In this document: in pieces, positions 1 to 64,000 of the stretch
Numbering within the stretch: position 1 is the first letter of the stretch
Layout of the letters: the number at the start of each line of letters is the position of its first letter
Source of the DNA: Pseudaquabacterium terrae
GTDB lineage: Bacteria; Pseudomonadota; Gammaproteobacteria; Burkholderiales; Burkholderiaceae_C
Length of the DNA stretch: 64,000 bases
Direction: 5' to 3'
Assembly (NCBI RefSeq): GCF_013266755.1
Contig: NZ_JABRWJ010000008.1
Span: 1-64,000, forward strand
The notes under the pieces: model-generated
Told to the model about the DNA's origin: nothing
What the model saw: the letters and a program-made list of their open reading frames with translations, nothing else
The model's database searches: none
Program-made: the position numbers and the translations under genes

Positions 1-414
1 CGCGCCGTCCATTTAGCTTCGTTCGCTGCGCTCACTGCGCACAGCGCCGGCGAGTCAGTCTACGAAGCTCGCTGCGCTCGCCGCCCCCGGGCTTCCGGTC
101 CTCACCGCCTCCCACGGCCCGCCGTGCCCGCACCCCGAGCCGCTCTCCTGCAATTGCGGTGGCGTGCGGTCCTTCGAATTCCTAGACGCTTTCCGCGGCC
201 CACCGTGCCTGCACTCCGACTTGCCCATCAGCGGTGGCGTGCGTCCTTCTGAAGTCCTCGGTGACTCGCAAAGGCGCGGGCGGGCAGGCCGCAGCGCGCG
301 TGGGAGGCGCCGGGCTTGAGCGGTTCGGGGGCGGCGAGCGAAGCGAGCTTCGTAGACTGACTCGCCGGCGCTGTGCGAAGCGAGCGCAGCGAGCGAAGCT
401 AAATGGACGGCGCG
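1..414. repeat. Imperfect 85-bp inverted repeat
   Basis: Positions 1-85 are the reverse complement of 330-414 with about four mismatches. The arms are built from GCGAGCGAAGCGAGC-like blocks and share the rare string CATTTAGCTTCG. No gene is convincing in this stretch; the reading frames across it are low-complexity translations of the repeat. The left arm starts at the window edge and may extend beyond it. Confidence 0.85.
114..258. repeat. Imperfect direct repeat, two units of about 70 bp
   Basis: Units at about 114-182 and 195-258 align as CGGCCCRCCGTGCCYGCAC, then a variable part, then GCGGTGGCGTGCG and TCCTTC. The GCGGTGGCGTGCG core also occurs on the minus strand near 19185, inside the second repeat locus of this window, so the two loci belong to one repeat family. 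Confidence 0.7.
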
Positions 415-500
415 CCCCCGAACCGCTCAAGCCCGGGAAGTCGGCCCCCCAGGGGCCGACCGCCGGATTCGCGCGCTGCGGCCTGCCCGCCCGTGCCTTT
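270..500. repeat. Nested inverted repeats (31 bp and 23 bp arms)
   Basis: 270-300 pairs with 470-500 with one mismatch, and 311-333 pairs perfectly with 413-435. Both surround the right arm of the 85-bp repeat. The structure could form large cruciforms or RNA hairpins. It looks like an intergenic repeat element, not a transposon: no transposase is present. Confidence 0.8.
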
Positions 501-540
501 GTCGCTCCATACGCCGCAAGCCAACGACGAACGCGCGCAC

Positions 541-557
541 CGAACGACCGCAACGGG
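541..557 (+). repeat. 17-bp repeat tag, copy 1
   Basis: The string CGAACGACCGCAACGGG is identical at 541-557 and 19318-19334. Both copies lie just to the right of a palindromic element, which links the two repeat loci. Confidence 0.7.
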
Positions 558-599
558 CCGTGAAACGACATTCGGGTCTGTTTCATTGAAGAGATGGAC

Positions 600-2741
600 T
601 CACCCGCGCAGCAGCGGCAGCGCGCGCAGCCGCCGCCCCGTCAGCCGCGCCCAGGCGTTGGCCACCGCTGGGGCGACCAGCGGCAGCGCGATCTCGCCGA
701 CGCCGCGCGGCTCGCCTTGGGTCGCGTCGATGAAGCGGCAGTCGATGTGCGGCGGCAGCTCGGGTAGCCGCGTGATGGTGTAGTCGGCCAGCGCGCGCTG
801 CACGGCGCGGCCGTCGACGAAGTCCAGCGCCTCCTGGCGGGCGATCGACCAGCCCATCAGTGCCGCGCCCTCGATCTGCGTGCGCGCCAGCTCGGGATTG
901 ACGATCAGCCCGGCGTCGACGACGAACTGCAGCCGTTCGATCCGTGGGTGGCCGGCCGCATCGCGCGTGACCAGCGCGCGCAGCGCGATGTGCGAGCTGC
1001 GCAGACCCATGTACGCATGGCCGGCGGCCGTTCCGGGCGCCGGCGTGTGATCGCCGAGCGCCTCGATCACCCGCCGCGCGCGCGGCTCGCGCAACATCGC
1101 CAGCCGGTAGGCCAGCGGATCGCGGCCGGCCAGCGCGGCCGCTTCGTCGACCAGCGTCTCGATGCCGAAGACATTGAAGCCGGCGCCGACGCCGCGCAGG
1201 AAGCCGCAGGCCACCGGCAGCGGGCGGTGGATCGACTCGATGCGCTGCTGCGGGATGTCGTAGGCGTGCTCGGAGCCGTCGACGAGGGTCTGGTCGAAGC
1301 CTTCCTTCTGAAAGCGCTCGGGGAACATGCGGGCGGTGGTGGCGCTGCCGACGGTGCGGTGCAGCCAGCGCGTGATGCGGCCCTGGTCGTCGAGATCGGC
1401 CTCCAGCTGCTGTGCGGCGATCGTGCGCACCTGGCCGTGGGCCACGTCGTCGCCGACGAACTGCAGCACCTGCACGGGGGCCTTCAGCTGCAGCGCGAGC
1501 CAGGCGGCCGCGCCGGCGGCGTCGTTGTCGACACGCCGGCCGAAGGCGCCGCCGACCAGCGTCGACTGCACCGCGAAGACCGGCGGCGGGCGCTTCGCGG
1601 TCTGCGCCGCACGGCGCATGTCGAGACTCGGCGCCTGGGTCGACGCGACGATGTCCGCGCCCTGGTTCAACCAGGCCGGCGTCGCCTGGGCGTTGATCGG
1701 CTCCAGCGCCGCGTGCGTGACATGGCGGCTCAGGATCAGCGACTGCAGGCGCCGCGCGGGGGCCGGCGGCGCGTGCCCGGCCGCGCCGGTCTGGCGCACG
1801 ACGTGCGCGTCCGGCGCGCCCTGGCGGGCGATGTCGGCGAAGCGCTGCAGCGCCCGTTCGCTGTCGTAGAGCTCGGCCGGCGGGCTCCAGCGGGCTTGCA
1901 GCGCCGCGCGCCCCTGCAGTGCCGACCAGGTGTCGCGGGCAACCACCGCGATCGGTGCCGATTCACCCGGCAGCGGCAGCACGTTGACGACGCCGGGCAG
2001 CGCGCGGGCCGCGGCGTCACCGGGCTCGAGCAGCTTCGCGCCGAGCCGCTCGGGCGGCAGCAGCACGGCGACCAGCGCGCCCTCGCTGCGCGCATCGACG
2101 CCATAGACCGCGCGGCCGGCGAGCTTGTCGACGAGGTCGATCCGCGGCAGCGCCTGGCCCACCAGGCGTGAGGGCGCCGGCGCCGGCTTCGGCAGGTTGG
2201 CCAGCAGCCCCGGCAGCTCGGCTTGTGGGGCGAGGTCGGCATAGGCGATGCGGCGGCCGTCGCGGTGCAGCAGCTGGCCGGCCTCGGTGTGCACGGCGTC
2301 GGCGGCGCATTGCCAGCGTTGCATCGCATTCCAGATCAGCACCGCGCGCGCCTGCGCGCCGGCTTCGCGCAGCACGGGCCAGAAGGCGCGCGTCGACGCG
2401 CTGTCGGCGGTGACCAGGCGCATGCCGAAGTGCGGGCTGCCGTAGTCGTCGCCATACGGCGCCGGCTCGACGCGGATGCGGCGCCAGTCGGCATCCAGCG
2501 CATCGGCCAGCACCTGCGCCAGCGCGGTCGAGCTGCCCTGGCCCATCTCGATCGCCGGGTTGACCAGCGTGATGGCGCCGTCGGCCTCGAAGCGCACGAG
2601 GGCATTGATGCGGCGCGGCGGCGCGCCCGCCGCGCCGGCGCCGCCGAGCCCGCCGAGGCCGAACAGCACCGCGGCGCTGCCGGCGGCGCCGCTGACCAGC
2701 AGCGCGCGGCGGCTGAGCTTGATCGCCTCGTGCGAGGTCAT
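600..2741 (-). CDS. Molybdopterin-binding subunit of an IorB-type xanthine dehydrogenase family oxidoreductase
   Basis: Large catalytic subunit (713 aa) of a molybdenum hydroxylase, probably acting on an aldehyde or N-heteroaromatic substrate in the periplasm. The N-terminus has a twin-arginine motif (SRRALL) followed by a hydrophobic alanine/glycine stretch. A GQGSSTALAQVLADAL segment near residue 70 is typical of the isoquinoline 1-oxidoreductase beta (IorB) subfamily, as is its shortness compared with true xanthine dehydrogenases. The ATG at 2741 overlaps the stop of the iron-sulfur subunit gene by ATGA, so the two are translationally coupled. The substrate cannot be told from sequence. 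It may equally be annotated as an aldehyde dehydrogenase large subunit. Confidence 0.88.
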   Translation of the reverse strand: MTSHEAIKLSRRALLVSGAAGSAAVLFGLGGLGGAGAAGAPPRRINALVRFEADGAITLVNPAIEMGQGSSTALAQVLADALDADWRRIRVEPAPYGDDYGSPHFGMRLVTADSASTRAFWPVLREAGAQARAVLIWNAMQRWQCAADAVHTEAGQLLHRDGRRIAYADLAPQAELPGLLANLPKPAPAPSRLVGQALPRIDLVDKLAGRAVYGVDARSEGALVAVLLPPERLGAKLLEPGDAAARALPGVVNVLPLPGESAPIAVVARDTWSALQGRAALQARWSPPAELYDSERALQRFADIARQGAPDAHVVRQTGAAGHAPPAPARRLQSLILSRHVTHAALEPINAQATPAWLNQGADIVASTQAPSLDMRRAAQTAKRPPPVFAVQSTLVGGAFGRRVDNDAAGAAAWLALQLKAPVQVLQFVGDDVAHGQVRTIAAQQLEADLDDQGRITRWLHRTVGSATTARMFPERFQKEGFDQTLVDGSEHAYDIPQQRIESIHRPLPVACGFLRGVGAGFNVFGIETLVDEAAALAGRDPLAYRLAMLREPRARRVIEALGDHTPAPGTAAGHAYMGLRSSHIALRALVTRDAAGHPRIERLQFVVDAGLIVNPELARTQIEGAALMGWSIARQEALDFVDGRAVQRALADYTITRLPELPPHIDCRFIDATQGEPRGVGEIALPLVAPAVANAWARLTGRRLRALPLLRG

Positions 2742-3214
2742 GCAGCACTCCCGCGCGGCGCGGCGAGCGCCGACTGCACCGCCTTCACCACCCGCGGCCC
2801 GGTGCCGCAGCGGCACAGGTGACCGGCCAGCGCCGCTTCGATCGCCTCGGCCGACGGCGCTGCCGGCGCGCTCAGCAGCGCCGCGCAGGTCATCGCCTGG
2901 CCGGGTTGGCAATAGCCGCATTGCAGCGCCTGGTGCTTTGTCCAGCCGGCTTCGAGGCGCGCGCGCAGGGGTTCCGCCAGGCCTTCGATCGTGATCACCG
3001 CGCGGCCGGCGACTGCCGCCAGCGGCAGCTGGCAGGCGCGGGCTGGCGCGCCGTCCAGGTGCACGGTGCAGGCGCCGCAGACCCCCTGCAGGCAGCCGGG
3101 CTTGGTGCCCTTCAACTGCAGCCGATCGCGCAGCGCCCACAGCAGCGGCATCTGCGGGTCGGCCTGCAGCTGCACCGGGCGACGGTTGAGCTCGAAGCGG
3201 ATCTCGGTGGTCAT
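2738..3214 (-). CDS. (2Fe-2S)-binding subunit of the molybdenum oxidoreductase (IorA-type)
   Basis: Small electron-transfer subunit of 158 aa, the usual length for this family. The N-terminal plant-type ferredoxin cluster is formed by the CLQGVCGACTVHLDG segment. The second cluster comes from CGYCQPGQAM and HLCRCGT. There is no signal peptide, so it probably leaves the cell as a passenger of the twin-arginine partner encoded just downstream. An in-frame upstream extension to 3322 is rejected because its arginine-rich residues do not resemble the family; MTTEIRFELN is the normal start. It forms an operon with the gene at 600-2741 (4-nt overlap) and sits 13 nt after the gene at 3228-4166. Confidence 0.92.
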   Translation of the reverse strand: MTTEIRFELNRRPVQLQADPQMPLLWALRDRLQLKGTKPGCLQGVCGACTVHLDGAPARACQLPLAAVAGRAVITIEGLAEPLRARLEAGWTKHQALQCGYCQPGQAMTCAALLSAPAAPSAEAIEAALAGHLCRCGTGPRVVKAVQSALAAPRGSAA

Positions 3215-3227
3215 CGCCGCGCTCCGT

Positions 3228-4166
3228 TCACTTCGCCGCCAGCGCGGGTGCCGTGGCGGGGTAACGCTCGGCGACATCGAAATCCACCGCCAGCGTCTTC
3301 GCCCGCACCTGCTCGAAGTCACCCTCGGGCAGCTGCCAGATCACGTTCATCGTCGTCGGCACGCGCAAGGGGCCGAAGGCCTGGTAGTCGCCGCGGTTCA
3401 TCACCCAGCGCGCGCCGACCCAGCGCTCGGGCACCTCGCCGGCGAAGCGCAGCTTGCGGTGATCGCTCTCGCAGCGGGTCAGCGCACCGTCGGCGGCGAA
3501 GCTGCAGACCATGCTGGCGGCCAGCGCGCCGTCCTTCACGTGGGCGCGGGCGCGCTGCTCGTCGACCGCTTCCCAGCGCAGGTGGCGCCCGGGCAGCAGC
3601 ATCGTCGGCGACTGCGTGGCTTCGGCGAAGAAGCGGATCATGTAGGTGCGGTTGATGTCGTCGTGGCGCTCGTCGACCATCACGCGGCCGTCGTTGCGCA
3701 CCGCCCAGATGTGCGTGTCGCCGCGGGCGTAGAGGTCGCGCACGTCGATCGAGATGTCCGGGCCCTGCTGCCACACGCTGTCCCACACGTAGCCCAGGCC
3801 CTCGGCCGACAGCGCCATGTACTGCTCGCCGCGCGTCGTCATCCACGGCGTGGCCCGGGTGACGCCCTTCGCGCTGCCCAGCAGCGGCAGCCGCACCTCG
3901 CCTTCGAAGCGAAAGCGCGCGAAGCGGGCGGCCGGGGCACGGTCGGCGCCGGTGTAGGCGAGGTAGCGCCGCACCGGCGCCGGCAGGTCCTGCAACGCAC
4001 GCGTGTCCACCGCCGGGGCGGCGCGCGCGACCTGGACCAGGTCGTCGATCTCGCGGTCGATGCGCTCGCGCATCGCCGGCTGGCCGGCACCGGCCAGCGC
4101 CGCGGCGGCGGCTGTCGACGTCAACATCAGGCAGAAGGTGGAGCGCAGGGCAGGGTGCAGCGTCAT
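3228..4166 (-). CDS. DUF6544-like secreted protein of the oxidoreductase operon
   Basis: A 312-aa protein with a hydrophobic N-terminal segment (residues about 8-26) that is probably a signal peptide or anchor. The body contains LPAPVRRYLAYTG and RFEGEVRLP, and later YMIRFFAEATQSPTMLLPGR, a pattern I associate with a family of uncharacterised proteins (DUF6544/DUF6920 type). No catalytic motif is evident. It is the first gene of a three-gene minus-strand operon with the two molybdenum oxidoreductase subunits. It starts 31 nt from the palindromic operators shared with the divergent TetR gene, so TetR repression is likely. A role in processing the substrate or maturing the enzyme is only a guess. 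Confidence 0.75.
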   Translation of the reverse strand: MTLHPALRSTFCLMLTSTAAAAALAGAGQPAMRERIDREIDDLVQVARAAPAVDTRALQDLPAPVRRYLAYTGADRAPAARFARFRFEGEVRLPLLGSAKGVTRATPWMTTRGEQYMALSAEGLGYVWDSVWQQGPDISIDVRDLYARGDTHIWAVRNDGRVMVDERHDDINRTYMIRFFAEATQSPTMLLPGRHLRWEAVDEQRARAHVKDGALAASMVCSFAADGALTRCESDHRKLRFAGEVPERWVGARWVMNRGDYQAFGPLRVPTTMNVIWQLPEGDFEQVRAKTLAVDFDVAERYPATAPALAAK

Positions 4167-4196
4167 GAGGGGTCTCGCGGTGGGTGAAGGGCATTC

Positions 4197-4242
4197 AGTA
4201 CCGATCGGTACTTGGGGAATGAGTCTAGTACCATGCGGTACT
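4197..4242. promoter_or_regulatory. Twin palindromic operators for the divergent TetR regulator
   Basis: AGTACCGATCGGTACT at 4197-4212 is a perfect 16-bp palindrome. AGTACCATGCGGTACT at 4227-4242 has the same outer arms. Their starts are 30 bp apart, about three helical turns, so two dimers would bind on the same face. They lie between the start codons at 4166 (minus) and 4280 (plus), where a TetR protein would repress both directions. Confidence 0.8.
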
Positions 4243-4279
4243 GGCGCAGCGTGTCGCTGCGTCTCGTTTTGTTTCGCTG

Positions 4280-4927
4280 ATGCCCCTCAAGACCCAAGCC
4301 GCGCCGCCCGACGCGGGGCCGACCGCCGACGACGCCACGTCAGCGCGGCGCGATCAAATCCTCGACGCCGCGCTGGCGCTGATGGAGGAGCACGGCTACC
4401 GCGACACGACCATGCTGCAGATCGCGACACGCGCGCGGGCGTCGAAGAACACGCTCTACCAGCACTTCCCGACCAAGCAGGCGCTGTTCGCTGCGCTGGT
4501 GGCGCGCGCGGCGGCGGCGATGAATGCCGACATCGTCGCGGCGCTCGATGGCAACGCGCCGCTGGAGCCCACGCTGTGCCGCTTCGGCACGCACCTGCTG
4601 ACGCTGCTGACCGGCGCGCAGTCGCTGGCGATCAACCGCGCGGCGATCGCCGAAGCGCGTTTCGCGCCCGAGTTGGCCCAAGCGCTGGCGGCCAACGGCC
4701 GCGAGAACACGGCGCCGCTGGTGCAGCGCTACTTCGCCCGGCAGATCGCCGCGGGCCGGATGCGCGCGGTCGATGGCGCCGACGCGATCGAGAGCTTCAT
4801 CGGCCTGCTGATCGGCGACCTGCAGGTGCGGCTGCTCTGGGGCATCGCGCAGCCGCCCGATCAAGCGGCCATCCGCCGCCGCGCGCAGCGGGCGGCGGAA
4901 CGCTTCGTCGTGTTGTTTGGCGCCTAG
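4280..4927 (+). CDS. TetR/AcrR family transcriptional repressor
   Basis: A 215-aa regulator. The N-terminal helix-turn-helix covers about residues 24-70, with a recognition part reading KNTLYQHFPTKQALFAALV. The C-terminal part is all-helical and resembles the TetR C-terminal domains that sense hydrophobic ligands. It is transcribed away from the DUF6544/IorAB operon, and the two palindromes in the gap are its obvious targets. It probably represses the oxidoreductase operon and itself until an inducer, perhaps the substrate, binds. The ATG at 4280 places the DNA-binding domain normally, after a flexible N-terminus of about 20 residues. Confidence 0.92.
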   Translation: MPLKTQAAPPDAGPTADDATSARRDQILDAALALMEEHGYRDTTMLQIATRARASKNTLYQHFPTKQALFAALVARAAAAMNADIVAALDGNAPLEPTLCRFGTHLLTLLTGAQSLAINRAAIAEARFAPELAQALAANGRENTAPLVQRYFARQIAAGRMRAVDGADAIESFIGLLIGDLQVRLLWGIAQPPDQAAIRRRAQRAAERFVVLFGA

Positions 4928-4962
4928 GGCCACCCCGACCGCAGCCACGCCCGAGCGTGGCC

Positions 4963-4975
4963 TTGCGCACAGACG
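4963..4975 (+). promoter_or_regulatory. Conserved upstream motif YTGCGYACAGACG, copy 1
   Basis: TTGCGCACAGACG lies 59 bp before the start at 5022. A near-identical element (CTGCGTACAGACG) lies 60 bp before the paralogous gene at 14495. The same position and sequence at two paralogues suggest a promoter element or regulator site. Confidence 0.5.
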
Positions 4976-5021
4976 GGGGCGGCCAGCGGGTGCAGATTGT
5001 TCGGACAACCAGGAGGTCGCC

Positions 5022-5435
5022 ATGACCAGGAAGCACCGCACCACGCCCAGCGAGCGCTCGTACGCCGCCGCCGAGGACAGGTTCACTTCCCTGGGTGGCC
5101 GCCCTTCGTCCGCGCGGCCCGAGCTCGCGATGGCGGAGTTCGGCATCGGCTACGACGGCCTGCAGTACGAGTACCACGGCTACCGCTACGACCGGCTCGA
5201 GGAGGCCGTCGCCTACGCCGGCCTGGTCCGGTCGCGGCCGACCCAGCTCGATGCCGGCGGCCCGTTCCGCCAGATCAGGACCCTGGCCGTGCCGACCGAC
5301 GCCCAACGCGCGCTGATGGCAACGCTGGGCATCGAATTCGCCGACGGCGCATTCCGGTTCGCGGGCTTTCGCTATGAAAGCCTGGCCGATGCCGTGAACT
5401 ACGCGAAATTGACGCGCTCCTTTCAGACGCTATGA
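5022..5435 (+). CDS. Conserved small protein of unknown function, paralogue A
   Basis: A 137-aa soluble protein with a strong ribosome site (AGGAGG at 5011-5016). It has two similar halves. The first has YEYHGYRYDRLEEAVAYAGL, and the second has FRFAGFRYESLADAVNYAKL. These repeated G[YF]RY-(D/E)-L-A-A-YA units suggest an internal duplication. I do not recognise a named family. A clear paralogue at 14495-14923 has the same two-unit layout (RYRYHGYQYDRFADAVAYA and YRFEEFRYDRMADAVSYAKL), the same upstream motif at the same distance, and also neighbours a Crp/Fnr gene. A regulatory or stress role under Crp/Fnr control is a hypothesis. It overlaps the convergent gene at 5430 by 6 nt. Confidence 0.8.
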   Translation: MTRKHRTTPSERSYAAAEDRFTSLGGRPSSARPELAMAEFGIGYDGLQYEYHGYRYDRLEEAVAYAGLVRSRPTQLDAGGPFRQIRTLAVPTDAQRALMATLGIEFADGAFRFAGFRYESLADAVNYAKLTRSFQTL

Positions 5436-5741
5436 CGATGGCTGCCGCCATCCCGCCTGCGTGTCGACGAACGCGGGCGGCGCACCGGCGGCCGCGTCGG
5501 CATGGCGCCTGCGTCCCGCGGCGCGCGCGTCACGCAGCGGACGCCAGAAGAAGTCGTAGACCGCCAGGCCAAGGCCCAGCGCGGCGGGCACGGCCATGCC
5601 CGCCACCAGCGGATCGGCGGCGTCCAGGCTGTACAGCAGCGCGGTGAGGCCGGCCCCGGCCAGCGTCCAGGCCGCCGGACCGGGGCCCGGTGGGTCGTCG
5701 CCGCTGCTCGCGCGGGTGACGTCGAGGTCTGGCATGTGCAT
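5430..5741 (-). CDS. Small inner-membrane protein, unknown function
   Basis: A 103-aa product starting MHMPDLD. It has two hydrophobic segments at about residues 25-42 and 48-67, followed by FFWRPLRDARA and a charged tail. This is a common layout for small two-helix inner-membrane proteins; no family is recognised. An in-frame start at 5789 would add 16 charged residues and run across the palindrome at 5775-5790, so the start at 5741 is preferred. It is divergent from the Crp/Fnr gene at 5828, and the palindrome between them may control both. Confidence 0.55.
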   Translation of the reverse strand: MHMPDLDVTRASSGDDPPGPGPAAWTLAGAGLTALLYSLDAADPLVAGMAVPAALGLGLAVYDFFWRPLRDARAAGRRRHADAAAGAPPAFVDTQAGWRQPSS

Positions 5742-5774
5742 GGCTCGAGGGTGCTGCGCCCGCGGGTCGGCGTC

Positions 5775-5790
5775 TGTGCGCTTGCGCACA
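5775..5790. promoter_or_regulatory. 16-bp palindrome (7-2-7), candidate Crp/Fnr-type operator
   Basis: TGTGCGC-TT-GCGCACA is a perfect palindrome between the divergent genes at 5741 and 5828. It has the same geometry and the same central CGC-TT-GCG as the palindrome at 11902-11917. Confidence 0.55.
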
Positions 5791-5827
5791 AGCAGGGTGC
5801 TGCGTGCGCTGCCGCACCAAAGGCGCG

Positions 5828-6571
5828 ATGCCGCTGCCTATACTGGCCACCATGGACTCCGGCCCCGATCCGCGCGGAAACCAGCTGCTCGCCGCGCTGC
5901 CGGCGGCCGAGTGGGGCCGCTGGCTGCCGTCGCTGGAAGCGGTCGACATGCCGCTGGGCAAGGTGCTGTACGAATCCGGCATGGCGATGACCCACGTGTA
6001 CTTCCCGACCACGTCCATCGTGTCGCTGCTGTACGTGATGGAGGATGGCGCGTCGGCCGAGATCGCCGTGGTCGGCAACGAGGGCCTCGTCGGCATCGCG
6101 TTGTTCATGGGCGGCGAAACCACGCCCAGCCGCTCGGTCGTGCAAAGTGCGGGCAAGGGCTTTCGCATGCCCGGCCACCTGCTCAAGGCGGAATTCAACC
6201 GCTCCGGTCCGGTGCTGCACCTGCTGCTGCGCTACACGCAGGCGCTGATCACGCAGATGGCGCAGACGGCGGTGTGCAACCGGCACCACTCGCTGGACCA
6301 GCAGCTGTGCCGCTGGCTGCTGCTGAGCCTGGATCGCCTGGACGCCACCGAGCTGGTGATGACGCAGGAGCTGATCGCCAACATGCTCGGCGTGCGCCGC
6401 GAAGGCGTGACCGAGGCCGCCTCGAACCTGCAGCGCGCCGGGCTGATCCACTACCGGCGCGGCCACATCACGGTGCTGGATCGGCCGGGCCTCGAGCAGC
6501 GCACCTGCGAGTGCTATGCGGTGGTCAAGAAGGAATACGACCGCCTGCTGCCGTTGCAGCCGGCCGCCTAG
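5828..6571 (+). CDS. Crp/Fnr family transcriptional regulator 1
   Basis: A regulator of up to 247 aa. An N-terminal cyclic-nucleotide-binding-like beta-barrel contains VLYESGMAMTHVYFPTTSIVSLLYV and AEIAVVGNEGLVGIALFMGG. A C-terminal winged helix holds ELIANMLGVRREGVTEAASNL as the recognition region. There is no Fnr-type cysteine cluster and no conserved cAMP-binding arginine set that I can see. This matches the large Burkholderiales subgroup with LxYE-G-x-HVYFPT barrels whose signal is unknown. The start at 5828 has a weak AAAGG site; an ATG at 5852 is possible, with a TATACT sequence 7 nt before it. It is homologous to the regulator at 13666-14358. Confidence 0.88.
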   Translation: MPLPILATMDSGPDPRGNQLLAALPAAEWGRWLPSLEAVDMPLGKVLYESGMAMTHVYFPTTSIVSLLYVMEDGASAEIAVVGNEGLVGIALFMGGETTPSRSVVQSAGKGFRMPGHLLKAEFNRSGPVLHLLLRYTQALITQMAQTAVCNRHHSLDQQLCRWLLLSLDRLDATELVMTQELIANMLGVRREGVTEAASNLQRAGLIHYRRGHITVLDRPGLEQRTCECYAVVKKEYDRLLPLQPAA

Positions 6572-6734
6572 CGGTCAGCGGCGCCGCGAATGCCGTCGAC
6601 CTATGTGCACCAGCGGACAGACGGCGCGCGCTCCCGCCCCTACCGTGCTGCACCGGAACCCGCCAGGGGTGCACTGTCTGCACGCCTGCACGGTCCGCAG
6701 TGAGCGCACTCTCGCGCTCCGTGAAAGGTTGGAC

Positions 6735-7085
6735 ATGAACATTCCCATCGAAACCAAGCCCGCCCTGTGGGGCGTGGTGGGTGGAGCGGTCGCACTGGCG
6801 ATCATCGGATTCAGCTGGGGCGGCTGGACCACCGGCGGCAAGGCCGAGGCGGCGGCGCAGATGCGCGCCAACGATGCGGTCGTCGGCGCGCTCGCGCCGC
6901 TGTGCGTCGACAAGTTCCAGCGCGCGAATGACGCGTCGGCGAATCTCGCCACGCTGAAGAAGACCGACAGCTGGTCGCAGGGCGAATTCGTCGAGAAGGG
7001 CGGCTGGGCGGCGATGCCGGGCACCGGCACGCCCGAGCGCGTGACGGCCGTGGCCAAGGCCTGCGCCGTGCTGCTCGCCGGCTAA
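6735..7085 (+). CDS. Membrane-anchored conserved hypothetical protein
   Basis: A 116-aa protein starting MNIPIETKPALWG. One transmembrane helix (about residues 10-30, ending GGWTTGG) is followed by a hydrophilic domain probably facing the periplasm. That domain holds MRANDAVVGALAPLCVDKF and KAEAAA segments. The type is widespread in Betaproteobacteria and Alphaproteobacteria as a protein of unknown function. There is no operon partner: 44 nt separate it from the next small gene. About 120 bp upstream lies GCGGACAGACGG, a weaker version of the motif upstream of 5022 and 14495. Confidence 0.75.
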   Translation: MNIPIETKPALWGVVGGAVALAIIGFSWGGWTTGGKAEAAAQMRANDAVVGALAPLCVDKFQRANDASANLATLKKTDSWSQGEFVEKGGWAAMPGTGTPERVTAVAKACAVLLAG

Positions 7086-7131
7086 CTTATGATCTGAGCG
7101 TCCAACCAACATTCCCGTCAAGGAGGGTGTC

Positions 7132-7263
7132 ATGTCCAAGGGTCAACGAGGCAACAAGGAAGCGAAAAAACCGAAGAAGGCGCCGGTCGACAAGCCGCTG
7201 GCGCCTCCGGGCGAAATGGCACCGCTGGCGGTGGCGCCGCGGCCCCGGTTCCTGAAGAAGTAG
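7132..7263 (+). CDS. Very small basic, lysine/proline-rich protein
   Basis: A 43-aa product beginning MSKGQRGNKEAKKPKK and ending PRPRFLKK. An AAGGAGG ribosome site at 7120-7126 is almost perfect and well spaced. The N-terminal MSKGQRGNKEAKKPK string is one I associate with short hypothetical proteins in many Proteobacteria. The strong basic charge suggests contact with nucleic acid or ribosomes, but no function is known. Confidence 0.7.
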   Translation: MSKGQRGNKEAKKPKKAPVDKPLAPPGEMAPLAVAPRPRFLKK

Positions 7264-7278
7264 CGCCGCGCCACGCTC

Positions 7279-8337
7279 GTGGTGTCGCCTGATCGCGAGT
7301 TGACGCGCCCGCTGCTGGGCGTGCTCTTTCTCGGGGCGCTGATCGTCGCCTCGTTCTGGATCCTGCGGCCGTTCCTGGCCCCCGCGATCTGGGCGGCGAT
7401 GATCGTCGTCGCGACCTGGCCGGCGATGCTCTGGCTGCAGGCCAGTCTGTGGCGCCGCCGCAGCCTGGCGGTCGCGGCAATGACGGTGATCCTGATGCTG
7501 GTGTTCGTCGTGCCGCTGGTGCTGGCCGTCGGCACGATCGTGTCGAACGCCGACGAGATCGGGGAGCGGCTGAAGTCGTTTTCCGCCTTTCGCATGCCGC
7601 CGGCGCCCGAGTGGCTGGCCGACCTGCCGTTCATCGGCCCGATGCTCGTGCAGGCCTGGCAGCAGGCTGCCGCCGCCGGCGTCGAAGGCCTGGCGGCGAG
7701 GCTGCTGCCCTACGCCGGCAGCCTGACGAAGTGGTTCGTCGCCGAGGCCGGCCAGTTCGGCTTCCTGTTCGTGCAGTTCCTGCTCACGCTGATCCTCTCG
7801 GCGCTGATGTACGCGCGCGGCGAAGTGGCGGCGTCGGCGGTGCAGCGCTTCGCCCTGCGCCTGGCCGGCGAGCGCGGCGAGCATGCGGTGCAGCTGGCCG
7901 GCCAGGCGATTCGCAGCGTGGCGCTCGGCGTGGTGCTGACGGCGGTGGTGCAGTCCACCCTGGGTGCGATCGGGCTGGCCATCACCGGCGTGCCCTTCGC
8001 CGCCCTGCTGGCCGCGGTGATGCTGCTGCTGTGCATCGCGCAGATCGGGCCCTCGCCGGTGCTGGTGCCGGCGGTGATCTGGCTCTACTGGAGCGGCGAG
8101 ACGGCCTGGGGCACGCTGCTGCTGGTGATATCGGTCGTAGTGGTGACGATGGACAACGTGCTGCGCCCGATCCTGATCCGGCGCGGCGCCGACCTGCCGC
8201 TGCTGCTGATCTTCGCCGGCGTGATCGGCGGGCTGCTCGGCTTCGGCCTGGTCGGCATCTTCGTCGGGCCGGTCGTGCTGGCCATCGCCTACACGCTGCT
8301 CAAGGCGTGGATCGAGGAGCGGGCACCGGAAGCGTGA
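7279..8337 (+). CDS. AI-2E family transporter (PerM/YdiK-like permease)
   Basis: A 352-aa polytopic inner-membrane protein with about seven or eight hydrophobic segments, starting at GTG 7279. Pairs of N-terminal helices (LGVLFLGALIVASFWIL; AAMIVVATWPAML) are followed by a soluble stretch and C-terminal helices ending GIFVGPVVLAIAYTLLKAWI. This matches the UPF0118/AI-2E exporter family. Family members are credited with export of autoinducer-2, cations or other small molecules, so the substrate is uncertain. The 3' end overlaps the convergent GGDEF-kinase gene by 38 bp. Confidence 0.88.
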   Translation: MVSPDRELTRPLLGVLFLGALIVASFWILRPFLAPAIWAAMIVVATWPAMLWLQASLWRRRSLAVAAMTVILMLVFVVPLVLAVGTIVSNADEIGERLKSFSAFRMPPAPEWLADLPFIGPMLVQAWQQAAAAGVEGLAARLLPYAGSLTKWFVAEAGQFGFLFVQFLLTLILSALMYARGEVAASAVQRFALRLAGERGEHAVQLAGQAIRSVALGVVLTAVVQSTLGAIGLAITGVPFAALLAAVMLLLCIAQIGPSPVLVPAVIWLYWSGETAWGTLLLVISVVVVTMDNVLRPILIRRGADLPLLLIFAGVIGGLLGFGLVGIFVGPVVLAIAYTLLKAWIEERAPEA

Positions 8338-9934
8338 CGACGAAGCGGCTGCCGAAGCCGCTGCCGGCGCTGCTGGCGATGACGCCGCCGCCGTGCGCCT
8401 CGACCAGCTCGCGCACCACCGTGAGCCCGATGCCGAGCCCGGCGCCATTGAAGCCGACGGCGTGCCGGTCCTGCACGAAGGGCTCGAAGATCCGGGGCAG
8501 CGCCTCGGCGCTGATGCCGATGCCGTTGTCCGACACCGTGATGGCGATTTCTTCCAGCGCCGCCTGCACCGACAGGCCGATCTCGCCACCGACCGGCGTG
8601 TACTTCGACGCGTTGTCGAGCAGGTTGCACAGCACCTGCGTCAGGCGCACCGGGTCGCCATCGACCCGCAGCGCGCCGGCGGGCACGAAAACGTCGAAGT
8701 GCTGCAGCCGCGCATCCATCGCCGGCCGGCAGGCCTGCACGGCCGCGTCGATCAGCACGGCCAGGTCGACCGCCTGGCGCTCGAGGCGCAACTTGCCGGT
8801 GTGCGAGCGCGACACGTCCAGCAGATCGGCCACCAGCCGCGTCATGTGGACCACCTGCCGTTCGATGACACCCTGCACGAAGTGCAGCAGCGGCTCGTCG
8901 GCACGGCCCCGCCCCAGCAGCGCCGCCGCGGTGAGGATCGGCGCCAGCGGCGTGCGCAGCTCGTGCGCCACCACCGCCAGGATTTCCGCCTGCCGCGCGT
9001 GCGCCTGCTCGGCTGCGGCCTGCAGCTGCTGCGCGCTAAGCGCCGCCAGCACCAGGTTCTGATTGGCCTCCTGCAGCTGAACGCGCTGCTGCGCATGCTC
9101 GGCACGGGCCTGCTGATACGGCGCCAGCGGCTGGTGCAGCGAGCGCAGCGCCGCCGGCGCGAGGTCCGGCGCGCCGGCCACGTCCTCGTGCCCGAAGACG
9201 AAGCTGCGCAGCCCGAGCCGCTTGGCGCGGTACATCGCCGCGTCGGCCCGCTCGATCAGCGTGTCGGCATCATCGCCGTCGTCCGGGTAGAGGCTGATGC
9301 CGATGCTGGCGGTCAGCCGGATCACCTGGTCGCCGACGCGGCTCGGTGCGCCGAGCGCCGCGCACAGCTTGTCGGCGGTGGCGATCGCATCACAGGCCTG
9401 GGTCACTTCGGCAAGCAGGATCACGAACTCGTCGCCGCCGTGGCGACTGACGGTATCGACGGCGCGCACCGTCGATGCCAGGCGCGTGGCGGCCAGCCGC
9501 AGCACCTGATCGCCCACTGCATGGCCGAGCGTGTCGTTGATCTGCTTGAAGTTGTTCAGGTCCAGGAACAGCAGCGCCGACTGCGTGCCGCGCCGCTTCG
9601 CGCCGGCGATGGCCTGCGCCAGCCGATCGAGCAGCAGCAGGCGATTCGGCAGCCCCGTCAGCGCATCGAGCTCCGACGATCGCGAGGCCTCCTTCAAGGC
9701 CAGCGCGGCCGCCTCGGCGGCGGTGTCGGCATCCGTCTGCACGCGCAGCGCCGACACCACCAGCCGCTCGTTGGCCTCCAGCAGCTGGGCCGCGGCGCGG
9801 CTGCCGAGCAGGCTTTCCGCCGCGACCACGTCGGCCCGCAAGCGCGCCAGCTCGGCGTGCGCCTCTCCGATTGCCCGGCGCAGCTCGGCCAGCTCGCGCG
9901 TGGCGCTGTCGCCGGGATCGAAGGACGCATTCAC
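8300..9934 (-). CDS. Cytosolic hybrid: GGDEF diguanylate cyclase domain fused to a histidine kinase
   Basis: A 544-aa protein without transmembrane segments. Residues about 1-85 are helical and probably coiled coil. A GGDEF domain follows (ALTGLPNR near 91; active-site GGDEF at 166-170 with an intact RxxD inhibitory site at 157-160). A helical linker rich in Q/A (about 270-320) leads to a HisKA dimerisation helix with phospho-acceptor H324 (VVAHELRTP). The HATPase domain has N box NLLDNASKY and G boxes DNGIG and GAGLGIGL. The order GGDEF then kinase is unusual. It is the last gene of an operon, 9 nt after the KaiC-like gene, and has no receiver domain of its own. Both activities look intact. 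Confidence 0.9.
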   Translation of the reverse strand: MNASFDPGDSATRELAELRRAIGEAHAELARLRADVVAAESLLGSRAAAQLLEANERLVVSALRVQTDADTAAEAAALALKEASRSSELDALTGLPNRLLLLDRLAQAIAGAKRRGTQSALLFLDLNNFKQINDTLGHAVGDQVLRLAATRLASTVRAVDTVSRHGGDEFVILLAEVTQACDAIATADKLCAALGAPSRVGDQVIRLTASIGISLYPDDGDDADTLIERADAAMYRAKRLGLRSFVFGHEDVAGAPDLAPAALRSLHQPLAPYQQARAEHAQQRVQLQEANQNLVLAALSAQQLQAAAEQAHARQAEILAVVAHELRTPLAPILTAAALLGRGRADEPLLHFVQGVIERQVVHMTRLVADLLDVSRSHTGKLRLERQAVDLAVLIDAAVQACRPAMDARLQHFDVFVPAGALRVDGDPVRLTQVLCNLLDNASKYTPVGGEIGLSVQAALEEIAITVSDNGIGISAEALPRIFEPFVQDRHAVGFNGAGLGIGLTVVRELVEAHGGGVIASSAGSGFGSRFVVTLPVPAPRSTP

Positions 9935-9943
9935 GGCATCGCC

Positions 9944-11434
9944 TCAGCCGTCGTCGGCGCCGCCGGGCGTGCGCAGCGGCGCGCCGGCCGGCTTGCGGGT
10001 CGGCCGCCCGCCGAGCAGGCCCTCCTGGTCGGTCAGCCGCTCGCCGATCCGAATGCCGTCGGCGTCGATGCTGAACAGGCGCAGCTCGTCCGAATGCGCG
10101 CTGGCGCGCACCTTGACGACGGCCATCACGCGCAGCAGCCGGCTGTCGACCTCGATGTAGCGCTGCACGATGATCGCGTCGGTCAGGAAGGCCGTGCCGT
10201 AGGGGCTGAAGCGCAGGTCGGTGTAGCGGTCTTCCAGCTCGGAGGTCATCAGCACCGTGACGCCGGCGGCGGCCAGCGCGGTGACCAGGCGCGACAGCGA
10301 TTCGCGGAAGTCCTCGCGAAACGTCGGCGCCAGCGCCAGCTCGAAGCCCGACAGCGAATCGATGACCACGCGGCTGGCCTGCAGGCGCCGGATCTCGGTG
10401 AGCAGCAGCTGCACGATCTCGTCGATCGACAGATCGGGCGCGCGGCTGTCGACCAGCCCGACGCGTCCGCTGTCGATCAGCTCGGCCAGGATCCTGTTGC
10501 GCGATCGGCGCGGGTGCGGCTCGAAGACGGCGACCACGCCGGTCTCGCCGCAACGCGCGCCCTCGGCGAGGAAGGACGCGGCCAGGATGCTCTTGCCCGA
10601 CCCCGACGGTCCGGCCACCAGCACCGAATAACCTTGCGGCACGCCCCCGCCGAGCATCTGATCGAGCGGCGCCACGCCGGTCAGCAGCCGGGCATCGGCG
10701 GGTGCGGCAGCGACCGCGGCGACGTCGGCCTCCTGGCCGGCGGGCGCGAACACCTCGACCCCGGCGCTGCCGATGCGAAACGTGTGCAGCCCCGGCAGCG
10801 TCGGCTGGCCGCGCATCTTCATGATCTCCATCTTGCGGACCATCGAGTTGCGCTGCACGCTCTGGCGCAGCCAGATCAGGCCGTCGGCCACCGTGAACAC
10901 CGGGTTGGCGTCGCTGTCGGTGAAGTACTCGCCGATCAGGAAGGTGGTGGCCTGCCAGCTGGTCATCAGCATGCCCAGCTGCTGCACGAACTGCTGCAGG
11001 TCGTTGTGCGGGTTGCCGCCAGCCGTGCTGGCGAGCACCACGGAGCGGAAGGAGTCGACGAAGACCAGGCCGGGCCCGTGCGCCTCGACCTCGGTGACGA
11101 TGCGGCTCAACACCTTGTCGAGATCACCCTCCTGGGTCTCGTCGGCCAGGTTGATGAAGCGCACCGAGCGGTTGATGGCCTCGCTGTCGAAGAAGTGAAA
11201 CTGCTGCTGGTAGCGCAGCATCTTCAGCGGCGGTTCGCCGAGCACGGTGAAGTACAGCGCCGGCCGCTCCGGCGTCGCCAGCGCAAACATCATCTGGTGG
11301 GCCAGCGTGGTCTTGCCGCTGCCCGGCGTTCCGGCGATCAGGTTGAACGAGAACTCGGGCAGACCGCCGCCCAGCACCGCGTCCAGTCCCGGCACGCCGG
11401 TGGCGAGGCGGTTGATGGTTACTTTGGATGTCAT
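9944..11434 (-). CDS. KaiC-like double-domain ATPase (RecA/RadA-type)
   Basis: A 496-aa protein with two tandem KaiC domains. Domain 1 begins RLATGVPGLDAVLGGGLPE with Walker A GTPGSGKTT near residue 35. Domain 2 begins LTGVAPLDQMLGGGVPQG with Walker A GPSGSGKS near 275. By eye, the KaiC Ser-Thr autophosphorylation pair before the conserved T-D-x-I segment is not present (GTAFLTDAIIV), and one of the second-domain catalytic glutamates is replaced (FEPHPRR). It is therefore a KaiC homologue and probably not a clock oscillator. The ATG at 11434 overlaps the preceding stop by ATGA, and the GGDEF-kinase follows 9 nt later, so the three products probably work together. The C-terminal tail is proline/glycine rich. 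Confidence 0.88.
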   Translation of the reverse strand: MTSKVTINRLATGVPGLDAVLGGGLPEFSFNLIAGTPGSGKTTLAHQMMFALATPERPALYFTVLGEPPLKMLRYQQQFHFFDSEAINRSVRFINLADETQEGDLDKVLSRIVTEVEAHGPGLVFVDSFRSVVLASTAGGNPHNDLQQFVQQLGMLMTSWQATTFLIGEYFTDSDANPVFTVADGLIWLRQSVQRNSMVRKMEIMKMRGQPTLPGLHTFRIGSAGVEVFAPAGQEADVAAVAAAPADARLLTGVAPLDQMLGGGVPQGYSVLVAGPSGSGKSILAASFLAEGARCGETGVVAVFEPHPRRSRNRILAELIDSGRVGLVDSRAPDLSIDEIVQLLLTEIRRLQASRVVIDSLSGFELALAPTFREDFRESLSRLVTALAAAGVTVLMTSELEDRYTDLRFSPYGTAFLTDAIIVQRYIEVDSRLLRVMAVVKVRASAHSDELRLFSIDADGIRIGERLTDQEGLLGGRPTRKPAGAPLRTPGGADDG

Positions 11435-11859
11435 CGGATGCTGTCCTGTGCGGGCGGGCCGCTCGAAGAGTCTGCCCACAGCGGGCGCAGCAGGCGCTCG
11501 GTGAGCGACAGCCCGATCAGGCTGCCGAGCAACTTGTGAAACGTCAGCAACAAGGTGTTGCCGCCTTGCACGGCCTCGTCGCCGCTCTGCTGCGAGACGA
11601 CCGACCGCAGCGCGATGAGATCGATCGCGGCCGTACTGCCCTCGTGCATGCCGGCCAGCCACGGGTGGGCGGGCGCGCTGAGGTACAGGCTGCGCTTGTA
11701 GAGCGCAGCGACGCCGCGGCCGCCGATGATGGGCGTCAGGGCCGCGTCGATCTGCTGCCATGTCGCCACCAGCGCGTCGGCCACCTGCGCAGCAGTCGCA
11801 CCGCTGCCCACCCTGCCGGCCAGGGGCGCTGCGGTGTCACTGATCTGGGGGCGTTCCAT
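11431..11859 (-). CDS. Small protein of unknown function at the head of the KaiC-like operon
   Basis: A 142-aa soluble, mostly helical protein that I do not recognise. Visible segments are ADALVATWQQIDAALTPIIGG, an ALYKRSLYLSAP stretch and a C-terminal LLTFHKLLGSLIGLSLTERLL helix. Its stop overlaps the start of the KaiC-like gene by 4 nt, so it is translated together with that ATPase and the GGDEF-kinase. It has no KaiB-like thioredoxin fold signature. By position it could be an adaptor or sensor for the ATPase. A 16-bp palindrome lies 43 bp upstream. Confidence 0.75.
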   Translation of the reverse strand: MERPQISDTAAPLAGRVGSGATAAQVADALVATWQQIDAALTPIIGGRGVAALYKRSLYLSAPAHPWLAGMHEGSTAAIDLIALRSVVSQQSGDEAVQGGNTLLLTFHKLLGSLIGLSLTERLLRPLWADSSSGPPAQDSIR

Positions 11860-11901
11860 GCGGAGGGGCCTCGCGTTGCGCGTTCGCTGGGGCCGCCCGA
11901 T

Positions 11902-11917
11902 CGTACGCTTGCGTACG
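11902..11917. promoter_or_regulatory. 16-bp palindrome (7-2-7) before the KaiC-like operon
   Basis: CGTACGC-TT-GCGTACG is perfect and sits 43 bp before the first gene of the KaiC-like operon. It shares its core with the palindrome at 5775-5790 next to Crp/Fnr gene 1, so the same regulator may bind both. Confidence 0.55.
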
Positions 11918-11964
11918 CACCGCGCGGGGTGCCGGATCGACGGAGGTGAAGGGATGGAAGTGCG

Positions 11965-12180
11965 TCAGCGCACCGGCAACACGAAGGGCGCCGACAGCTC
12001 CGTCCCGACGACTGCCTGGGCCATGACGTAGTTGGTGCGGCAGCGATCGGTGAGCTCGTCGATGTCGACGTGCCCTAGAGCGTCGCATGGAAAGGCGTAT
12101 CCGCGTCCGCGGTCGAACAGGCCGGTGAAGCGCAACTCGTAGCGGGCTGCGTTGGCGGCGAGTGCCGGGGATTCGGTCAT
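11965..12180 (-). CDS. Small conserved protein, unknown function
   Basis: A 71-aa product starting MTESPALAANAARYELRF. The pattern YELRFTGLFDRGRGYAFPCD, then VDIDELTDR, then NYVMAQAVVGTE looks like a conserved compact domain; I have the impression of relatives in other Burkholderiales, but cannot name a family. A longer in-frame extension upstream (to 12954) is antisense to the cardiolipin-synthase-like gene and is rejected. Its stop is 105 bp before the KaiC-like operon, with a palindrome in between, so it is probably a separate unit. Confidence 0.65.
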   Translation of the reverse strand: MTESPALAANAARYELRFTGLFDRGRGYAFPCDALGHVDIDELTDRCRTNYVMAQAVVGTELSAPFVLPVR

Positions 12181-12269
12181 GGTCTGATGTCCAGTGGCTG
12201 CAGTATGCGGCCAGGCGGCGGGCACGTCTGTTCGGTGTCGAACCGAGGGTGGCGGCGCTGGCTGCGCGC

Positions 12270-13664
12270 TCACAGCCAGTGCTCCCACAGCCGCGCAAAC
12301 AACTCCTTCACGCGCCATTCGAGCGGGCGGCGCTCCCACTGCGCCAGCGTGACGGCATCGGACGCAGCCAGGTCGCGCTCGAACATCGCCTGCAACTGGC
12401 TGCCGAATCCGGTGCCCACGACCACCGCGTCCAGCTCGTGGTTGTGAAGGAAGCTGCGCCAGTCGAGGTTGGTCGATCCGACCGTGGCCCATACGCCGTC
12501 GACCAGCGCGGTCTTGGAGTGCAGGATCACGCCGCGCCGCTCGTGGATCTTCACGCCCGCGCGCAGCAGGCGGGCGTAGTAGCCGCGCCCGGCATGGAAG
12601 ACGAGCCAGGAGTCGGTCTGGCCGGGCAGGATCAGCACCACCTGGACGCCGCGCGCAGCGGCCGCCTCGAGCGCGGTGAGCAGCTGCGGGTCGGGCACGA
12701 AGTACGCGTTGGTCAGGTGCACGCTGGTCTGCGCGCTGCCGATGGCCGACAGCAGCGTGACGTAGATCAGGCTGTAGGCGTCGTCGGGCGAGCTGCCGAT
12801 GGCGCGTACCACCTCGGTGCCGGTGGACTGCACGGGCGGAAAGTGGTTGGCCCCGGTCAGCGGCGCGTCGCTCTGCGAGGCCCAGGTCGCGAGGAACAGC
12901 TTCTGCAGCTCGGCCACCACCGGGCCGCGCAGCCGCAGGTCGGTGTCGCGCCACGCCAGGCGGGCGTCGGGCGCGGTGCGCGCGCTCGGGCGCCGCGAGC
13001 CGCCGGAATGCACGCTGCTGATGTTGATGCCGCCCAGGAAAGCAGTGTGGCCGTCGACGATCAGCAGCTTGCGGTGATCGCGCTGGTTCAGCTCCCAGGC
13101 GTTGTCCGTGGCCAACGGGTTGATCGGGTTGAACTCGAGCATGCGGATGCCGGCCGCCGCCATCTGCTCGAAGAAGGCCGTCGGCGTGCCGATCGTGCCG
13201 ACGCTGTCGCGGATGATGCGGACCTGCACGCCCTGGCGCTGCTTGTCGGTCAGCACCTGCGCAAAGCGCTGGCCCACCTCGTCGTCGTCGAAGATGTAGG
13301 TCTCCATGTGGATGTGATCGCGGGCGGCTGCGATGGACGCGTACATTGCAAGGTATGTACTCGGCCCGTCCTGCAGCAGCAGCACCTGGTTGCCGGTGGT
13401 CAGCGGGCTGCCGACGATGGCCTGCTCGAGCGCCAGGTGGTGCTCGAAGATGCCGGTCGGCTGACCGTGGCTGCCCAGGCGCGCGAGCACCGCCTTGCTC
13501 TGGCTCGCCGACAGCGGACCGTGCGCTGCTGCGAGCTGCACCGGTGGGCCCGCGCGGCGGGCCAGGTCGGGCACGAAGGTCGGCAGGCTGCCGCAGCTGG
13601 CCAGCCAGAGCAGGGCGCCGGCCAGCAGGAGGCCGACCTTGCGCGACCGCGCACCAGCGGACAT
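12270..13664 (-). CDS. Phospholipase D / cardiolipin synthase family lipoprotein
   Basis: A 464-aa protein with a lipoprotein signal peptide: hydrophobic helix then lipobox LASC, with lipidation at Cys24. Two HKD motifs are present, HRKLLIVDGHTAFLGGIN in the first half and HSKTALVDGVWATVGSTNLD in the second, giving a complete PLD active site. Spacing and the C-terminal DLAASDAVTLAQWERRPLEWRVKELFARL resemble ClsB/ClsC-type cardiolipin synthases, which join phosphatidyl groups from phosphatidylglycerol or phosphatidylethanolamine. It follows the Crp/Fnr 2 gene after a single nucleotide and is probably co-transcribed with it, which would tie membrane lipid composition to that regulator. Confidence 0.88.
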   Translation of the reverse strand: MSAGARSRKVGLLLAGALLWLASCGSLPTFVPDLARRAGPPVQLAAAHGPLSASQSKAVLARLGSHGQPTGIFEHHLALEQAIVGSPLTTGNQVLLLQDGPSTYLAMYASIAAARDHIHMETYIFDDDEVGQRFAQVLTDKQRQGVQVRIIRDSVGTIGTPTAFFEQMAAAGIRMLEFNPINPLATDNAWELNQRDHRKLLIVDGHTAFLGGINISSVHSGGSRRPSARTAPDARLAWRDTDLRLRGPVVAELQKLFLATWASQSDAPLTGANHFPPVQSTGTEVVRAIGSSPDDAYSLIYVTLLSAIGSAQTSVHLTNAYFVPDPQLLTALEAAAARGVQVVLILPGQTDSWLVFHAGRGYYARLLRAGVKIHERRGVILHSKTALVDGVWATVGSTNLDWRSFLHNHELDAVVVGTGFGSQLQAMFERDLAASDAVTLAQWERRPLEWRVKELFARLWEHWL

Positions 13665-13665
13665 C

Positions 13666-14358
13666 TCAGCCCACCGTCGCGTCGTAGGTCCGGCGATCGG
13701 TGGCGTAGCAGCTGCAGGCCGCCGCTTCCAGGCCGACGCGATCGAGCACCGTGATGTTGCCGCGGTGGTAATGGATCAGGCCGTTGCGCTGCAGTGTGCC
13801 GGCGGCGCCGGTGATGCCGACGCGGCGCACGCCCAGCATGTGGGCCAGGAACTCGTGCGTCAGGTGAAAGCTGTCGGAGTGCGCTCGATCCTGCGTCATC
13901 AGCAGCCAGCGGGCGAGCCGCGGCTCGACCTGGTGAAAACGCGTGCAGGCGGCCGACGTCGCCAGCTGGCTCATCAGCACGTAGACGTAGCGCGTCAACA
14001 CCTGCTGCATCGCCGGGCTCGCGGCCAGCGCGCTGCAGAACGGCGTGGCCGCGATGCGCAGCGCGCTGCCCGCGCCCTGCACCAGCGCATGCAGCGGCAC
14101 CGCGCTGACCCCGAGCGTGAGCTGCGTGCCGAGCATGCCTTCGCGGCCGACCATGCCGACCTCGATGCTCGGCTCACCGGCACCGCCGGTCACCAGCGAG
14201 ATGAAGCAGTCATCGGGAAAGTAGACATGGGTCGTCGTGTCGCCCGGCTCGCCCAGCACGGTCCCGAGCGCCAGCTGCACCGACTCGCCGGCGGCCATCA
14301 GGGCCTGGCGGTCCCGCGGGTGCAACTGGGCAATGAGGGCGTTCTTGGCAGCGGCCAT
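13666..14358 (-). CDS. Crp/Fnr family transcriptional regulator 2
   Basis: A 230-aa regulator starting MAAAKNALIAQLHPRDRQ. The N-terminal barrel carries VLGEPGDTTTHVYFPDDCFISLVTGG and EVGMVGREGMLGTQLTLG. The C-terminal helix-turn-helix has EFLAHMLGVRRVGITGAAGTL. It belongs to the same subgroup as the regulator at 5828-6571, without the Fnr cysteines. An upstream in-frame extension to 14493 runs through the divergent promoter and is rejected. It heads an operon with the cardiolipin-synthase-like gene and is divergent from small-protein paralogue B, across a gap with a 16-bp palindrome. Confidence 0.9.
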   Translation of the reverse strand: MAAAKNALIAQLHPRDRQALMAAGESVQLALGTVLGEPGDTTTHVYFPDDCFISLVTGGAGEPSIEVGMVGREGMLGTQLTLGVSAVPLHALVQGAGSALRIAATPFCSALAASPAMQQVLTRYVYVLMSQLATSAACTRFHQVEPRLARWLLMTQDRAHSDSFHLTHEFLAHMLGVRRVGITGAAGTLQRNGLIHYHRGNITVLDRVGLEAAACSCYATDRRTYDATVG

Positions 14359-14414
14359 GCCGGCGAGTGTGGGTGCGGCCTGTCCGCCCGACCGTCTGCC
14401 ACCGCACAGAGTCG

Positions 14415-14430
14415 ACGGTGGCACCACCGT
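14415..14430. promoter_or_regulatory. 16-bp palindrome (7-2-7) between Crp/Fnr 2 and paralogue B
   Basis: ACGGTGG-CA-CCACCGT is a perfect palindrome in the divergent gap 14359-14494. The geometry equals that of the palindromes at 5775 and 11902, but the arm sequence differs, so it may be the site of a different regulator, perhaps Crp/Fnr 2 itself. Confidence 0.45.
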
Positions 14431-14434
14431 GGGC

Positions 14435-14447
14435 CTGCGTACAGACG
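14435..14447 (+). promoter_or_regulatory. Conserved upstream motif YTGCGYACAGACG, copy 2
   Basis: CTGCGTACAGACG lies 60 bp before the start at 14495. It matches the element 59 bp before the paralogous gene at 5022 in 11 of 13 positions. Confidence 0.5.
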
Positions 14448-14494
14448 CGGCGGGCCTGCCGGTCCACGGTGCAGGCACATCCCGAGGAGCCACG

Positions 14495-14923
14495 ATGACC
14501 CCATTGCCCCGCTCGACGACCGAAGCGCGTCAGGACGCCGCTGCCGAAGATGCGTTCACCTCCGAAGGCGGCAGCCCGCCGCCGGAGGAGCTGGAACGCG
14601 AGCGCCAGATGGCCGAGTTCCGCATCGACCACGACGGCATTCGCTACCGCTACCACGGCTACCAGTACGACCGGTTCGCCGACGCCGTCGCGTATGCGCG
14701 CCTGATGCGATCGCGGCCCGCGCAGCTCGACGGGGGCGGTCCGCACCTGACGGCGCGGACCTTCCTGCCGCCGACCGACGCGCAGCGATCGTTGCTGGCA
14801 GCGCTGGACATTCGCTACGACGCCGGCACCTACCGGTTCGAGGAATTCCGCTACGACCGGATGGCCGATGCCGTGAGTTATGCGAAGCTGGCGCCGCGAC
14901 GCCAAGGCGGCGAGGGCAGCTGA
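14495..14923 (+). CDS. Conserved small protein of unknown function, paralogue B
   Basis: A 142-aa soluble protein with a GAGGAG ribosome site 6 nt before the ATG. An acidic/proline N-terminus leads to two related units: MAEFRIDHDGIRYRYHGYQY then FADAVAYARL, and later RFEEFRYDRMADAVSYAKL. It is clearly homologous over its length to the product of 5022-5435, including the PTDAQR-x-L-(M/L)-A-x-L-x-I linker between the units. It is divergent from Crp/Fnr 2 and converges on fliH, leaving 17 bp. Function unknown. Confidence 0.82.
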   Translation: MTPLPRSTTEARQDAAAEDAFTSEGGSPPPEELERERQMAEFRIDHDGIRYRYHGYQYDRFADAVAYARLMRSRPAQLDGGGPHLTARTFLPPTDAQRSLLAALDIRYDAGTYRFEEFRYDRMADAVSYAKLAPRRQGGEGS

Positions 14924-14940
14924 GCGCCGCCGCGGCTCGG

Positions 14941-15690
14941 TCAGTCGTCGCCCGGCGTCCAGTCCACCTGCGTGCCCAGCGCCTGCACGGCCTGGTTCCA
15001 ACGCGCACTGATGCGCGCGTCGACGGTGCCGGCGTCGCTTTCGATCAGCACGCCGCCGCGGTCGATGTTGGGCTGGCTGACGAGCCGCGCGCCGCGCGCG
15101 GCGAGCACCTCGCCGGCGCCGCCGGCGATCATCGCCTGGTCTTCCGGATGCACGTAGACGGTGATCTGGCGCGCGCTCATCAGCACCGCGTTGACCGCGT
15201 CGATCGCCACCTGCACGACGAGCTCGGGCCGCGCGGTCAGCTCGCTGCGCACGACCTGGCGCGCCAGCTGCGTCGCGATGCGCGAGACGCTGGTGGCGAT
15301 GTGCTGCTCGAGCGCACCGAGCTCATGGTCGAAGTTCGTCAGCACCAGCCCGAACTGGCCGGCCAGCTGCTGCGCGAAGCTCTGCTTGAAGCTCTCCAGC
15401 GCGACCAGGCCGTCGCGGTAACCGTCGCGGTAGCCGTCCTGGCGTGCGGCGTGCATCTGCGCCTGGATGATCGCGGCGGCGCTTTCGGTGCTCACCGGCT
15501 CGGGCTCGGGCACCGCGGCGCGCACCGAGGACTGCGCCGTCGGGTTGTCGCCGAAGGTATTGGGCATCCAGCTCGCGAAGCCCTGCAGCTCCTCGCGCGG
15601 GATGAAGCGGGTGTAGGCGTTGTTGCCGGCGCGCGAGTTCGGCGGCGGCGGCACCTGGCGCGGGCCGTTGTTCGATTTAGAGGAACTCAT
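14941..15690 (-). CDS. fliH: Flagellar assembly protein FliH
   Basis: A 249-aa regulator of the FliI export ATPase. The proline-rich N-terminus (MSSSKSNNGPRQVPPPPNS) is followed by a central helical region with AARQDGYRDGYRDGLVALESFKQ and a C-terminal domain with QVTIYV-like beta strands (RQITVYVHPEDQAMI, DRGGVLIESDAGTVDARI). This fits FliH/YscL. It starts within the 3' end of fliG (14-nt overlap). fliI, the usual next gene, is absent: a convergent non-flagellar gene ends 17 bp away. fliI must therefore be elsewhere in the genome. Confidence 0.92.
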   Translation of the reverse strand: MSSSKSNNGPRQVPPPPNSRAGNNAYTRFIPREELQGFASWMPNTFGDNPTAQSSVRAAVPEPEPVSTESAAAIIQAQMHAARQDGYRDGYRDGLVALESFKQSFAQQLAGQFGLVLTNFDHELGALEQHIATSVSRIATQLARQVVRSELTARPELVVQVAIDAVNAVLMSARQITVYVHPEDQAMIAGGAGEVLAARGARLVSQPNIDRGGVLIESDAGTVDARISARWNQAVQALGTQVDWTPGDD

Positions 15691-16672
15691 CTGCGCCTCC
15701 GCTGGCGAGCACGATCTGACCTTCGTCGACCAGGCGGCGGACGGTCTTGAGCATTTCCTTCTGCTCCGCCTCGACTTCGCTGACCCGCACCGGGCCGCGC
15801 GATTCGAGGTCCTCGCGCAGCGTCTCGGCGGCGCGCGTGGACATGTTGCGGAACACCTTCTCGCGCATCTCCGGCGTCGCGCCCTTGAGCGCAATGACCA
15901 GCGATTCGCTCTGCACTTCCTTCAGCAGCGCCTGCACGCCCTTGTCGTCGAGCTTGCCCAGGTCGTCGAAGGTGAACATGTTGTCCATGATCCGCTGCGC
16001 CAGGTCGTTGTCGGCTTCGCGGATGAAATCGAGCACCGTGGTCTCGATCGAGGTGCCGAGCAGGTTGATGATCTCGGCCGCCGTCTTGACGCCGCCGAGC
16101 GAGGCCTTCTTCAGCTTCTCGCCGCCGGCCAGCACCTTGCTCATCACCTCGTTCAGGTCCTTCAGCGCCGAGGGCTGGATGCCGTCGAGCGTGGCGATGC
16201 GCACCAGCACCTCGTTGCGCTGGCGCTCGCCGAAGGCCTTGATCACCGACGAGCTCTGGTCGAAGTCCAGGTGCACCAGGATCGCGGCGACGATCTGCGG
16301 ATGTTCGTTGCGCAGCAGCTCGGCCACCGAGCCGGCGTCCATCCACTTCAGGCTCTCGATGCCGGTGACGTCGCTGCCTTGCAGGATGCGGTCGATCAGC
16401 AGGTTGGCCTTGTCGTCGCCGAGCGCCTTCTTCAGTACCGCCTTGACGTACTCGTCGGTGTCGGCGACCAGCGTGTGCTGCTCGGCGGCGACGATGTTGA
16501 ACTTGTCGAGCACGCCTTCGAGCCGGTCGCGCGGCACGATCTTCAGCTTGGCGATGGTCTCCCCCAGGCGCTGCACTTCCTTGGGTGCCAGGTGCTTGAA
16601 GACCTCGGCAGCTTCTTCCTCGCCGAGTGACATCAGCAGGATTGCCGCGCTTTCGAGTCCCTTGTCGTCCAT
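15677..16672 (-). CDS. fliG: Flagellar motor switch protein FliG
   Basis: A 331-aa rotor protein of the C-ring that binds FliF and FliM and carries the torque-generating helix. The whole length matches the family, including the N-terminal LMSLGEEEAAEVFKHLAPKEVQRLG, the middle-domain LLRNEHPQIVAAILVHL (EHPQ motif), and the charged C-terminal MFTFDDLGKLDDKGVQALLKEV. The ATG at 16672 gives the normal length; a GTG directly before it is less likely. It belongs to a fliF-fliG-fliH operon on the minus strand, with 120 nt between fliF and fliG and a 14-nt overlap with fliH. Confidence 0.97.
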   Translation of the reverse strand: MDDKGLESAAILLMSLGEEEAAEVFKHLAPKEVQRLGETIAKLKIVPRDRLEGVLDKFNIVAAEQHTLVADTDEYVKAVLKKALGDDKANLLIDRILQGSDVTGIESLKWMDAGSVAELLRNEHPQIVAAILVHLDFDQSSSVIKAFGERQRNEVLVRIATLDGIQPSALKDLNEVMSKVLAGGEKLKKASLGGVKTAAEIINLLGTSIETTVLDFIREADNDLAQRIMDNMFTFDDLGKLDDKGVQALLKEVQSESLVIALKGATPEMREKVFRNMSTRAAETLREDLESRGPVRVSEVEAEQKEMLKTVRRLVDEGQIVLASGGADEFL

Positions 16673-16792
16673 CACGTCTGCCCCTCGTCCGCGGGGTACC
16701 GCGGCCGATCCCCCGAGGGGATGCGGGCCGGCTTGGGAGCGGCCCGGCGCTCGGCCCGCCCCTTCGATGTCGGTACCTGGCAGATCATCTAG

Positions 16793-18466
16793 TTAGCTCA
16801 CTTCGCCGCTGACCCAGCCGCGCACGATGTTGGCGACGGCGGCCGGGTTCTCGCGTGCAAGGTTACGCGCGCTGGCGAGTTGCAGGGTGGCTTTCGCCGG
16901 CTCGAGCGAGACGACTTCTTCCGGCGCCGGCAGCTTGTGGGTGTCGTCGACCACGGCGTCCAGCACCTTCGGCGCCGGCGGCGGCTCGATCTGGCGCATC
17001 GCCGGGCGCACGACGCCGAACACCAGCAGCAGCGCGACCGCGGCCAGCCCCGCCGGCACCGCGCCGGCGCGCACCAGGTCGAGCAGCCAGGGCTGTTGCC
17101 ACAGCGGCACGTCGTCGGCCTTCGGCACCGCGGGCGCGCGGAACGGGATGTTGACCACCTTGACCGAATCGCCGCGCTGCTTGTTGAAGCCGACGCTTTC
17201 CTGCACCAGCGCGGTCAGCTTCTCGAGCTCCTCCGGCGTCAGCGCGGTCGTCGTGGTCTTGCCCTTGGCATCGGTCGCCGAGCGGTGGTTGACCAGCACC
17301 GCGGCATTGATGCGCTTGATCGTGCCGACCGCCTTGCGCTGCATGCTGACGGTCTTGTCGACCTCGTAATTGGTGGTCGCTTCGCGGCGGCCGTTGGCGC
17401 CGGTGGAGCCCGTCTGCGCGGCCTGCAGCGGCGCAGCGGCGCCGACCACCGGCGCGGCGGCCGGCTGCGGCGGCTGGTTGCTCGCGGCACCGGGCACGCC
17501 CGAGGGCGTCGCTTGGGCCGCGCTGTTGGCTTCGTTGGTGCGCTGGCTGCGGATCGTCGCTTCGCCGGCCTGGTTCGGCTTGAACTCTTCGGAGGTCGAT
17601 TCGACCTGGTTGAAGTCCAGCTCGGCGGTGACGGTGGCGCGCAGGTTGTCGCGGCCGAGCGCCGGCTCGAGGATCTCGATCACGCGCTTCAGGTACGTGG
17701 CCTCGACCTGCTGCAGGTACTGCAGCTGCTGCGTATCGAGGCCTTGCTGCGCGCTGGCGTCGGGCGGCGCCGACAGCAGCGAGGAATTCTGGTCGACGAT
17801 CGAGACCGACTTGGGCGACAGCTCGGGCACCGACGAGGACACCAGGTGCACGATGCCGGCGACCTGCGAGCGGTCGAGCGCGCGGCCCGGGTGCAGCGTC
17901 AGCAGCACCGAGGCGCTGGGCTTTTGCTGCTCGCGAAAGAAGCCGTTCTGCGACGGCAGCGCCAGGTGCACGCGCGCCGACTGCACCGCGGTGATCGAGC
18001 TGATCGAGCGCGTCAGTTCACCTTCGAGCGCACGCTGCAGGTTCGTGCGCTCCTGCAGCTGCGACTGGCCGAAGCGGGCGTTGTCCATCAGCTCGAAGCC
18101 GGTCGTCGTGCCCTTGGGCAGGCCGGCTTGCGCCAGCTTCAGGCGCAGCTCGGGCACCATGTCGGCGGGCACCAGCAGCGTCGTGCCGTCGCCGGCGGCG
18201 CGGTAGGGCACCTTCAGCGCGGCCAGCTGGGTCATCACCGCGCCGGCGTCCTTGTCGGACAGGCTCGGGTACAGCGGCGCCAGGTTGCCCGAGTCCTTCC
18301 ACATCAGCAGCGACACCAGCACCGCGATCACGCCGGCCAGGCCGAGGCCGAGCAGCATCTTGGCGCGTGCCGGCATCCGGTTGAAGCGGGCGAGGGCGCC
18401 GGTCGACTCCTCGGCGGCGACGGCGGCGGCGTTCTGCGGGGTGATCGGGGTGACGGTGGCGTCCAT
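16793..18466 (-). CDS. fliF: Flagellar MS-ring protein FliF
   Basis: A 557-aa inner-membrane ring protein. It has a first transmembrane helix around residues 37-55, YscJ/FliF periplasmic domains (LYPSLSDKDAGAVMTQL; RALEGELTRSISSITAVQSARVHLALP), a low-complexity Pro/Ala/Gln region near 330-380, a second helix near 465-485 and a cytoplasmic FliG-binding tail ending NIVRGWVSGEV. An extension to 18532 adds 22 residues unlike the family, so ATG 18466 is chosen. It is divergent from fliE across a 151-bp gap. Confidence 0.96.
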   Translation of the reverse strand: MDATVTPITPQNAAAVAAEESTGALARFNRMPARAKMLLGLGLAGVIAVLVSLLMWKDSGNLAPLYPSLSDKDAGAVMTQLAALKVPYRAAGDGTTLLVPADMVPELRLKLAQAGLPKGTTTGFELMDNARFGQSQLQERTNLQRALEGELTRSISSITAVQSARVHLALPSQNGFFREQQKPSASVLLTLHPGRALDRSQVAGIVHLVSSSVPELSPKSVSIVDQNSSLLSAPPDASAQQGLDTQQLQYLQQVEATYLKRVIEILEPALGRDNLRATVTAELDFNQVESTSEEFKPNQAGEATIRSQRTNEANSAAQATPSGVPGAASNQPPQPAAAPVVGAAAPLQAAQTGSTGANGRREATTNYEVDKTVSMQRKAVGTIKRINAAVLVNHRSATDAKGKTTTTALTPEELEKLTALVQESVGFNKQRGDSVKVVNIPFRAPAVPKADDVPLWQQPWLLDLVRAGAVPAGLAAVALLLVFGVVRPAMRQIEPPPAPKVLDAVVDDTHKLPAPEEVVSLEPAKATLQLASARNLARENPAAVANIVRGWVSGEVS

Positions 18467-18617
18467 GGGGGGCGGTCTGCTTCGAGTTGACGGATTGTTC
18501 GACAGCCCGCCCGAAGACCAAGGGGCAAACAACCCGCATTTCGGGCTTCAGTTCCCGCCATCGTTGCCGAGGCCGTGTCCCTACAGTTCAGCTCGTGGAG
18601 AACCCACGAGGTGACCT

Positions 18618-18980
18618 ATGGACCTGAAGCTCAAACCTTTCGATTTCGCCCAAGCCGTTGCACGCGCCGGCCTGCGCCCGGACGGCACGCCCCTCGCGGG
18701 TGGCGCGGGTGGCGTCGGCGGTTCAGCCGCGGCCCAGAAGGCGCAGGCGGCGAGCGGCGTCAGCTTCCAGAACGCGATGAGCCAGGCGCTCAAGCAGGTC
18801 AGCGAAGCGCAGAACGACGCCAGCACGTTGCAGAAGGAATTCCAGCTCGGCAACTCGTCGGTCAGCCTGGAAGAAACGATGGTCGCTGCCGAGAAGGCGC
18901 GCCTGGGGTTCACGGCTGCGGTGTCGGTGCGCAACCGGCTGGTGCAGGCTTATTCCGAGATCATGAACATGCAGGTTTGA
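18618..18980 (+). CDS. fliE: Flagellar hook-basal body protein FliE
   Basis: A 120-aa export-gate/rod junction protein. The C-terminal two-thirds fit the family: FQNAMSQALKQVSEAQNDAS, then LEETMVAAEKARLGFTAAVSVRNRLVQAYSEIMNMQV, ending in the typical MQV. The N-terminal half has a glycine/alanine-rich linker. The ATG lies 6 nt after a GAGGTG site. It is transcribed divergently from fliFGH, the arrangement usual in Burkholderiales. Confidence 0.95.
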   Translation: MDLKLKPFDFAQAVARAGLRPDGTPLAGGAGGVGGSAAAQKAQAASGVSFQNAMSQALKQVSEAQNDASTLQKEFQLGNSSVSLEETMVAAEKARLGFTAAVSVRNRLVQAYSEIMNMQV

Positions 18981-19077
18981 CCCTGCGCGGTAGGAGCGAT
19001 AGCCGTCGGCTTGCGGCCCATTGCTGCCATTGCGATTGAAGACTCAGCGAGATCAGGCCGCCAGGGCGCCCTGTTGC

Positions 19078-19267
19078 GCTCGTGTCCCCCGGTCGCTCCG
19101 CTCCCTCCTCCTCTTACCTCGCTCCACAGGGCACCCTGCCGTCCTGATCCGGCACGGCCCTGGAATTGATTCTTCGCACGCCACCGCAGTGCCGTTGCCA
19201 AGGACATGGGGTGCCCGCTGCAGCGAGGTAAGAGGAGGAGGGAGCGGAGCGACCGGGGGACACGAGC
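19078..19267. repeat. Perfect 46-bp inverted repeat in the fliE downstream gap
   Basis: 19078-19123 and 19222-19267 are exact reverse complements over 46 bp, with a 98-bp loop between them. Arms read GCTCGTGTCCCCCGGTCGCT and onward, made of GGAGCGGAGCGACC-like units. The gap from 18981 to 19348 contains no gene that I can support. The loop carries a minus-strand GCGGTGGCGTGCG core shared with the repeat locus at 114-258. Confidence 0.92.
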
Positions 19268-19317
19268 GGCAGCGGGTACCCCGTGGCCTTGGCCCGCTCC
19301 GTCTGTGCATGCGGCGC

Positions 19318-19334
19318 CGAACGACCGCAACGGG
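19318..19334 (+). repeat. 17-bp repeat tag, copy 2
   Basis: CGAACGACCGCAACGGG is identical to 541-557. It lies about 50 bp right of the 46-bp inverted repeat, as copy 1 lies about 40 bp right of its own palindrome. Confidence 0.7.
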
Positions 19335-19348
19335 GCCGCGAGCAGCAC

Positions 19349-19762
19349 TCAGCGCCGGCGCGAGTCGTCGCTGCTGCGGCGCCGCGCATCCACCTCGAAC
19401 CAGTTGTCCCAGTACGCCCGCCGGCCGCGCAGCCACTGCCACAGGCTCGACGCGGCATAGGCCGGGAAGAAGAACACGCCCCAGCGTTCGACCTGCCGCA
19501 CGTGCACCAGCTCGTGAGCCAGTGATCGCTGCAGATCGCCGCGCGTCACGGCGACGATGACATGCCCCAGCGTGATCGCGCGGTACGGCAGGCGCCGCGC
19601 CAGCGCGCCGCACGCCGCTTCGTCGTCTCGCCAGGTCGCTTGCAATGTGCCGTCGGCGATGCGTGCGCGGGCCCGCAGGGGCAGCAGCAGCGCGACGACC
19701 AGCAGCCCGACCAGCGAACAGGGTGAGGCCCAGAGGACCTTTGCAACAGCGCCCGAATGCAT
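19349..19762 (-). CDS. Putative membrane-associated zinc peptidase-like protein (HELVH)
   Basis: A 137-aa protein. An N-terminal hydrophobic segment (about residues 10-30) is followed by a domain with AITLGHVIVA and the zinc-binding signature HELVHVRQVERWG near residue 84. The HExxH with a downstream ERWG is shared by a family of short uncharacterised Burkholderiales proteins. It lacks a full M48-type domain, so proteolysis is doubtful. It follows the two pseudopilin genes on the same strand after 12 nt and could be co-transcribed. Confidence 0.7.
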   Translation of the reverse strand: MHSGAVAKVLWASPCSLVGLLVVALLLPLRARARIADGTLQATWRDDEAACGALARRLPYRAITLGHVIVAVTRGDLQRSLAHELVHVRQVERWGVFFFPAYAASSLWQWLRGRRAYWDNWFEVDARRRSSDDSRRR

Positions 19763-19774
19763 CGGGCGGGGAGC

Positions 19775-20284
19775 TTAGCAGTGCGCGACGCCCTTGATCA
19801 GGCCGTCGGGCGAGCAGACGCTGGCGCGGCCGAGGCGGCCCATGCGCACCTGCAGCACATCGCCGCGAGACGACGTGAGCTGCACGCTCGCCGGCGCCTG
19901 CAGCGCGGCGCCGCTGCGGCCGTCGAGCTCGAAGGTCTCGGCCAGCGTGATGATCACGCCGGGGTGGTCCTTGGTGCTGACGCGCTTGAGCACCGCCGGG
20001 TGACCGGCGTTGTCGCAGCGGGCGGCGGAGTCGACGGTGATCGCATAGCACCACGCGCTGCCCTGGGTGAAGTTCACGCGCAGCACCTGGCCGCGGCGCG
20101 CCGCTTCGTGGCGCGCTTCGGCGACGTCGGCCACCAGGTGCGCGGCGGCGGCCTGCACGCGCTGGCGAGCGGCCCACGCGGCCATCGGCGCAGCCGCCAG
20201 TGTGCCGAGCACGGCCAGGATCGCGATCGCGATCATCAGCTCGATCAAGGTGAGACCACGGGTGTGGCCGATACGGTGTTTCAT
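19775..20284 (-). CDS. GspH/FimT family pseudopilin
   Basis: A 169-aa minor type IV pilin-like protein. The prepilin leader MKHRIGHTRG is cut before LTLIELMIAIAILAVLGTLA, which has the conserved Glu at +5 and a hydrophobic helix. The C-terminal globular part has a CSPDG segment and a terminal cysteine (VAHC), suggesting a disulfide. Its ATG overlaps the stop of the upstream PilE-like gene by 4 nt (20281-20284). It probably acts in pilus priming or DNA uptake with the neighbour. Confidence 0.87.
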   Translation of the reverse strand: MKHRIGHTRGLTLIELMIAIAILAVLGTLAAAPMAAWAARQRVQAAAAHLVADVAEARHEAARRGQVLRVNFTQGSAWCYAITVDSAARCDNAGHPAVLKRVSTKDHPGVIITLAETFELDGRSGAALQAPASVQLTSSRGDVLQVRMGRLGRASVCSPDGLIKGVAHC

Positions 20285-20697
20285 GAATGCCAGCAGCCCG
20301 GCTGCGGTCCTTGGAAGCTCATCGCCCACTCGACGCGCAGCGTCACGGTGGTGCACTCGGTGTCGGCGGCCTGCGCGCCCTGGGCCAGCGCGGTCGCGGT
20401 GTAGGCCAGGCCGTCGGGGCTGCCCTGCAGCTGGATGCGGTAGTGGCCGTGGCGGCTCTGGCCGGCGCTCCAGCCGGGCAGCTGGTCGAGGCGCTCGGCG
20501 TAGCCGCCGTGGCGCTCGCGGTGGGCGTCCTGGGCCTGTTGCAGCTGCTGCAGCGAGTAGGTCGCATCGGCGCGGTGGCTGCGCAGCTGCGCGCTGCGGT
20601 AGCTGGGCACGGCGATCGTGGCCAGCACGCCGGTGATCGCCACGGCGGCCATCGTCTCGATCAGCGTCAGGCCGCGCGTGCGGCGCGTCGTGCGCAT
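20281..20697 (-). CDS. PilE-like type IV pilin / minor pseudopilin
   Basis: A 138-aa protein with a prepilin leader MRTTRRTRG followed by LTLIETMAAVAITGVLATIAVPSYR (Glu+5 present). The globular part has YSLQQLQQAQDAHRERHGGYA and a Cys pair (TECTTVTLR, PGCWHS) near the C-terminus, as in PilE/ComP-like minor pilins. An upstream in-frame region to 20955 is antisense to ycgR and is rejected. It is coupled to the FimT gene by an ATGA overlap and begins 12 nt after ycgR ends. Confidence 0.87.
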   Translation of the reverse strand: MRTTRRTRGLTLIETMAAVAITGVLATIAVPSYRSAQLRSHRADATYSLQQLQQAQDAHRERHGGYAERLDQLPGWSAGQSRHGHYRIQLQGSPDGLAYTATALAQGAQAADTECTTVTLRVEWAMSFQGPQPGCWHS

Positions 20698-20708
20698 GGC
20701 GGCTGCCT

Positions 20709-21473
20709 TCAACCGACCGTCAGCAGCCGGCGCCGCTTCTGGGTCTGGTCGATGTAGCGCTGCAGCGAACGCTCGGCGTTGCCGTCGAGCTTGACCAGCT
20801 CGCAGCCCAGGCGCGCGCCGCGCGCATTGGGCTGGATCGAGCTGATGTGGTGCACGTGCAGCGTCGCGTTGAAACGGGTGTCGGGGTCGAGCTCGAAGCG
20901 CACGTTGTGCAGCGTCAGGCCGGCCGCCAGCGGCGGCATGTCCTCGGGCAGCCACAGCGCACAGCCGCCGATGCTGACGTCGAGCACGCGCAGCGACAGC
21001 TGGATGTCGGGCAGCGCCGGATGGCGCAGCAGCGCGACCGGCGAGCTGCGCTCGAGGGTGCGCACGCGGTAGGACTGGCGGCGCTGGAAGCGGTACAGCC
21101 GGCGCGGCATCTGCGCCTGCAGCGCGCAGCTCTTGGCGCCGCGCACCAGCATCAAGTGATTCAGGTCGAACTGCAGCTTCACCGCGTCGAGGTAGCTGAC
21201 GGCGGTGACCTCGTCGCTCTCGACCAGCGCCTGCAGGTGCGGGTTGGTCAGCTCGGCCTGGAAGGCCAGGCGCTGGCTGGCCGAATCGACGGTCCAGATC
21301 GCCGTGGCGAAGCTGACGCCGCCGGGCGCGTTCATGTGGATCGGCGTCGCCGTTTCCATCAGCTGGCGCATCAGCGCCAGCACTTCGCGTGGCGATTCGA
21401 TGCGGAATGCGGCATACGGATCGATGCCCTCGAGCGCATCCATCGGTGCCGGTTGGGTGTCCATGAAGGCCAT
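20709..21473 (-). CDS. ycgR: Flagellar brake protein YcgR (PilZ domain)
   Basis: A 254-aa c-di-GMP effector that slows the flagellar motor. The N-terminal YcgR domain covers about residues 15-120. The C-terminal PilZ domain begins at the c-di-GMP-binding RRQSYRVR motif near residue 132 and has the second motif DVSIGGCALWLP near 166. The length is normal for YcgR. It lies 23 nt downstream of fliT and probably belongs to the fliS-fliT unit, linking c-di-GMP to swimming. Confidence 0.92.
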   Translation of the reverse strand: MAFMDTQPAPMDALEGIDPYAAFRIESPREVLALMRQLMETATPIHMNAPGGVSFATAIWTVDSASQRLAFQAELTNPHLQALVESDEVTAVSYLDAVKLQFDLNHLMLVRGAKSCALQAQMPRRLYRFQRRQSYRVRTLERSSPVALLRHPALPDIQLSLRVLDVSIGGCALWLPEDMPPLAAGLTLHNVRFELDPDTRFNATLHVHHISSIQPNARGARLGCELVKLDGNAERSLQRYIDQTQKRRRLLTVG

Positions 21474-21496
21474 CGCCGCTCCTTGGCGCTTGAGGA

Positions 21497-21796
21497 TCAG
21501 TGCAGCGTCTTGGGCTTGCCGGCCATCATGTGGTCAAGGTCCTCGAGCCACGGTTCGGCGAGGTGGCGGATCTCGGCGTCGTTGACCAGGATGCGCTTCA
21601 TGATGCGGGACTTGAGCTGGCTTTCTTCGCTGCTCAGGTTGTTGCCCCGCGCGGCGTTCTTCAGCTGGCTGATCAACAGCACACAAGCTCCTTCGAGCTT
21701 GATGACGTGATCCCAGTTGCCGGCCCGGGCGGCGTCGAGCATGTCGGCGCTGGCCTTTTCGATGGCTTCGTAGTAGCTCAGGAGGCTGCTGTTCAT
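21497..21796 (-). CDS. fliT: Flagellar chaperone FliT
   Basis: A 99-aa helical protein in the usual place after fliS. It starts MNSSLLSYYEAIEKASADML and contains EGACVLLISQLK and RIMKRILVNDAEIRHLAEPW, matching the FliT pattern of short helical bundles that bind FliD and FlhDC. An extension to 21841 would overlap the fliS stop region and is not preferred. It probably limits FlhDC activity and chaperones the cap protein FliD. Confidence 0.88.
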   Translation of the reverse strand: MNSSLLSYYEAIEKASADMLDAARAGNWDHVIKLEGACVLLISQLKNAARGNNLSSEESQLKSRIMKRILVNDAEIRHLAEPWLEDLDHMMAGKPKTLH

Positions 21797-21821
21797 GGTG
21801 AGTGGACGTAAGGGCCGTTGA

Positions 21822-22259
21822 TCAGTTGCGGGCGCGGGCATCGGCCGATTCGCCGATCGCGTTCCAGGCGTCGCGCAGCGGGCTCATCAGGCCCAGGCAC
21901 TCTTCGAGCGCCTTCTCGTCATTGCGCAGATTGGCCTGCGTCAGGCGCAGGCAGACATAGGCATACAGGTCCGACAGGTCGGCGGCGAGCTTGCCGCCGG
22001 ATTCCAGGTTCAGGCTGGCCTTGAGGCCTTCGTCGACGATGCGCACCGCCTGCATCAGGGCTGAGCCCTTGACCTGCGGGTCGCCCGCGCGCATCGCGCC
22101 GCGGGCGCGGTTCACGGCGGCGAAGAAGCCGTCGAAGAGCAGGGTGACCAAGCCGTGCGGCGAGGCTTCGTTGACCATCGTCTGCACGCCCACCTGCTGG
22201 TAGGCGCCGGCGAACTGTCGGGCACGGTTCGAAGGGGGGGCGATCGTGGCGCTGAACAT
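21822..22259 (-). CDS. fliS: Flagellin export chaperone FliS
   Basis: A 145-aa helical chaperone for FliC. The family core is visible: QQVGVQTMVNEASPHGLVTLLFDGFFAAVNRARGAM followed by KGSALMQAVRIVDEGLKASLN and DLSDLYAYVCLRLTQANLRND. A sigma-28 type promoter lies about 45-72 bp upstream, separate from the fliD promoter. fliT and ycgR follow on the same strand. Confidence 0.95.
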   Translation of the reverse strand: MFSATIAPPSNRARQFAGAYQQVGVQTMVNEASPHGLVTLLFDGFFAAVNRARGAMRAGDPQVKGSALMQAVRIVDEGLKASLNLESGGKLAADLSDLYAYVCLRLTQANLRNDEKALEECLGLMSPLRDAWNAIGESADARARN

Positions 22260-22303
22260 GGCGTGGGTCTTTTCGTCAGTGCGATTGCGTTGTCCTGACA
22301 GGG

Positions 22304-22331
22304 TTATCGGTGCCGGGGGCGGGTCACTTGA
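22304..22331 (-). promoter_or_regulatory. Sigma-28 (FliA) promoter for fliS
   Basis: On the minus strand TCAA (22328-22331), a 16-nt spacer, then ACCGATAA (22304-22311), close to the FliA consensus TAAA-N15-GCCGATAA. The leader to the fliS ATG would be about 40 nt. Confidence 0.7.
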
Positions 22332-22406
22332 GCGGGGGAAAACGGGCGTTTCCCGCGGTTGCAGGAGGGATCAAGAAGACCCCTCAGCGCGCCGTCCAGA
22401 AGTGCG

Positions 22407-22428
22407 CGCGCCGCCCGAAGGCGGCGCG
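22407..22428 (-). terminator. 9-bp GC-rich stem-loop between fliD and fliS
   Basis: CGCGCCGCC (22407-22415) and GGCGGCGCG (22420-22428) form a perfect stem with a CGAA loop. On the minus strand it follows fliD, but no real T-run comes after it, so termination is uncertain. Confidence 0.45.
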
Positions 22429-22474
22429 ACGACTGGCCCTGAGCAAGCAGCCTTCAGGCTTGTTGTCTCGATAG

Positions 22475-22495
22475 ACGCAGGCGTTACGCCTGCGT
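22475..22495 (-). terminator. Hairpin enclosing the fliD stop codon
   Basis: On the minus strand ACGCAGGCG (22495-22487) and CGCCTGCGT (22483-22475) pair perfectly, and the 3-nt loop is exactly the TAA stop of fliD. No T-run follows, so it may act in mRNA stability or translation termination instead of transcription termination. Confidence 0.5.
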
Positions 22496-23944
22496 GTTGA
22501 TACTGAGCGCCTTCAACTGCTGGCCGAGGTAGCTCGACAGCCCGTTGAGCTGGGCCATCGTCGCGTCCAGCGCGGTGTACTGCTTGCGCAGCCGTGCCTC
22601 GGTCTGCGACAGGCGCACTTCGTAGGCGTCCTGGTTCTTGCCATTGCGGCTGAGCATGTCCTTCAGGCTCGAATTGCGCGTCTCGAAGGTGCCCTCGGCG
22701 CCGAGCGCCGAATCGGCCAGTTCCTTGAAGCGCCGCATGAAGCCGGTGCTTTCGCTGTCGACACCGTCGAAGGCCAGCAGCTTCTTCAGCTCCGGCAGGT
22801 TCGCCAGGCCGTTGCCGAGCTTGGTCGAATCGATCGCCAGCGTGCCGTCGGTCTTCATCGAGATGCCGACCTCCGACAGCCGCGACCAGGTGCCCGACGC
22901 GGTGCTGCCGAGGTTGATGACGCCGCGCAGCTGGTTCAGCAGCGACACGGCGGCCCGGTCGCCCTGCAGCGCGCCGCCGGTCTTGCTGTCCGGGTTGTAG
23001 GCCATCTGCGTGCGCATGAAGTTGGCCAGGTCGTTGAAGGCGGTGACGAACTCGGTGACCTTGGTCTTCACCGTCTCGCTGTCGACGGCGACCGAAACGT
23101 CGACCGGCGCGGCCGTCGTCTTCAGCAGGTTCAGCGTCAGGCCGTCGACCACGTCGACCAGCGAATTGCTGGCCGATTCGATGGCGATGCCGTTGACGGT
23201 GAGCGTCGCGTTGGACCCCATCTGGGCGGCGGTCATCTGCGTCAGGCCGCCGGCCGGGTCGAAGTCGAGCGCCGACAGGCCGGCGGTGGCGTCGGCATCG
23301 CCGACCGTCTCGACGGTGGTGATGCGAAAGCCGTTCTCGAGACCGGTGTCCTTCGAGCGGATCGACAGCCGTGCGCCGTTGGCGTCGTTGACGATGCTGG
23401 CGATCACGCCGGCACCGGCGCCGTTGATCTTGTCGCGCACCGCCTCGATGCTGGTCTCGCCGGCGGCGATGTCGATCGTCACGGGCACCGAGCTGGCCTT
23501 GGCCGTGAAGGTGTCGATCGGCGCGCCGGTCCAGGCGCCGAGTTCGATCGTGATGCTGCCTTCGTTGAAGGTGCTCGAGGCCGCGGCCGAGGCGGTCAGC
23601 GTCTGGCTCTTGGCGAGCGTCGACACCTGCACCTGGTAGCTGCCGGCGGCGGTTCCAGCCCCGGAGAGCACCTTCAGCGCAGTCGGATCGGCCGAGGTCG
23701 CCGTCGTGCCGTTCCACAGGCTGGAGGAGGTCAGCGCGTTGCTCTTGTCCCTGAGCGCGGAGAAATGACTCTGCAGCTTGCCGAAGGTCGACAGCTGGCT
23801 GTCCAGGCCCTTGGCCTGGTCCTTCAGGATGTCCAGCGGCCGCGCCTCGATCGCCATCAACGAGGCGACGATCGAATTGACGTCCAGCCCGCTGCCCAAC
23901 CCTGCCGAGCTGATGCTGCCGACGCCGCTGATGTTTGTGGCCAT
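22484..23944 (-). CDS. fliD: Flagellar hook-associated protein 2 (filament cap) FliD
   Basis: A 486-aa cap protein that helps flagellin polymerise at the filament tip. The N-terminal SSAGLGSGLDVNSIVASLMAIEARPL and the long beta-rich variable centre are typical. So is the C-terminal segment with SSLKDMLSRNGKNQDAYEVR and EARLRKQYTALDATMAQLNGLSSYLGQQL. It has its own sigma-28 promoter 26-52 bp before the ATG. Its stop codon forms the loop of a 9-bp hairpin. Confidence 0.96.
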   Translation of the reverse strand: MATNISGVGSISSAGLGSGLDVNSIVASLMAIEARPLDILKDQAKGLDSQLSTFGKLQSHFSALRDKSNALTSSSLWNGTTATSADPTALKVLSGAGTAAGSYQVQVSTLAKSQTLTASAAASSTFNEGSITIELGAWTGAPIDTFTAKASSVPVTIDIAAGETSIEAVRDKINGAGAGVIASIVNDANGARLSIRSKDTGLENGFRITTVETVGDADATAGLSALDFDPAGGLTQMTAAQMGSNATLTVNGIAIESASNSLVDVVDGLTLNLLKTTAAPVDVSVAVDSETVKTKVTEFVTAFNDLANFMRTQMAYNPDSKTGGALQGDRAAVSLLNQLRGVINLGSTASGTWSRLSEVGISMKTDGTLAIDSTKLGNGLANLPELKKLLAFDGVDSESTGFMRRFKELADSALGAEGTFETRNSSLKDMLSRNGKNQDAYEVRLSQTEARLRKQYTALDATMAQLNGLSSYLGQQLKALSINTQA

Positions 23945-23969
23945 GAAAGAAGGCTCCTTCGCCTACGGG

Positions 23970-23996
23970 TTATCGGTCGCGGTTGCGGGCACTTGA
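23970..23996 (-). promoter_or_regulatory. Sigma-28 (FliA) promoter for fliD
   Basis: On the minus strand TCAAG (from 23996), a spacer of exactly 15 nt, then ACCGATAA (23977-23970). This is one base from the -10 consensus GCCGATAA and one from the -35 TAAAG. Confidence 0.78.
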
Positions 23997-24006
23997 GCGC
24001 TTCACG

Positions 24007-24039
24007 AAGAAAAAAGGCCAGCCCCGCGGGGCCGGCCTT
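24007..24039 (-). terminator. Rho-independent terminator of fliC1
   Basis: AAGGCC-A-GCCCC pairs with GGGGC-C-GGCCTT (24014-24039) with one mismatch, and on the minus strand the stem runs into a TTTTTT tract. It lies 24 bp after the fliC1 stop. Confidence 0.9.
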
Positions 24040-24063
24040 GCACGTCCCGCTCGCGCGGACCCA

Positions 24064-24930
24064 TCACCCTTGAAGCAACTTCAACACCTGCTGCGGCAGC
24101 TGGTTGGCCTGCGCGATCATCGCGTTGCCGGCCTGCTGCAGGATCTGCGCGCGCGACAGCGCGGCCGTCTCGGCAGCGAAGTCGGCGTCCATGATGCGGG
24201 CGCGCGCAGCGGACTGGTTCTCGACCGAGATCTGCAGGTTCGAGATCACCGCGTCGAAGCGCGATTGCGTGGCGCCGAAGATCGCGCGCTGGCTGTTGAT
24301 CGTGTCGAGCGCGGTGTCGATGTTGTCGATCACCGTGTTGATCGCGGCGGCGTTGGCCGTGTTGTCGATCACCGCGCGGCCGGTGCCGGCGTTGTCGGTG
24401 CCGGCCACGGCGGTGATCGTGCCGTCGATCGTCATGTCGACGGTGGTCACGGTGATCGAGTCGTTGGTCGTCGTGTTGGCGCCGATCTGGAAGGCCTGCG
24501 CGCCGGCGTCGGCGGCGAGGATGTTCTTGCTGTTGAACGTGGTGCCGTTCAGCACGCGCTGCACTTCCTGCGCCAGCTGGCCGAATTCCTGGTCCAGCGA
24601 ATCCTTGTCGTCGTTGCTGTTGGTGGCGTTGGACGCCTGCACCGCCAGCTCACGCATGCGCTGCAGCGCGTCGGCGGTCTTGCCCAGCGCGCCTTCGGCG
24701 GTCTGCGCCAGCGAAATGCCGTCGTTGGCATTGCGGATCGCGACGTTCATGCCGCGCACTTGCGCGTTCATGCGTTCGGCGATCGCCAGGCCGGCGGCGT
24801 CGTCCTTGGCGCTGTTGACGCGCAGGCCGGAGGACAGGCGCTGCATCGCATTGGCCAGCGACGACTGCGAGGCGTTCATGTTGCGCTGCGCGTTCAGCGA
24901 AGCGATGTTCGTATTGATGGTCTGGGGCAT
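24064..24930 (-). CDS. fliC: Flagellin FliC, copy 1
   Basis: A 288-aa filament subunit. The conserved N-terminal D0/D1 region (INTNIASLNAQRNMNAS, then LSSGLRVNSAKDDAAGLAIAERM) and C-terminal D1/D0 region (FAAETAALSRAQILQQAGNAMIAQANQLP) are complete. The central D2/D3 part is reduced to about 80 residues rich in T, D and V, so this is a short flagellin. MPQTINTN is taken as start; three extra in-frame codons upstream are unlikely. It is nearly identical in layout to copy 2 downstream of flhD. The promoter is unclear: GCCGATCG at 25032-25039 would be a -10, but no good -35 precedes it. Confidence 0.96.
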   Translation of the reverse strand: MPQTINTNIASLNAQRNMNASQSSLANAMQRLSSGLRVNSAKDDAAGLAIAERMNAQVRGMNVAIRNANDGISLAQTAEGALGKTADALQRMRELAVQASNATNSNDDKDSLDQEFGQLAQEVQRVLNGTTFNSKNILAADAGAQAFQIGANTTTNDSITVTTVDMTIDGTITAVAGTDNAGTGRAVIDNTANAAAINTVIDNIDTALDTINSQRAIFGATQSRFDAVISNLQISVENQSAARARIMDADFAAETAALSRAQILQQAGNAMIAQANQLPQQVLKLLQG

Positions 24931-25115
24931 GGTAAGCACTCCTGAAGAATCAAAGACTCCCGGCGTACGTGCCGTGCCCAGGGTGAGGCAGGTGGCAGTG
25001 CTTCCGGACTACTCATCAGCCGCATCGAACTCGATCGGCCTGTAGGGAATGCTAAAGAGCCCGACCGTGAAGCAATCGGCCGAAATGCGGCCTGCAAACC
25101 GTCCAGTTCGCTTCA

Positions 25116-25158
25116 GAAAAGCACAACGCGCCGCTCCTTTGCAGGAAGCGGCGCGTTG
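25116..25158 (-). terminator. Rho-independent terminator of fliC2
   Basis: CAACGCGCCGCT (25124-25135) and AGCGGCGCGTTG (25147-25158) form a 12-bp perfect stem. On the minus strand it is followed by a short GCTTTT tract. It lies 48 bp after the fliC2 stop. Confidence 0.85.
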
Positions 25159-25206
25159 CGGCGCTGCCAAGCCGCGGCGGTGAAGCCACGGCGCGAGGCG
25201 AGGGGA

Positions 25207-26070
25207 TCAGCGCAGCAGGCTCAGCACGCCCTGGGGCAGCTGGTTGGCCTGCGCGATCATCGCGTTGCCGGCCTGCTGCAGGATCTGCGCGCGGCTCAGG
25301 TTGGCGGTTTCCGCGGCGAAGTCGGCGTCCATGATGCGGGCGCGGGCGGCCGACTGGTTCTCGACCGAGACCTGCAGGTTCGAGATCACCGCGTCGAAGC
25401 GCGATTGCGTCGCGCCGAAGGTGGCCCGCTCGCTGTTGACCGTGTCCAGCGCGGTGTCGATGTTGTCGATCACCGTGTTGATCGCGGCGGCGTTGGCGGT
25501 GTTGTCGATCACCGCGCGGCCGGCGCCGGTGTTGTCGGTGCCGGCGACGACGGTCAGCGTGGCGTCGGTCGTCATGTTCGTCGTCGTCACGGTGATCGCG
25601 TCGTTCGTCGTCGTGTTGGCGCCGATCTTGAACTCCTGCGCACCGGCGTCGGCACCCAGGATGGCCTTGCCGTTGAACGTGGTACCGCCGAGCACGCGCT
25701 GGATTTCCTGCGCCAGCTGGCCGAATTCCTGGTCCAGCGAGTCCTTGTCGTCGTTGCTGTTCGAGGCGTTCGAGGCCTGCACCGCCAGCTCACGCATGCG
25801 CTGCAGCGAGTCGGCCACCTTGCCGAGCGCGCCTTCAGAGGTCTGCGCCAGCGAGATGCCGTCGTTGGCGTTGCGGATCGCGACGTTCATGCCGCGGACT
25901 TGAGCGCCCATCCGTTCGGCGATCGCCATGCCGGCGGCGTCGTCCTTGGCGCTGTTGACACGCAGGCCCGAAGACAGGCGCTGCATGGAGGTCGACAGCG
26001 AAGCCTGAGACGCGGTCAGGTTGCGCTGCGCATTCATGGACTGAATGTTGGTGTTGATGGTCAAAGGCAT
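25207..26070 (-). CDS. fliC: Flagellin FliC, copy 2
   Basis: A 287-aa short flagellin starting MPLTINTNIQSMNAQRN, with the same conserved ends and a reduced centre as copy 1. The two differ in scattered positions along the whole length, including the end (GVLSLLR here, QVLKLLQG in copy 1). A TAAGGAG ribosome site precedes the ATG. A sigma-28 type promoter at 26282-26309 would give a leader of about 205 nt with strong predicted hairpins. A closer, weaker candidate (TAAA-N15-CGGGATAT, 26092-26118) also exists. A terminator follows the gene, so copies 1 and 2 are separate units. Confidence 0.96.
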   Translation of the reverse strand: MPLTINTNIQSMNAQRNLTASQASLSTSMQRLSSGLRVNSAKDDAAGMAIAERMGAQVRGMNVAIRNANDGISLAQTSEGALGKVADSLQRMRELAVQASNASNSNDDKDSLDQEFGQLAQEIQRVLGGTTFNGKAILGADAGAQEFKIGANTTTNDAITVTTTNMTTDATLTVVAGTDNTGAGRAVIDNTANAAAINTVIDNIDTALDTVNSERATFGATQSRFDAVISNLQVSVENQSAARARIMDADFAAETANLSRAQILQQAGNAMIAQANQLPQGVLSLLR

Positions 26071-26084
26071 GATGAACTCCTTAG

Positions 26085-26275
26085 GTTGCCAATATCCCGG
26101 CGGAAGCGCCGACGTTTACTCAGGTACTGCACCGGTACAGCTCGAGGTGCACTACCGTTGCCGACCGGATCGGGCTCAAGAGCCTCTTCCGGTACGCCCG
26201 CGCTAGTCGCCTTGGGACATCCTTTCGTCCCTCAGCCGGCTAACCGGACCGCGGGGCCCTTTCGAGCTCCCGTTG
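26085..26275 (-). ncRNA. Candidate structured 5' leader of fliC2 mRNA
   Basis: If the promoter at 26282-26309 is used, the fliC2 transcript starts near 26275 and has a leader with several good hairpins. One is GGGAC-GAAAGGAT-GTCCC (26231-26214), with AAGGA exposed in the loop as in CsrA/RsmA sites. Another is ACCGGA/TCCGGT with an inner GGCTC/GAGCC stem (26193-26164). A third is CGGCG-CTTC-CGCCG (26114-26101) near the ribosome site. No known riboswitch consensus fits by eye. It is a candidate cis-regulatory RNA, not an established family. Confidence 0.45.
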
Positions 26276-26281
26276 GGTTGG

Positions 26282-26309
26282 GTATCGGCCTGCCGTTCAA
26301 GCAACTTGA
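26282..26309 (-). promoter_or_regulatory. Sigma-28 (FliA) promoter upstream of fliC2
   Basis: On the minus strand TCAAG (from 26309), a 16-nt spacer, then GCCGATAC (26289-26282), seven of eight matches to the FliA -10. It points toward fliC2 and has the same TCAAG -35 as the fliD and fliS promoters. Confidence 0.65.
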
Positions 26310-26650
26310 GGGTGTTCCACCTGCCTTTTTGCAGCGGTGTCAATGCGAGACAGGATTCATTTCGTGATGCAGCGCACGCTTTGAGCGTTCAACTTCGGGC
26401 CTGTGGTGCCGCCCGCGGGCCGTGGCGCCAGCACTCCCCACAGTCGCGCGATCGTGAGCCCCCACCGAAGCCGATCACGGCCTCCCCACGCGCCGCAGCC
26501 GGTGCAGCGGCCTTGTAGGAATTTGCCTTACACGCCGCACGGAAGAACCGGGACTCCAGATGACGAATTGGCCTGATGTTCCGGCCCAGTTCCGAGTCCT
26601 ACAGTTCGTTTCACCCCAGACGCACTCGTAACCCCAGGAGCAGACAACAC
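26310..26650 (+). other. Upstream region of flhDC, no gene seen
   Basis: This stretch separates the divergent fliC2 promoter from flhD. It is less GC-rich around 26325-26360 and 26510-26580. A long leader is usual for flhDC master operons because many regulators act there. I see no confident promoter; a short AT-richer tract around 26515-26530 is the most promoter-like part. An AGGAG site at 26636-26640 serves flhD. Confidence 0.4.
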
Positions 26651-26974
26651 ATGAACGCCGACCAGATCCTCGCCGAAATCCGTGAAGCCAACCTGTCGTA
26701 CCTGATGCTGGCGCAAAGCCTGATCCGCACCGACCGCGAACAAGCCCTGTTCCGCCTTGGCGTCAGCGAAGACACGGCGGCGATGCTGGCCACGCTGACT
26801 CCGGCGCAGATGATGAAGATCGCTTCCAGCAACACGCTGCTGTGCCGCATGCGCTGCGAAGACGACCTGGTCTGGAGCCTGCTGACCAGCCACGGCAAGT
26901 CGGCCGCCAACGACGGTGTCTCCCGCCTGCACGCTTCGATCCTGATGGCTGGCCGCCATCAAGAAGCGGCCTGA
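26651..26974 (+). CDS. flhD: Flagellar master regulator subunit FlhD
   Basis: A 107-aa protein starting MNADQILAEIREANLSYLMLAQSLI, the typical FlhD opening. DREQALFRLGVSEDTAAMLATLTPAQMMKIASSN and LLCRMRCEDDLVW follow, including the cysteine used for dimer disulfides. With FlhC it forms the FlhD4C2 activator of class II flagellar genes. flhC starts 61 nt downstream and the pair ends at a strong terminator at 27751-27785. Confidence 0.96.
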   Translation: MNADQILAEIREANLSYLMLAQSLIRTDREQALFRLGVSEDTAAMLATLTPAQMMKIASSNTLLCRMRCEDDLVWSLLTSHGKSAANDGVSRLHASILMAGRHQEAA

Positions 26975-27035
26975 CCTCCGGTCGGCCGCCAAGAGAACAA
27001 GCTTCCAGCACTAAACAGATATCAGGAGAGAGACC

Positions 27036-27602
27036 ATGGGCGCCAAGAGCATCCTCACCGAAGCCAAGCAGATCGAGACTGCCGTCGAGCTGATCCGCCT
27101 GGGCGCCCGTCTCCAGGTGCTGGAGAGCGAAACCGACCTGAGCTACGAGCGCCTGCTGCGCCTGTACAAGGAAGTCGCGGGGAAAAGCCCCAGCAAGGGC
27201 CAGCTGCCGTTCTCGACCGACTGGTTCATGACCTGGCAGCCCAACATCCACGCCAGCCTGTTCCTGAACATCCACGAGTACCTGAACAAGGTCGCCGAGC
27301 TCGACGAGATCGACACAGTGATCAAGGCCTACAAGCTGTACCTCGAGCAGGTGAACGCGCAGGAAATCGAGCCGCAGCTGTCGGTCACCCGCGCCTGGCG
27401 CCTGGTCAAGTTCATCGACAACGGCATGCTGTCGATGACCAAGTGCAGCAAGTGCGGCGGCCACTTCGTGACCCATCCGCACGAGATCGCCCGCCACTAC
27501 GTCTGCGGCCTGTGCAACCCGCCGGCGCGTGCCGGCAAGGGCCGCGCGGCCGGTGGCCTGCGCCTGGCCGGCAACGAAGACGTCGCTGCGCACGCGCACT
27601 GA
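27036..27602 (+). CDS. flhC: Flagellar master regulator subunit FlhC
   Basis: A 188-aa DNA-binding partner of FlhD. The N-terminal AKQIETAVELIRLGARLQVLE is typical. The zinc site is formed by CSKCGG and CGLC near residues 138 and 157. The helix-turn-helix segment ETDLSYERLLRLYKEVAGKSPSKGQLPFSTDWF is conserved. The C-terminal tail is alanine/glycine rich and ends in histidines. It is co-transcribed with flhD. Confidence 0.96.
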   Translation: MGAKSILTEAKQIETAVELIRLGARLQVLESETDLSYERLLRLYKEVAGKSPSKGQLPFSTDWFMTWQPNIHASLFLNIHEYLNKVAELDEIDTVIKAYKLYLEQVNAQEIEPQLSVTRAWRLVKFIDNGMLSMTKCSKCGGHFVTHPHEIARHYVCGLCNPPARAGKGRAAGGLRLAGNEDVAAHAH

Positions 27603-27750
27603 AGCAATGCCCGACGTATTGCGTCGAATCCTTCACGCCTGGCCACCCGAATCCGACTGAAGTCCTTCAGGTCCCGCCCGAATGCGCCGATAGGGACTTC
27701 AGTTTCCGAGTTTGATTTGCTGTCTCCTCCTAGCACCCCGTGTGCTTTGC

Positions 27751-27785
27751 GGGCGGGTTCCCCAGTGGAATCCGCCCTTTTCTTT
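27751..27785 (+). terminator. Rho-independent terminator of flhDC
   Basis: GGGCGG-GTTCC pairs with GGAA-TCCGCCC (27751-27777) and runs into TTTTCTTTT. It separates flhDC from the downstream HD-domain gene, which has its own promoter. Confidence 0.9.
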
Positions 27786-27814
27786 TGGTGCTTCGCGGTG
27801 AAGCTCAATAAAGC

Positions 27815-27841
27815 TCAAGGCACACCGCCGCAGGTCGATAA
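27815..27841 (+). promoter_or_regulatory. Sigma-28 (FliA) promoter for the HD-GYP-like gene
   Basis: TCAAG (27815-27819), 15 nt between TCAA and the -10, then GTCGATAA (27834-27841). The predicted start of transcription (about 27848) falls at the GTG codon at 27849, implying a leaderless mRNA. Confidence 0.65.
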
Positions 27842-27848
27842 AAACGTC

Positions 27849-29060
27849 GTGAACCTCGTCCCGTTCTCCAAGCAGTACCTGCGCCTGAACGAAGCGCTGC
27901 CCTTCGGCCTGCGCGACGCCGGCGGCCGCTTGCTGCTGGCCGCGGGTTCGCGCGTCGACAACGCCGAACGCCTGGATGAGCTGCGCAATGCCGAGCTGTA
28001 CGCGGAAGAGGGCGAGTCCAGCGACTGGCGCCGCCGCCTCGGCGGCGCGATGGACGCGATGCTGCTGCGCAATGCGCCGCTCGGCCGGATTGCCGAGGCT
28101 CGGCCGGACCCGAACCGCGAGGAAGCGGCCGGCGTGCGCGGCTTCACGCTGCGCTTCGGCGAGCAGTGGGATGAGCTCTCGCTGGCCCTCGATGCGCTGC
28201 TGCGCGAACCGACCGCCGAGCGCGGCTGGTTGCCCCGACTGCTGGCGCTGGGCGAGCGCGTGCGCACGCTGGGCGCACGGCGCTTCGATGACTCGCTCTA
28301 CCACCTGATCTACACCGCCGGCCACAGCACCGAGTCGTACAGCAGCCACCACGCGCTGCTGTGCATGCTGGTGGCGCACGAGGCGGCGCGCATGCTGCGC
28401 TGGGAGCCGGCGCTGATCGCCAGCCTGGAGCATGCGGCGCTGACGATGAACATCTCGGTGCGCCGGCTGCAGGACATGCTCGCAGCGCACGCGCCGACGA
28501 TCACGCCGGCGATGCGCGCCGAGCTCGACGCGCATCCGCAGAAGTCGGCCGAGATGCTCGGCGCTGCCGGCGTCACCGACCTGGCGTGGCTCGAGATCGT
28601 GCAGCAGCACCATGACGACAGCCAGGGCCACGTGCCGCTGGAGCTGCTGACGCCGGCGCAACAGGCCGCGCGCCTGCTGCGCCGCGTCGATATCTTCACG
28701 GCAAAGTTGAGCCGGCGAGCGACGCGTGTGCCGTCGACGCCGGTGCAAGCCGCCCGCGAGGCCTGCCTCGGCACCGGTGGCGTGCCCGACGAGATCGGCG
28801 GCGCGCTGCTCAAGTCGGTCGGTCTGTACCCGCCGGGCAGCTTCGTCGAACTCGCCAGCGGCGAAACCGGCATCGTGATCGGCCGCGGCCGGCGCGCCAA
28901 CCTGCCGCTGGTGGCGACGTTGGTGGCACCGTCCGGCGCCCCGATGGGCACGCCCGCGCTGCGCGACACGCTGGACCGGCGCTACGCCGTCAAGCGCGCG
29001 ATCAGCGTCGATGCGGTGAAAGTCATTCCCCCCCACGACCGCCTGATGATGATGCGCTGA
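27849..29060 (+). CDS. Degenerate HD-GYP domain protein, sigma-28 controlled
   Basis: A 403-aa cytosolic protein. Residues 1-35 (NLVPFSKQYLRLNEALPFGLRDAGGRLLLAAG) are a conserved N-terminal module. The central/C-terminal part follows HD-GYP order: HSTESYSSHHALLCMLVAHEAARML, then EHAALTMNISVRRLQDML, then ELDAHPQKSAEMLGAAGV and QQHHDDSQG. At the place of the metal-binding HDxGK, however, the sequence reads TMNIS, and GYP is missing. The fold is thus likely an HD-GYP that has lost normal c-di-GMP phosphodiesterase chemistry; it could bind c-di-GMP. GTG 27849 is chosen because it starts the conserved module and sits at the predicted transcription start; 27798 is an alternative. A perfect 8-bp hairpin follows the stop. 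Confidence 0.75.
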   Translation: MNLVPFSKQYLRLNEALPFGLRDAGGRLLLAAGSRVDNAERLDELRNAELYAEEGESSDWRRRLGGAMDAMLLRNAPLGRIAEARPDPNREEAAGVRGFTLRFGEQWDELSLALDALLREPTAERGWLPRLLALGERVRTLGARRFDDSLYHLIYTAGHSTESYSSHHALLCMLVAHEAARMLRWEPALIASLEHAALTMNISVRRLQDMLAAHAPTITPAMRAELDAHPQKSAEMLGAAGVTDLAWLEIVQQHHDDSQGHVPLELLTPAQQAARLLRRVDIFTAKLSRRATRVPSTPVQAAREACLGTGGVPDEIGGALLKSVGLYPPGSFVELASGETGIVIGRGRRANLPLVATLVAPSGAPMGTPALRDTLDRRYAVKRAISVDAVKVIPPHDRLMMMR

Positions 29061-29146
29061 GGTCGGGAACTCCCGACCCCGGCCGTCCTGAAAGCCACCG
29101 CTTTTCCGCCGATCGTGCCGAGCCCCTGGCCTCGACACTGGTCCGC

Positions 29147-30025
29147 ATGAAGGCCTTGCCCTTGTCGCGTCCGTTCGCCGTGCGTCTGCCGTGGCCGCTG
29201 CCGGCGCTGCTGGCGTGGCTGGCCGCGGGCAGTGCCTGGCGGCTGCTCGACGGGGGTGTCTTCGCGCTGGCCATCGGCATCGTGATCAGCGGCGCCGCCG
29301 CGCTGGCCTGGCCGGGCATCGGCCGCTGGCGGCGCTTGCTGATCGGCGCCGGATTCCCGCTTGCCGTACTGCTGCACGCCTTGGCGACCGGCGCCTTGCC
29401 GGCCTGGGCCTGGCTGCTGCCGTGCGCGCTGCTGCTGCTCGCCTATCCGCTGCGCGCCTGGCGCGACGCGCCGCTCTTTCCGACGCCGCCCGATGCCTTG
29501 ACCGGCCTGCAGGCGCTGGTCGCGCTGCCCGCCGGTGCACGCGTGCTCGACGCCGGCTGCGGCCTCGGCCACGGCCTGCAGGCGCTGCACGATGCCTTGC
29601 CGGCGGCGCAGATCGAAGGCATCGAATTCAGCCGCCCGCTGGCGCTCGTCGCGCGCCGGCGCTGCGGCTTCGCGCGCATCACGCGAGGCGACATGTGGCG
29701 CCAGGACTGGTCCGGCTTCGACCTGGTCTACCTGTTCCAGCGCCCCGAGAGCATGGCCCGCGCCGCCGAGAAGGCCGGCCGCGAGCTGCGCCCCGATGCC
29801 TGGCTCGCGAGCCTCGAATTCGAAGTTCCCGGCGTCCAGCCCAGCGCCGTGCTGCGCAGCGTGGCGGGCAAGCCGGTCTGGCTGTATCGCGCCCGGCTGA
29901 GTCAACGAAGGGCCGTTCCCGAGTTGACTCAACCCCCTCGGGGGGCGGCGGCGGGCTTTTGCCGCCGCCTGGGGGTCCTGTTCGGGCTTTCCGATCGCTC
30001 AACCGCCGCACAACGCGGCCGATAA
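29147..30025 (+). CDS. Membrane-anchored SAM-dependent methyltransferase
   Basis: A 292-aa protein. About four hydrophobic helices occupy residues 15-105. A Rossmann methyltransferase domain follows, with motif I VLDAGCGLGHGLQAL near residue 132, acidic IEGIEFS (motif II), then RGDMWRQDWSGFDLVYLFQRPESM. This matches class I methyltransferases fused to a membrane domain in Burkholderiales. The substrate is unknown. The last 45 or so residues (after VWLYRARLS) are encoded by a repeat-like region with two strong hairpins, and the stop codon TAA is the end of the motA sigma-28 -10 box. The natural protein may have been shorter. Confidence 0.82.
   Translation: MKALPLSRPFAVRLPWPLPALLAWLAAGSAWRLLDGGVFALAIGIVISGAAALAWPGIGRWRRLLIGAGFPLAVLLHALATGALPAWAWLLPCALLLLAYPLRAWRDAPLFPTPPDALTGLQALVALPAGARVLDAGCGLGHGLQALHDALPAAQIEGIEFSRPLALVARRRCGFARITRGDMWRQDWSGFDLVYLFQRPESMARAAEKAGRELRPDAWLASLEFEVPGVQPSAVLRSVAGKPVWLYRARLSQRRAVPELTQPPRGAAAGFCRRLGVLFGLSDRSTAAQRGR
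29898..29975 (+). terminator. Hairpin-rich region ahead of motA
   Basis: TGAGTCAAC (29898-29906) pairs with GTTGACTCA (29923-29931). GGCGGCGGC (29944-29952) pairs with GCCGCCGCC (29961-29969), enclosed by C5/G5 runs (29933-29937, 29971-29975). A TTTT lies in the loop at 29957-29960. It probably insulates motA from upstream transcription, though it lies within the methyltransferase reading frame. Confidence 0.5.
29999..30025 (+). promoter_or_regulatory. Sigma-28 (FliA) promoter for motA
   Basis: TCAA (29999-30002), a 15-nt spacer, then GCCGATAA (30018-30025), a perfect FliA -10. Transcription should begin near 30032, four bases before the motA ATG, so the mRNA is nearly leaderless. Confidence 0.82.
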
Positions 30026-30035
30026 CCGTCGCACT

Positions 30036-30896
30036 ATGTTCGTTCTCATCGGTTGGCTCGTGGCCATCGGCTGCATCTTCGGGGTGTTCATCGCCCACGG
30101 GGGCAACATCGGCGTCGTGCTGAAGGCACTGCCGTTCGAGATGTTGACGATCATGGGCGGCGCGCTCGGCGCCTTCGTCGCCAACAACCAGCCCAAGGTG
30201 CTGAAGGCGACGATGAAGGGCGTGGGCGCCTGCTTCAAGAGCTCGAAATACAGCAAGGCGCGCGCGATGGAGTTGCTGGCGCTGCTGTTCGACATCCTGC
30301 AGAAGGCGCGCAAGGAAGGCCTGATGTCGATCGAGAAGGACGTCGAGGACCCGCACAACTCGCCGCTGTTCCAGAAATACGCCACCGTCGGCTCGGACCA
30401 CCACGTGGCCGAGTTCATCACCGACTACCTGCGCATGATGGTCTCGGGCAACCTGAACGCGCACGAGATCGAGTCGCTGATGGACAGCGAGATCGACACC
30501 CACCACCACGAGGCGCATGCCGCCGCGGCCGCGATCCAGCGCCTGGCCGGCGCGCTGCCGGCCTTCGGCATCGTCGCGGCGGTGCTCGGTGTCGTCAACA
30601 CCATGGGCTCGGTCGGCCAGCCGCCGGCGGTGCTCGGCGCAATGATCGGCTCGGCGCTGGTCGGCACCTTCCTCGGCATCCTGCTGGCCTACGGCTTTGC
30701 CGAGCCGCTGGCCGGCCTGCTCGAGCAGAAGATCGACGAGGACGGCAAGGAGCTGCAGTGCATCAAGACCACGCTGCTGGCGTCGATGCAGGGCTACGCG
30801 CCGCAGGTGGCGATCGAGTTCGGCCGCAAGGTGCTGTACTCGACCGAGCGCCCGACCTTCATCGAGCTCGAGTCGCACGTCAAGGGCAAGAAGTAG
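30036..30896 (+). CDS. motA: Flagellar motor stator protein MotA
   Basis: A 286-aa inner-membrane stator subunit with four transmembrane helices. It begins FVLIGWLVAIGCIFGVFIAHGG and later has the helix pair ALPAFGIVAAVLGVVNTMG and GAMIGSALVGTFLGILLAYGFAEP. The large cytoplasmic loop (about residues 60-170) carries the charged residues that contact FliG. The start matches MotA homologues exactly, although no ribosome site fits before it, in line with a nearly leaderless transcript. It forms a class III operon with motB, 17 nt downstream. Confidence 0.97.
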   Translation: MFVLIGWLVAIGCIFGVFIAHGGNIGVVLKALPFEMLTIMGGALGAFVANNQPKVLKATMKGVGACFKSSKYSKARAMELLALLFDILQKARKEGLMSIEKDVEDPHNSPLFQKYATVGSDHHVAEFITDYLRMMVSGNLNAHEIESLMDSEIDTHHHEAHAAAAAIQRLAGALPAFGIVAAVLGVVNTMGSVGQPPAVLGAMIGSALVGTFLGILLAYGFAEPLAGLLEQKIDEDGKELQCIKTTLLASMQGYAPQVAIEFGRKVLYSTERPTFIELESHVKGKK

Positions 30897-30913
30897 CCTG
30901 ACAGGCAAAAGAC

Positions 30914-31882
30914 ATGGCCGGCGACGCGAAGAAGCTTCAACCGATCATCATCAAGAAGGTGAAGAAGGGTGGCCATGGCCACCACGGCGGCGCATGGAAG
31001 ATCGCCTACGCCGACTTCGTCACCGCGATGATGGCGTTCTTCCTGCTGATGTGGCTGCTCGGCTCGACCACCGAGGGCGACAAGCGCGGCATCGCCGACT
31101 ACTTCTCGTCGCCGCTGAAGGTCGCGCTGCTCGGCGGCGGCTCCGGCTCCGGCGACTCGTCGCACGTCGTCAAGGGCGGCGGCCAGGACCTGTCGCGCTC
31201 GAACGGCCAGGTGCGCCGCGGCGACGTCGAGGCGCAGCGCAGCACGATCAACCTGCACGTGCTCAAGGAGCAGCAGCGCAAGGCCGAGGTCTCGCGGCTG
31301 GAGCAGCTCAAGGAGCAGATCGAGAACGACCTGCGCAACAACGCGAAGCTGGCGCAGTTCTCCTCGCACATCAAGCTCGACATGACCAAGGACGGCCTGC
31401 GCATCCAGATCGTCGACGAGCAGCAGCGGCCGATGTTCGACGTCGGCAGCGCGAGCGTGAAACCGTACATGCGTGAGCTCCTGCGCGCGATCGGCGGCAT
31501 CCTCGTCGAGGTGCCGAACCGGCTGACGCTCGAAGGCCACACCGATGCCACGCCGTTCGGCAGCAACGACCGCGGCTACAGCAACTGGGAGCTCTCGTCC
31601 GACCGCGCCAACGCCTCGCGCCGCGAGCTGATGGCCGGCGGCCTGGCCGAGGACCGCGTGCTGCGCGTGCAGGGCCTCGCCTCGAGCTCCCCCTTCATCG
31701 CCGACGACCCGCTCGACCCGCAGAACCGCCGCATCAGCATCATCGTGATGAACCGCGATGCCGAGGACCGCTTCTTCCGCCCCAAGCTCGAGGCCGACGT
31801 GGCAGCGCCTGCAGAGGTCCCGCCGTCGATCCGCCCCGAACGCCCGATGTTGGTGTCAAGTCAGCCGATGGTCGGCCGATAA
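30914..31882 (+). CDS. motB: Flagellar motor stator protein MotB
   Basis: A 322-aa stator subunit. The basic N-terminus (KKLQPIIIKKVKKGGHGHHGG) and the single helix YADFVTAMMAFFLLMWLLG carry the proton-binding Asp of the DFVTAMM motif. A periplasmic linker and an OmpA-type peptidoglycan-binding domain follow (LEGHTDATPFGSNDRGYSNWELSSDRANASRREL). The C-terminal tail is proline rich. Length and order fit MotB. Confidence 0.97.
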   Translation: MAGDAKKLQPIIIKKVKKGGHGHHGGAWKIAYADFVTAMMAFFLLMWLLGSTTEGDKRGIADYFSSPLKVALLGGGSGSGDSSHVVKGGGQDLSRSNGQVRRGDVEAQRSTINLHVLKEQQRKAEVSRLEQLKEQIENDLRNNAKLAQFSSHIKLDMTKDGLRIQIVDEQQRPMFDVGSASVKPYMRELLRAIGGILVEVPNRLTLEGHTDATPFGSNDRGYSNWELSSDRANASRRELMAGGLAEDRVLRVQGLASSSPFIADDPLDPQNRRISIIVMNRDAEDRFFRPKLEADVAAPAEVPPSIRPERPMLVSSQPMVGR

Positions 31883-31939
31883 GTTCCCCAGCACCCCTTC
31901 CAACGCCGCTCTCCACAAGCACCATCCCCGAGGACAGTC

Positions 31940-32338
31940 ATGAGCAACCCCTCCGATCTGAAGTTCCTGATCGTCGACGATTTCTCCACCATGCGCCGCA
32001 TCGTGCGCGGCCTGCTCAAGGAGATGGGCTGCAACAACGCCGAAGAGGCCGAAGACGGCGCTGTCGCGCTGGGCATGCTGAAGACCTCGCGCTACGACTT
32101 CGTCGTCAGCGACATCAACATGCCGAACATGAACGGCTTCGACCTGCTCAAGGCCATCAAGGCCGACGAGACGCTCAAGCACCTGCCGGTGCTGATGGTC
32201 ACCGCCGAAGCCCGCAAGGAAGACATCGTGCTCGCCGCGCAGAGCGGTGCGGCCGGCTACATCGTCAAGCCCTTCACCAAGGCCACCTTGGAAGAGAAGG
32301 TCGCCAAGATCATGCAGAAACTGGCCGCGACGGCCTGA
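31940..32338 (+). CDS. cheY: Chemotaxis response regulator CheY
   Basis: A 132-aa single-domain receiver. The acidic pair D13/D14, phosphorylation site D58 ([12 protein letters not shown]), T88 and K110 (IVKPF) are all present. Phospho-CheY binds FliM and sets rotation direction. cheZ starts 17 nt downstream. A ribosome site (GAGGA) precedes the ATG. The cheA/cheW genes are not in the window. Confidence 0.97.
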
Positions 32339-32355
32339 ACCCGGGAGCACAGAAC

Positions 32356-32988
32356 ATGAAAATGGAAGACTTGACCTCCCTGGTCCCGACACAGCCGATC
32401 GTCGCCTCGCCCGAGGTGTTCCAGCAGATCGGCACCATCACCCGCCTGCTGCACGACACGATGCAGCAGCTCGGCGTGATGCCCAAGCTGCAAGTCGCCG
32501 CCGACGGCCTGCCCGATGCGCGCAGCCGCCTGAGCTACATCGCGACGAAGACCGCCGCCGCTGCCGAGAAGGTGCTGAACACGGTCGACCAGGCCAAGAG
32601 CGAGCACGCGCACATCGCCCGCGAGACGCGCAAGCTGGCCGAGGCGCTGGTGGCCGATCCGGTCAAGGCGGTGGCCTCCGGCGCGGTGCTGAACTTCGTC
32701 AGCGACGTCGAGGCGCGCACGCAGAAGATCGATGCGCACCTGACCGACATCATGATGGCGCAGGACTTCCACGACCTGACCGGCCAGGTGGTCGCCAAGG
32801 TCGTCAACCTGGCCAACGAGCTCGAGGACAGCCTCGTCAAGCTGCTGGTGCAGGTGGTGCCGCCGGAGCAGCGCGAGAAGGTCGACCCGAACATCCTGCA
32901 GGGCCCGGTCGTCAACCCGGAAGGCCGCACCGACGTGGTGACCGACCAGGGCGAGGTCGACGACCTGCTGGCGAGCCTCGGGTTCTGA
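32356..32988 (+). CDS. cheZ: CheY-P phosphatase CheZ
   Basis: A 210-aa helical protein that dephosphorylates CheY. The catalytic region is the DIMMAQDFHDLTGQVVAKVV segment near residue 132, with the conserved Asp and Gln of the CheZ active site. The C-terminus ends with VDDLLASLGF, the CheY-binding tail. It is in an operon with cheY and is followed by a clear terminator. Confidence 0.96.
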   Translation: MKMEDLTSLVPTQPIVASPEVFQQIGTITRLLHDTMQQLGVMPKLQVAADGLPDARSRLSYIATKTAAAAEKVLNTVDQAKSEHAHIARETRKLAEALVADPVKAVASGAVLNFVSDVEARTQKIDAHLTDIMMAQDFHDLTGQVVAKVVNLANELEDSLVKLLVQVVPPEQREKVDPNILQGPVVNPEGRTDVVTDQGEVDDLLASLGF

Positions 32989-33007
32989 GGCCACAGCGTC
33001 CCCGAAC

Positions 33008-33040
33008 GAACGGCGGTCTGCGGGCCGCCGTTCTGCTTTT
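33008..33040 (+). terminator. Rho-independent terminator after cheZ
   Basis: GAACGGCGG (33008-33016) pairs with CCGCCGTTC (33025-33033), followed by TGCTTTT. It ends the motAB-cheYZ group. Confidence 0.88.
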
Positions 33041-33104
33041 CGGCGCTTGCGCGGTTGCCATGCCCTAGCATGGCTAACGCTGACCCTGACCAAGCGAGGC
33101 CGCC

Positions 33105-33437
33105 ATGCCGCCCCTGATCAACATGCTCGACGCCAAGACGTCGCTGTCGAAGCTGGTGCACGAGCTCGAGACCGGCGAGGCGACGGAGTTCATCATCACC
33201 CGCAACGGCCGCCCTGCGGCTCGGCTCGTGCCGCTGGCGCCGCCAGTGCGGGACCGCAGCCGCCGCATCGGCGTGGCGCGCGGGCGCTTCAAGGTGCCGC
33301 AGTCGATCGACGCCGGCAACGACGAAGTCCAGCAGTTGTTCGTTCGCGGGCTCTGCGCAAGCGCCGCGCTCGCGCCGAACATCAGCGCGAGGGCCGCGAG
33401 GAGGTGGCGCAGGGGCGGCATGGGCGCCCGATGCTAG
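33105..33437 (+). CDS. Phd/YefM-type antitoxin without partner, with altered C-terminus
   Basis: 110 codons. Residues 1-80 match type II antitoxins: MLDAKTSLSKLVHELETGEATEFIITRNGRPAARLVPL, then GVARGRFKVPQSIDAGNDEVQQLF, which in relatives is followed by a few residues and a stop. Here the frame continues with about 30 residues rich in A and R. These are antisense to a signal-peptide-like sequence on the minus strand. No PIN/VapC or other toxin gene follows. It is probably an orphan or decayed antitoxin; DNA binding may survive. Confidence 0.7.
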   Translation: MPPLINMLDAKTSLSKLVHELETGEATEFIITRNGRPAARLVPLAPPVRDRSRRIGVARGRFKVPQSIDAGNDEVQQLFVRGLCASAALAPNISARAARRWRRGGMGARC

Positions 33438-33464
33438 CCATGCCGGCGGCCGCTGGCGAGCACG

Positions 33465-35192
33465 CTACTGGAACGACACGATGCTGATGATGTTGTTGTC
33501 GCCGCGGTCGGAGTAGAGGATCGAGAACTCGCCGTAGGTTTTGCTGGCCTGGTCGGCCGGCTTGGCCGTCACGCTCCATGCGGCATTGCTGGTCGCCATC
33601 GAGCCGGGGAAGTTGTAGAAGATGTTGCGGTAGGCCGGGTTCGTCGCGCCCGCCGCATTGCCGACCTTCGGCCCCTGGTGGAACTCCCAGCCCTGGAAGA
33701 CACCGGAAGCGCGACCGCTCGACACCGCGGACGCCGCGTTCCAGCTCACGCTCATCGGCACCGGCGTCGCGCTGATCACATTGCTCGCCACCTGCGCCGT
33801 CGACAATGCGCCGAAGTTCAGCCGCGGGAACTTGTCTGCGCCCGTGCCGCTGCCGGCCATCTCGACGAAGCTGTAGGGCAGCGTGGTCAAGGTGTCGTAG
33901 TAGCTGGCGATCGGCGCGCGGCCGGCGTGGCCGTTGACGGTCTTCCAGCCGTCGTCGTTGTAGACATCGAAGCGGAACACGCTGCCCGTCGACCAGCCTT
34001 GGCCGTCGAAGGTGGCGTCGTTGGCCGCATTGGGCACGCTGGTGGTATGGCCGTAGTCGAACGCGGTCGCGCCCATGCCCGTGCAGTCGGCGATCGCCGC
34101 AACGGCCGGGTTCGTCGCGGCGCGGCAGTAGCGGAAGCCGTCCTCGTCGAGCCAGTTGACGAAGTTGCCGGGCTTGCCCAGCAGCTCCGGCGCACTGCGC
34201 AACACGCGCGGCGACAGGAACTTCAGCGAGAACTGCGTCGCCACGCCGTTCACGGTCGCCGCCGGCCCCGGGCCGGTGACGATCACGTAGGTCGCGTTGC
34301 CCATCGGATCCTCGATGCCCCATTGCACCGAGCGGCGGTAGTTCACCGCCGGCGACAGCGCCGCGCCGCTGGCGATCGCCTGGCGCTGCTCGCGCACGTT
34401 GCGCGAGCGCACCTCGGCGCGCAGCACCTGCTGGTTGCCGAAGCCGCGCAGCGTGGCAGACGACTGCGGCGTCGTGCAGCCCGGCGTACCGGCCGAGCTG
34501 CCGCTGATCAGCGTCGTCACGAGGCCGACCGCGCGCGTGCCGTCGGTGTAGCCGAGGTCGTACTGCACGTCGATTTCCTGGCGCTGGCTGCCGTCACTGT
34601 TGCTGCGGTTGCGCAGCGCCAGCACCTGCACGTTGCTGCGCGTGCGGCCGATGTGGTACGCGTCGCGTTGCGCGTACTTCGCGGCGTTGGCGTCCCAGTC
34701 GGCGATGAAGTTGGCCTTGGTGCGGCCGTCGTCGCGCCAGCAGCCGTCGTTCAGCGACATGCGCAGCGCGCCGGTGCCGGGCACCGCCGTGGCAAACATC
34801 GCATCGCTGGCGGCGAACAGGGCGTTCACCGCATCGAGCGTCGCCGCCGGCAGCGGTGTCGCCGCCTGCAGCGTGAACGTCAGGTTGCCGGCATCGAGCA
34901 GCGTGACGTCGAGGTAGGTCTGGCTGCCGACCTGCACCGCCGGCAGCGTCAGCAAGCCGCCCGCGTAGCTGGCAACGCCGGGCGTCGCCGGCACTTGCAG
35001 CGTTGCGCCGGTCACCGAGAAGACGAAGTTGGCATCGGCCTTCAGCGTGACGTTGCGGTAGGTGCTCGCGCCGACGCTGACGGAGGGGATCGTCACCACT
35101 CCCGTGGCGGCGTCGAAGCTGATCACCTGTGCCGAGCCAGCAGCGGACGCCAGCGCGAACAGTGCCGCGACGCAGATGTGATGACGGGTCAT
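33465..35192 (-). CDS. Large secreted protein with N-terminal repeats, unknown function
   Basis: A 575-aa protein with a signal peptide (HHICVAALFALASAAGSAQ). Two tandem beta-type repeats of about 40 residues follow: VTIPSVSVGASTYRNVTLKADANFVFSV and LTLPAVQVGSQTYLDVTLLDAGNLTFTL. Such (L/I)P-x-V-x-VG-x-x-TY-x-(N/D)-VTL units recur in surface or secreted Burkholderiales proteins. The remainder has no recognised domain; it holds two Cys pairs and a WSTGSVFRFDVYNDDGWKTVNG segment. The ATG at 35192 has GAGGA at good spacing; a GTG four codons earlier overlaps that site. It is probably transcribed alone. Confidence 0.72.
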   Translation of the reverse strand: MTRHHICVAALFALASAAGSAQVISFDAATGVVTIPSVSVGASTYRNVTLKADANFVFSVTGATLQVPATPGVASYAGGLLTLPAVQVGSQTYLDVTLLDAGNLTFTLQAATPLPAATLDAVNALFAASDAMFATAVPGTGALRMSLNDGCWRDDGRTKANFIADWDANAAKYAQRDAYHIGRTRSNVQVLALRNRSNSDGSQRQEIDVQYDLGYTDGTRAVGLVTTLISGSSAGTPGCTTPQSSATLRGFGNQQVLRAEVRSRNVREQRQAIASGAALSPAVNYRRSVQWGIEDPMGNATYVIVTGPGPAATVNGVATQFSLKFLSPRVLRSAPELLGKPGNFVNWLDEDGFRYCRAATNPAVAAIADCTGMGATAFDYGHTTSVPNAANDATFDGQGWSTGSVFRFDVYNDDGWKTVNGHAGRAPIASYYDTLTTLPYSFVEMAGSGTGADKFPRLNFGALSTAQVASNVISATPVPMSVSWNAASAVSSGRASGVFQGWEFHQGPKVGNAAGATNPAYRNIFYNFPGSMATSNAAWSVTAKPADQASKTYGEFSILYSDRGDNNIISIVSFQ

Positions 35193-35335
35193 GGTTTTCC
35201 TCACGAGGACGGCACCGGGCCGTTGCGGCCGGACTGCTTGTACCCCGCATCGAGCAGCGGGTGTGAAGCATTCTGGCGAGCGGGCCTTTGGCTGTAATCG
35301 TCAGAACCGATGAGGCCGGCGCGAGCCCCGGCGCG

Positions 35336-36172
35336 TCACGACCAGAGCCGGTAGACCCAGAAGCTCTCGTCATCGCGCGCGCGGCGCGCCAGCTCGGTCG
35401 GGCTCAGGCCGGTGATGCTGCGCACTTCGCGGCACAGGTGGGCCTGGTCGGCATAGCCCCGCTGTGCGGCCAGGTCGGCCCACGACAGGCTGCCGTCGAC
35501 CAGCCGGTTTCGGGCGTCGAGGAACGACTGCTCGGCACGCATCAGGCGGCGCAGCGTGCGCATCGGCTGGCCGGCCGCGGCCTTGATGCGGCGTTCGCGG
35601 CCACGTGCACTGCCGGCGGCAGCGGCCGCGCGGACGCCGAGCGCATGCACCCAGTCGGCGAGCAGGCCACCGGGCGCATCGCCGCGTTCGCGCGCGGCCT
35701 GCCATTGCGGCTGGAGAAAGTGCTCGATCAGATCGACGCGCGCCGCATCCTCGGGCGCGGCGAGCACCTGCTGCGACAGCGCGACCCAGCGTGCATCGAA
35801 CACCGTGTCGACAGCGCTGAAGCGATCGACGTGCTGCGCGAGCTCGAGCCCGGTCAGCGCATGCAGCGCCTGCGGGAACAGCATCACCATGAAGGCCCGC
35901 ACGGGTCCCGGGTTGACGCTGACGAAAGGGCGGCTGCGCGGCCCGCCGAAGGCGATCTGCGGCAAGGCTTCGCCATCGGGAAGCAGCGTGGCCCCGTCGA
36001 TGAACCAGGTGATGCTGCACAGCGGGCTGGCCGGAAAACGGTTCAGGCGCTGTGCGGGCGGCAGCAGCGGCCGGCCCAGCGTGCTGCGCGTGACGAAAGC
36101 GCGCACGCAGGAAGCCAAGGACAGGCGCGGCGCGATCAGCTGCGCGGTGGCGGTGAAGGGGAGCTCGTTCAT
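35336..36172 (-). CDS. AraC family transcriptional regulator
   Basis: A 278-aa regulator with a C-terminal AraC domain: ERRIKAAAGQPMRTLRRLMRAEQSF, then SLSWADLAAQRGYADQAHLCREVRSITGLSPTELAR, which includes the second helix-turn-helix. The N-terminal half is a ligand-type domain of the DUF6597 kind (CSITWFIDGATLLP). It is divergent from the membrane-protein/P450 pair, with 78 bp between starts, so it may control it. The ligand is unknown. Confidence 0.85.
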   Translation of the reverse strand: MNELPFTATAQLIAPRLSLASCVRAFVTRSTLGRPLLPPAQRLNRFPASPLCSITWFIDGATLLPDGEALPQIAFGGPRSRPFVSVNPGPVRAFMVMLFPQALHALTGLELAQHVDRFSAVDTVFDARWVALSQQVLAAPEDAARVDLIEHFLQPQWQAARERGDAPGGLLADWVHALGVRAAAAAGSARGRERRIKAAAGQPMRTLRRLMRAEQSFLDARNRLVDGSLSWADLAAQRGYADQAHLCREVRSITGLSPTELARRARDDESFWVYRLWS

Positions 36173-36250
36173 GCCGAGCGGGCATCGTAGCGGAGCGTCT
36201 GTCGCAATCGTTCAAGACCGCGGCGCGCGGGCGCGCCAAGATGCGCGGCG

Positions 36251-36673
36251 ATGAAGACCTTGTTGATCCTGCATGTGACGGCCGCCGGGCTGTGGCTGGG
36301 CTGCGTATTGACCGAGGCCTTGTTCGAGCGCGCGCTGCTCGGCCAGGGCGAAGACGCCGAGCGGCTGTTGGCGCGGCTGCACGGGCGCGTCGACCTCGCG
36401 GTGGAGATCCCGGCGCTGTCGCTGGTGGCGATCAGCGGTGGCCTGCTGTTGCGCGACGTGCCGATGTCGCCGCTGCTGCTGGCGAAGATCGGCTTCGGCC
36501 TGCTCGCGCTGCTGGCCAACGCGGGGTGCATCGCGCTGGTGCGCAAGCGCCGCAGCGCCGCCGAGGCCGCCGACTGGACGGCCTTTCGCCGCCTCGACCA
36601 GCTGCAGCACCGGCTCGGCGCGCTGGTGCTGACCGGGCTGCTGGGCGCGCTCGGCCTGGGGCTGGGGCGATGA
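36251..36673 (+). CDS. Four-helix integral membrane protein
   Basis: A 140-aa hydrophobic protein with four predicted helices (LLILHVTAAGLWLGCVLTEAL; EIPALSLVAISGGLLL; LLLAKIGFGLLALLANAGCIAL; ALVLTGLLGALGLGLG). A histidine lies in the first helix (residue 8) and another near residue 121, which could allow heme binding as in CopD/YidH-like families, but this is not certain. It overlaps the P450 start by ATGA, so the two proteins are made together. Confidence 0.75.
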   Translation: MKTLLILHVTAAGLWLGCVLTEALFERALLGQGEDAERLLARLHGRVDLAVEIPALSLVAISGGLLLRDVPMSPLLLAKIGFGLLALLANAGCIALVRKRRSAAEAADWTAFRRLDQLQHRLGALVLTGLLGALGLGLGR

Positions 36674-38037
36674 AGGCCGAACGTCCCCCGGCCGCCGCCT
36701 CCGGCATCGTCGAGCGTTGGCGGCTGCTGCGCGGGCTGAAGGCCGACTACACCGGCACGATGCAGCAACTGCATGCGCGGCATGGTGATGCCGTCTATAT
36801 GCGCCTGGGGCCGGTGCGCAGCTACTGCTTCGCGCATCCGGAGCTGGTGCGCGAGGTGCTGGTCGAGAAGGGGGCCTCCTTCATCCGCTGGCGCCGCGCG
36901 ATGGAGGTCTTCTCGCGCGCCCACGGCCAGAGCGTGCTGATCACCGAAGGCACCCCCTGGCAGCGCCAGCGGCGCATGCTGCAGCCGGTGTTCGCGCCGA
37001 AGCGTTTCGAAGCTTACGCGCAGCAGATGGCGGCCACCGGTGCGGCCGGGCTCGATGCGCTGGTGATCGCGCCCGACGGGCGGCTCGATTTCGAGCAGGC
37101 GATGACGCGGCTGACGATGGACGTCATCCTGCGCACGATGTTCGGCAGCCACGCGCCGGCCGACGCCGCGGCGGTCGGTGACGCGGTGCGCGTGCTCGGC
37201 CATGCGGCGATGCGCGAGATGTTCCTGCCGTTCGCGGTGCCGCAGTGGGTGCCCTTGCCGTGGCGCCGGGCCTCGCGCCGCGCGCTGGCACGGCTGGACG
37301 CGCTGATCGGCGGCGTGATCGCGCAGCGCCGCGCGCGGCCGCATGAGCCCGCCGGGCCGGACGATCTGCTCGCGATGCTGATGGCCGCCACTGACGAGGA
37401 GGGGGACGGCGCCGGGCTGGCCGACCACGAAGTGCGCGACCAGTGCATGACCATGTTCCTTGCCGGCCACGAGACCACCGCCAGCGCGCTGACCTGGTGG
37501 GGCTGGGCGATGGCCGCGCATCCGGACGTGGCGGCCCGCGCGGCGGCCGAGGTCGACGCGGTGCTCGCCGGCCGGCCACCGGGCCACGCCGACCTCGCCC
37601 GGCTGCCCTGGCTCGGCCAGACCCTCAAGGAAACGCTGCGCCTGTGGCCACCGGCGGCCGGCCTCTTCACCCGCGAGGCGATCGAGGACGTGCGCATCGG
37701 CGACTGGTTGCTGCCGGCCGGCGCGCTGGCCGTCACGACGCCCTACGTGATGCACCGAGATCCGCGCTGGTTCCCGGAGCCGGAGCGCTTCGACCCGGAG
37801 CGCTTCGCGCCGGAACGCGCCGCACAGCTGCCGCGCGGCGCCTACCTGCCGTTCGGCGTCGGTCCGCGGGTGTGCATCGGCAACAACTTCGCGCTGATGG
37901 AGATGGTGCTGCTGGCGGCACTGATGCTGCAGCGTTTCCAGTTCGCGCTGCCGGCCGGGGCGCCGCCGCCGCGACCGAGCCTGAACGTGAGCCTGCGGCC
38001 GGCGCAGCGCCTGGAGCTGGTGCTGCGCCGGCGATAA
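36670..38037 (+). CDS. Cytochrome P450
   Basis: A 455-aa heme monooxygenase without a membrane anchor. The I-helix oxygen-activation motif AGHETTASALTW lies near residue 260, the K-helix ETLR near 322, and the heme-binding loop FGVGPRVCIGNNFA near 396 holds the axial cysteine. Similarity is to class CYP102-like or bacterial fatty-acid/alkane-type P450s (PERFDPERF segment). No ferredoxin or reductase is adjacent. The coupled membrane protein upstream and the divergent AraC gene suggest an inducible oxidation function; the substrate is unknown. A terminator follows. Confidence 0.93.
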   Translation: MKAERPPAAASGIVERWRLLRGLKADYTGTMQQLHARHGDAVYMRLGPVRSYCFAHPELVREVLVEKGASFIRWRRAMEVFSRAHGQSVLITEGTPWQRQRRMLQPVFAPKRFEAYAQQMAATGAAGLDALVIAPDGRLDFEQAMTRLTMDVILRTMFGSHAPADAAAVGDAVRVLGHAAMREMFLPFAVPQWVPLPWRRASRRALARLDALIGGVIAQRRARPHEPAGPDDLLAMLMAATDEEGDGAGLADHEVRDQCMTMFLAGHETTASALTWWGWAMAAHPDVAARAAAEVDAVLAGRPPGHADLARLPWLGQTLKETLRLWPPAAGLFTREAIEDVRIGDWLLPAGALAVTTPYVMHRDPRWFPEPERFDPERFAPERAAQLPRGAYLPFGVGPRVCIGNNFALMEMVLLAALMLQRFQFALPAGAPPPRPSLNVSLRPAQRLELVLRRR

Positions 38038-38047
38038 CGGTGGCGGA

Positions 38048-38071
38048 AAGGCGCGGGATTCCCGCGCTTTT
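38048..38071 (+). terminator. Rho-independent terminator after the P450 gene
   Basis: GCGCGGG-ATT-CCCGCGC (38051-38067) followed by TTTT, 13 bp after the P450 stop. Confidence 0.85.
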
Positions 38072-38143
38072 GGGCGCATCGGCCTGGGCAGGGGGCTCCT
38101 ACGATCGCTGCAACCCCCCGTCCGCTTTGCGACAGCCCCTGCC

Positions 38144-39937
38144 ATGCCCACGTCGACCGTCGACCATCCTCCTGCCGAACCCCTGGCCGGCCTCGGCGTG
38201 ACCGCGCTGCTGGACCAGGCGTCTGCACTGCAGCACAGCGGCCAGAACGGCGCCGCCGCCGCGCTGTACCAGCGTTGGCTTGCCGCCAACGACGGCCCGC
38301 TGCGCCATGTCGTGCTGTTCAACCTCGGCACGCTGCTGTCGACCTTGCAGCGTGATGCCGAGGCCGAAACCACCTACCGCGAGGCGCTGCAGCTGCAGCC
38401 CGATTTCGCGCACGCGCTGCTGAACCTCGGCCATGTGCTGGAGCGCCGCGGCGCGCATGACGAAGCGCTGGCCACCTGGCAGCGCGTGATCGACACGCAG
38501 GCCACGCCCGAGCTGCGCATGCATGCGCACAACAACCGCGGCCGTCTGTTCGAGCTGCTGCGCCGCTTCCCCGAGGCCGAGGCCGATCTGGTCGCCAGCC
38601 TGACGCTGGAGCCGCGCCAGTTCGACGCCATCCAGCACTACGTGCACCTGCGCCAGAAGCAGTGCAAGTGGCCGGCCGCCTTGCCCTTCGGCGACGTGAC
38701 GCCGCACATGCTGATGATCGGCACCTCGCTGCTGGCGATGATGAGCGAGAGCGACGACCCGGCGCTGCAGCTGCTGACCGCGCAGCGCTTCGTGCACGAG
38801 CGCTGCCCGAAGCCGCCGGCATTGCCGCTGCACAAGGCCGCGCCGAAGCGCAGCGGGCGCATCAGGATCGGCTACCTGTCCGGCGACCTGCACATGCATG
38901 CCGTGGGCCTCCTGATGCCCGAGCTGCTCGAATTGCACGACCGCTCGAAGTTCGAAGTCTGGGGCTTCTGCTGGACACCCGAATCGCAGCTGCCGCAGCG
39001 CCAGCGCCTGCTCGCCGCGCTCGACCAGCACGTGCGACTGGCTGGTGTCGACGACGCCACCGCCGCGAAGCTGATCGCCGAAGCCGGCATCGACGTGCTG
39101 GTCGACCTGCAGGGCCTGACCAGCGGCGCGCGGCCCGGCATCCTCGGCCACCGCGCGGCGCCGGTGCAGGTGAGTTATCTCGGCCTGCCCGGCACCTCGG
39201 CGCTGCCGGGTGTCGACTGGATCCTGGCCGACCGCTTCGTGATCCCCGAGCACGAGCAACGTTTCTACAGCGAGCGGCCGATCTACCTGCCGCACTGCTA
39301 CCAGGTCAGCGACCGCCGCCGCGACGTGGCGCCCACGCCGGAGCGCGCGACCTATGGCCTGCCCGACGACGCCTTCGTCTTCTGCTCGTTCAACAACAAC
39401 TTCAAGTTCACGCTGGACGTGTTCCAGGCCTGGATGCGCATCCTTCGGCAGGTGCCGGACAGCGTGCTGTGGCTGCTGGCCGACAATGACACCGCGCGCG
39501 CCAACATGCTGCGCGAGGCCGATGCCCACGGCATCGCGCGTGAGCGGCTGATCTTCGCGCCGCGCGTCGCGCCGCCCGAATACCTGGCGCGCTTCCAGCT
39601 GGCCGACCTGGTGCTCGACACCTTCCCGTACAACGCCGGCACCACCGCCAGCGACGCGCTGTGGATGGGCACGCCGATCCTCACGCTCGCCGGCCGCAGC
39701 TACATCTCGCGCATGGCCGGCAGCCTGCTGACGGCCGTCGGCCTGCCGGACCTGATCACCGAGACGCTCACCGACTACGAGCGCCTGGCGGTGGCGATCG
39801 GCCGCACGCCGGCGCGGGCCGCGTCGTACAAGCGTTATCTGGCCGAGCACGGCCGCCAGTCGCCACTGTTCGACCTGCCGCGGCTGGTGCGCGACATCGA
39901 AACCGAATTCGAGCGCCTGGCGCTCGCCCAGCGCTGA
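38144..39937 (+). CDS. TPR-containing GT41 (SPINDLY/OGT-like) glycosyltransferase
   Basis: A 597-aa cytosolic enzyme. TPR-type helices fill residues 20-165 (NLGTLLSTLQRDAEAETTYREALQLQPDF and the next repeat). The C-terminal catalytic part shows GT41 motifs: IGYLSGDLHMHAVG, the VDLQGLTSGARPGIL and VSYLGLPGTSALPGVDWILADRFVIP segments, FCSFNNNFKFTLDVFQAW, and DTFPYNAGTTASDALWMGTPILTLAGRSYISR. Family members transfer GlcNAc or hexoses to protein Ser/Thr or Asn. It overlaps the following ABC exporter gene by ATGA, so the likely target is the protein exported by that type I system. The target protein is not in the window. Confidence 0.9.
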   Translation: MPTSTVDHPPAEPLAGLGVTALLDQASALQHSGQNGAAAALYQRWLAANDGPLRHVVLFNLGTLLSTLQRDAEAETTYREALQLQPDFAHALLNLGHVLERRGAHDEALATWQRVIDTQATPELRMHAHNNRGRLFELLRRFPEAEADLVASLTLEPRQFDAIQHYVHLRQKQCKWPAALPFGDVTPHMLMIGTSLLAMMSESDDPALQLLTAQRFVHERCPKPPALPLHKAAPKRSGRIRIGYLSGDLHMHAVGLLMPELLELHDRSKFEVWGFCWTPESQLPQRQRLLAALDQHVRLAGVDDATAAKLIAEAGIDVLVDLQGLTSGARPGILGHRAAPVQVSYLGLPGTSALPGVDWILADRFVIPEHEQRFYSERPIYLPHCYQVSDRRRDVAPTPERATYGLPDDAFVFCSFNNNFKFTLDVFQAWMRILRQVPDSVLWLLADNDTARANMLREADAHGIARERLIFAPRVAPPEYLARFQLADLVLDTFPYNAGTTASDALWMGTPILTLAGRSYISRMAGSLLTAVGLPDLITETLTDYERLAVAIGRTPARAASYKRYLAEHGRQSPLFDLPRLVRDIETEFERLALAQR

Positions 39938-42126
39938 TGCAAGCCGTCGAGCTTCAACCGCAAGCCGCCGGCACCGAAGCGCCGGCATGGCGCTTCGAGA
40001 CCGATCCGCTCGCGCAGGCCCTGGCCTGGCTGACCAAGCACCACGGCCGCGAGCGCTCGGTCGAATCGCTGCTGGCGAACCAGCCAGTGGCCGGTGCACT
40101 GGCGCCCGCGCTGGCGCTGCGCGTGCTCGACGATGCCGGCTACAACGCCGGCGTCATCGCGCGCCGGATCGACGAGCTGCATGCGCTGCTGCTGCCCGCG
40201 GTGCTGCTGTGCCGCGACGGCGCGGCGCTGATCCTGACGCGGCGCGATGCGGCGAGCGGCGAGTGCGAGATCGTCGTGCCCGGCAAGCCCTGGCTGCAGC
40301 GCACGCTCAACGACGCCGATCTGGCACGCGACTACCTCGGTCATGCGCTGGTCGCGACGCCCCGCACGCAGCCGCGCGCCGCCACCGGTGATGCCGCCGC
40401 GGTGATCGAGCCCGGCCGCCACTGGCTGTGGGGCACGCTGCGCCGCTTCCTGCCGTACTACCGCTCGGCCCTGCTCGCCGCGCTGCTCTCCAATGCGCTG
40501 ATGCTGGTCACCGGCATCGTCACCTCGGTCGTCTACGACAAGGTGATTCCGAACAAGGCGCTGGTCACGCTGTGGGCGCTGGCCGCGGCGGGCGGCATCG
40601 CGCTGATCTTCGACCTGGCGGCACGACAACTGCGCGCCTACCTGATCGACCTCGCCGGCCGCAAGGCCGACCTGCTGGTGGGCGCCGCGCTGTTCCGCCA
40701 GAGCCTGGCTGTGCGCATGGAGCACCGCCCCGACTCGTCGGGCGCCTACGCCCACATCCTCGGCCAGATCGAGACGGTGCGCGAGTTCTTCTCGTCGGCC
40801 ACGCTGTCGGCGATCTCGGACCTGCCGTTCATCATCATCTTCGTCGCGATGACCTTCCTGATCGGCGGCCCGCTCGGCTGGGTGCTGCTGATCACGATCC
40901 CGATCATCCTGGGCATCGCGCTGCTGATCCAGGGCCAGCTGCGGCGCGCGATGTCGGCCAACATGCAGCAGCTCGCCGACCTGCACGGCGTGCTGGTCGA
41001 AGCCGTCGACGGCATGGAAGACCTGAAGGCCGCCGGCGCGCAAGGCCGCTTCCTGCAGCGCTATGAAGCCTCGAACGCCGCCGCCGCCGAGACGATGCTG
41101 CGCTCGCGCCGCATCACCGCGTGGACGATGAACCTCACCAGCGTTGCGCAGCAGGCGGTGACGCTGGTGATGCTGGTGTGGGGCGTGCACCTGATCCAGG
41201 ACAAGGTGATCACCGGCGGCGCGCTGATCGGCGCCGTGATGTTCGCGATGCGCGGCATTGCCCCCTTGACCAGCGTCGTGATGCTGGCCACGCGCTTCCA
41301 GGGCGCGATGGCCGCGATGCGCGCGCTGAACCGCGTGATGCAGCAGCCGACCGAACAGGAGCCCGGCAAGCAATACCTGCCGCCGCGCGCCTTCAGCGGC
41401 AGGCTCGGCCTGCACGATGCCAGCTTCGCCTACCCGCCGCCCGCCGACGATCCCGGTGCACCGGCGCCGCGCGTGCTGAAGAACGTCACGCTGCAGTTCG
41501 CGCCGGGTGAGCGCGTCGCCATCCTCGGCCGCATCGGCAGCGGCAAGTCGACGATCCTGCGCCTGCTCGCCGGGCTGTACCAGCCGGCCGATGGCCAGGT
41601 CGAAGTCGACGGCATCGACCTGCGCCAGATCGACCCGGCGGATTACCGCGCGCAGGTCGGTTTCGTCGGCCAGGACCCGCGCCTGTTCAACGGCACGCTG
41701 CGCGACAACGTGCTGCTCGACCGCCCGGCGGCCGACCCCGCACGGCTGGCCGAAGTGGCGCAGCTGACCGGGCTGGCGCGCCTCGTGGCCGCTCATCCTC
41801 AGGGTTGGGAACTGCCGGTCGGGCAGGCCGGCTCGCTGCTGTCGGGGGGCCAGCGCCAGCTCGTCGCGCTGGCGCGCTGCCTGATCACGCAGCCGAAGAT
41901 GCTGTTGATGGACGAGCCGACGAGCTCGATGGATGCCCAGTCCGAAGCCGCCTTCCTGCGCCAGTTGCACGAGGCGGCCCCCGGCTGCACGCTGCTCGTC
42001 GTCACGCATCGCCCGGCGGTGCTGGAGCTCGTCAACCGGATCATCGTCGTCGACAACGGCCGCGTCGTGATGGACGGCCCGAAGACGCAAGTGCTGGCCG
42101 CGCTCGCCGGCAAGGGGAACGGCTGA
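39937..42126 (+). CDS. Type I secretion ABC transporter (LapB-like permease/ATPase)
   Basis: A 729-aa inner-membrane exporter. Residues about 15-140 form a C39-peptidase-like domain without the catalytic Cys, as in LapB/HlyB. The transmembrane domain covers about 165-440. The ATPase domain has Walker A GRIGSGKST, signature LSGGQRQ and Walker B LLMDEPTSSMD. The GT41 gene overlaps its start (ATGA) and the adaptor gene overlaps its end by one base. Such exporters secrete large repeat adhesins or RTX proteins without cleaving a leader. The TolC-like partner and the substrate are not encoded here. Confidence 0.93.
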   Translation: MQAVELQPQAAGTEAPAWRFETDPLAQALAWLTKHHGRERSVESLLANQPVAGALAPALALRVLDDAGYNAGVIARRIDELHALLLPAVLLCRDGAALILTRRDAASGECEIVVPGKPWLQRTLNDADLARDYLGHALVATPRTQPRAATGDAAAVIEPGRHWLWGTLRRFLPYYRSALLAALLSNALMLVTGIVTSVVYDKVIPNKALVTLWALAAAGGIALIFDLAARQLRAYLIDLAGRKADLLVGAALFRQSLAVRMEHRPDSSGAYAHILGQIETVREFFSSATLSAISDLPFIIIFVAMTFLIGGPLGWVLLITIPIILGIALLIQGQLRRAMSANMQQLADLHGVLVEAVDGMEDLKAAGAQGRFLQRYEASNAAAAETMLRSRRITAWTMNLTSVAQQAVTLVMLVWGVHLIQDKVITGGALIGAVMFAMRGIAPLTSVVMLATRFQGAMAAMRALNRVMQQPTEQEPGKQYLPPRAFSGRLGLHDASFAYPPPADDPGAPAPRVLKNVTLQFAPGERVAILGRIGSGKSTILRLLAGLYQPADGQVEVDGIDLRQIDPADYRAQVGFVGQDPRLFNGTLRDNVLLDRPAADPARLAEVAQLTGLARLVAAHPQGWELPVGQAGSLLSGGQRQLVALARCLITQPKMLLMDEPTSSMDAQSEAAFLRQLHEAAPGCTLLVVTHRPAVLELVNRIIVVDNGRVVMDGPKTQVLAALAGKGNG

Positions 42127-43364
42127 TGGGCTGGCTGAGCGCACGATCGTCGAACGGCGCCGCGGTGCTGCGCGCCGACGACCTGGCCTATGTGTCGATG
42201 CAGGACGCTGCGCAGATCGCCGAGCCGGCGCGCGCGGCGGCCTGGGCGCTGTGGCTGATGCTCGCCGTGCTGGCCGCGGCGGTCGGCTGGTCGGCGTTGG
42301 CGCGTGTCGACATGATCACGCGCGGTGATGCACGGGTCATTCCCGAAGGCCGCGAGCAGGTCATCGCCAGCCTCGAAGGCGGCATCCTGCGTGAGCTGCT
42401 GGTGCGCGAAGGTGACGCGGTGAAAGCCGGCCAGCCGCTCGCGCTGCTCGACCCGACACGCTTCGAATCGGTGCAAGCCGAAGGCCAGATCAAGCGCCTC
42501 GCGCTGCGCGCGGCGATCGCCCGCGCGCAGGCCGAGACCACCGGCCAGCCGCTGCGCTTCGGCCCCGAGCTGAAGGACGCCAAGGGGCCGGTGGCGGCAG
42601 AGACCACCTCGTACCAGGCGCGCGCTCGCGCGCTGCACGAAGCGGTGGCGATGAGCCAGCGCAACCTGGCGCTGCTGGAGAAGGAGCTGGGCGTCGCCGA
42701 ATCGATGTCCGCGAAGGGCCTGATGAGCGAGGTCGAGGTGATGCGCGTGCGGCGCCAGGTCAACGACCTGAACCTGCAGGTGCAGGAGCGCATCAACCGC
42801 TTCCGCCAGGATGCCAGCGCGGAATTGACGCGGCTGCAGACCGAGCTGACGCAGCTGGAAGAGAACCTCGTCGTGCGCGACGACGCGGTCAAGCGCACGA
42901 CGCTGACGTCGCCGGTCAACGGCCTCGTCAAGCAGATCCGCAACCACACCGTCGGCGGCATCGTCGGCCCGGGCGCGGCGCTGATGGAGATCGTTCCGGT
43001 GGGCGACAAGGTGCTGGTCGAGATGCGCGTGAAGCCCGGCGAGATCGGCTTCCTGCAGGTCGGCCAGACCGCCGAGATCAAACTGACGGCCTACGACTTC
43101 ACCGTCTACGGCAGCCTGACCGGCAGCGTCAAGTCGATCAGCCCGGACGCGCTCGGCGATGCGGAGCGCGCCGGCGCGCCCGACGCCACCTGGTACCGCG
43201 CGCTGGTCGAGGCCGACCGCTCGACGCTGCAGGCCGGCGGCAAGCCGCTGGCGGCGATTCCCGGGATGACCGGCACGGCCGAGGTCAATGTCGGCGAGCG
43301 CACGGTCCTGAGCTACCTGATGCGGCCGATGATGAAGGCGCGCGAGGCGTTCCAGGAGCGCTGA
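42126..43364 (+). CDS. Type I secretion membrane fusion protein (HlyD/LapC-like)
   Basis: A 412-aa periplasmic adaptor. One transmembrane helix (about 38-58) is followed by a biotinyl-lipoyl-like segment (GGILRELLVREGDAVKAGQPLALLD). A long coiled coil (about 150-245) comes next, then a beta-barrel domain with LTSPVNGLVKQIRNHTVGGIVGPGAALMEIVPVGDKVLVE and the typical C-terminal AEVNVGERTVLSYLMRPMMKAREAFQER. It is the last gene of the GT41-LapB-LapC operon. Confidence 0.94.
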   Translation: MGWLSARSSNGAAVLRADDLAYVSMQDAAQIAEPARAAAWALWLMLAVLAAAVGWSALARVDMITRGDARVIPEGREQVIASLEGGILRELLVREGDAVKAGQPLALLDPTRFESVQAEGQIKRLALRAAIARAQAETTGQPLRFGPELKDAKGPVAAETTSYQARARALHEAVAMSQRNLALLEKELGVAESMSAKGLMSEVEVMRVRRQVNDLNLQVQERINRFRQDASAELTRLQTELTQLEENLVVRDDAVKRTTLTSPVNGLVKQIRNHTVGGIVGPGAALMEIVPVGDKVLVEMRVKPGEIGFLQVGQTAEIKLTAYDFTVYGSLTGSVKSISPDALGDAERAGAPDATWYRALVEADRSTLQAGGKPLAAIPGMTGTAEVNVGERTVLSYLMRPMMKAREAFQER

Positions 43365-43426
43365 CGCACCCCGGGGAAGGCACGCCGGTTGCCCAAAGCG
43401 GGCAATCGCGACTTCGGGGTTCTCCC

Positions 43427-44206
43427 ATGAATCAGAACAGCGCCGCCGGTTTCACTGCCGCGGCACCGCCTTCCATCGGCTTGTTCGGCATCGAGCCCTG
43501 GCGTGCCTTGTACGAGTACGTCGGCATGCGGCTGATGGACCAGGACAAGATGCCGCCCGGCGACGGTCATCCGGTCGTGATGTTTCCCGGGCTCGCGTCC
43601 GATCGCCATGCGCTGATGCCGCTGCGCAAGTGCTGCGAGTCGCTCGGCTACACGGTCTACGACTGGGAGCAGGGCTTCAACACCGGTCCGCCGGCGGCGA
43701 TCGAACCCTGGCTCGGTGCGCTGGCCGATCATGTGCGATCGATCGCGCGCCGGCATGGCGGCCGCCGCGCCAGCCTGCTCGGCTGGAGCCTGGGCGGCGT
43801 CTATGCGCGCGAGGTCGCCAAGCTCGCGCCGCGCTGCACGCGCCATGTCATCACGCTGGGCACGCCCTTCGCGGGCACCGGGCGCGAGAACAACGTTGCC
43901 TGGATCTATCGCCTGCTCAACGGCGAGCGCCCGATGATCGACGAGGCGCTTGCCGCGCGGCTGCGCACCAATCCGCCGGTGCCGACGACATCGATCTACA
44001 GCCGCACCGATGGCATCGTCGCCTGGCAGGCCTGCCTGCTCGAGGAGGCGGACCAGGCGGAAAACGTCGAGGTCGACGGCAGCCACGTCGGGCTGGGCTG
44101 GAATGCCGCCGTGCTGCGCATCGTCGCCGACCGGCTGGCGCAGCGCGAAGGCGCGTGGCAGCGCTGGTCCGGCGCTGGCGCGGCGGGCCACGGGTGCCCG
44201 AGCTGA
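43427..44206 (+). CDS. Alpha/beta hydrolase, lipase-like
   Basis: A 259-aa soluble enzyme. The nucleophile elbow GWSLGG lies near residue 119, with an oxyanion region VVMFPGLASDRHALMPLRKC, a likely acid in YSRTDGIVAWQ and a catalytic His in VDGSHVGLGWN. This arrangement fits a PGAP1/triacylglycerol-lipase-type hydrolase. No signal peptide is evident. It is on its own between the secretion operon and a small membrane-protein gene, which begins 14 nt later and may be co-transcribed. Confidence 0.82.
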   Translation: MNQNSAAGFTAAAPPSIGLFGIEPWRALYEYVGMRLMDQDKMPPGDGHPVVMFPGLASDRHALMPLRKCCESLGYTVYDWEQGFNTGPPAAIEPWLGALADHVRSIARRHGGRRASLLGWSLGGVYAREVAKLAPRCTRHVITLGTPFAGTGRENNVAWIYRLLNGERPMIDEALAARLRTNPPVPTTSIYSRTDGIVAWQACLLEEADQAENVEVDGSHVGLGWNAAVLRIVADRLAQREGAWQRWSGAGAAGHGCPS

Positions 44207-44220
44207 GCGGGAGGCCCCGC

Positions 44221-44649
44221 ATGCCGCTGCAGGCCGCCTACTCGAGCTTCTCGCGTGCCGCCTCGCGCCTGTGCGGGCGGCCGGCCGCCTTCGTGCTGGC
44301 CTGCGGCGTGGTCGTCGCCTGGGCGCTCACCGGTCCGCTGTTCGGGTTCAGCGACACCTGGCAGCTGGTGATCAACACCGGAACCACCATCGTCACCTTC
44401 CTGATGGTGTTCCTGATCCAGAACGCGCAAAGCCGCGACACCGAGGCGATCCAGGTCAAGCTCGATGAGCTGATCCGCGCGACGCAGGGCGCGCACAACG
44501 TGCTGCTCGACGTCGAAGACCTCGGCGAGGAGGCGCTCGACAAGCTGCGCACGCAGTACGTCAACCTGGCGCAGTCGGCACGCGACGACGCGGCGCCAGC
44601 GACCGACGACGAGCGCGACGCTGCGTCCACGCGACAGCCGGCTTCGTAG
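44221..44649 (+). CDS. Low-affinity iron permease family membrane protein
   Basis: A 142-aa protein with two transmembrane helices (PAAFVLACGVVVAWALTGPLF and WQLVINTGTTIVTFLMVFLIQ). The conserved continuation QNAQSRDTEAIQVKLDELIRATQGAHN is diagnostic of the bacterial low-affinity iron permease family (PF04120). The C-terminal tail is charged. The iron role is borrowed from the yeast homologue Fet4 and is unproven in bacteria. Confidence 0.88.
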   Translation: MPLQAAYSSFSRAASRLCGRPAAFVLACGVVVAWALTGPLFGFSDTWQLVINTGTTIVTFLMVFLIQNAQSRDTEAIQVKLDELIRATQGAHNVLLDVEDLGEEALDKLRTQYVNLAQSARDDAAPATDDERDAASTRQPAS

Positions 44650-44710
44650 GTAGGGACAGCCGCGGCGGAACCATTCGTTTCGCCGCCCTGATCCTGTAAC
44701 CTGCCGGCCG

Positions 44711-45304
44711 ATGAATGCTGTCGCTCCCGCCCGAACGAACGAAGAACTGGCTCGCCTGCTCGGCCGCGTCGCCCTGCAGGACCGCCGGGCCTTCGAACAG
44801 GTCTACCGGCTCACCTCCGCCCACCTGCTCGGCCTGGCCGAGGGCGTGCTCGGCCGCCGCGACCGGGCCGAGGACGTGCTGCAGGAGGCCTTCATGAACG
44901 TCTGGTACGGCGCGGCCGGTTTCAACCCGGCGATCGCGACGCCGATGACCTGGCTGATCAACATCGTGCGCAACAAGGCGATCGACAAGCTGCGCAGCGG
45001 CAAGGCCGAGCGCGCGGCGACGGTGGAGCTCGACGACGAAGCGATGGCGCTGCCGGCCGATGCCGCGCAGCAGCCGCAGGCCCTCTTCGACGACAGCATC
45101 AAGCGGCTGCGCATCGACGGCTGCATGGGCGAGCTGTCGGCGCAGCAGCGCCAGGCCATTGCGCTGGCGTATTACCGCGGCCTCGTGCACACCGAGATCG
45201 CCGAAAGCCTGAATGCACCCCTGGGCACCGTGAAGGCCTGGGTGCGGCGCGGCATCGACCGCCTGAAGAGCTGCCTCGAGGCAGCCGGCGTGCAAGCCGC
45301 CTGA
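44711..45304 (+). CDS. ECF-type RNA polymerase sigma factor (SigK-like)
   Basis: A 197-aa sigma-70 family factor. Region 2 reads FEQVYRLTSAHLLGLAEGVLGRRDRAEDVLQEAFMNVWYGA, then TWLINIVRNKAIDKLR. Region 4 reads LSAQQRQAIALAYYRGLVHTEIAESLNAPLGTVKAWVRRGIDRLKSCL. The gene is followed after 24 nt by its likely membrane anti-sigma factor, which gives the usual two-gene stress module. The upstream gap has a GGAAC string at 44668-44672 that could be an autoregulatory -35. Confidence 0.93.
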   Translation: MNAVAPARTNEELARLLGRVALQDRRAFEQVYRLTSAHLLGLAEGVLGRRDRAEDVLQEAFMNVWYGAAGFNPAIATPMTWLINIVRNKAIDKLRSGKAERAATVELDDEAMALPADAAQQPQALFDDSIKRLRIDGCMGELSAQQRQAIALAYYRGLVHTEIAESLNAPLGTVKAWVRRGIDRLKSCLEAAGVQAA

Positions 45305-45328
45305 ATTCGAAGACGTTGGGAATCACTC

Positions 45329-46078
45329 ATGAACTACCTGCAGCCGCAACGCCTGGACGCGCTGGCGCGCGACTACGCGCTCGGCACGATGACCGGCGGC
45401 GCGCGACGCCGCTTCGAGCGCCTGCTGCGCGACCACGCGCCGGTGCGCGGCGCGGTCGTCACCTGGTCGGGCCGCCTCGCGCACCTGGCCAATTCCATTC
45501 CGCCGAAGCCGCCGAGCGACGCGGTGTGGAACAGCCTGCAGCAGCGGCTCTTCCCGGGTGAAGCGTCGAAGGCCGAGCGACAGCCCTGGTGGCGCGCCTG
45601 GTTCGGCGCCAACACCTGGCGCGGCGCGGCCGGCGGCGTGCTGGCCGGGCTGGCGCTGGCTCTGGTCGTCGTGCGCCAGCAGCCCGAGTGGCTGGGCGTC
45701 GAGGCGCACCAGGAAGCGTTGCCGCAAAGTTACGTCGGGCTGCTGAGCAATGCCCAGGGCGTGCCGGCGGTGCTGGCCAGCTCGCGCCGCCAGGGCCGGC
45801 AGCTCAGCGTCAAGCTGCTGCAGCCGCTGGCGATCCCCGAAGGCCGCGTCGCGCAGCTGTGGGCGCTGCCGAAGGACGGCGCGCCGTTCCCGGTCGGCGT
45901 CGTGCCGGCGGGCGTTGCGCAGGGCAAGTCGGTGCTGCTGCCGCTGACGGACTCGTCGGAAAAGCTGTTCTTCACGGTGCCGCGGCTGGCGGTCAGCCTC
46001 GAACCGGCGCCGGCGAAGGCCGGCGACAAGCCGAGCGCGGAATTCCTGTTGTCGGGGCCTTGCGTAAAGCTTTGGTAG
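45329..46078 (+). CDS. Anti-sigma factor, RskA-like
   Basis: A 249-aa membrane protein. The N-terminal cytosolic domain (LDALARDYALGTMTGGARRRFERLLRDHAPVRGAVVTWSGRLAHLA) is the sigma-binding ZAS-like part. One transmembrane helix follows near residues 98-112. The periplasmic RskA domain carries LWALPKDGAPFPVGVVPAG and ends CVKLW. It should hold the upstream sigma factor inactive until a periplasmic signal triggers its release. Confidence 0.88.
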   Translation: MNYLQPQRLDALARDYALGTMTGGARRRFERLLRDHAPVRGAVVTWSGRLAHLANSIPPKPPSDAVWNSLQQRLFPGEASKAERQPWWRAWFGANTWRGAAGGVLAGLALALVVVRQQPEWLGVEAHQEALPQSYVGLLSNAQGVPAVLASSRRQGRQLSVKLLQPLAIPEGRVAQLWALPKDGAPFPVGVVPAGVAQGKSVLLPLTDSSEKLFFTVPRLAVSLEPAPAKAGDKPSAEFLLSGPCVKLW

Positions 46079-46184
46079 GTAGGAAATTCTTCACGCGGCG
46101 GACCGCGTCCGTCGCAGGACGTGATGTCGTAAGTGCGCCCAGGACGCCACCCCCGGCGGCCACGAACCGAAGAGGAAGCCACCC

Positions 46185-46670
46185 ATGAAGACCATCGCTC
46201 TGCTGAACACCCTGTCCCGTTTTGCCGCCGTGGCCGCGCTGGCCGCCAGCTCCACCGCCTTCGCCGCCGACTCCACGCCGGCTCCGTCGCCGGCGGCCGA
46301 CAAGCTCTCTGCCGCGCGCGCCGAGATCAAGGCCGAGCGCTGGAAGGCGGCGATCGAGGAGCTGGTGAAGGTCAACGACACCAGCAGCGCCGACTGGAAC
46401 AACCTGATGGGCTACAGCATGCGCAAGGCCAAGTCGCCCGACTATCCGGCCGCCGAGCGCTACTACAACGAGGCGCTGCGCATCGATCCGAAGCACCGCG
46501 GCGCGCTCGAGTACTCGGGCGAGCTGTACCTGGTGCTCGGTGACTTGCCCAAGGCCGAGGAGCGGCTGTCGGCGCTCGACAAGGCCTGCTTCCTGCCGTG
46601 CGACGAGCACAAGGAGCTGAAGAAGGCGGTCGCCAAGTTCAAGGCCAACGGCAACAAGTACACGCCGTAA
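46185..46670 (+). CDS. Periplasmic TPR protein
   Basis: A 161-aa exported protein with a signal peptide cut after AASSTAFA. The mature part has TPR-like helices (AARAEIKAERWKAAIEELVKV; YSMRKAKSPDYPAAERYYNEALRIDPKHRGALEYSGELYLVLGDLPKAEERL) and a CFLPC pair near residue 138 that may form a disulfide. It follows the sigma/anti-sigma pair after 106 nt and could be a target of that sigma factor. The partner protein is unknown. Confidence 0.85.
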   Translation: MKTIALLNTLSRFAAVAALAASSTAFAADSTPAPSPAADKLSAARAEIKAERWKAAIEELVKVNDTSSADWNNLMGYSMRKAKSPDYPAAERYYNEALRIDPKHRGALEYSGELYLVLGDLPKAEERLSALDKACFLPCDEHKELKKAVAKFKANGNKYTP

Positions 46671-46713
46671 GCGCACTGGCCGGGTCGGGCAGGGCGTTCC
46701 CGCACAATGCGGC

Positions 46714-47670
46714 ATGCCCGCCGCCGCCCCGTTTCGTGCGACTGCTGCCGCCCTGCGGCGGCGTGTGCTCGCGCTGACCGCAGTGGCCGGGTGCGCACTC
46801 TGGGCCGGCCCGTTGGCCGCTGCCGACGCCCCGGCCGATTCCTTCACGCTGCGCAAGATCCGCGAGGTCGGCGTGATCTCGATCGGCTACCGCGAAGCGT
46901 CGGTGCCGTTTTCGTACCTCGACGAGCAGCAACGCCCGGTCGGCTACTCGATGGCCATCTGCGATCACGTCGTGCAGGCCGTCAAGGCGCGGCTGGGGCT
47001 GCGCGAGCTCGAGAGCCGCTACGTGCCGGTCAGCTCGGCCACTCGCATCCCGCTGGTCTCCAACGGCAGCGTCGACCTCGAGTGCGGCGTGACGACCAAC
47101 AACATCGAGCGCCAGCGCAAGGTGGCCTTCAGCGTCACGACCTTCGTCGCCGCGAGCAAGCTGCTGTCGAAGAAGACGCAGCCGGTGGCGCGCATCGACG
47201 ACCTGCGCGGCAAGGCGGTCACGTCGACGGTCGGCACCACCAGCCTGCGCTACCTGCAGGAACTGGCCGACGAGCGCGGCATCGCCATGCGCATCATCGC
47301 TGCGAAGGACGATGCCGAGGCCTTCCGCCTCGTCGAGACCGGCCGCGCCGCCGCCTACGCGATGGACGACGTGCTGCTGCGCGGCACCATCGCCGCCGCG
47401 CGCAAGCCCGACGACTACATGGTTTCCGACGAGGCGCTGTCGGTCGAGCCCTACGGGATCATGCTGAACCGCGACGATCCCGAGTTCAAGCGCCTGGTCG
47501 ACGACACCATCGTCGGCCTCTTCAAGAGCGGCGAGATCCACCGGCTGTACCGGCGCTGGTTCCAGTCGCAGATCCCCGGCGGCATCAACCTCGCGCTGCC
47601 GATGCATCCGGCGATGCGGCGGGTGGTCGACAAGCCGACCGATTCGGGCGATCCGGCGCACTACCGCTAG
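46714..47670 (+). CDS. Amino-acid ABC transporter substrate-binding protein (SBP family 3)
   Basis: A 318-aa periplasmic binding protein with an N-terminal signal peptide. Family-3 features are clear: FTLRKIREVGVISIGYREASVPFSYLDEQQRPVGYSMAIC, then SVDLECGVTTNNIERQRKVAFS, a hinge GKAVTSTVGTTSLR, and FKSGEIHRLYRRWFQSQIP. It resembles glutamate/aspartate GltI-type proteins. No permease or ATPase genes lie beside it, so it is an orphan component or serves a distant transporter. Confidence 0.9.
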   Translation: MPAAAPFRATAAALRRRVLALTAVAGCALWAGPLAAADAPADSFTLRKIREVGVISIGYREASVPFSYLDEQQRPVGYSMAICDHVVQAVKARLGLRELESRYVPVSSATRIPLVSNGSVDLECGVTTNNIERQRKVAFSVTTFVAASKLLSKKTQPVARIDDLRGKAVTSTVGTTSLRYLQELADERGIAMRIIAAKDDAEAFRLVETGRAAAYAMDDVLLRGTIAAARKPDDYMVSDEALSVEPYGIMLNRDDPEFKRLVDDTIVGLFKSGEIHRLYRRWFQSQIPGGINLALPMHPAMRRVVDKPTDSGDPAHYR

Positions 47671-47754
47671 CCCTCCCGCAGCTTTTCGGCCCTGGCGCTG
47701 GACGAGATGGCCGCGGCGGCTGCCGCGCGACTTCAGTGCCTACGGCTGCGCGCC

Positions 47755-48741
47755 CTATCGCCCCTTCCCACCAGGCCACAAACGCTGGATCCAGCCCGAT
47801 GCCCGCTGAAACGCACCGGACGCCCCTCGGCCCGGTGGTACGGCGGGTGCGGCCAGCGGGGGCGACGTCTCGGGGCCGGGCCGGCTGCCAGGTGGCAAGC
47901 ACCGGACAGCTTCGGTCGTCCAGACAGAGGCAGACCAGAAATCCCTGACCACAGGGGCAGGTCCGGCGACATCGACATACCAGTGGTAGTAAACGTCACC
48001 CGCTCCGCCGCGTTGCCCGAGCAGGATGCAGCGACCTGCCAGGTCGACTTCCCTGCCCGCGCGCCCGAAGCACGGCGCGCTGCTGCGCTCGGGGCTGGGC
48101 AAGGCGATTCCGGTGCTGTGCCGCAATGCGTCGACAAACCGCATCGCCACCGCGGCCACCGCCTCGGACACCGCCCATCGGTAGTCGGATTCGTCGTCCT
48201 GCTCTGCCCATTCCAGATCGGACGACAGCGCGAGGCTCTCGCGCGCCACCAGCAGGCAGAGCGCATCGCCGGTGGTGGCGGCAACCGCCACCAGATCGCG
48301 ATCGTCCTCCCGCACCAATGACCGGGCCTTCAGGACGAGCTCGTCAATTTCCCAGCGCAAGCTCATGCGAAGCGCCTCGCCAAGGGCGTGCGAGTTGCGC
48401 GCGAGAAGGTGGCCATCGTCCATCACGCGGCCCAGTGCAGGCGAGTTCAGCGTGGCGCTCAGCCGTTCCAACGCCTGCGCTGCGGCCGGCGTCAACGACA
48501 CGTTCGCCTGAGTGTCCTGCAGCGCGCGCACGCGGCGAAAGAAGTCGCGCAACTCCGGCGTCTCGTCGTAATAGCCTTCGATGGGAGCGTTCGATGGGTC
48601 GATCGCCAGCTCGCGGCAGGCCGATATCGCCAGGGGCAGCAGCTTCTCTGTCTCGTGGTGCTTCATCTCACCGCGAAACAGCTCGGTCAGGCCGAGCGTG
48701 AACAAGCGATCGTCGACGGTGACGAGTTTCTGGCTTGGCAT
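47755..48741 (-). CDS. Hypothetical protein downstream of the LysM protein
   Basis: A 328-aa soluble protein without recognised domain. It is mostly helical, with MKHHETEKLLPLAISACRELAID near the start, a central LRMSLRWEIDELVLKARSLVRED helix, and DVYYHWYVDVAG with a proline-rich C-terminus. The upstream gene's stop overlaps an in-frame GTG at 48768 (GTGATAG), so translation may be coupled and the true start could be there; ATG 48741 is the conservative choice. Being next to a toxin-like gene, it could be an immunity or accessory protein, but no homology supports this. Confidence 0.55.
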   Translation of the reverse strand: MPSQKLVTVDDRLFTLGLTELFRGEMKHHETEKLLPLAISACRELAIDPSNAPIEGYYDETPELRDFFRRVRALQDTQANVSLTPAAAQALERLSATLNSPALGRVMDDGHLLARNSHALGEALRMSLRWEIDELVLKARSLVREDDRDLVAVAATTGDALCLLVARESLALSSDLEWAEQDDESDYRWAVSEAVAAVAMRFVDALRHSTGIALPSPERSSAPCFGRAGREVDLAGRCILLGQRGGAGDVYYHWYVDVAGPAPVVRDFWSASVWTTEAVRCLPPGSRPGPETSPPLAAPAVPPGRGASGAFQRASGWIQRLWPGGKGR

Positions 48742-48764
48742 GATCCGCGAATCAGCCGCCGCTA

Positions 48765-49889
48765 TCACTTGATGCCGGACACCGCGGGCAGCTTCGGAAT
48801 CAGGAGGCGCTGGCTTGGCTTGATGAGATTCGGGTTGGATCCGATCACGTCCCGATTGGCCTCATAGATCACCGGCCACTTGTGGATGCTCTGATAGTAG
48901 CGCTGGGCGAGTTTTGACAGCCAGTCACCCGCCGCCACGACATGGTAGGTGCCGCCCTGTTCGACGGCTTTCTTGCCCTGGCGCTGGATGGTCTTCGACA
49001 CCTCGAAGGCCTGGGCCACGGTTTCGCGCTCGATCTTGTTGACGCCCGCAAGCGCGTAGACATCGATCGCGAATACCGGCGCGCTGACGGCGCCGACGTA
49101 CTTCGCGAAGAGGTTCTCCATGACGGCCGCCTCCTTCAGGGCCCATTCTCCCTGCAGCCCGTACTTGCGCGCCAGATCACCCAGGGATTCGAAGACCTCG
49201 CCGTGCTTGCCGGCGCGGCCGCCACGATCGAGGATGCGCAGCCGGCCGAGCCAGTCCCGGTAGGCATAGACGGCATGCCCAACACTCTCCAGCCCCTTCT
49301 TGCCCATTCGCTTGCCGAAGATGTTGAACATGGTGACCGCGCCGTCGTTCCTGGTCATCCCGGCGATGTCCTGCAGCGTCTTGACCGGACGCAACGCCGA
49401 GATGCGTGCCCCCAGACCCCGAAAGAGCGTCACGCGCTCGGCGAGATGCGACCCGCCAAGCTCGGAGATCGGCTTGCCCAGGGCCCGCGCCAGGTCCTCG
49501 ACCGCCGCGAAGGCACGCGTACCGGTCTGTCGCAAGGCCTGGGTACCGGAGATCCAGCCGCAATTGCGGCCACCAATGTCGACAATCAGCCGAGCCAGGC
49601 CTGCATTGCCCGCCGTCTGCACCAGCTTCGCTCCCCTGCCCAGCGGACCGGCGAGTGCGATCAGGCGAAGCGCGTCCTTGCCAAACCCGGCAACGCCACC
49701 CTCGGCCGCGCCCTCGCCGAAGCGAAGCGCATCCACGGTGCCTGCGCCCAGGTCCATCGCGGTCGCCACCGTGGCGGCGACCATCACGCCGAACAGATTC
49801 GGGTTGTCGTCGACGAACCGTTCGAGCTCCTTCTTGGATTGCCGATGTTGTTCGTCCCACCAATCCGCAATTTCGCTGGCGGCAAGCAT
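48765..49889 (-). CDS. LysM-domain protein with toxin-like N-terminal region
   Basis: A 374-aa protein. The N-terminal part (MLAASEIADWWDEQHRQSKK, then FVDDNPNLFGVMVAATVATAMDLGAGTVDALRFGEGAAEGG) has a hydrophobic helix near residues 35-50. The middle has GGRNCGWISGTQALRQTG, which resembles the NC motif of papain-like toxin domains. The C-terminus (about 320-370) is one LysM module: YHVVAAGDWLSKLAQRYYQSIHKWPVIYEANRDVI, then NPNLIKPSQRLLIPKLP. It starts at ATG 49889 after a GGGGG site. Base composition looks a little lower in GC than the flanks. It may be an effector of a type VI or similar injection system; this is inference. Confidence 0.65.
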   Translation of the reverse strand: MLAASEIADWWDEQHRQSKKELERFVDDNPNLFGVMVAATVATAMDLGAGTVDALRFGEGAAEGGVAGFGKDALRLIALAGPLGRGAKLVQTAGNAGLARLIVDIGGRNCGWISGTQALRQTGTRAFAAVEDLARALGKPISELGGSHLAERVTLFRGLGARISALRPVKTLQDIAGMTRNDGAVTMFNIFGKRMGKKGLESVGHAVYAYRDWLGRLRILDRGGRAGKHGEVFESLGDLARKYGLQGEWALKEAAVMENLFAKYVGAVSAPVFAIDVYALAGVNKIERETVAQAFEVSKTIQRQGKKAVEQGGTYHVVAAGDWLSKLAQRYYQSIHKWPVIYEANRDVIGSNPNLIKPSQRLLIPKLPAVSGIK

Positions 49890-49946
49890 ACGACCCCCTT
49901 TCACCGGCACGCAGCCAAGATGGATGGCTGCTTCAGCACGCGCATC

Positions 49947-50222
49947 TCAGCATCGGGTCCATTCGGTGCCTATCCCGCAGACGACTCTCCCGTCCACAAC
50001 AGTGAGGACGATCGGGCAGGCAGCCGGATCCTCGGGGGATGTCGGGTCGTGGATCGGGCCGCTTACTTTAGGAGCTTCGCGGGCCATGGCGATGGCCAGC
50101 CGACCGACGATCGCCTTGACGGCGCTGACGTCGATGCATGGCTCAAGGCTGGCCGTCCGCATGCCTTCGACGCCGATACGCTCTCGCGCTACCCTGATGA
50201 AAACCCCGAGCCGGGGACGCAA
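49947..50222 (-). CDS. Short hypothetical protein or gene remnant
   Basis: 91 codons in the same direction as the LysM gene, 57 nt upstream of it. The C-terminal part reads CPIVLTVVDGRVVCG, reminiscent of the last strand of amidohydrolases, and the rest shows no domain. It may be the first gene of the LysM cluster, a decayed amidohydrolase end, or a chance frame. The rest of the gap 49890-50339 holds only the operator-like repeat at 50225-50253 and the leader of the polyol operon. Confidence 0.3.
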   Translation of the reverse strand: MRPRLGVFIRVARERIGVEGMRTASLEPCIDVSAVKAIVGRLAIAMAREAPKVSGPIHDPTSPEDPAACPIVLTVVDGRVVCGIGTEWTRC

Positions 50223-50224
50223 TT

Positions 50225-50253
50225 CGATACCGACCGACGGCGTTCCGGTATCG
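50225..50253. promoter_or_regulatory. Inverted repeat upstream of the polyol operon
   Basis: CGATACCG (50225-50232) and CGGTATCG (50246-50253) are perfect 8-bp arms with centres 21 bp apart, two helical turns. They lie 87 bp before the binding-protein gene and are a candidate operator for the locus regulators. Confidence 0.5.
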
Positions 50254-50339
50254 GAGCGCGCATCGCTGTCCCCCTAGAGTTCAGTCCATCGGTGCTCGCC
50301 GCGAGTGCCGCGGACGAGACCCCGACAAGGAGACAGACG

Positions 50340-51647
50340 ATGAGACTGCCCACCGCAATCGCCCTGGCCTGCAGCCTGCTGTGTGCCACCGCCGCCCAGG
50401 CCGCCACCGAGCTGGTGGTGGCCACCGTGAACAACGGCCACATGATCGAGATGCAGAAGCTCTCGAAGCATTTCGAGGCCGCGAATCCGGACATCAAGCT
50501 GAAGTGGGTGACGCTGGAAGAAGGCGTGCTGCGCCAGCGCGTGACGACCGACATCGCCACCAAGGGTGGCCAGTTCGACGTGATGACGATCGGCATGTAC
50601 GAGACGCCGATCTGGGGCAAGAAGGGTTGGCTCGCCGAGCTCAAGCCCGATGCCGCCTACGACATCGACGACCTGCTGCCGGCGATGCGCCAGGGCCTGT
50701 CGGCCAACGGCAAGCTCTACGCCGCGCCGTTCTATGGCGAGAGCTCGATGCTGATGTACCGCAAGGACCTGGCCGACAAGGCCGGCTTCACGATGCCCGA
50801 GCGCCCGACCTGGACGCAGGTGAAGGAACTGGCCGCGAAGATCCACAACCCGTCGGCCGGTCTCTACGGCATCTGCCTGCGCGGCAAGCCCGGCTGGGGC
50901 GACAACATGGCCTTCATCACGACGATGGTCAACAGCTTCGGCGGCCAGTGGTTCGACATGCAGTGGAAGCCGCAGCTCGAGACCAAGCCGTGGAAGGAAG
51001 CCGTCACCTTCTACGTCGACCTGCTGAAGAACTACGGCCCGCCGGGGTCGTCGTCGAACAGCTTCAACGAGATCCTCGCGCTGTACAACGAAGGCAAGTG
51101 CGGCATGTGGGTCGACGCGACGATCGCCGCGTCGTTCATCACCGATGCGAAGCAGTCGAAGGTGGCCGACAAGGTGGCCTTCGCGCAGGCGCCGACGATG
51201 GTCACGCCCAAGGGCGCGAACTGGCTCTGGGCCTGGGCGCTGGCGATTCCCGCGGGCTCGCAGAAGACCGACGCGGCGCAGAAGTTCATCAGCTGGGCGA
51301 CCTCGAAGGACTATGTGCAGCTGGTGGCGAAGACCAACGGCTGGGCCGCGGTGCCGACCGGCACGCGCAAGACGACCTACCTCTCGCGTGAGTTCCGCCA
51401 GGCGGCCAAATTCGCCGAGGCCGAGCAGCGCGCGATCTTCTCGGCGAATCCCACCGATTCGACCTTGCCGAAGAGCCCGTACGTCGGCGTGCAGTTCGCG
51501 GCGATTCCGGAGTTCCAGGCCATCGGCATCGCGGTGGGCCAGCAGATGAGCGCGGCGCTGGCCGGCAAGGCGACGGTCGACGAGGCGCTGAAGGCCTCGC
51601 AGAGCGCGGCCGAGCGCGAGATGAAGAAGGCCGGCTACTTCAACTGA
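50340..51647 (+). CDS. Polyol ABC transporter substrate-binding protein (SmoE/MtlE-like)
   Basis: A 435-aa periplasmic protein of SBP family 1. The signal peptide ends AATAAQAA-like before TELVVATVNNGHMIEMQKL. Conserved parts include YETPIWGKKGWLAELKP, YAAPFYGESSMLMYRKDL and PTGTRKTTYLSREF, the pattern of mannitol/sorbitol/arabinitol binding proteins. A GGAGA site precedes the ATG at 50340. It is the first gene of the transport operon and has a paralogue at 57980-59290. Confidence 0.9.
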   Translation: MRLPTAIALACSLLCATAAQAATELVVATVNNGHMIEMQKLSKHFEAANPDIKLKWVTLEEGVLRQRVTTDIATKGGQFDVMTIGMYETPIWGKKGWLAELKPDAAYDIDDLLPAMRQGLSANGKLYAAPFYGESSMLMYRKDLADKAGFTMPERPTWTQVKELAAKIHNPSAGLYGICLRGKPGWGDNMAFITTMVNSFGGQWFDMQWKPQLETKPWKEAVTFYVDLLKNYGPPGSSSNSFNEILALYNEGKCGMWVDATIAASFITDAKQSKVADKVAFAQAPTMVTPKGANWLWAWALAIPAGSQKTDAAQKFISWATSKDYVQLVAKTNGWAAVPTGTRKTTYLSREFRQAAKFAEAEQRAIFSANPTDSTLPKSPYVGVQFAAIPEFQAIGIAVGQQMSAALAGKATVDEALKASQSAAEREMKKAGYFN

Positions 51648-51668
51648 TAGCCCGTCCGCTGCCGGTCC

Positions 51669-52547
51669 ATGAAACGACTTCTTCAGACCACTCGATGGCT
51701 GCCGCGTGCGCTGATGGCGCCGGCCGTGCTGACGCTCTTCCTGTGGATGATCGTGCCGCTGGCGATGACGCTGTACTTCAGCGTCATCCGCTACAACCTG
51801 ATGCAGCCGGAGCAGACCGGCTTCATCGGGCTGGCGAACTTCGAGTACTTCGTCACCGACCCGTCGTTCGGCGTCGCGGTGGTCAATACGCTGCTGCTGG
51901 TCGGCAGCGTGGTCGCGATCACCATCGTCTTCGGCACGGGAATAGCGCTGCTCGTCGATGCGCCGTTCCCCGGCCGCGGCATCGTGCGGCTGCTGCTGAT
52001 CGCGCCCTTCTTCGTGATGCCCACGGTCAATGCGCTGCTGTGGAAGCACATGATGATGAACCCGATCTACGGCGTGCTGGCGCAGGTCTGGGGCTTCTTC
52101 GGCCTGCAGCCGGTCGACTGGCTGACCGACTACCCGCTGGCCTCGGTGATCGTGATGGTCGCCTGGCAGTGGCTGCCGTTCGCGACGCTCATCCTGATCA
52201 CCGCGCTGCAGTCGATGAACCGCGAGCAGATCGAGGCCGCGCGCATGGATGGCGCGAACTTCGGCCAGCAACTGCGCTACCTGTACCTGCCGCACCTGGC
52301 GCGGCCGGTGGCGGTGGTCGTGATGATCGAGGTCATCTTCCTGCTCGGCGTGTTCGCCGAGATCTTCACCACCACCGGCGGCGGGCCGGGCGACGCGAGC
52401 ACCAATGTCGCGTTCCTGATCTTCAAGCAGGCGCTGCTGAATTTCGACGCCGGCGTGGCGTCGGCCGGTGCGCTGTTCGCGGTGGTGCTGGCCAACATCG
52501 CGGCGATCTTCCTGATCCGCATCGTCGGAAAGAGCCTGGATTCATGA
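51669..52547 (+). CDS. Polyol ABC transporter permease 1 (SmoF/MtlF-like)
   Basis: A 292-aa inner-membrane permease with six hydrophobic helices. It has the EAA loop EAARMDGANFGQQLRYLYLPHLARP that contacts the ATPase and the family-typical opening LMAPAVLTLFLWMIVPLAMTLYFS. The second permease gene overlaps its stop by ATGA. Confidence 0.93.
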   Translation: MKRLLQTTRWLPRALMAPAVLTLFLWMIVPLAMTLYFSVIRYNLMQPEQTGFIGLANFEYFVTDPSFGVAVVNTLLLVGSVVAITIVFGTGIALLVDAPFPGRGIVRLLLIAPFFVMPTVNALLWKHMMMNPIYGVLAQVWGFFGLQPVDWLTDYPLASVIVMVAWQWLPFATLILITALQSMNREQIEAARMDGANFGQQLRYLYLPHLARPVAVVVMIEVIFLLGVFAEIFTTTGGGPGDASTNVAFLIFKQALLNFDAGVASAGALFAVVLANIAAIFLIRIVGKSLDS

Positions 52548-53428
52548 GACATCCCGCTGCTGTGGCCGTCGCGCCGATGGCCCGGACCGAAGCTGCAGCA
52601 CGCCGCCGGCGCCGCTGGCCCTGGGGCCTGATCGTGCGCACGCTGGCTGCCTGGAGCGTCGCGCTGCTGCTGTTCTTCCCGCTCGGCTGGCTGCTGTTGA
52701 CGGCTTTCAAGACCGAGCTGCAGGCGATCGCCGTGCCGCCGCTGGTGGTCTTCACGCCGACGCTGGAGAACTTCCACGAGGTGCAGGAGCGCAGCGACTA
52801 CCTCTTGTATGCGGGCAACTCGCTGATCACCAGCCTCGGCTCGACGCTGCTCGGCTTGCTGATCGCCGTGCCGGCGGCCTATTCGATGGCCTTCTTCCGC
52901 AGCCGGCACACCAAGGACATCCTGATGTGGATGCTGTCGACCAAGATGATGCCGGCCGTCGGCGCGCTGGTGCCGATCTACGTGCTGGCGCAAAAGAGCG
53001 GGCTGCTCGATACCCGGCTGGCGCTGGTGATCGTCTTCACGCTGTCCAACCTGCCGATCATGGTCTGGATGCTGTATTCGAGCTTCAAGGACATCCCGCA
53101 CGAGATCCTCGAAGCCGCGCGCATGGACGGCGCCACGCTGTGGCAGGAGTTCTCGCGCGTGCTGCTGCCGCTGTCGGTCGGCGCGCTGGCATCCACGGGT
53201 CTGCTGTGCCTGGTGCTGAGCTGGAACGAGGCCTTCTGGGCATTGAACCTGAGCTCGGCCAAGGCCGGCACGCTGGCCACGTTGATCGCGAGTTATTCGA
53301 GCCCCGAGGGTCTCTTCTGGGCCAAGCTGTCCGCGGCCTCGCTGCTGGCGATCGCGCCGATCGTTGTCTTCGGCTGGTTCAGCCAGAAGCAGTTGGTGCA
53401 GGGCCTGACCTTCGGCGCCGTCAAGTGA
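52544..53428 (+). CDS. Polyol ABC transporter permease 2 (SmoG/MtlG-like)
   Basis: A 294-aa permease with six helices after a basic N-terminus. The segment FKTELQAIAVPPLVVFTPTLENF and the EAA loop EAARMDGATLWQEFSRVLLPLSVGALAS are typical of carbohydrate permease 2 (MalG-like). The family-typical STKMMPAVGALVPIYVLAQ is also present. It pairs with the upstream permease to form the channel. Confidence 0.94.
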   Translation: MRHPAAVAVAPMARTEAAARRRRRWPWGLIVRTLAAWSVALLLFFPLGWLLLTAFKTELQAIAVPPLVVFTPTLENFHEVQERSDYLLYAGNSLITSLGSTLLGLLIAVPAAYSMAFFRSRHTKDILMWMLSTKMMPAVGALVPIYVLAQKSGLLDTRLALVIVFTLSNLPIMVWMLYSSFKDIPHEILEAARMDGATLWQEFSRVLLPLSVGALASTGLLCLVLSWNEAFWALNLSSAKAGTLATLIASYSSPEGLFWAKLSAASLLAIAPIVVFGWFSQKQLVQGLTFGAVK

Positions 53429-53450
53429 ATTGCATCCGGAGCAAACAAGC

Positions 53451-54484
<1,034 letters not shown>

Positions 54485-54485
<1 letters not shown>

Positions 54486-55900
54486 TGGAAGAACCGCGCC
54501 TGCGCCAGCTGCACCTCGGCCTCGGGTCGTTCCACCGCGCGCACCAGGCCGTCTACCTGCACCTGCTGCAGCAGCTGGGCGACCGGCGCTGGACGCTGGC
54601 CGCCGGCAACCTGCGGCCGGATATGGCCGAGACCGTCGCCGCGCTCGAAGCGCAGCAGGGCGCCTACACGCTGGAGACGGTGTCGCCGCGTGGCGATCGC
54701 CGCTACGAGCGCATCACCGCAATCGAGCAGGTCGTGCCGTGGCAGCCGGGCCATGCCGGCTTGATCGCGCTGGCGGCTGATCCGGCGACGCGCATCATCT
54801 CGTTCACCGTCACCGAAGCCGGTTACTACCTCGATGCGCACGACCGCCTTGACACCCGCTTCGCCGACCTGGCGGCCGACCTGGATGCCGACCCGTCGCA
54901 GCCGGGCGGCGCGACGACGATCTACGGCGCGCTCGAACGCCTGCTTGAGGCGCGTTTGCACGCCAACGCCGGCCCGCTGACGCTGCTGAACTGCGACAAC
55001 CTGCGCCACAACGGCCGGCGCTTCCGCCGCGGCTTGCTCGAATTCATCCTGCGCCGCGGCAACCAGCCGCTGCATGCCTGGGTGCTGCAGCACACGCGCT
55101 GCCCGAACGGCATGGTCGACCGGATCACGCCGCGGCCGACGCCCGAGGTGCGCGAGCGCGTGCGCCAGGCGACCGGCCGCGACGACCCGGCGGCGCTGAT
55201 GGGCGAGAGCTTCATCCAGTGGGTCATCGAGGAGGACTTCATCGCCGGCCGGCCCGCCTGGGAGAAGATCGGCGTGCAGATGGTGGAGTCGGTGCAGCCC
55301 TACGAGGAGGCCAAGTTGCGACTGCTGAACGCGACGCACAGCTGCATCGCCTGGGCCGGCACGCTGCGGGGCTTGCAGTTCATCCACGAAGGTCTCGCCG
55401 ATGCGCAGATCCGCGCCTTCGCGCACGCCTACGCCACCGACGACGCGATTCCCGCGCTGCAACCGAGCCCGATCGACCTGGCCGCCTACCGCGACACCGT
55501 GCTCGAGCGCTTCTCCAACCCGGCGATCGTCGACACCAACCAGCGCGTCGCGATGGACGGATTCTCGAAGCTGCCCGGCTTCATCGCGCCGACGATCCAC
55601 GAGCGCCTGGCCCACGGCCGGCCCATCGCCGGCGTCGCGGTGCTGCCCGCGCTGTTCCTGGCCTACCTCGAGCGCTGGCACCGCGGCACGCTGCCGCATG
55701 CCTACCAGGACCAGGCGATGGACGAGGCCGAGGCGCATGCCGTCTGCGCCAGCGCCGACCCGGTGGCCGCGTTCGCCGCGCAGCGCCTGCTCTGGGGGCC
55801 GCTGGCCGGCGATGCGCGCCTGGTCGCCGCCTTGCGCGCAGCGCGCGAGCGTGTCGAGGCGTTCGCGGCCACGCTCGCCGAAATCGCGCTAAGGTCCTGA
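54485..55900 (+). CDS. dalD: Mannitol dehydrogenase family enzyme, probably D-arabinitol 4-dehydrogenase
   Basis: A 471-aa long-chain NAD-dependent polyol dehydrogenase. The N-terminal Rossmann fold starts LHLGLGSFHRAHQAVYLHLL. The central KxxxxNxxH-type active site appears as KLRLLNATHSCIAWAG, with CDNLRHNGRRF and CPNGMVDRITPRPT before it. The length and GDRRW-x-LAAGNLRPD segment fit DalD (D-arabinitol to D-xylulose) better than MtlD. It is translationally coupled to the transporter ATPase. No xylulokinase gene is present here. Confidence 0.85.
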
Positions 55901-55933
55901 GCCGAAAGAACAGTTCTGGTGGAGCTTGCCGCC

Positions 55934-56893
55934 ATGCCGTCCCGCCACACCGACACCCCGTTGCCGCGCAGCCGTCGCCCCGAGCTGGAGCGCCCGTATT
56001 CACGCTCGCCCGCGCTCGGCTATGAGCCGCCGGAGCTGCCCGGCTGCCTGCATTGCCTGTCGCACGGCTTCCCGACGCCGCTGGCGCGCTGGCACTGCCA
56101 TGATGAGTACGAGCTGCATCTGATCGTCGCGACTTCGGGCAAGGCCTTCGTCGGCGACTGGATCGGGCCCTTCTACCCCGGCCACCTGGTGTTGTGCGGG
56201 CCGCGCCTGCCGCACAACTGGATCTCGTACGACCTGCCCGAAGGCGGCGTGCCCGAGCGTGATCTCGTGATCCAGTTCCCGCACGAGCCGATCGAGCGCG
56301 CCGCCGCCGAGCTGCCCGAGCTGGCCGAGGTGCTGCCGCTGCTCGAACGCGCGCGCCACGGCATCGAGTTCTTCGGCCTGGGCGAGCGGGCCGAGGCGCA
56401 CTGGCGCGCGATCAAGTCCGCGCACGGCCTGCGCCGCTTCTCGGTCTTCTGCGACTACCTGGCCGACCTGGCGCGCTGCACCGACTATCGCCTGCTGTCC
56501 GCGGTGCAGATGCAATCGGTCAACGACGACAACCAGCTCGACCAGATCAACACCATCGTCAACCGGCTGGCCGAGAACGTCGCGCAGCCGATCGCCGCGG
56601 CGCAGGTGGCCGCCGAGCTGGGCATGAGCGAAAGCCGCTTCAGCCGCTTCTTCCGCCGCGCCACCGGCAACACCTTCACCGACTTCGTCAACCGCGTGCG
56701 CATCAACCGCGCCTGCCAGCTGCTGATGGAGTCGGACCGCTACGTCACGCACGTCTGTTACGACGTCGGTTTCAACAACGTGGCCAATTTCAACCGCCGC
56801 TTCCTCGAGATCAAGGGCATGACGCCGACCGAATTCCGCAAGCAGGCCGACCATCGCTACGCCGGCCGCGCGGCCGCGCAGAATCAGCGTTAG
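55934..56893 (+). CDS. AraC family regulator of the polyol operon (copy 1)
   Basis: A 319-aa regulator. The N-terminal cupin sensor has WHCHDEYELHLIVATSGKAFVGDWIGPFYPGHLVLCGPRLPHNW. The C-terminal AraC domain has AQVAAELGMSESRFSRFFRRATGNTFTDFVNRVRINRACQLL and VCYDVGFNNVANFNRRFLEIKGMTPTEFR. ATG 55934 follows a GGTGGAG site; a GTG at 55919 is possible. It is the last gene of the operon and a paralogue of the convergent regulator 20 bp away. Functionally it corresponds to MtlR. Confidence 0.92.
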   Translation: MPSRHTDTPLPRSRRPELERPYSRSPALGYEPPELPGCLHCLSHGFPTPLARWHCHDEYELHLIVATSGKAFVGDWIGPFYPGHLVLCGPRLPHNWISYDLPEGGVPERDLVIQFPHEPIERAAAELPELAEVLPLLERARHGIEFFGLGERAEAHWRAIKSAHGLRRFSVFCDYLADLARCTDYRLLSAVQMQSVNDDNQLDQINTIVNRLAENVAQPIAAAQVAAELGMSESRFSRFFRRATGNTFTDFVNRVRINRACQLLMESDRYVTHVCYDVGFNNVANFNRRFLEIKGMTPTEFRKQADHRYAGRAAAQNQR

Positions 56894-56913
56894 CTCGTTC
56901 GCTGGCAACCGCC

Positions 56914-57843
56914 TCAGGAGGCCGGCCCGGCAGCACGCGTGCCGAAACGGGCCTCGGCGCGGCGGCGGAACTCGGTCGGCGTCATGCCCTTGATCTCGAG
57001 GAAGCGGCGATTGAAGTTCGCGACGTTGTTGAAGCCGACCTCATAGCAGATGCCGGTGACGAAGAGCTGCGTATCCATCAGCAGCTGGCACGCGCGGTTG
57101 ATGCGCAGCCGGTTGACGAAATCGGTCAGCGTGTGGCCGGTGGCGCGGCGGAACAGGCGGGTGAAGCGGCTCTCGCTCATCGCGAAGCGCCGGCACAGCG
57201 CGGGCAGCGCAAGCGGCTCGGCGCAGTGCTCGTTGACGTAGGCGATCAGCTCGTGGATGCGGCGCTGTGCCGCCTCGTCGTCGCCGATCTGCAGCTGCAC
57301 CGACGACAGCACGCGCACCTGCGTGCAGGCCGCCAGCTCGGCCAGCAGCAGACAGAACTCGCCGAAGCGCTTCAGCCCGCTGCAGGCCTTGATGCGCTGG
57401 AAGGCCAGCGAGGCGCGTTCGGCGAAGCCGGGGAACTCGAGGCCGTGGCGCGCGCGCTCGAGCAGCGGCAGCGCCTCGGCCAGCTCCGGCAGCTGGCGAG
57501 CGGCGTGGGCGATCGGCGCATGCGCGAACTGGATCACGCGGTCGCGCACCGCTACGCCGTCGGGCGGGCAGTCGGTGGAGATCCAGTTGTGCGGCAGCCG
57601 CGGGCCGGTCAGCACCAGCTGGCCGGGCTCGAAGTGGCCGATGTGGTTGCCGACGAACATGCGGCCCGAGGTGGCCTCGATCAGGTGCAGCTCGTACTCG
57701 TCGTGGCAGTGCCAGCGCACCAGCGGCGACGGGTAGCCGTGCTCCAGGTAGTGCAGGCAGGCACCGCGCATCGGCGGCGGCTCGTAGCCCAGCAGCGGGC
57801 TGCGATGCACGCTGACTTCGAGCTCGGGTTGGCGCTGACGCAT
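56914..57843 (-). CDS. AraC family regulator (copy 2)
   Basis: A 309-aa paralogue of the regulator at 55934-56893. It shares the cupin motif WHCHDEYELHLIEATSGRMFVGNHIGHFEPGQLVLTGPRLPHNW and the AraC domain CRRFAMSESRFTRLFRRATGHTLTDFVNRLRINRACQLL. The two diverge most in the first 30 and last 15 residues. It is the last gene of a minus-strand unit after the porin and second binding protein, with a 136-bp gap after the latter. The two regulators may respond to different polyols. Confidence 0.9.
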   Translation of the reverse strand: MRQRQPELEVSVHRSPLLGYEPPPMRGACLHYLEHGYPSPLVRWHCHDEYELHLIEATSGRMFVGNHIGHFEPGQLVLTGPRLPHNWISTDCPPDGVAVRDRVIQFAHAPIAHAARQLPELAEALPLLERARHGLEFPGFAERASLAFQRIKACSGLKRFGEFCLLLAELAACTQVRVLSSVQLQIGDDEAAQRRIHELIAYVNEHCAEPLALPALCRRFAMSESRFTRLFRRATGHTLTDFVNRLRINRACQLLMDTQLFVTGICYEVGFNNVANFNRRFLEIKGMTPTEFRRRAEARFGTRAAGPAS

Positions 57844-57979
57844 GGCAAATACTTCTACGACGACTGTGCTGTAACGATAGGTTGCCCGGCGCGCCGATCC
57901 GATATCCGGCGTTCGGGCTTGCATACGCGTTTGCACCAGTCGTCCCGGGTTTTCCCGTCGCGGCGCGAATGCGTATCGA

Positions 57980-59290
57980 TCACCGCGTCTTTGAGGTGTT
58001 AGCGTTACGGCCCGTCATCGCGCGCTGCGTGGCCTGCTGCGCCACGGCCAGTGCCGCGTCGAGGCGGCGGCGGCCGGCCAGCGCCTCGGCGACCAGGGTG
58101 CCCACCGCGTCGCCGATCGCCGGGAACTCGGGGATCGCGACGAACTGGATGCCGGTGTACGGCGAGGGCGGCAAGGTCGGCAGTTTCAGGTCGGCCGAGT
58201 GCAGCGCCTGCAGCTCGGCCGCGGCGGCGCGCGCGGTGGCCAGGAAATCGAGGTTGGCATAGGTCGATTGGCGCGTGCCGGTGGGCACGCGGGCCCAGCC
58301 CGCTTCGCGCGCCACCAGCGCGATGTAGTCCTTCGAGGTGGCCCACAGCACGAAGCGCCGCGCCGCCTCGGGATGGCGCGTGCCGGCGGGAATCGCCAGC
58401 GACCAGGCCCAGAGCCAGTTTGCGCCGCGCGCGGTGACCCCGCTGGGCGCCTGCGCGAAGCCGACATGGCGCGCGACGCTGCTGCGCGACGGGTCAGTGA
58501 TCACCGCGGCGCCGATCGTCGCGTCCAGCCACAGCGCGCAGCGGCCGGCGCCGAACAGCGCCTGCAATTCGTTGAAGCTCAAGCTCTCGGGCTGCGGCGG
58601 ACCGAAGCGCCGCAGCAGCTCGACGTACAGCGCGATGGCGCGGCGCCACGGCTCGGTGTCCAGCCGGGGTTGCCAGGCCATGTCGAACCACTGGCCGCCG
58701 AAGCTGTTGACCATCGTCGTCACCAGCGCCATGTTGTCACCCCAGCCCGGGCGGCCGCGCAGGCAGATGCCGTAGACGCCGCGCGCCGGGTCGTGCAGCC
58801 GCTCGGCGACGCGACGCACGTGCTCCCAGCTCGGCCGGTTCGGCATGTCCAGCCCGGCGGCGGCCAGCAGGTCGCGCCGGAACATCAGCATCGAGCTTTC
58901 GCCGTAGAAGGGCGCCGCGTAGAGGCGGCCGTCGATCGACAGGCCTTCGCGGATGAAGGGCACCAGGTCGGCGGCGTCGTAGGCGGCCTGCGGATCGAGT
59001 GGCCGCAGCCAGCCGCGCCGGCCCCAGATCGGCGTCTCGTAGAGGCCGATCGTCATGATGTCGAAGGCGCCGCCGCGCTGCGCGATGTCCTCGCTGACGC
59101 GCTTGCGCAGCGTGCCTTCGTCGAGCGTGACCCACTTCAGCCGGATGTCCGGATTCGCCTGTTCGAAATGCCGCGCCAGGCGCTGCATCTCGATCATCGG
59201 GCCGTTGTCGACCGTGGCGATCACCAGCTCGGTGGCGGCGTGGGCGAGGGTCGCGGCGGCGAGCAGCGCCGCGGCGAGGAGGGCACGCAT
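57980..59290 (-). CDS. Second polyol substrate-binding protein (SmoE/MtlE-like)
   Basis: A 436-aa periplasmic protein with the signal peptide RALLAAALLAAATLAHAA. It is a clear paralogue of the product of 50340-51647: ATELVIATVDNGPMIEMQRLARHFEQANPDIRLKWVTLDEGTLR, YETPIWGRRGWL and YAAPFYGESSMLMFRRDL are shared. It has no permease genes of its own, so it probably delivers to the permeases of the convergent operon. It starts 7 nt after the porin stop. Confidence 0.92.
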   Translation of the reverse strand: MRALLAAALLAAATLAHAATELVIATVDNGPMIEMQRLARHFEQANPDIRLKWVTLDEGTLRKRVSEDIAQRGGAFDIMTIGLYETPIWGRRGWLRPLDPQAAYDAADLVPFIREGLSIDGRLYAAPFYGESSMLMFRRDLLAAAGLDMPNRPSWEHVRRVAERLHDPARGVYGICLRGRPGWGDNMALVTTMVNSFGGQWFDMAWQPRLDTEPWRRAIALYVELLRRFGPPQPESLSFNELQALFGAGRCALWLDATIGAAVITDPSRSSVARHVGFAQAPSGVTARGANWLWAWSLAIPAGTRHPEAARRFVLWATSKDYIALVAREAGWARVPTGTRQSTYANLDFLATARAAAAELQALHSADLKLPTLPPSPYTGIQFVAIPEFPAIGDAVGTLVAEALAGRRRLDAALAVAQQATQRAMTGRNANTSKTR

Positions 59291-59297
59291 GCTGACC

Positions 59298-60203
59298 TCA
59301 GAAGTTATGCCGAATGCCGAAGTCGAAACGCCGCACGCGCTCGAGCCCGTCGGTCTTCTGCAGGCCGATGTCGCTGTAGAGCAGCGTGCGCGCGCTCAGG
59401 TCGTGCCAATAGCCAAGCCCGAAGTTGCGCGTCTTCACGCCGTCGTTGTCGTCGTGGTTGAGCTTCGCGCGCAGCGAGCCGCGGCCCAGCGGCACGATGG
59501 TGCCGAGGTCGAACGTGGTGCGCTCCTTGCCGCTGGCGTCGCCATCGTTGTGCGCGGCGGCGAGGATCAGCTTCGCGGCGCCGAAGTCATGGATGCCGCC
59601 GGCGGCCCAGGCATGGTCGCGGTTGCTGCGGTCGGCGTACGAGACCATCGCCAGCAGCGGGCCCTGCGCATAGCGCAGCACTGCGCTCGCGCCGCGGCGC
59701 TGCAGGCCTTCGCCGGCCGAGACGCCGACCGCGGCGCTGAAGCCGCCCGCCGCCGGCGTCCAGTAGACGACGCTGTTGTTGTACTTGTCATCGGCGCCGG
59801 CCTTGCGCTCGCCGGCGCCGGCCACGGTGTCGCCGCCGAACGCATCCTGGTCCGGCGCGACGCCGAAGGGCCCGCCCTGGCGGCCCAGGCGCAGCTCGCC
59901 GTACGCACCCCGCAGGCCGACGATCGAGATTTCGTCCCAGAACGGCGTGCGCGGCAGGCCGGTGTCGGCATCGAAGCGGTGCTCGATCTGGAAGAAGGCC
60001 TGCAGGCCGTCGCCCAATTCTTCGACGCCGCGGAAACCGACCGCGTTCATCGAGTTGTTGGCGATCTGCTGCCGCACGCCGCCGGAATCGTGGCGGTAGC
60101 CCAGGTCGACGCGGCCGTACAGCGTGGCGTTGGATTGCGCCTGGGCAGCGGTGGCACCGGCGGCAGCGAGCACGCAGGCCAGGACGAAGCGGGTGGGATG
60201 CAT
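59298..60203 (-). CDS. Gram-negative outer-membrane porin (OmpC/Omp32-like)
   Basis: A 301-aa beta-barrel porin with a signal peptide ending ATAAQAQ. Typical Burkholderiales porin elements are ATLYGRVDLGYRHDSGG near the N-terminus, SMNAVGFRGVEELGDGLQAFFQIEHRFDADTG, and the C-terminal strand RRFDFGIRHNF ending in Phe, as needed for outer-membrane insertion. It is shorter than most porins of this type (about 340-380 aa). As first gene of the unit with the second binding protein, it probably admits the polyol. Confidence 0.9.
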   Translation of the reverse strand: MHPTRFVLACVLAAAGATAAQAQSNATLYGRVDLGYRHDSGGVRQQIANNSMNAVGFRGVEELGDGLQAFFQIEHRFDADTGLPRTPFWDEISIVGLRGAYGELRLGRQGGPFGVAPDQDAFGGDTVAGAGERKAGADDKYNNSVVYWTPAAGGFSAAVGVSAGEGLQRRGASAVLRYAQGPLLAMVSYADRSNRDHAWAAGGIHDFGAAKLILAAAHNDGDASGKERTTFDLGTIVPLGRGSLRAKLNHDDNDGVKTRNFGLGYWHDLSARTLLYSDIGLQKTDGLERVRRFDFGIRHNF

Positions 60204-60344
60204 CGGAGTCTCCTTCGGGTTCGGAACGGGTCATGCGCCCGCGCCGCAGCCATGCGGCGGCGTGACCGCCTTGCGAATGCGCGGGCGGTGGGGCGGGTCA
60301 GTCGGGGGTGGGGGAAGTGCCGCCCGCGGCCGGGCGGCGGTGGC

Positions 60345-60416
60345 TCAGCGGCTCATAGCTCGCAAAGGACGCGGCCAAGGCGGCGGCCTGACGCCGGTGG
60401 CGTCCATGTCTCTCAT
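60345..60416 (-). CDS. Possible 23-aa leader or small peptide
   Basis: ATG at 60416 is preceded by a very good ribosome site (TTAGGAGA, 5 nt before). The frame encodes MRDMDATGVRPPPWPRPLRA plus MSR, then stops. It lies in the gap before the porin operon, on the same strand, behind a 10-bp hairpin. It may be a regulatory leader peptide; there is no homologue that I recognise. It is not a PqqA-like sequence. Around it, 60204-60535 shows no other gene. Confidence 0.35.
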   Translation of the reverse strand: MRDMDATGVRPPPWPRPLRAMSR

Positions 60417-60439
60417 CGTTGTCTCCTAAGCTCGTTGTG

Positions 60440-60464
60440 CGACGACGGCATCACGCCGTCGTCG
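60440..60464. repeat. Perfect 10-bp stem-loop
   Basis: CGACGACGGC (60440-60449) and GCCGTCGTCG (60455-60464) pair perfectly around a 5-nt loop, just before the small-peptide ribosome site. No T-run follows in either direction. Confidence 0.6.
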
Positions 60465-60535
60465 GGCTGAACGATAGGAGCAAGCGGCGCGCTGGCTCGG
60501 TACTCAGGCGCCGAGATTCGACGCTGAGTTGCAGG

Positions 60536-60729
60536 TCAGCCGAGGATGCCGCTCAGGTCGATCGTCAGGCCGGGCAGGGCTTCGATCGGGGTGATGCCGG
60601 GAGTGGCGGTGGTCGAGGCGTCAAGCCAGTTGCCGTCCTTCGGGCGCCGGTAGAAGCGGACGAGGCCGGCTTCGAGGTCGACAACTGGTGACGCTTGACC
60701 GGCAGTGGCAGTTCGTCGAGTGCACCCAT
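60536..60729 (-). pseudogene. Internally deleted Uma2-type endonuclease gene remnant
   Basis: On the minus strand the start MGALDELPLPVKRHQL looks like a Uma2 N-terminus. In another frame, VVDLEAGLVRFYRRPKDGNW then ALPGLTIDLSGILG and a stop form the typical Uma2 C-terminus (VVDLEAGxVxVYRRP...LPGLxLxLxxIL). The two parts meet near 60690 with the catalytic middle (about 130 residues) missing and a frame change. This reads as a decayed Uma2/DUF820 gene. Confidence 0.55.
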
Positions 60730-60772
60730 TGCGGCGCTCCTGTGCTGGAACGAGCGGTCAGTATGCCAGCCG

Positions 60773-62120
<1,348 letters not shown>

Positions 62121-62128
<8 letters not shown>

Positions 62129-63968
62129 GCTTTTCCTCCGTTGGGGCGGCCGCTGTTGCGGACGCATCGGCCGCCAACGCGACATCGAACTCGAACACCG
62201 CGCCCGAGGCCGCCGGCACCGAGCGCAGCACGCCGCCGAATTCGCGCACGATATGCGATGAGATCACCAGGCCGAGGCCGAGGCCTTCGCCCGGCGGCTT
62301 GGTCGTGAAGAAGGGCTCGAAGAGGCGATCGCTGAAGGCTGCCGGGATGCCCGCGCCGCTGTCGATCACGCGCACGCGGGCGCGGCCGTCGATGACCTCG
62401 GCCTGCACCGTCAGCAACTTGTCGCTGCAGCCGCGCAGCGCGTCGGCCGCGTTGCCCATCAGGTTGACCAGCACCTGCTCCAGCCGGTAGCCGTCGCACT
62501 GCACGTCCAGCGGCTCGGGCAGCTCGATGCGCAGCTCGATGCCTTCGTCCTGCAGCCGCGTGGCCAGCAGCTGGCAGGCATTGGCCACCGCCTCGTTCAT
62601 CGGCAGCGGCCGCACCGACGACGGCGACTTGCGGGTGAAGGCCTTCAGCTGCGAGGTGATGCGCCCCATGCGCTCGACCAGCGCGGCGATCGACGCCAGG
62701 TTCTCGCGCACCTGGTCGCCGCGGCCACGATCGAGCAGCAGCCGGCCGTTGGCCGCCAGCGCGCGCAGTGCCGTCAATGGCTGGCCGAGCTCATGCGAGA
62801 TGCCGGCTGACAGCTGCCCCAGCAGCGCCAGCTTGCCGGACTGCACCAGGTCCTCCTGCGCCTGGCGCAGCACCTGCTCGGCATGCTGGCGCTCGAGCAC
62901 CTCGTGGCGCAGGTCGCGGTTCGAGGTCTCGAGCTCGGCGGTGCGCTGGCGCACCTTCAGCTCGAGCTCGTCGTTGGCGCGCTGCAGCGCGGCGCGCGTG
63001 GCGAGCTTCTGCGCGACGACGCGGCGCCGCTGCACCACCAGCAGCAGCAGCAGCGCGATGCAGGTGACCAGCGTGCCGGCGCCCCAGGCGGCGGTGCGCG
63101 CGTCGCGCTGCACGCTGGCGGCGCTGGACAGGATCAGCAGTCGCCAGCCGAAGCGCGCCAGCGGCCGCTCGTGCAGCACGTGCAGGCCGGTGCCCTGCGC
63201 CGCCGGGCTCTGCAGGCGCACCAGCTGCACGCCGCCCGGCAGCATGCGCGAGGGCACCGTCAGCGAACCGAGCGGCCGGTACTTCCAGGCCGGCACCGAC
63301 GACATGATCACCATGCCGTGCGCATCGACGACCAGCGGCTTCTCGCTCTCGGCGCGGAACGCGGCGTCGACCCAGGTGACCTCGATCGGCTCCAGGCTGA
63401 TGCGCACCAGCAGCGCGCCGATCGGCTTGCCGTCGCGCACCAGCGGCCGCGCCAGGCAGACCTCGGGCGCGCCGCTGGTGGGGTCGGTCGCGAAGCGGCG
63501 CGCATCCTGGCCGGCCAGCGCCTCGGCGACGCAGGGTTCGCTGGCGGCGATGTGGTCGAGCTGGGAATCGGGGCGGTACCAGTCGCTGCTGGCGACGACG
63601 CGGCCGCGGCCGTCGATGACGCTGGCCCACAGCGCGCCCGAGCGCGTCGCGAAGCGCGTCAGCCGGCGGTTGACGGCGCCGCGGATCGTGCTCGGCTCGG
63701 GCGTGCGCAGCAGCGTCTCGATCTCGCCGTCGGCATCGATCAGCCAGGGCAGGTCGGCTTGCTTGCCGAGCTCGATGTCGAGCACCGCGGCGTAGAGGTC
63801 GAGCTGGTGCGCGGCCGCGTCGTCGAGCCGCGCGAACTCGCGCCGCTCGCCCCAGGCATAGGCGAGGGTGGCGGCCAGCGCCACCAGGCCCAGCATCAGC
63901 AGCCCGCCGAGCAGCGGGACGGCACGGCGTGCAAGCCGCGAGCGCTTCGGATTCAAACCATTGTTCAA
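62121..63968 (-). CDS. dctB: C4-dicarboxylate-type sensor histidine kinase, DctB-like
   Basis: A 615-aa membrane sensor. The first transmembrane helix is near residues 17-38, a double-PAS-like periplasmic region spans about 40-290 (PEVCLARPLVRDGKPIGALLVRIS), and the second helix lies near 300-318. A coiled coil (ELKVRQRTAELETSNRDL) leads to the HisKA box AGISHELGQPLTALRALAANG with the phospho-His. The HATPase domain has NLMGNAADAL, DSGAGI and GEGLGLGL. The order is that of DctB. The start is uncertain: the in-frame codon used is TTG at 63968, right after a terminator T-run; a later TTG at 63956 is possible. Confidence 0.87.
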
Positions 63969-63996
63969 GAAAAAGGGCGGCCCCTGCGGCCGCCTT
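63969..63996 (-). terminator. Rho-independent terminator of a gene beyond the window edge
   Basis: On the minus strand GGCGGCC-loop-GGCCGCC (63994-63976) is followed by a TTTTT tract just before the DctB-like start. It shows that a minus-strand gene ends shortly to the right of the window. Confidence 0.85.
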
Positions 63997-64000
63997 CGCG

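What the first reader, a model, noticed from the sequence alone, without database searches (positions are those of the whole stretch)
8300..11917. KaiC-like ATPase in an operon with a cytosolic GGDEF-histidine kinase and an unknown small protein
Three genes with 4-nt overlap and 9-nt spacing encode a 142-aa unknown protein, a double-domain KaiC homologue that seems to lack the clock phosphorylation residues, and a soluble protein joining an intact GGDEF domain (with RxxD inhibitory site) to a complete histidine kinase. There is no KaiB, KaiA or receiver gene. The layout suggests a signalling module in which a RecA-like ATPase controls c-di-GMP synthesis and/or phosphotransfer. A palindrome just upstream links it to the Crp/Fnr genes. 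I know of no described system with this exact composition.
Basis: partly seen in the sequence, partly recalled or inferred. Interest (0 to 1): 0.7.

Follow-up and report, generated by a model that had tools for sequence, protein, structure and literature searches.

The report
Widespread KaiC, adaptor and kinase/cyclase module
A KaiC-type ATPase lacking the clock phosphorylation sites travels, in many soil and water bacteria, with an undescribed small helical protein and a swappable kinase or cyclic-di-GMP enzyme, which points to a widespread signalling module that is probably not a daily clock.

Summary
The three genes are real and as described: small protein (142 aa), double-domain KaiC without the clock phosphosites, GGDEF-histidine kinase. 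They form a conserved module. A small-protein homologue lies directly upstream of kaiC in 80 of 80 named loci found by KaiC alone (the closest of 570 confirmed; Pseudomonas, Xanthomonadales, Burkholderiales), 77 with a possible 4-nt overlap. Conversely 37 of 40 loci found by the small protein have this KaiC clade next door. The small protein matched no Pfam, NCBIfam or PDB family, is not KaiB by profile comparison, and is predicted all-helical. The third protein changes type (kinase, GGDEF, or GGDEF between two copies of a helix motif, the 'EAN box') 10-14 times on the KaiC tree; that motif is nearly confined to genomes with the small protein (21 of 25, against 2 of about 373). Best reading, unproven: a KaiC ring senses ATP state and acts, through the small adaptor, on an exchangeable output enzyme. 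KaiC genes near kinase or GGDEF genes were described in 2011; I did not find the small family or the EAN box in the open papers searched.

The parts
11431..11859 (-). small all-helical protein, 142 aa, proposed adaptor; member of an undescribed family
   Evidence: ORF; no Pfam/NCBIfam, no PDB sequence hit at E 1; AF2 mean pLDDT 84.2, pTM 0.77, helices only; 80 of 80 named KaiC loci have a homologue upstream
9944..11434 (-). double-domain KaiC-type ATPase, 496 aa, Walker A Lys and Walker B Asp kept in both halves, clock phosphosites absent
8300..9934 (-). output enzyme: EAN box - GGDEF - EAN box - HisKA - HATPase_c, 544 aa, GTG start
9737..9784 (-). EAN box copy 1 (aa 51-66, LLEANERLVVSALRVQ)
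9029..9076 (-). EAN box copy 2 (aa 287-302, LQEANQNLVLAALSAQ)
9212..9670 (-). GGDEF domain (aa 89-241) with intact GGDEF and RxxD, lying between the two EAN boxes
8321..8992 (-). HisKA (aa 315-379) and HATPase_c (aa 426-538); acceptor His in AHELR
11443..11449 (-). probable Shine-Dalgarno of kaiC inside the end of the small gene; codes part of the conserved PAQD tail
   Evidence: read from sequence; tail conservation; inference
11902..11917 (.). palindrome CGTACGCTTGCGTACG, 44 nt upstream of the small gene, candidate Crp/Fnr site
5775..5790 (.). related palindrome TGTGCGCTTGCGCACA just upstream of the Crp/Fnr gene
5804..6571 (+). Crp/Fnr-type regulator ('crp1'), frequent fourth component of the module
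   Evidence: HTH_Crp_2
13666..14493 (-). second Crp/Fnr-type regulator ('crp2'); true start probably near 14358 (inference)

Best explanation
A signalling module with a constant core and an exchangeable output. Shown: the small protein and this KaiC clade are encoded together, mostly with overlapping genes, and the neighbouring output protein carries the EAN-box helix and is a kinase, a cyclase or both. Inferred: KaiC forms a ring whose nucleotide state (ATP/ADP or another input) sets its shape; the small helical protein binds the ring and the EAN-box helices of the output protein, and so switches the histidine kinase and, where present, the diguanylate cyclase. Where the kinase has lost its His, output would be c-di-GMP alone, perhaps read by the neighbouring Crp/Fnr protein, which may also bind the palindromes before the module and before its own gene. 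It is not a KaiABC-type phosphorylation clock.
For: Reciprocal co-occurrence: 80 of 80 named loci found by KaiC have the small gene, 77 of 80 with a start codon giving a 4-nt overlap (starts were picked as nearest to -4). 9 of 200 order genomes have this KaiC clade at E <= 1e-100 and all 9 are in the small-gene list. Of 40 small-gene loci examined, 37 have the KaiC next door. EAN box at E <= 0.05: 13 of 13 genomes with small and 0 of 21 without; at E <= 0.001 in the order sample 21 of 25 against 2 of about 373 (Fisher 7e-29). GGDEF lies between two EAN boxes in the window protein and aligned examples. Adaptor role: G039 and G530 (completeness 100) have small + EAN-box partner but no KaiC of this clade; G440 has small + KaiC and no EAN hit, so the small protein is the common element. 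Output type changes 14 times on the KaiC tree, 10 when four truncated or fragmentary rows are left out. Of 43 GGDEF-HK fusions 27 keep both sites, 14 lost only the His, 2 lost only GGDEF, none lost both (4 fusions are second copies of one genome). Phosphosites absent. Crp: all 3 crp1-like genes (E <= 1e-20) of this genome lie at its two modules; within about 12 kb in 8 of 13 module genomes (read).
Against: No binding, ATPase, kinase or cyclase data. No complex model could be made and the fold search never ran. Adjacency does not prove contact. The EAN-box profile was trained on module proteins, and two of the 13 family genomes have only weak hits (E 0.007 and 0.026). G039 carries another KaiC-like gene about 15 kb from its small gene, so 'without KaiC' holds only for this clade. 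Crp1-like genes also occur in 8 of 21 genomes without the module, and only 5 of 45 Pseudomonas-group loci have a Crp gene of this kind nearby. His loss and Crp adjacency coincide but in few lineages; the paired test gives p = 1. One kinase-only protein (L118) has Tyr at the His position. Two named loci (L123, L126) lack a kinase or GGDEF gene next door. The input signal is unknown.
Confidence: 0.5

Rival explanations
1. A rudimentary timer: KaiC works as an hourglass or damped clock by ATPase cycling, with the small protein in place of KaiB and the HK in place of SasA.
For: KaiC plus HK without kaiB was proposed as an hourglass in Ramlibacter (PMC3164672, passages); a partner protein and an HK parallel KaiB/SasA in layout.
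Against: S431/T432 positions are A and F in the window; none of 37 clade members has S or T at both. The 2011 authors judged KaiC unable to phosphorylate two residues unlikely to sustain a cycle. The same genome has a separate kaiC with two kaiB matches. Small protein is not KaiB by profile and is predicted all-helical, unlike KaiB's thioredoxin-like fold (recalled).
Confidence: 0.1
2. The small protein is the sensor (binds a ligand or membrane partner) and KaiC is its downstream actuator that remodels the EAN-box enzyme; ATP state is only fuel.
For: Small protein evolves fast (54 and 58% identity to the paralogue and the congener) while KaiC stays at 94 and 84%, as a sensor or specificity part might; confident helical bundle.
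Against: No known ligand-binding family; most conserved residues are in helices 2, 5 and 6, many of them Leu, Gly, Ala and Arg, which fits packing or protein contact as well. The kaiC paralogue pair may be kept alike by gene conversion.
Confidence: 0.25
3. KaiC and the small protein form a pair with a function of their own (for example nucleic-acid or stress related); kinase and cyclase neighbours are merely co-regulated.
For: G440 (L088) has small-kaiC without an EAN partner; two named Pseudomonas loci (L123, L126) have no kinase or GGDEF gene next door.
Against: EAN-box proteins are almost confined to genomes with the small gene, and pairs of small + EAN protein exist without this KaiC clade.
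Confidence: 0.1

Closest known systems
KaiC-HK loci without kaiB ('second' and 'third' kaiC contexts of Ramlibacter and others, PMC3164672)
   Same: double KaiC followed by a histidine kinase or near GGDEF/EAL or receiver proteins; third group mostly lacks one or both phosphosites (passages)
   Different: the passages I read name no upstream small family and no EAN box (a figure legend allows unnamed 'hypothetical proteins'; the figures are not held); the second context has a SasA/KaiB-like HK N-terminus and keeps phosphosites. The own genome holds a KaiC + HK-receiver locus without a small homologue (L009)
Cyanobacterial KaiABC-SasA clock
   Same: KaiC double ATPase, partner protein and HK output
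   Different: no phosphosites, no KaiB at the locus, partner predicted all-helical, GGDEF output
BcsE of cellulose secretion (PMC7439463)
   Same: joins a KaiC/RecA-like domain with a GGDEF-like domain (passages)
   Different: BcsE's ATPase motifs are degenerate and it is one chain; here Walker residues and GGDEF are intact and in separate proteins
CRP/FNR-family c-di-GMP receptors Bcam1349 and CLP (PMC3584217, PMC10519070)
   Same: a Crp/Fnr-type regulator near a c-di-GMP enzyme is a plausible receptor (passages)
   Different: binding of c-di-GMP by crp1 is untested; no sequence comparison with these two was made

Membership tests
KaiC ATPase family | two tandem KaiC/RecA-like domains with Walker A and B | tested here: met
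   PF06745 E 1.8e-64, two stretches; K41, D127, K281, D359 invariant in 16 sequences
KaiC circadian clock protein (equivalog) | S431/T432 phosphosites; equivalog score | tested here: not met
   A and F at these positions; 130 bits against the TIGR02655 cut-off of 546.25
KaiABC clock | KaiB partner at the locus | tested here: not met
   both KaiB matches of the genome are on contig C2, none on C55
KaiABC clock | KaiA partner | not tested
   no KaiA search was made
KaiB | KaiB sequence profile | tested here: not met
   hhalign of 52 small proteins with one own KaiB protein: probability 0.06%; no KaiB match in Pfam
Active diguanylate cyclase | GGDEF domain with intact signature | tested here: met
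   activity itself not testable here
Active histidine kinase | H box with His, N and G boxes | tested here: met
   AHELR, NLLDNASKYT, DNGIGI, GLGIGL in the window protein; activity not testable; box names recalled
c-di-GMP-responsive Crp/Fnr regulator | binds c-di-GMP | not testable with these tools
   only family level shown

The most novel reading that the evidence does not exclude
The small protein founds a new class of KaiC adaptor: a plug that couples a non-clock KaiC ring to any enzyme carrying EAN-box helices, so that bacteria swap kinases and cyclases in and out under one ATP-sensing hub.
Probability: 0.4. Interest if true: 0.8.

Novelty: new variant of a known kind. Interest (0 to 1): 0.62.

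Why it matters
Many non-cyanobacteria have KaiC proteins of unknown role. Here is a common form, present in tractable Pseudomonas, with a nearly constant undescribed partner and a defined output enzyme. It makes the question of what KaiC does outside clocks directly testable, and offers a natural set of swaps between phosphotransfer and c-di-GMP outputs under one controller.

Tried and rejected
Rejected: small protein = KaiB or another known family. Rejected: GGDEF as the defining part. Rejected as proof: association of His loss with an adjacent Crp gene; 8 of 12 distinct His-less GGDEF-HK loci have it directly downstream (read from coordinates) but they fall in few lineages. Conserved C-terminal PAQD of the small protein as a docking peptide: set aside, since it overlaps the probable kaiC ribosome-binding site. 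Defence system: PADLOC gave only partial matches (best mad8, E 9e-12 over 58 residues of KaiC). The alignment of the small family could not be used for the named genome scan, and the single window protein confirmed nothing there, so KaiC was used. Paper searches; the paper by Makarova and others on archaeal KaiC hubs (recalled) is not held. An I-site regex was wrong and reported none; the printed residues show RxxD in all 30 listed proteins, and I used those.
Full report
Observation. The window holds, on the minus strand, a 142-aa gene, kaiC and a GGDEF-histidine kinase gene with a 4-nt overlap and a 9-nt gap. KaiC matches solved clock KaiC at modest score, with S/A/F at the positions recalled as T426/S431/T432; among 37 KaiC proteins of the clade 30 read SAF, 2 SSF and 5 otherwise, none with S or T at both of the last two. 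The window lies in an 8.04-Mb genome; the nearest named relative by KaiC is Aquabacterium humicola (84%).

Other KaiC genes in this genome. There are four double KaiC genes: a kaiC with two kaiB matches (C2), a kaiC with a kinase-receiver hybrid (C55:91-95 kb), the window module, and a second copy of the module at C1:359-361 kb with its own small gene, a kinase and a Crp gene. Between the two module copies, kaiC DNA is 92-100% identical in 13 of 14 bins of 100 nt (0.87 with a gap in the other), and identity falls to 0.42-0.73 in and before the small gene and to 0.62-0.67 at the start of the third gene, rising to 0.63-0.86 in the kinase part. This suggests gene conversion of kaiC. The second copy's kinase lacks the GGDEF domain, as a gap relative to the window gene.

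Is it a module? Searching by the small protein, 13 of 150 family genomes, 25 of 399 order genomes and 4 of 398 phylum genomes have it; these samples overlap. I examined 40 loci: the window, its paralogue, the 12 others and 26 that cover the new hits. KaiC of this clade lies directly downstream in 37. The misses are L034, L074 (contig edge) and L085. In the 36 besides the window the gene gap is -4 in 21 and -8 in 8, by my choice of start codons. All 80 have a small gene upstream, 77 with a start codon that gives a 4-nt overlap (I picked the start nearest to -4); 76 of 80 have a kinase or GGDEF gene next, 2 end at a contig edge and 2 (L123, L126) have none. In 200 order genomes 9 carry this KaiC clade at E <= 1e-100 and all 9 appear in the small-gene list.

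The small protein. None of 52 members gives a meaningful Pfam match (at most 2 members share one, best E 0.03; best single match 0.0039). No PDB sequence matches at E 1 and profile comparison with one of the genome's own KaiB proteins is negative. AlphaFold2 on 52 sequences gives mean pLDDT 84.2 and pTM 0.77: six helices, one of 39 residues, with loose ends. Columns conserved in 85% or more of sequences lie mostly in helices 2, 5 and 6. The fold library search could not be run.

The output protein. Third-gene proteins share an N-terminal helix motif, roughly [LM]x[EQ][AV]NxxLVxAxxxAQ, which I call the EAN box. By a regular expression 61 of 77 (76 named and the window) have two copies, 13 one, 2 three and 1 none. 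Most aligned Pseudomonas kinases carry two copies in tandem; in aligned GGDEF-HK proteins, the window's included, the GGDEF domain sits between the two. Of the genome search partners, L036 and L091 fail the pattern but show a diverged form. A 32-position profile finds the motif in 13 of 13 genomes with the small gene and 0 of 21 without at E <= 0.05; two of the 13 are weak (0.007, 0.026). In the order sample it is found in 23 of 398 genomes at E <= 0.001; 21 of these are among the 25 with small (Fisher). The two others are G346, where the gene ends a short contig, and G319, a weaker hit in a 1246-aa protein. The four small-bearing genomes without a hit are G020, G175 (contig edge), G287 (the diverged L091) and G440. 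The profile was trained on module proteins. Genome G090 has two further hits outside its module.

Which part is the hinge? G039 and G530 have small + EAN protein but no KaiC of this clade; G039 has other KaiC-like genes, one about 15 kb from its small gene. G440 has small + KaiC, no partner beside it and no EAN hit. The small protein is thus the common element, the main ground for calling it an adaptor.

Swapping of outputs. Among 113 third proteins (five genomes were fetched twice; some proteins are cut by contig ends): 43 GGDEF-HK (27 with both sites, 14 with GGDEF but no His, 2 with His but degenerate GGDEF, none without both), 59 HK without GGDEF (57 with His; L095 is a fragment, L118 has Tyr), 11 GGDEF without HK. 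On a quick KaiC tree of 71 rows the type changes 14 times, or 10 times without four truncated or fragmentary rows; His loss changes 3 and Crp adjacency 4 times, and the His/Crp link is not independent (sign test p = 1). 30 Pseudomonas rows were left out of this tree.

Crp/Fnr as a fourth part. Crp1- or crp2-like genes lie directly downstream on the same strand in 5 of 80 named loci and elsewhere in 13 more. In five genomes there are 11 crp1-like genes at E <= 1e-20: all 3 of this genome, 2 of 3, 1 of 1 and 1 of 1 lie at modules, and 0 of 3 in G030. They occur in 13 of 13 module genomes and 8 of 21 others (Fisher 2e-4), and within about 12 kb of the module in 8 of 13. Crp/Fnr proteins that bind c-di-GMP are known (passages); whether crp1 does is unknown.

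The palindrome. The pattern GTNCGCNNGCGNAC, chosen after seeing the window sites, lies within 350 nt upstream of the small gene in 7 of 82 loci (window and paralogue included) against about 0.1 expected from base composition; for the 80 named loci alone it is 5 against 0.36 by locus density. All are Burkholderiales by record title and two are Paucibacter; 75 of 82 loci lack it. A narrower form occurs 20 times in the genome against 10 for the reversed control, so most genomic copies need not be sites, and the plain pattern search in the window alone is not significant.

Literature. Searches of open papers (listings, with passages of a few papers) showed no description of the small family or of this three-gene unit; KaiC beside HK or GGDEF genes is described in PMC3164672 (passages). 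Most subscription papers are not in that library.

Verdict. A real, widespread, little-described signalling module; its mechanism is inferred only.

Noticed in passing
window 9944-11434 and L010 5287-6774: kaiC paralogues 92-100% identical in DNA in 13 of 14 bins, with sharp drops at both ends: looks like gene conversion.
   Followed up: partly
window 4917-5432 (+) and 14237-14920 (+); L094 about 12738-13151: Two homologous proteins (true length perhaps 136-140 aa) with an internal repeat around Y-x-GYxYDR, each beside a Crp/Fnr gene; no Pfam match. The A. humicola copy has the palindrome just upstream.
   Followed up: no
L087 5183-5458 and 7883-8110: Small gene split by an insertion of about 2.4 kb holding a 619-aa ORF; kaiC and HK remain open.
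   Followed up: no
L109, L141, L147, L152, L153, L154, L156, L170, L173, L068, L070, L073: GGDEF-HK proteins whose acceptor His is N, A, E, D or R while GGDEF stays intact.
   Followed up: partly
L161 2913-5586: Degenerate GGDEF in the fusion followed by a second separate GGDEF gene that may take over.
   Followed up: no
L090 (G020): Module KaiC shows one TGA inside the frame and the small gene is a partial match; possibly decaying.
   Followed up: no
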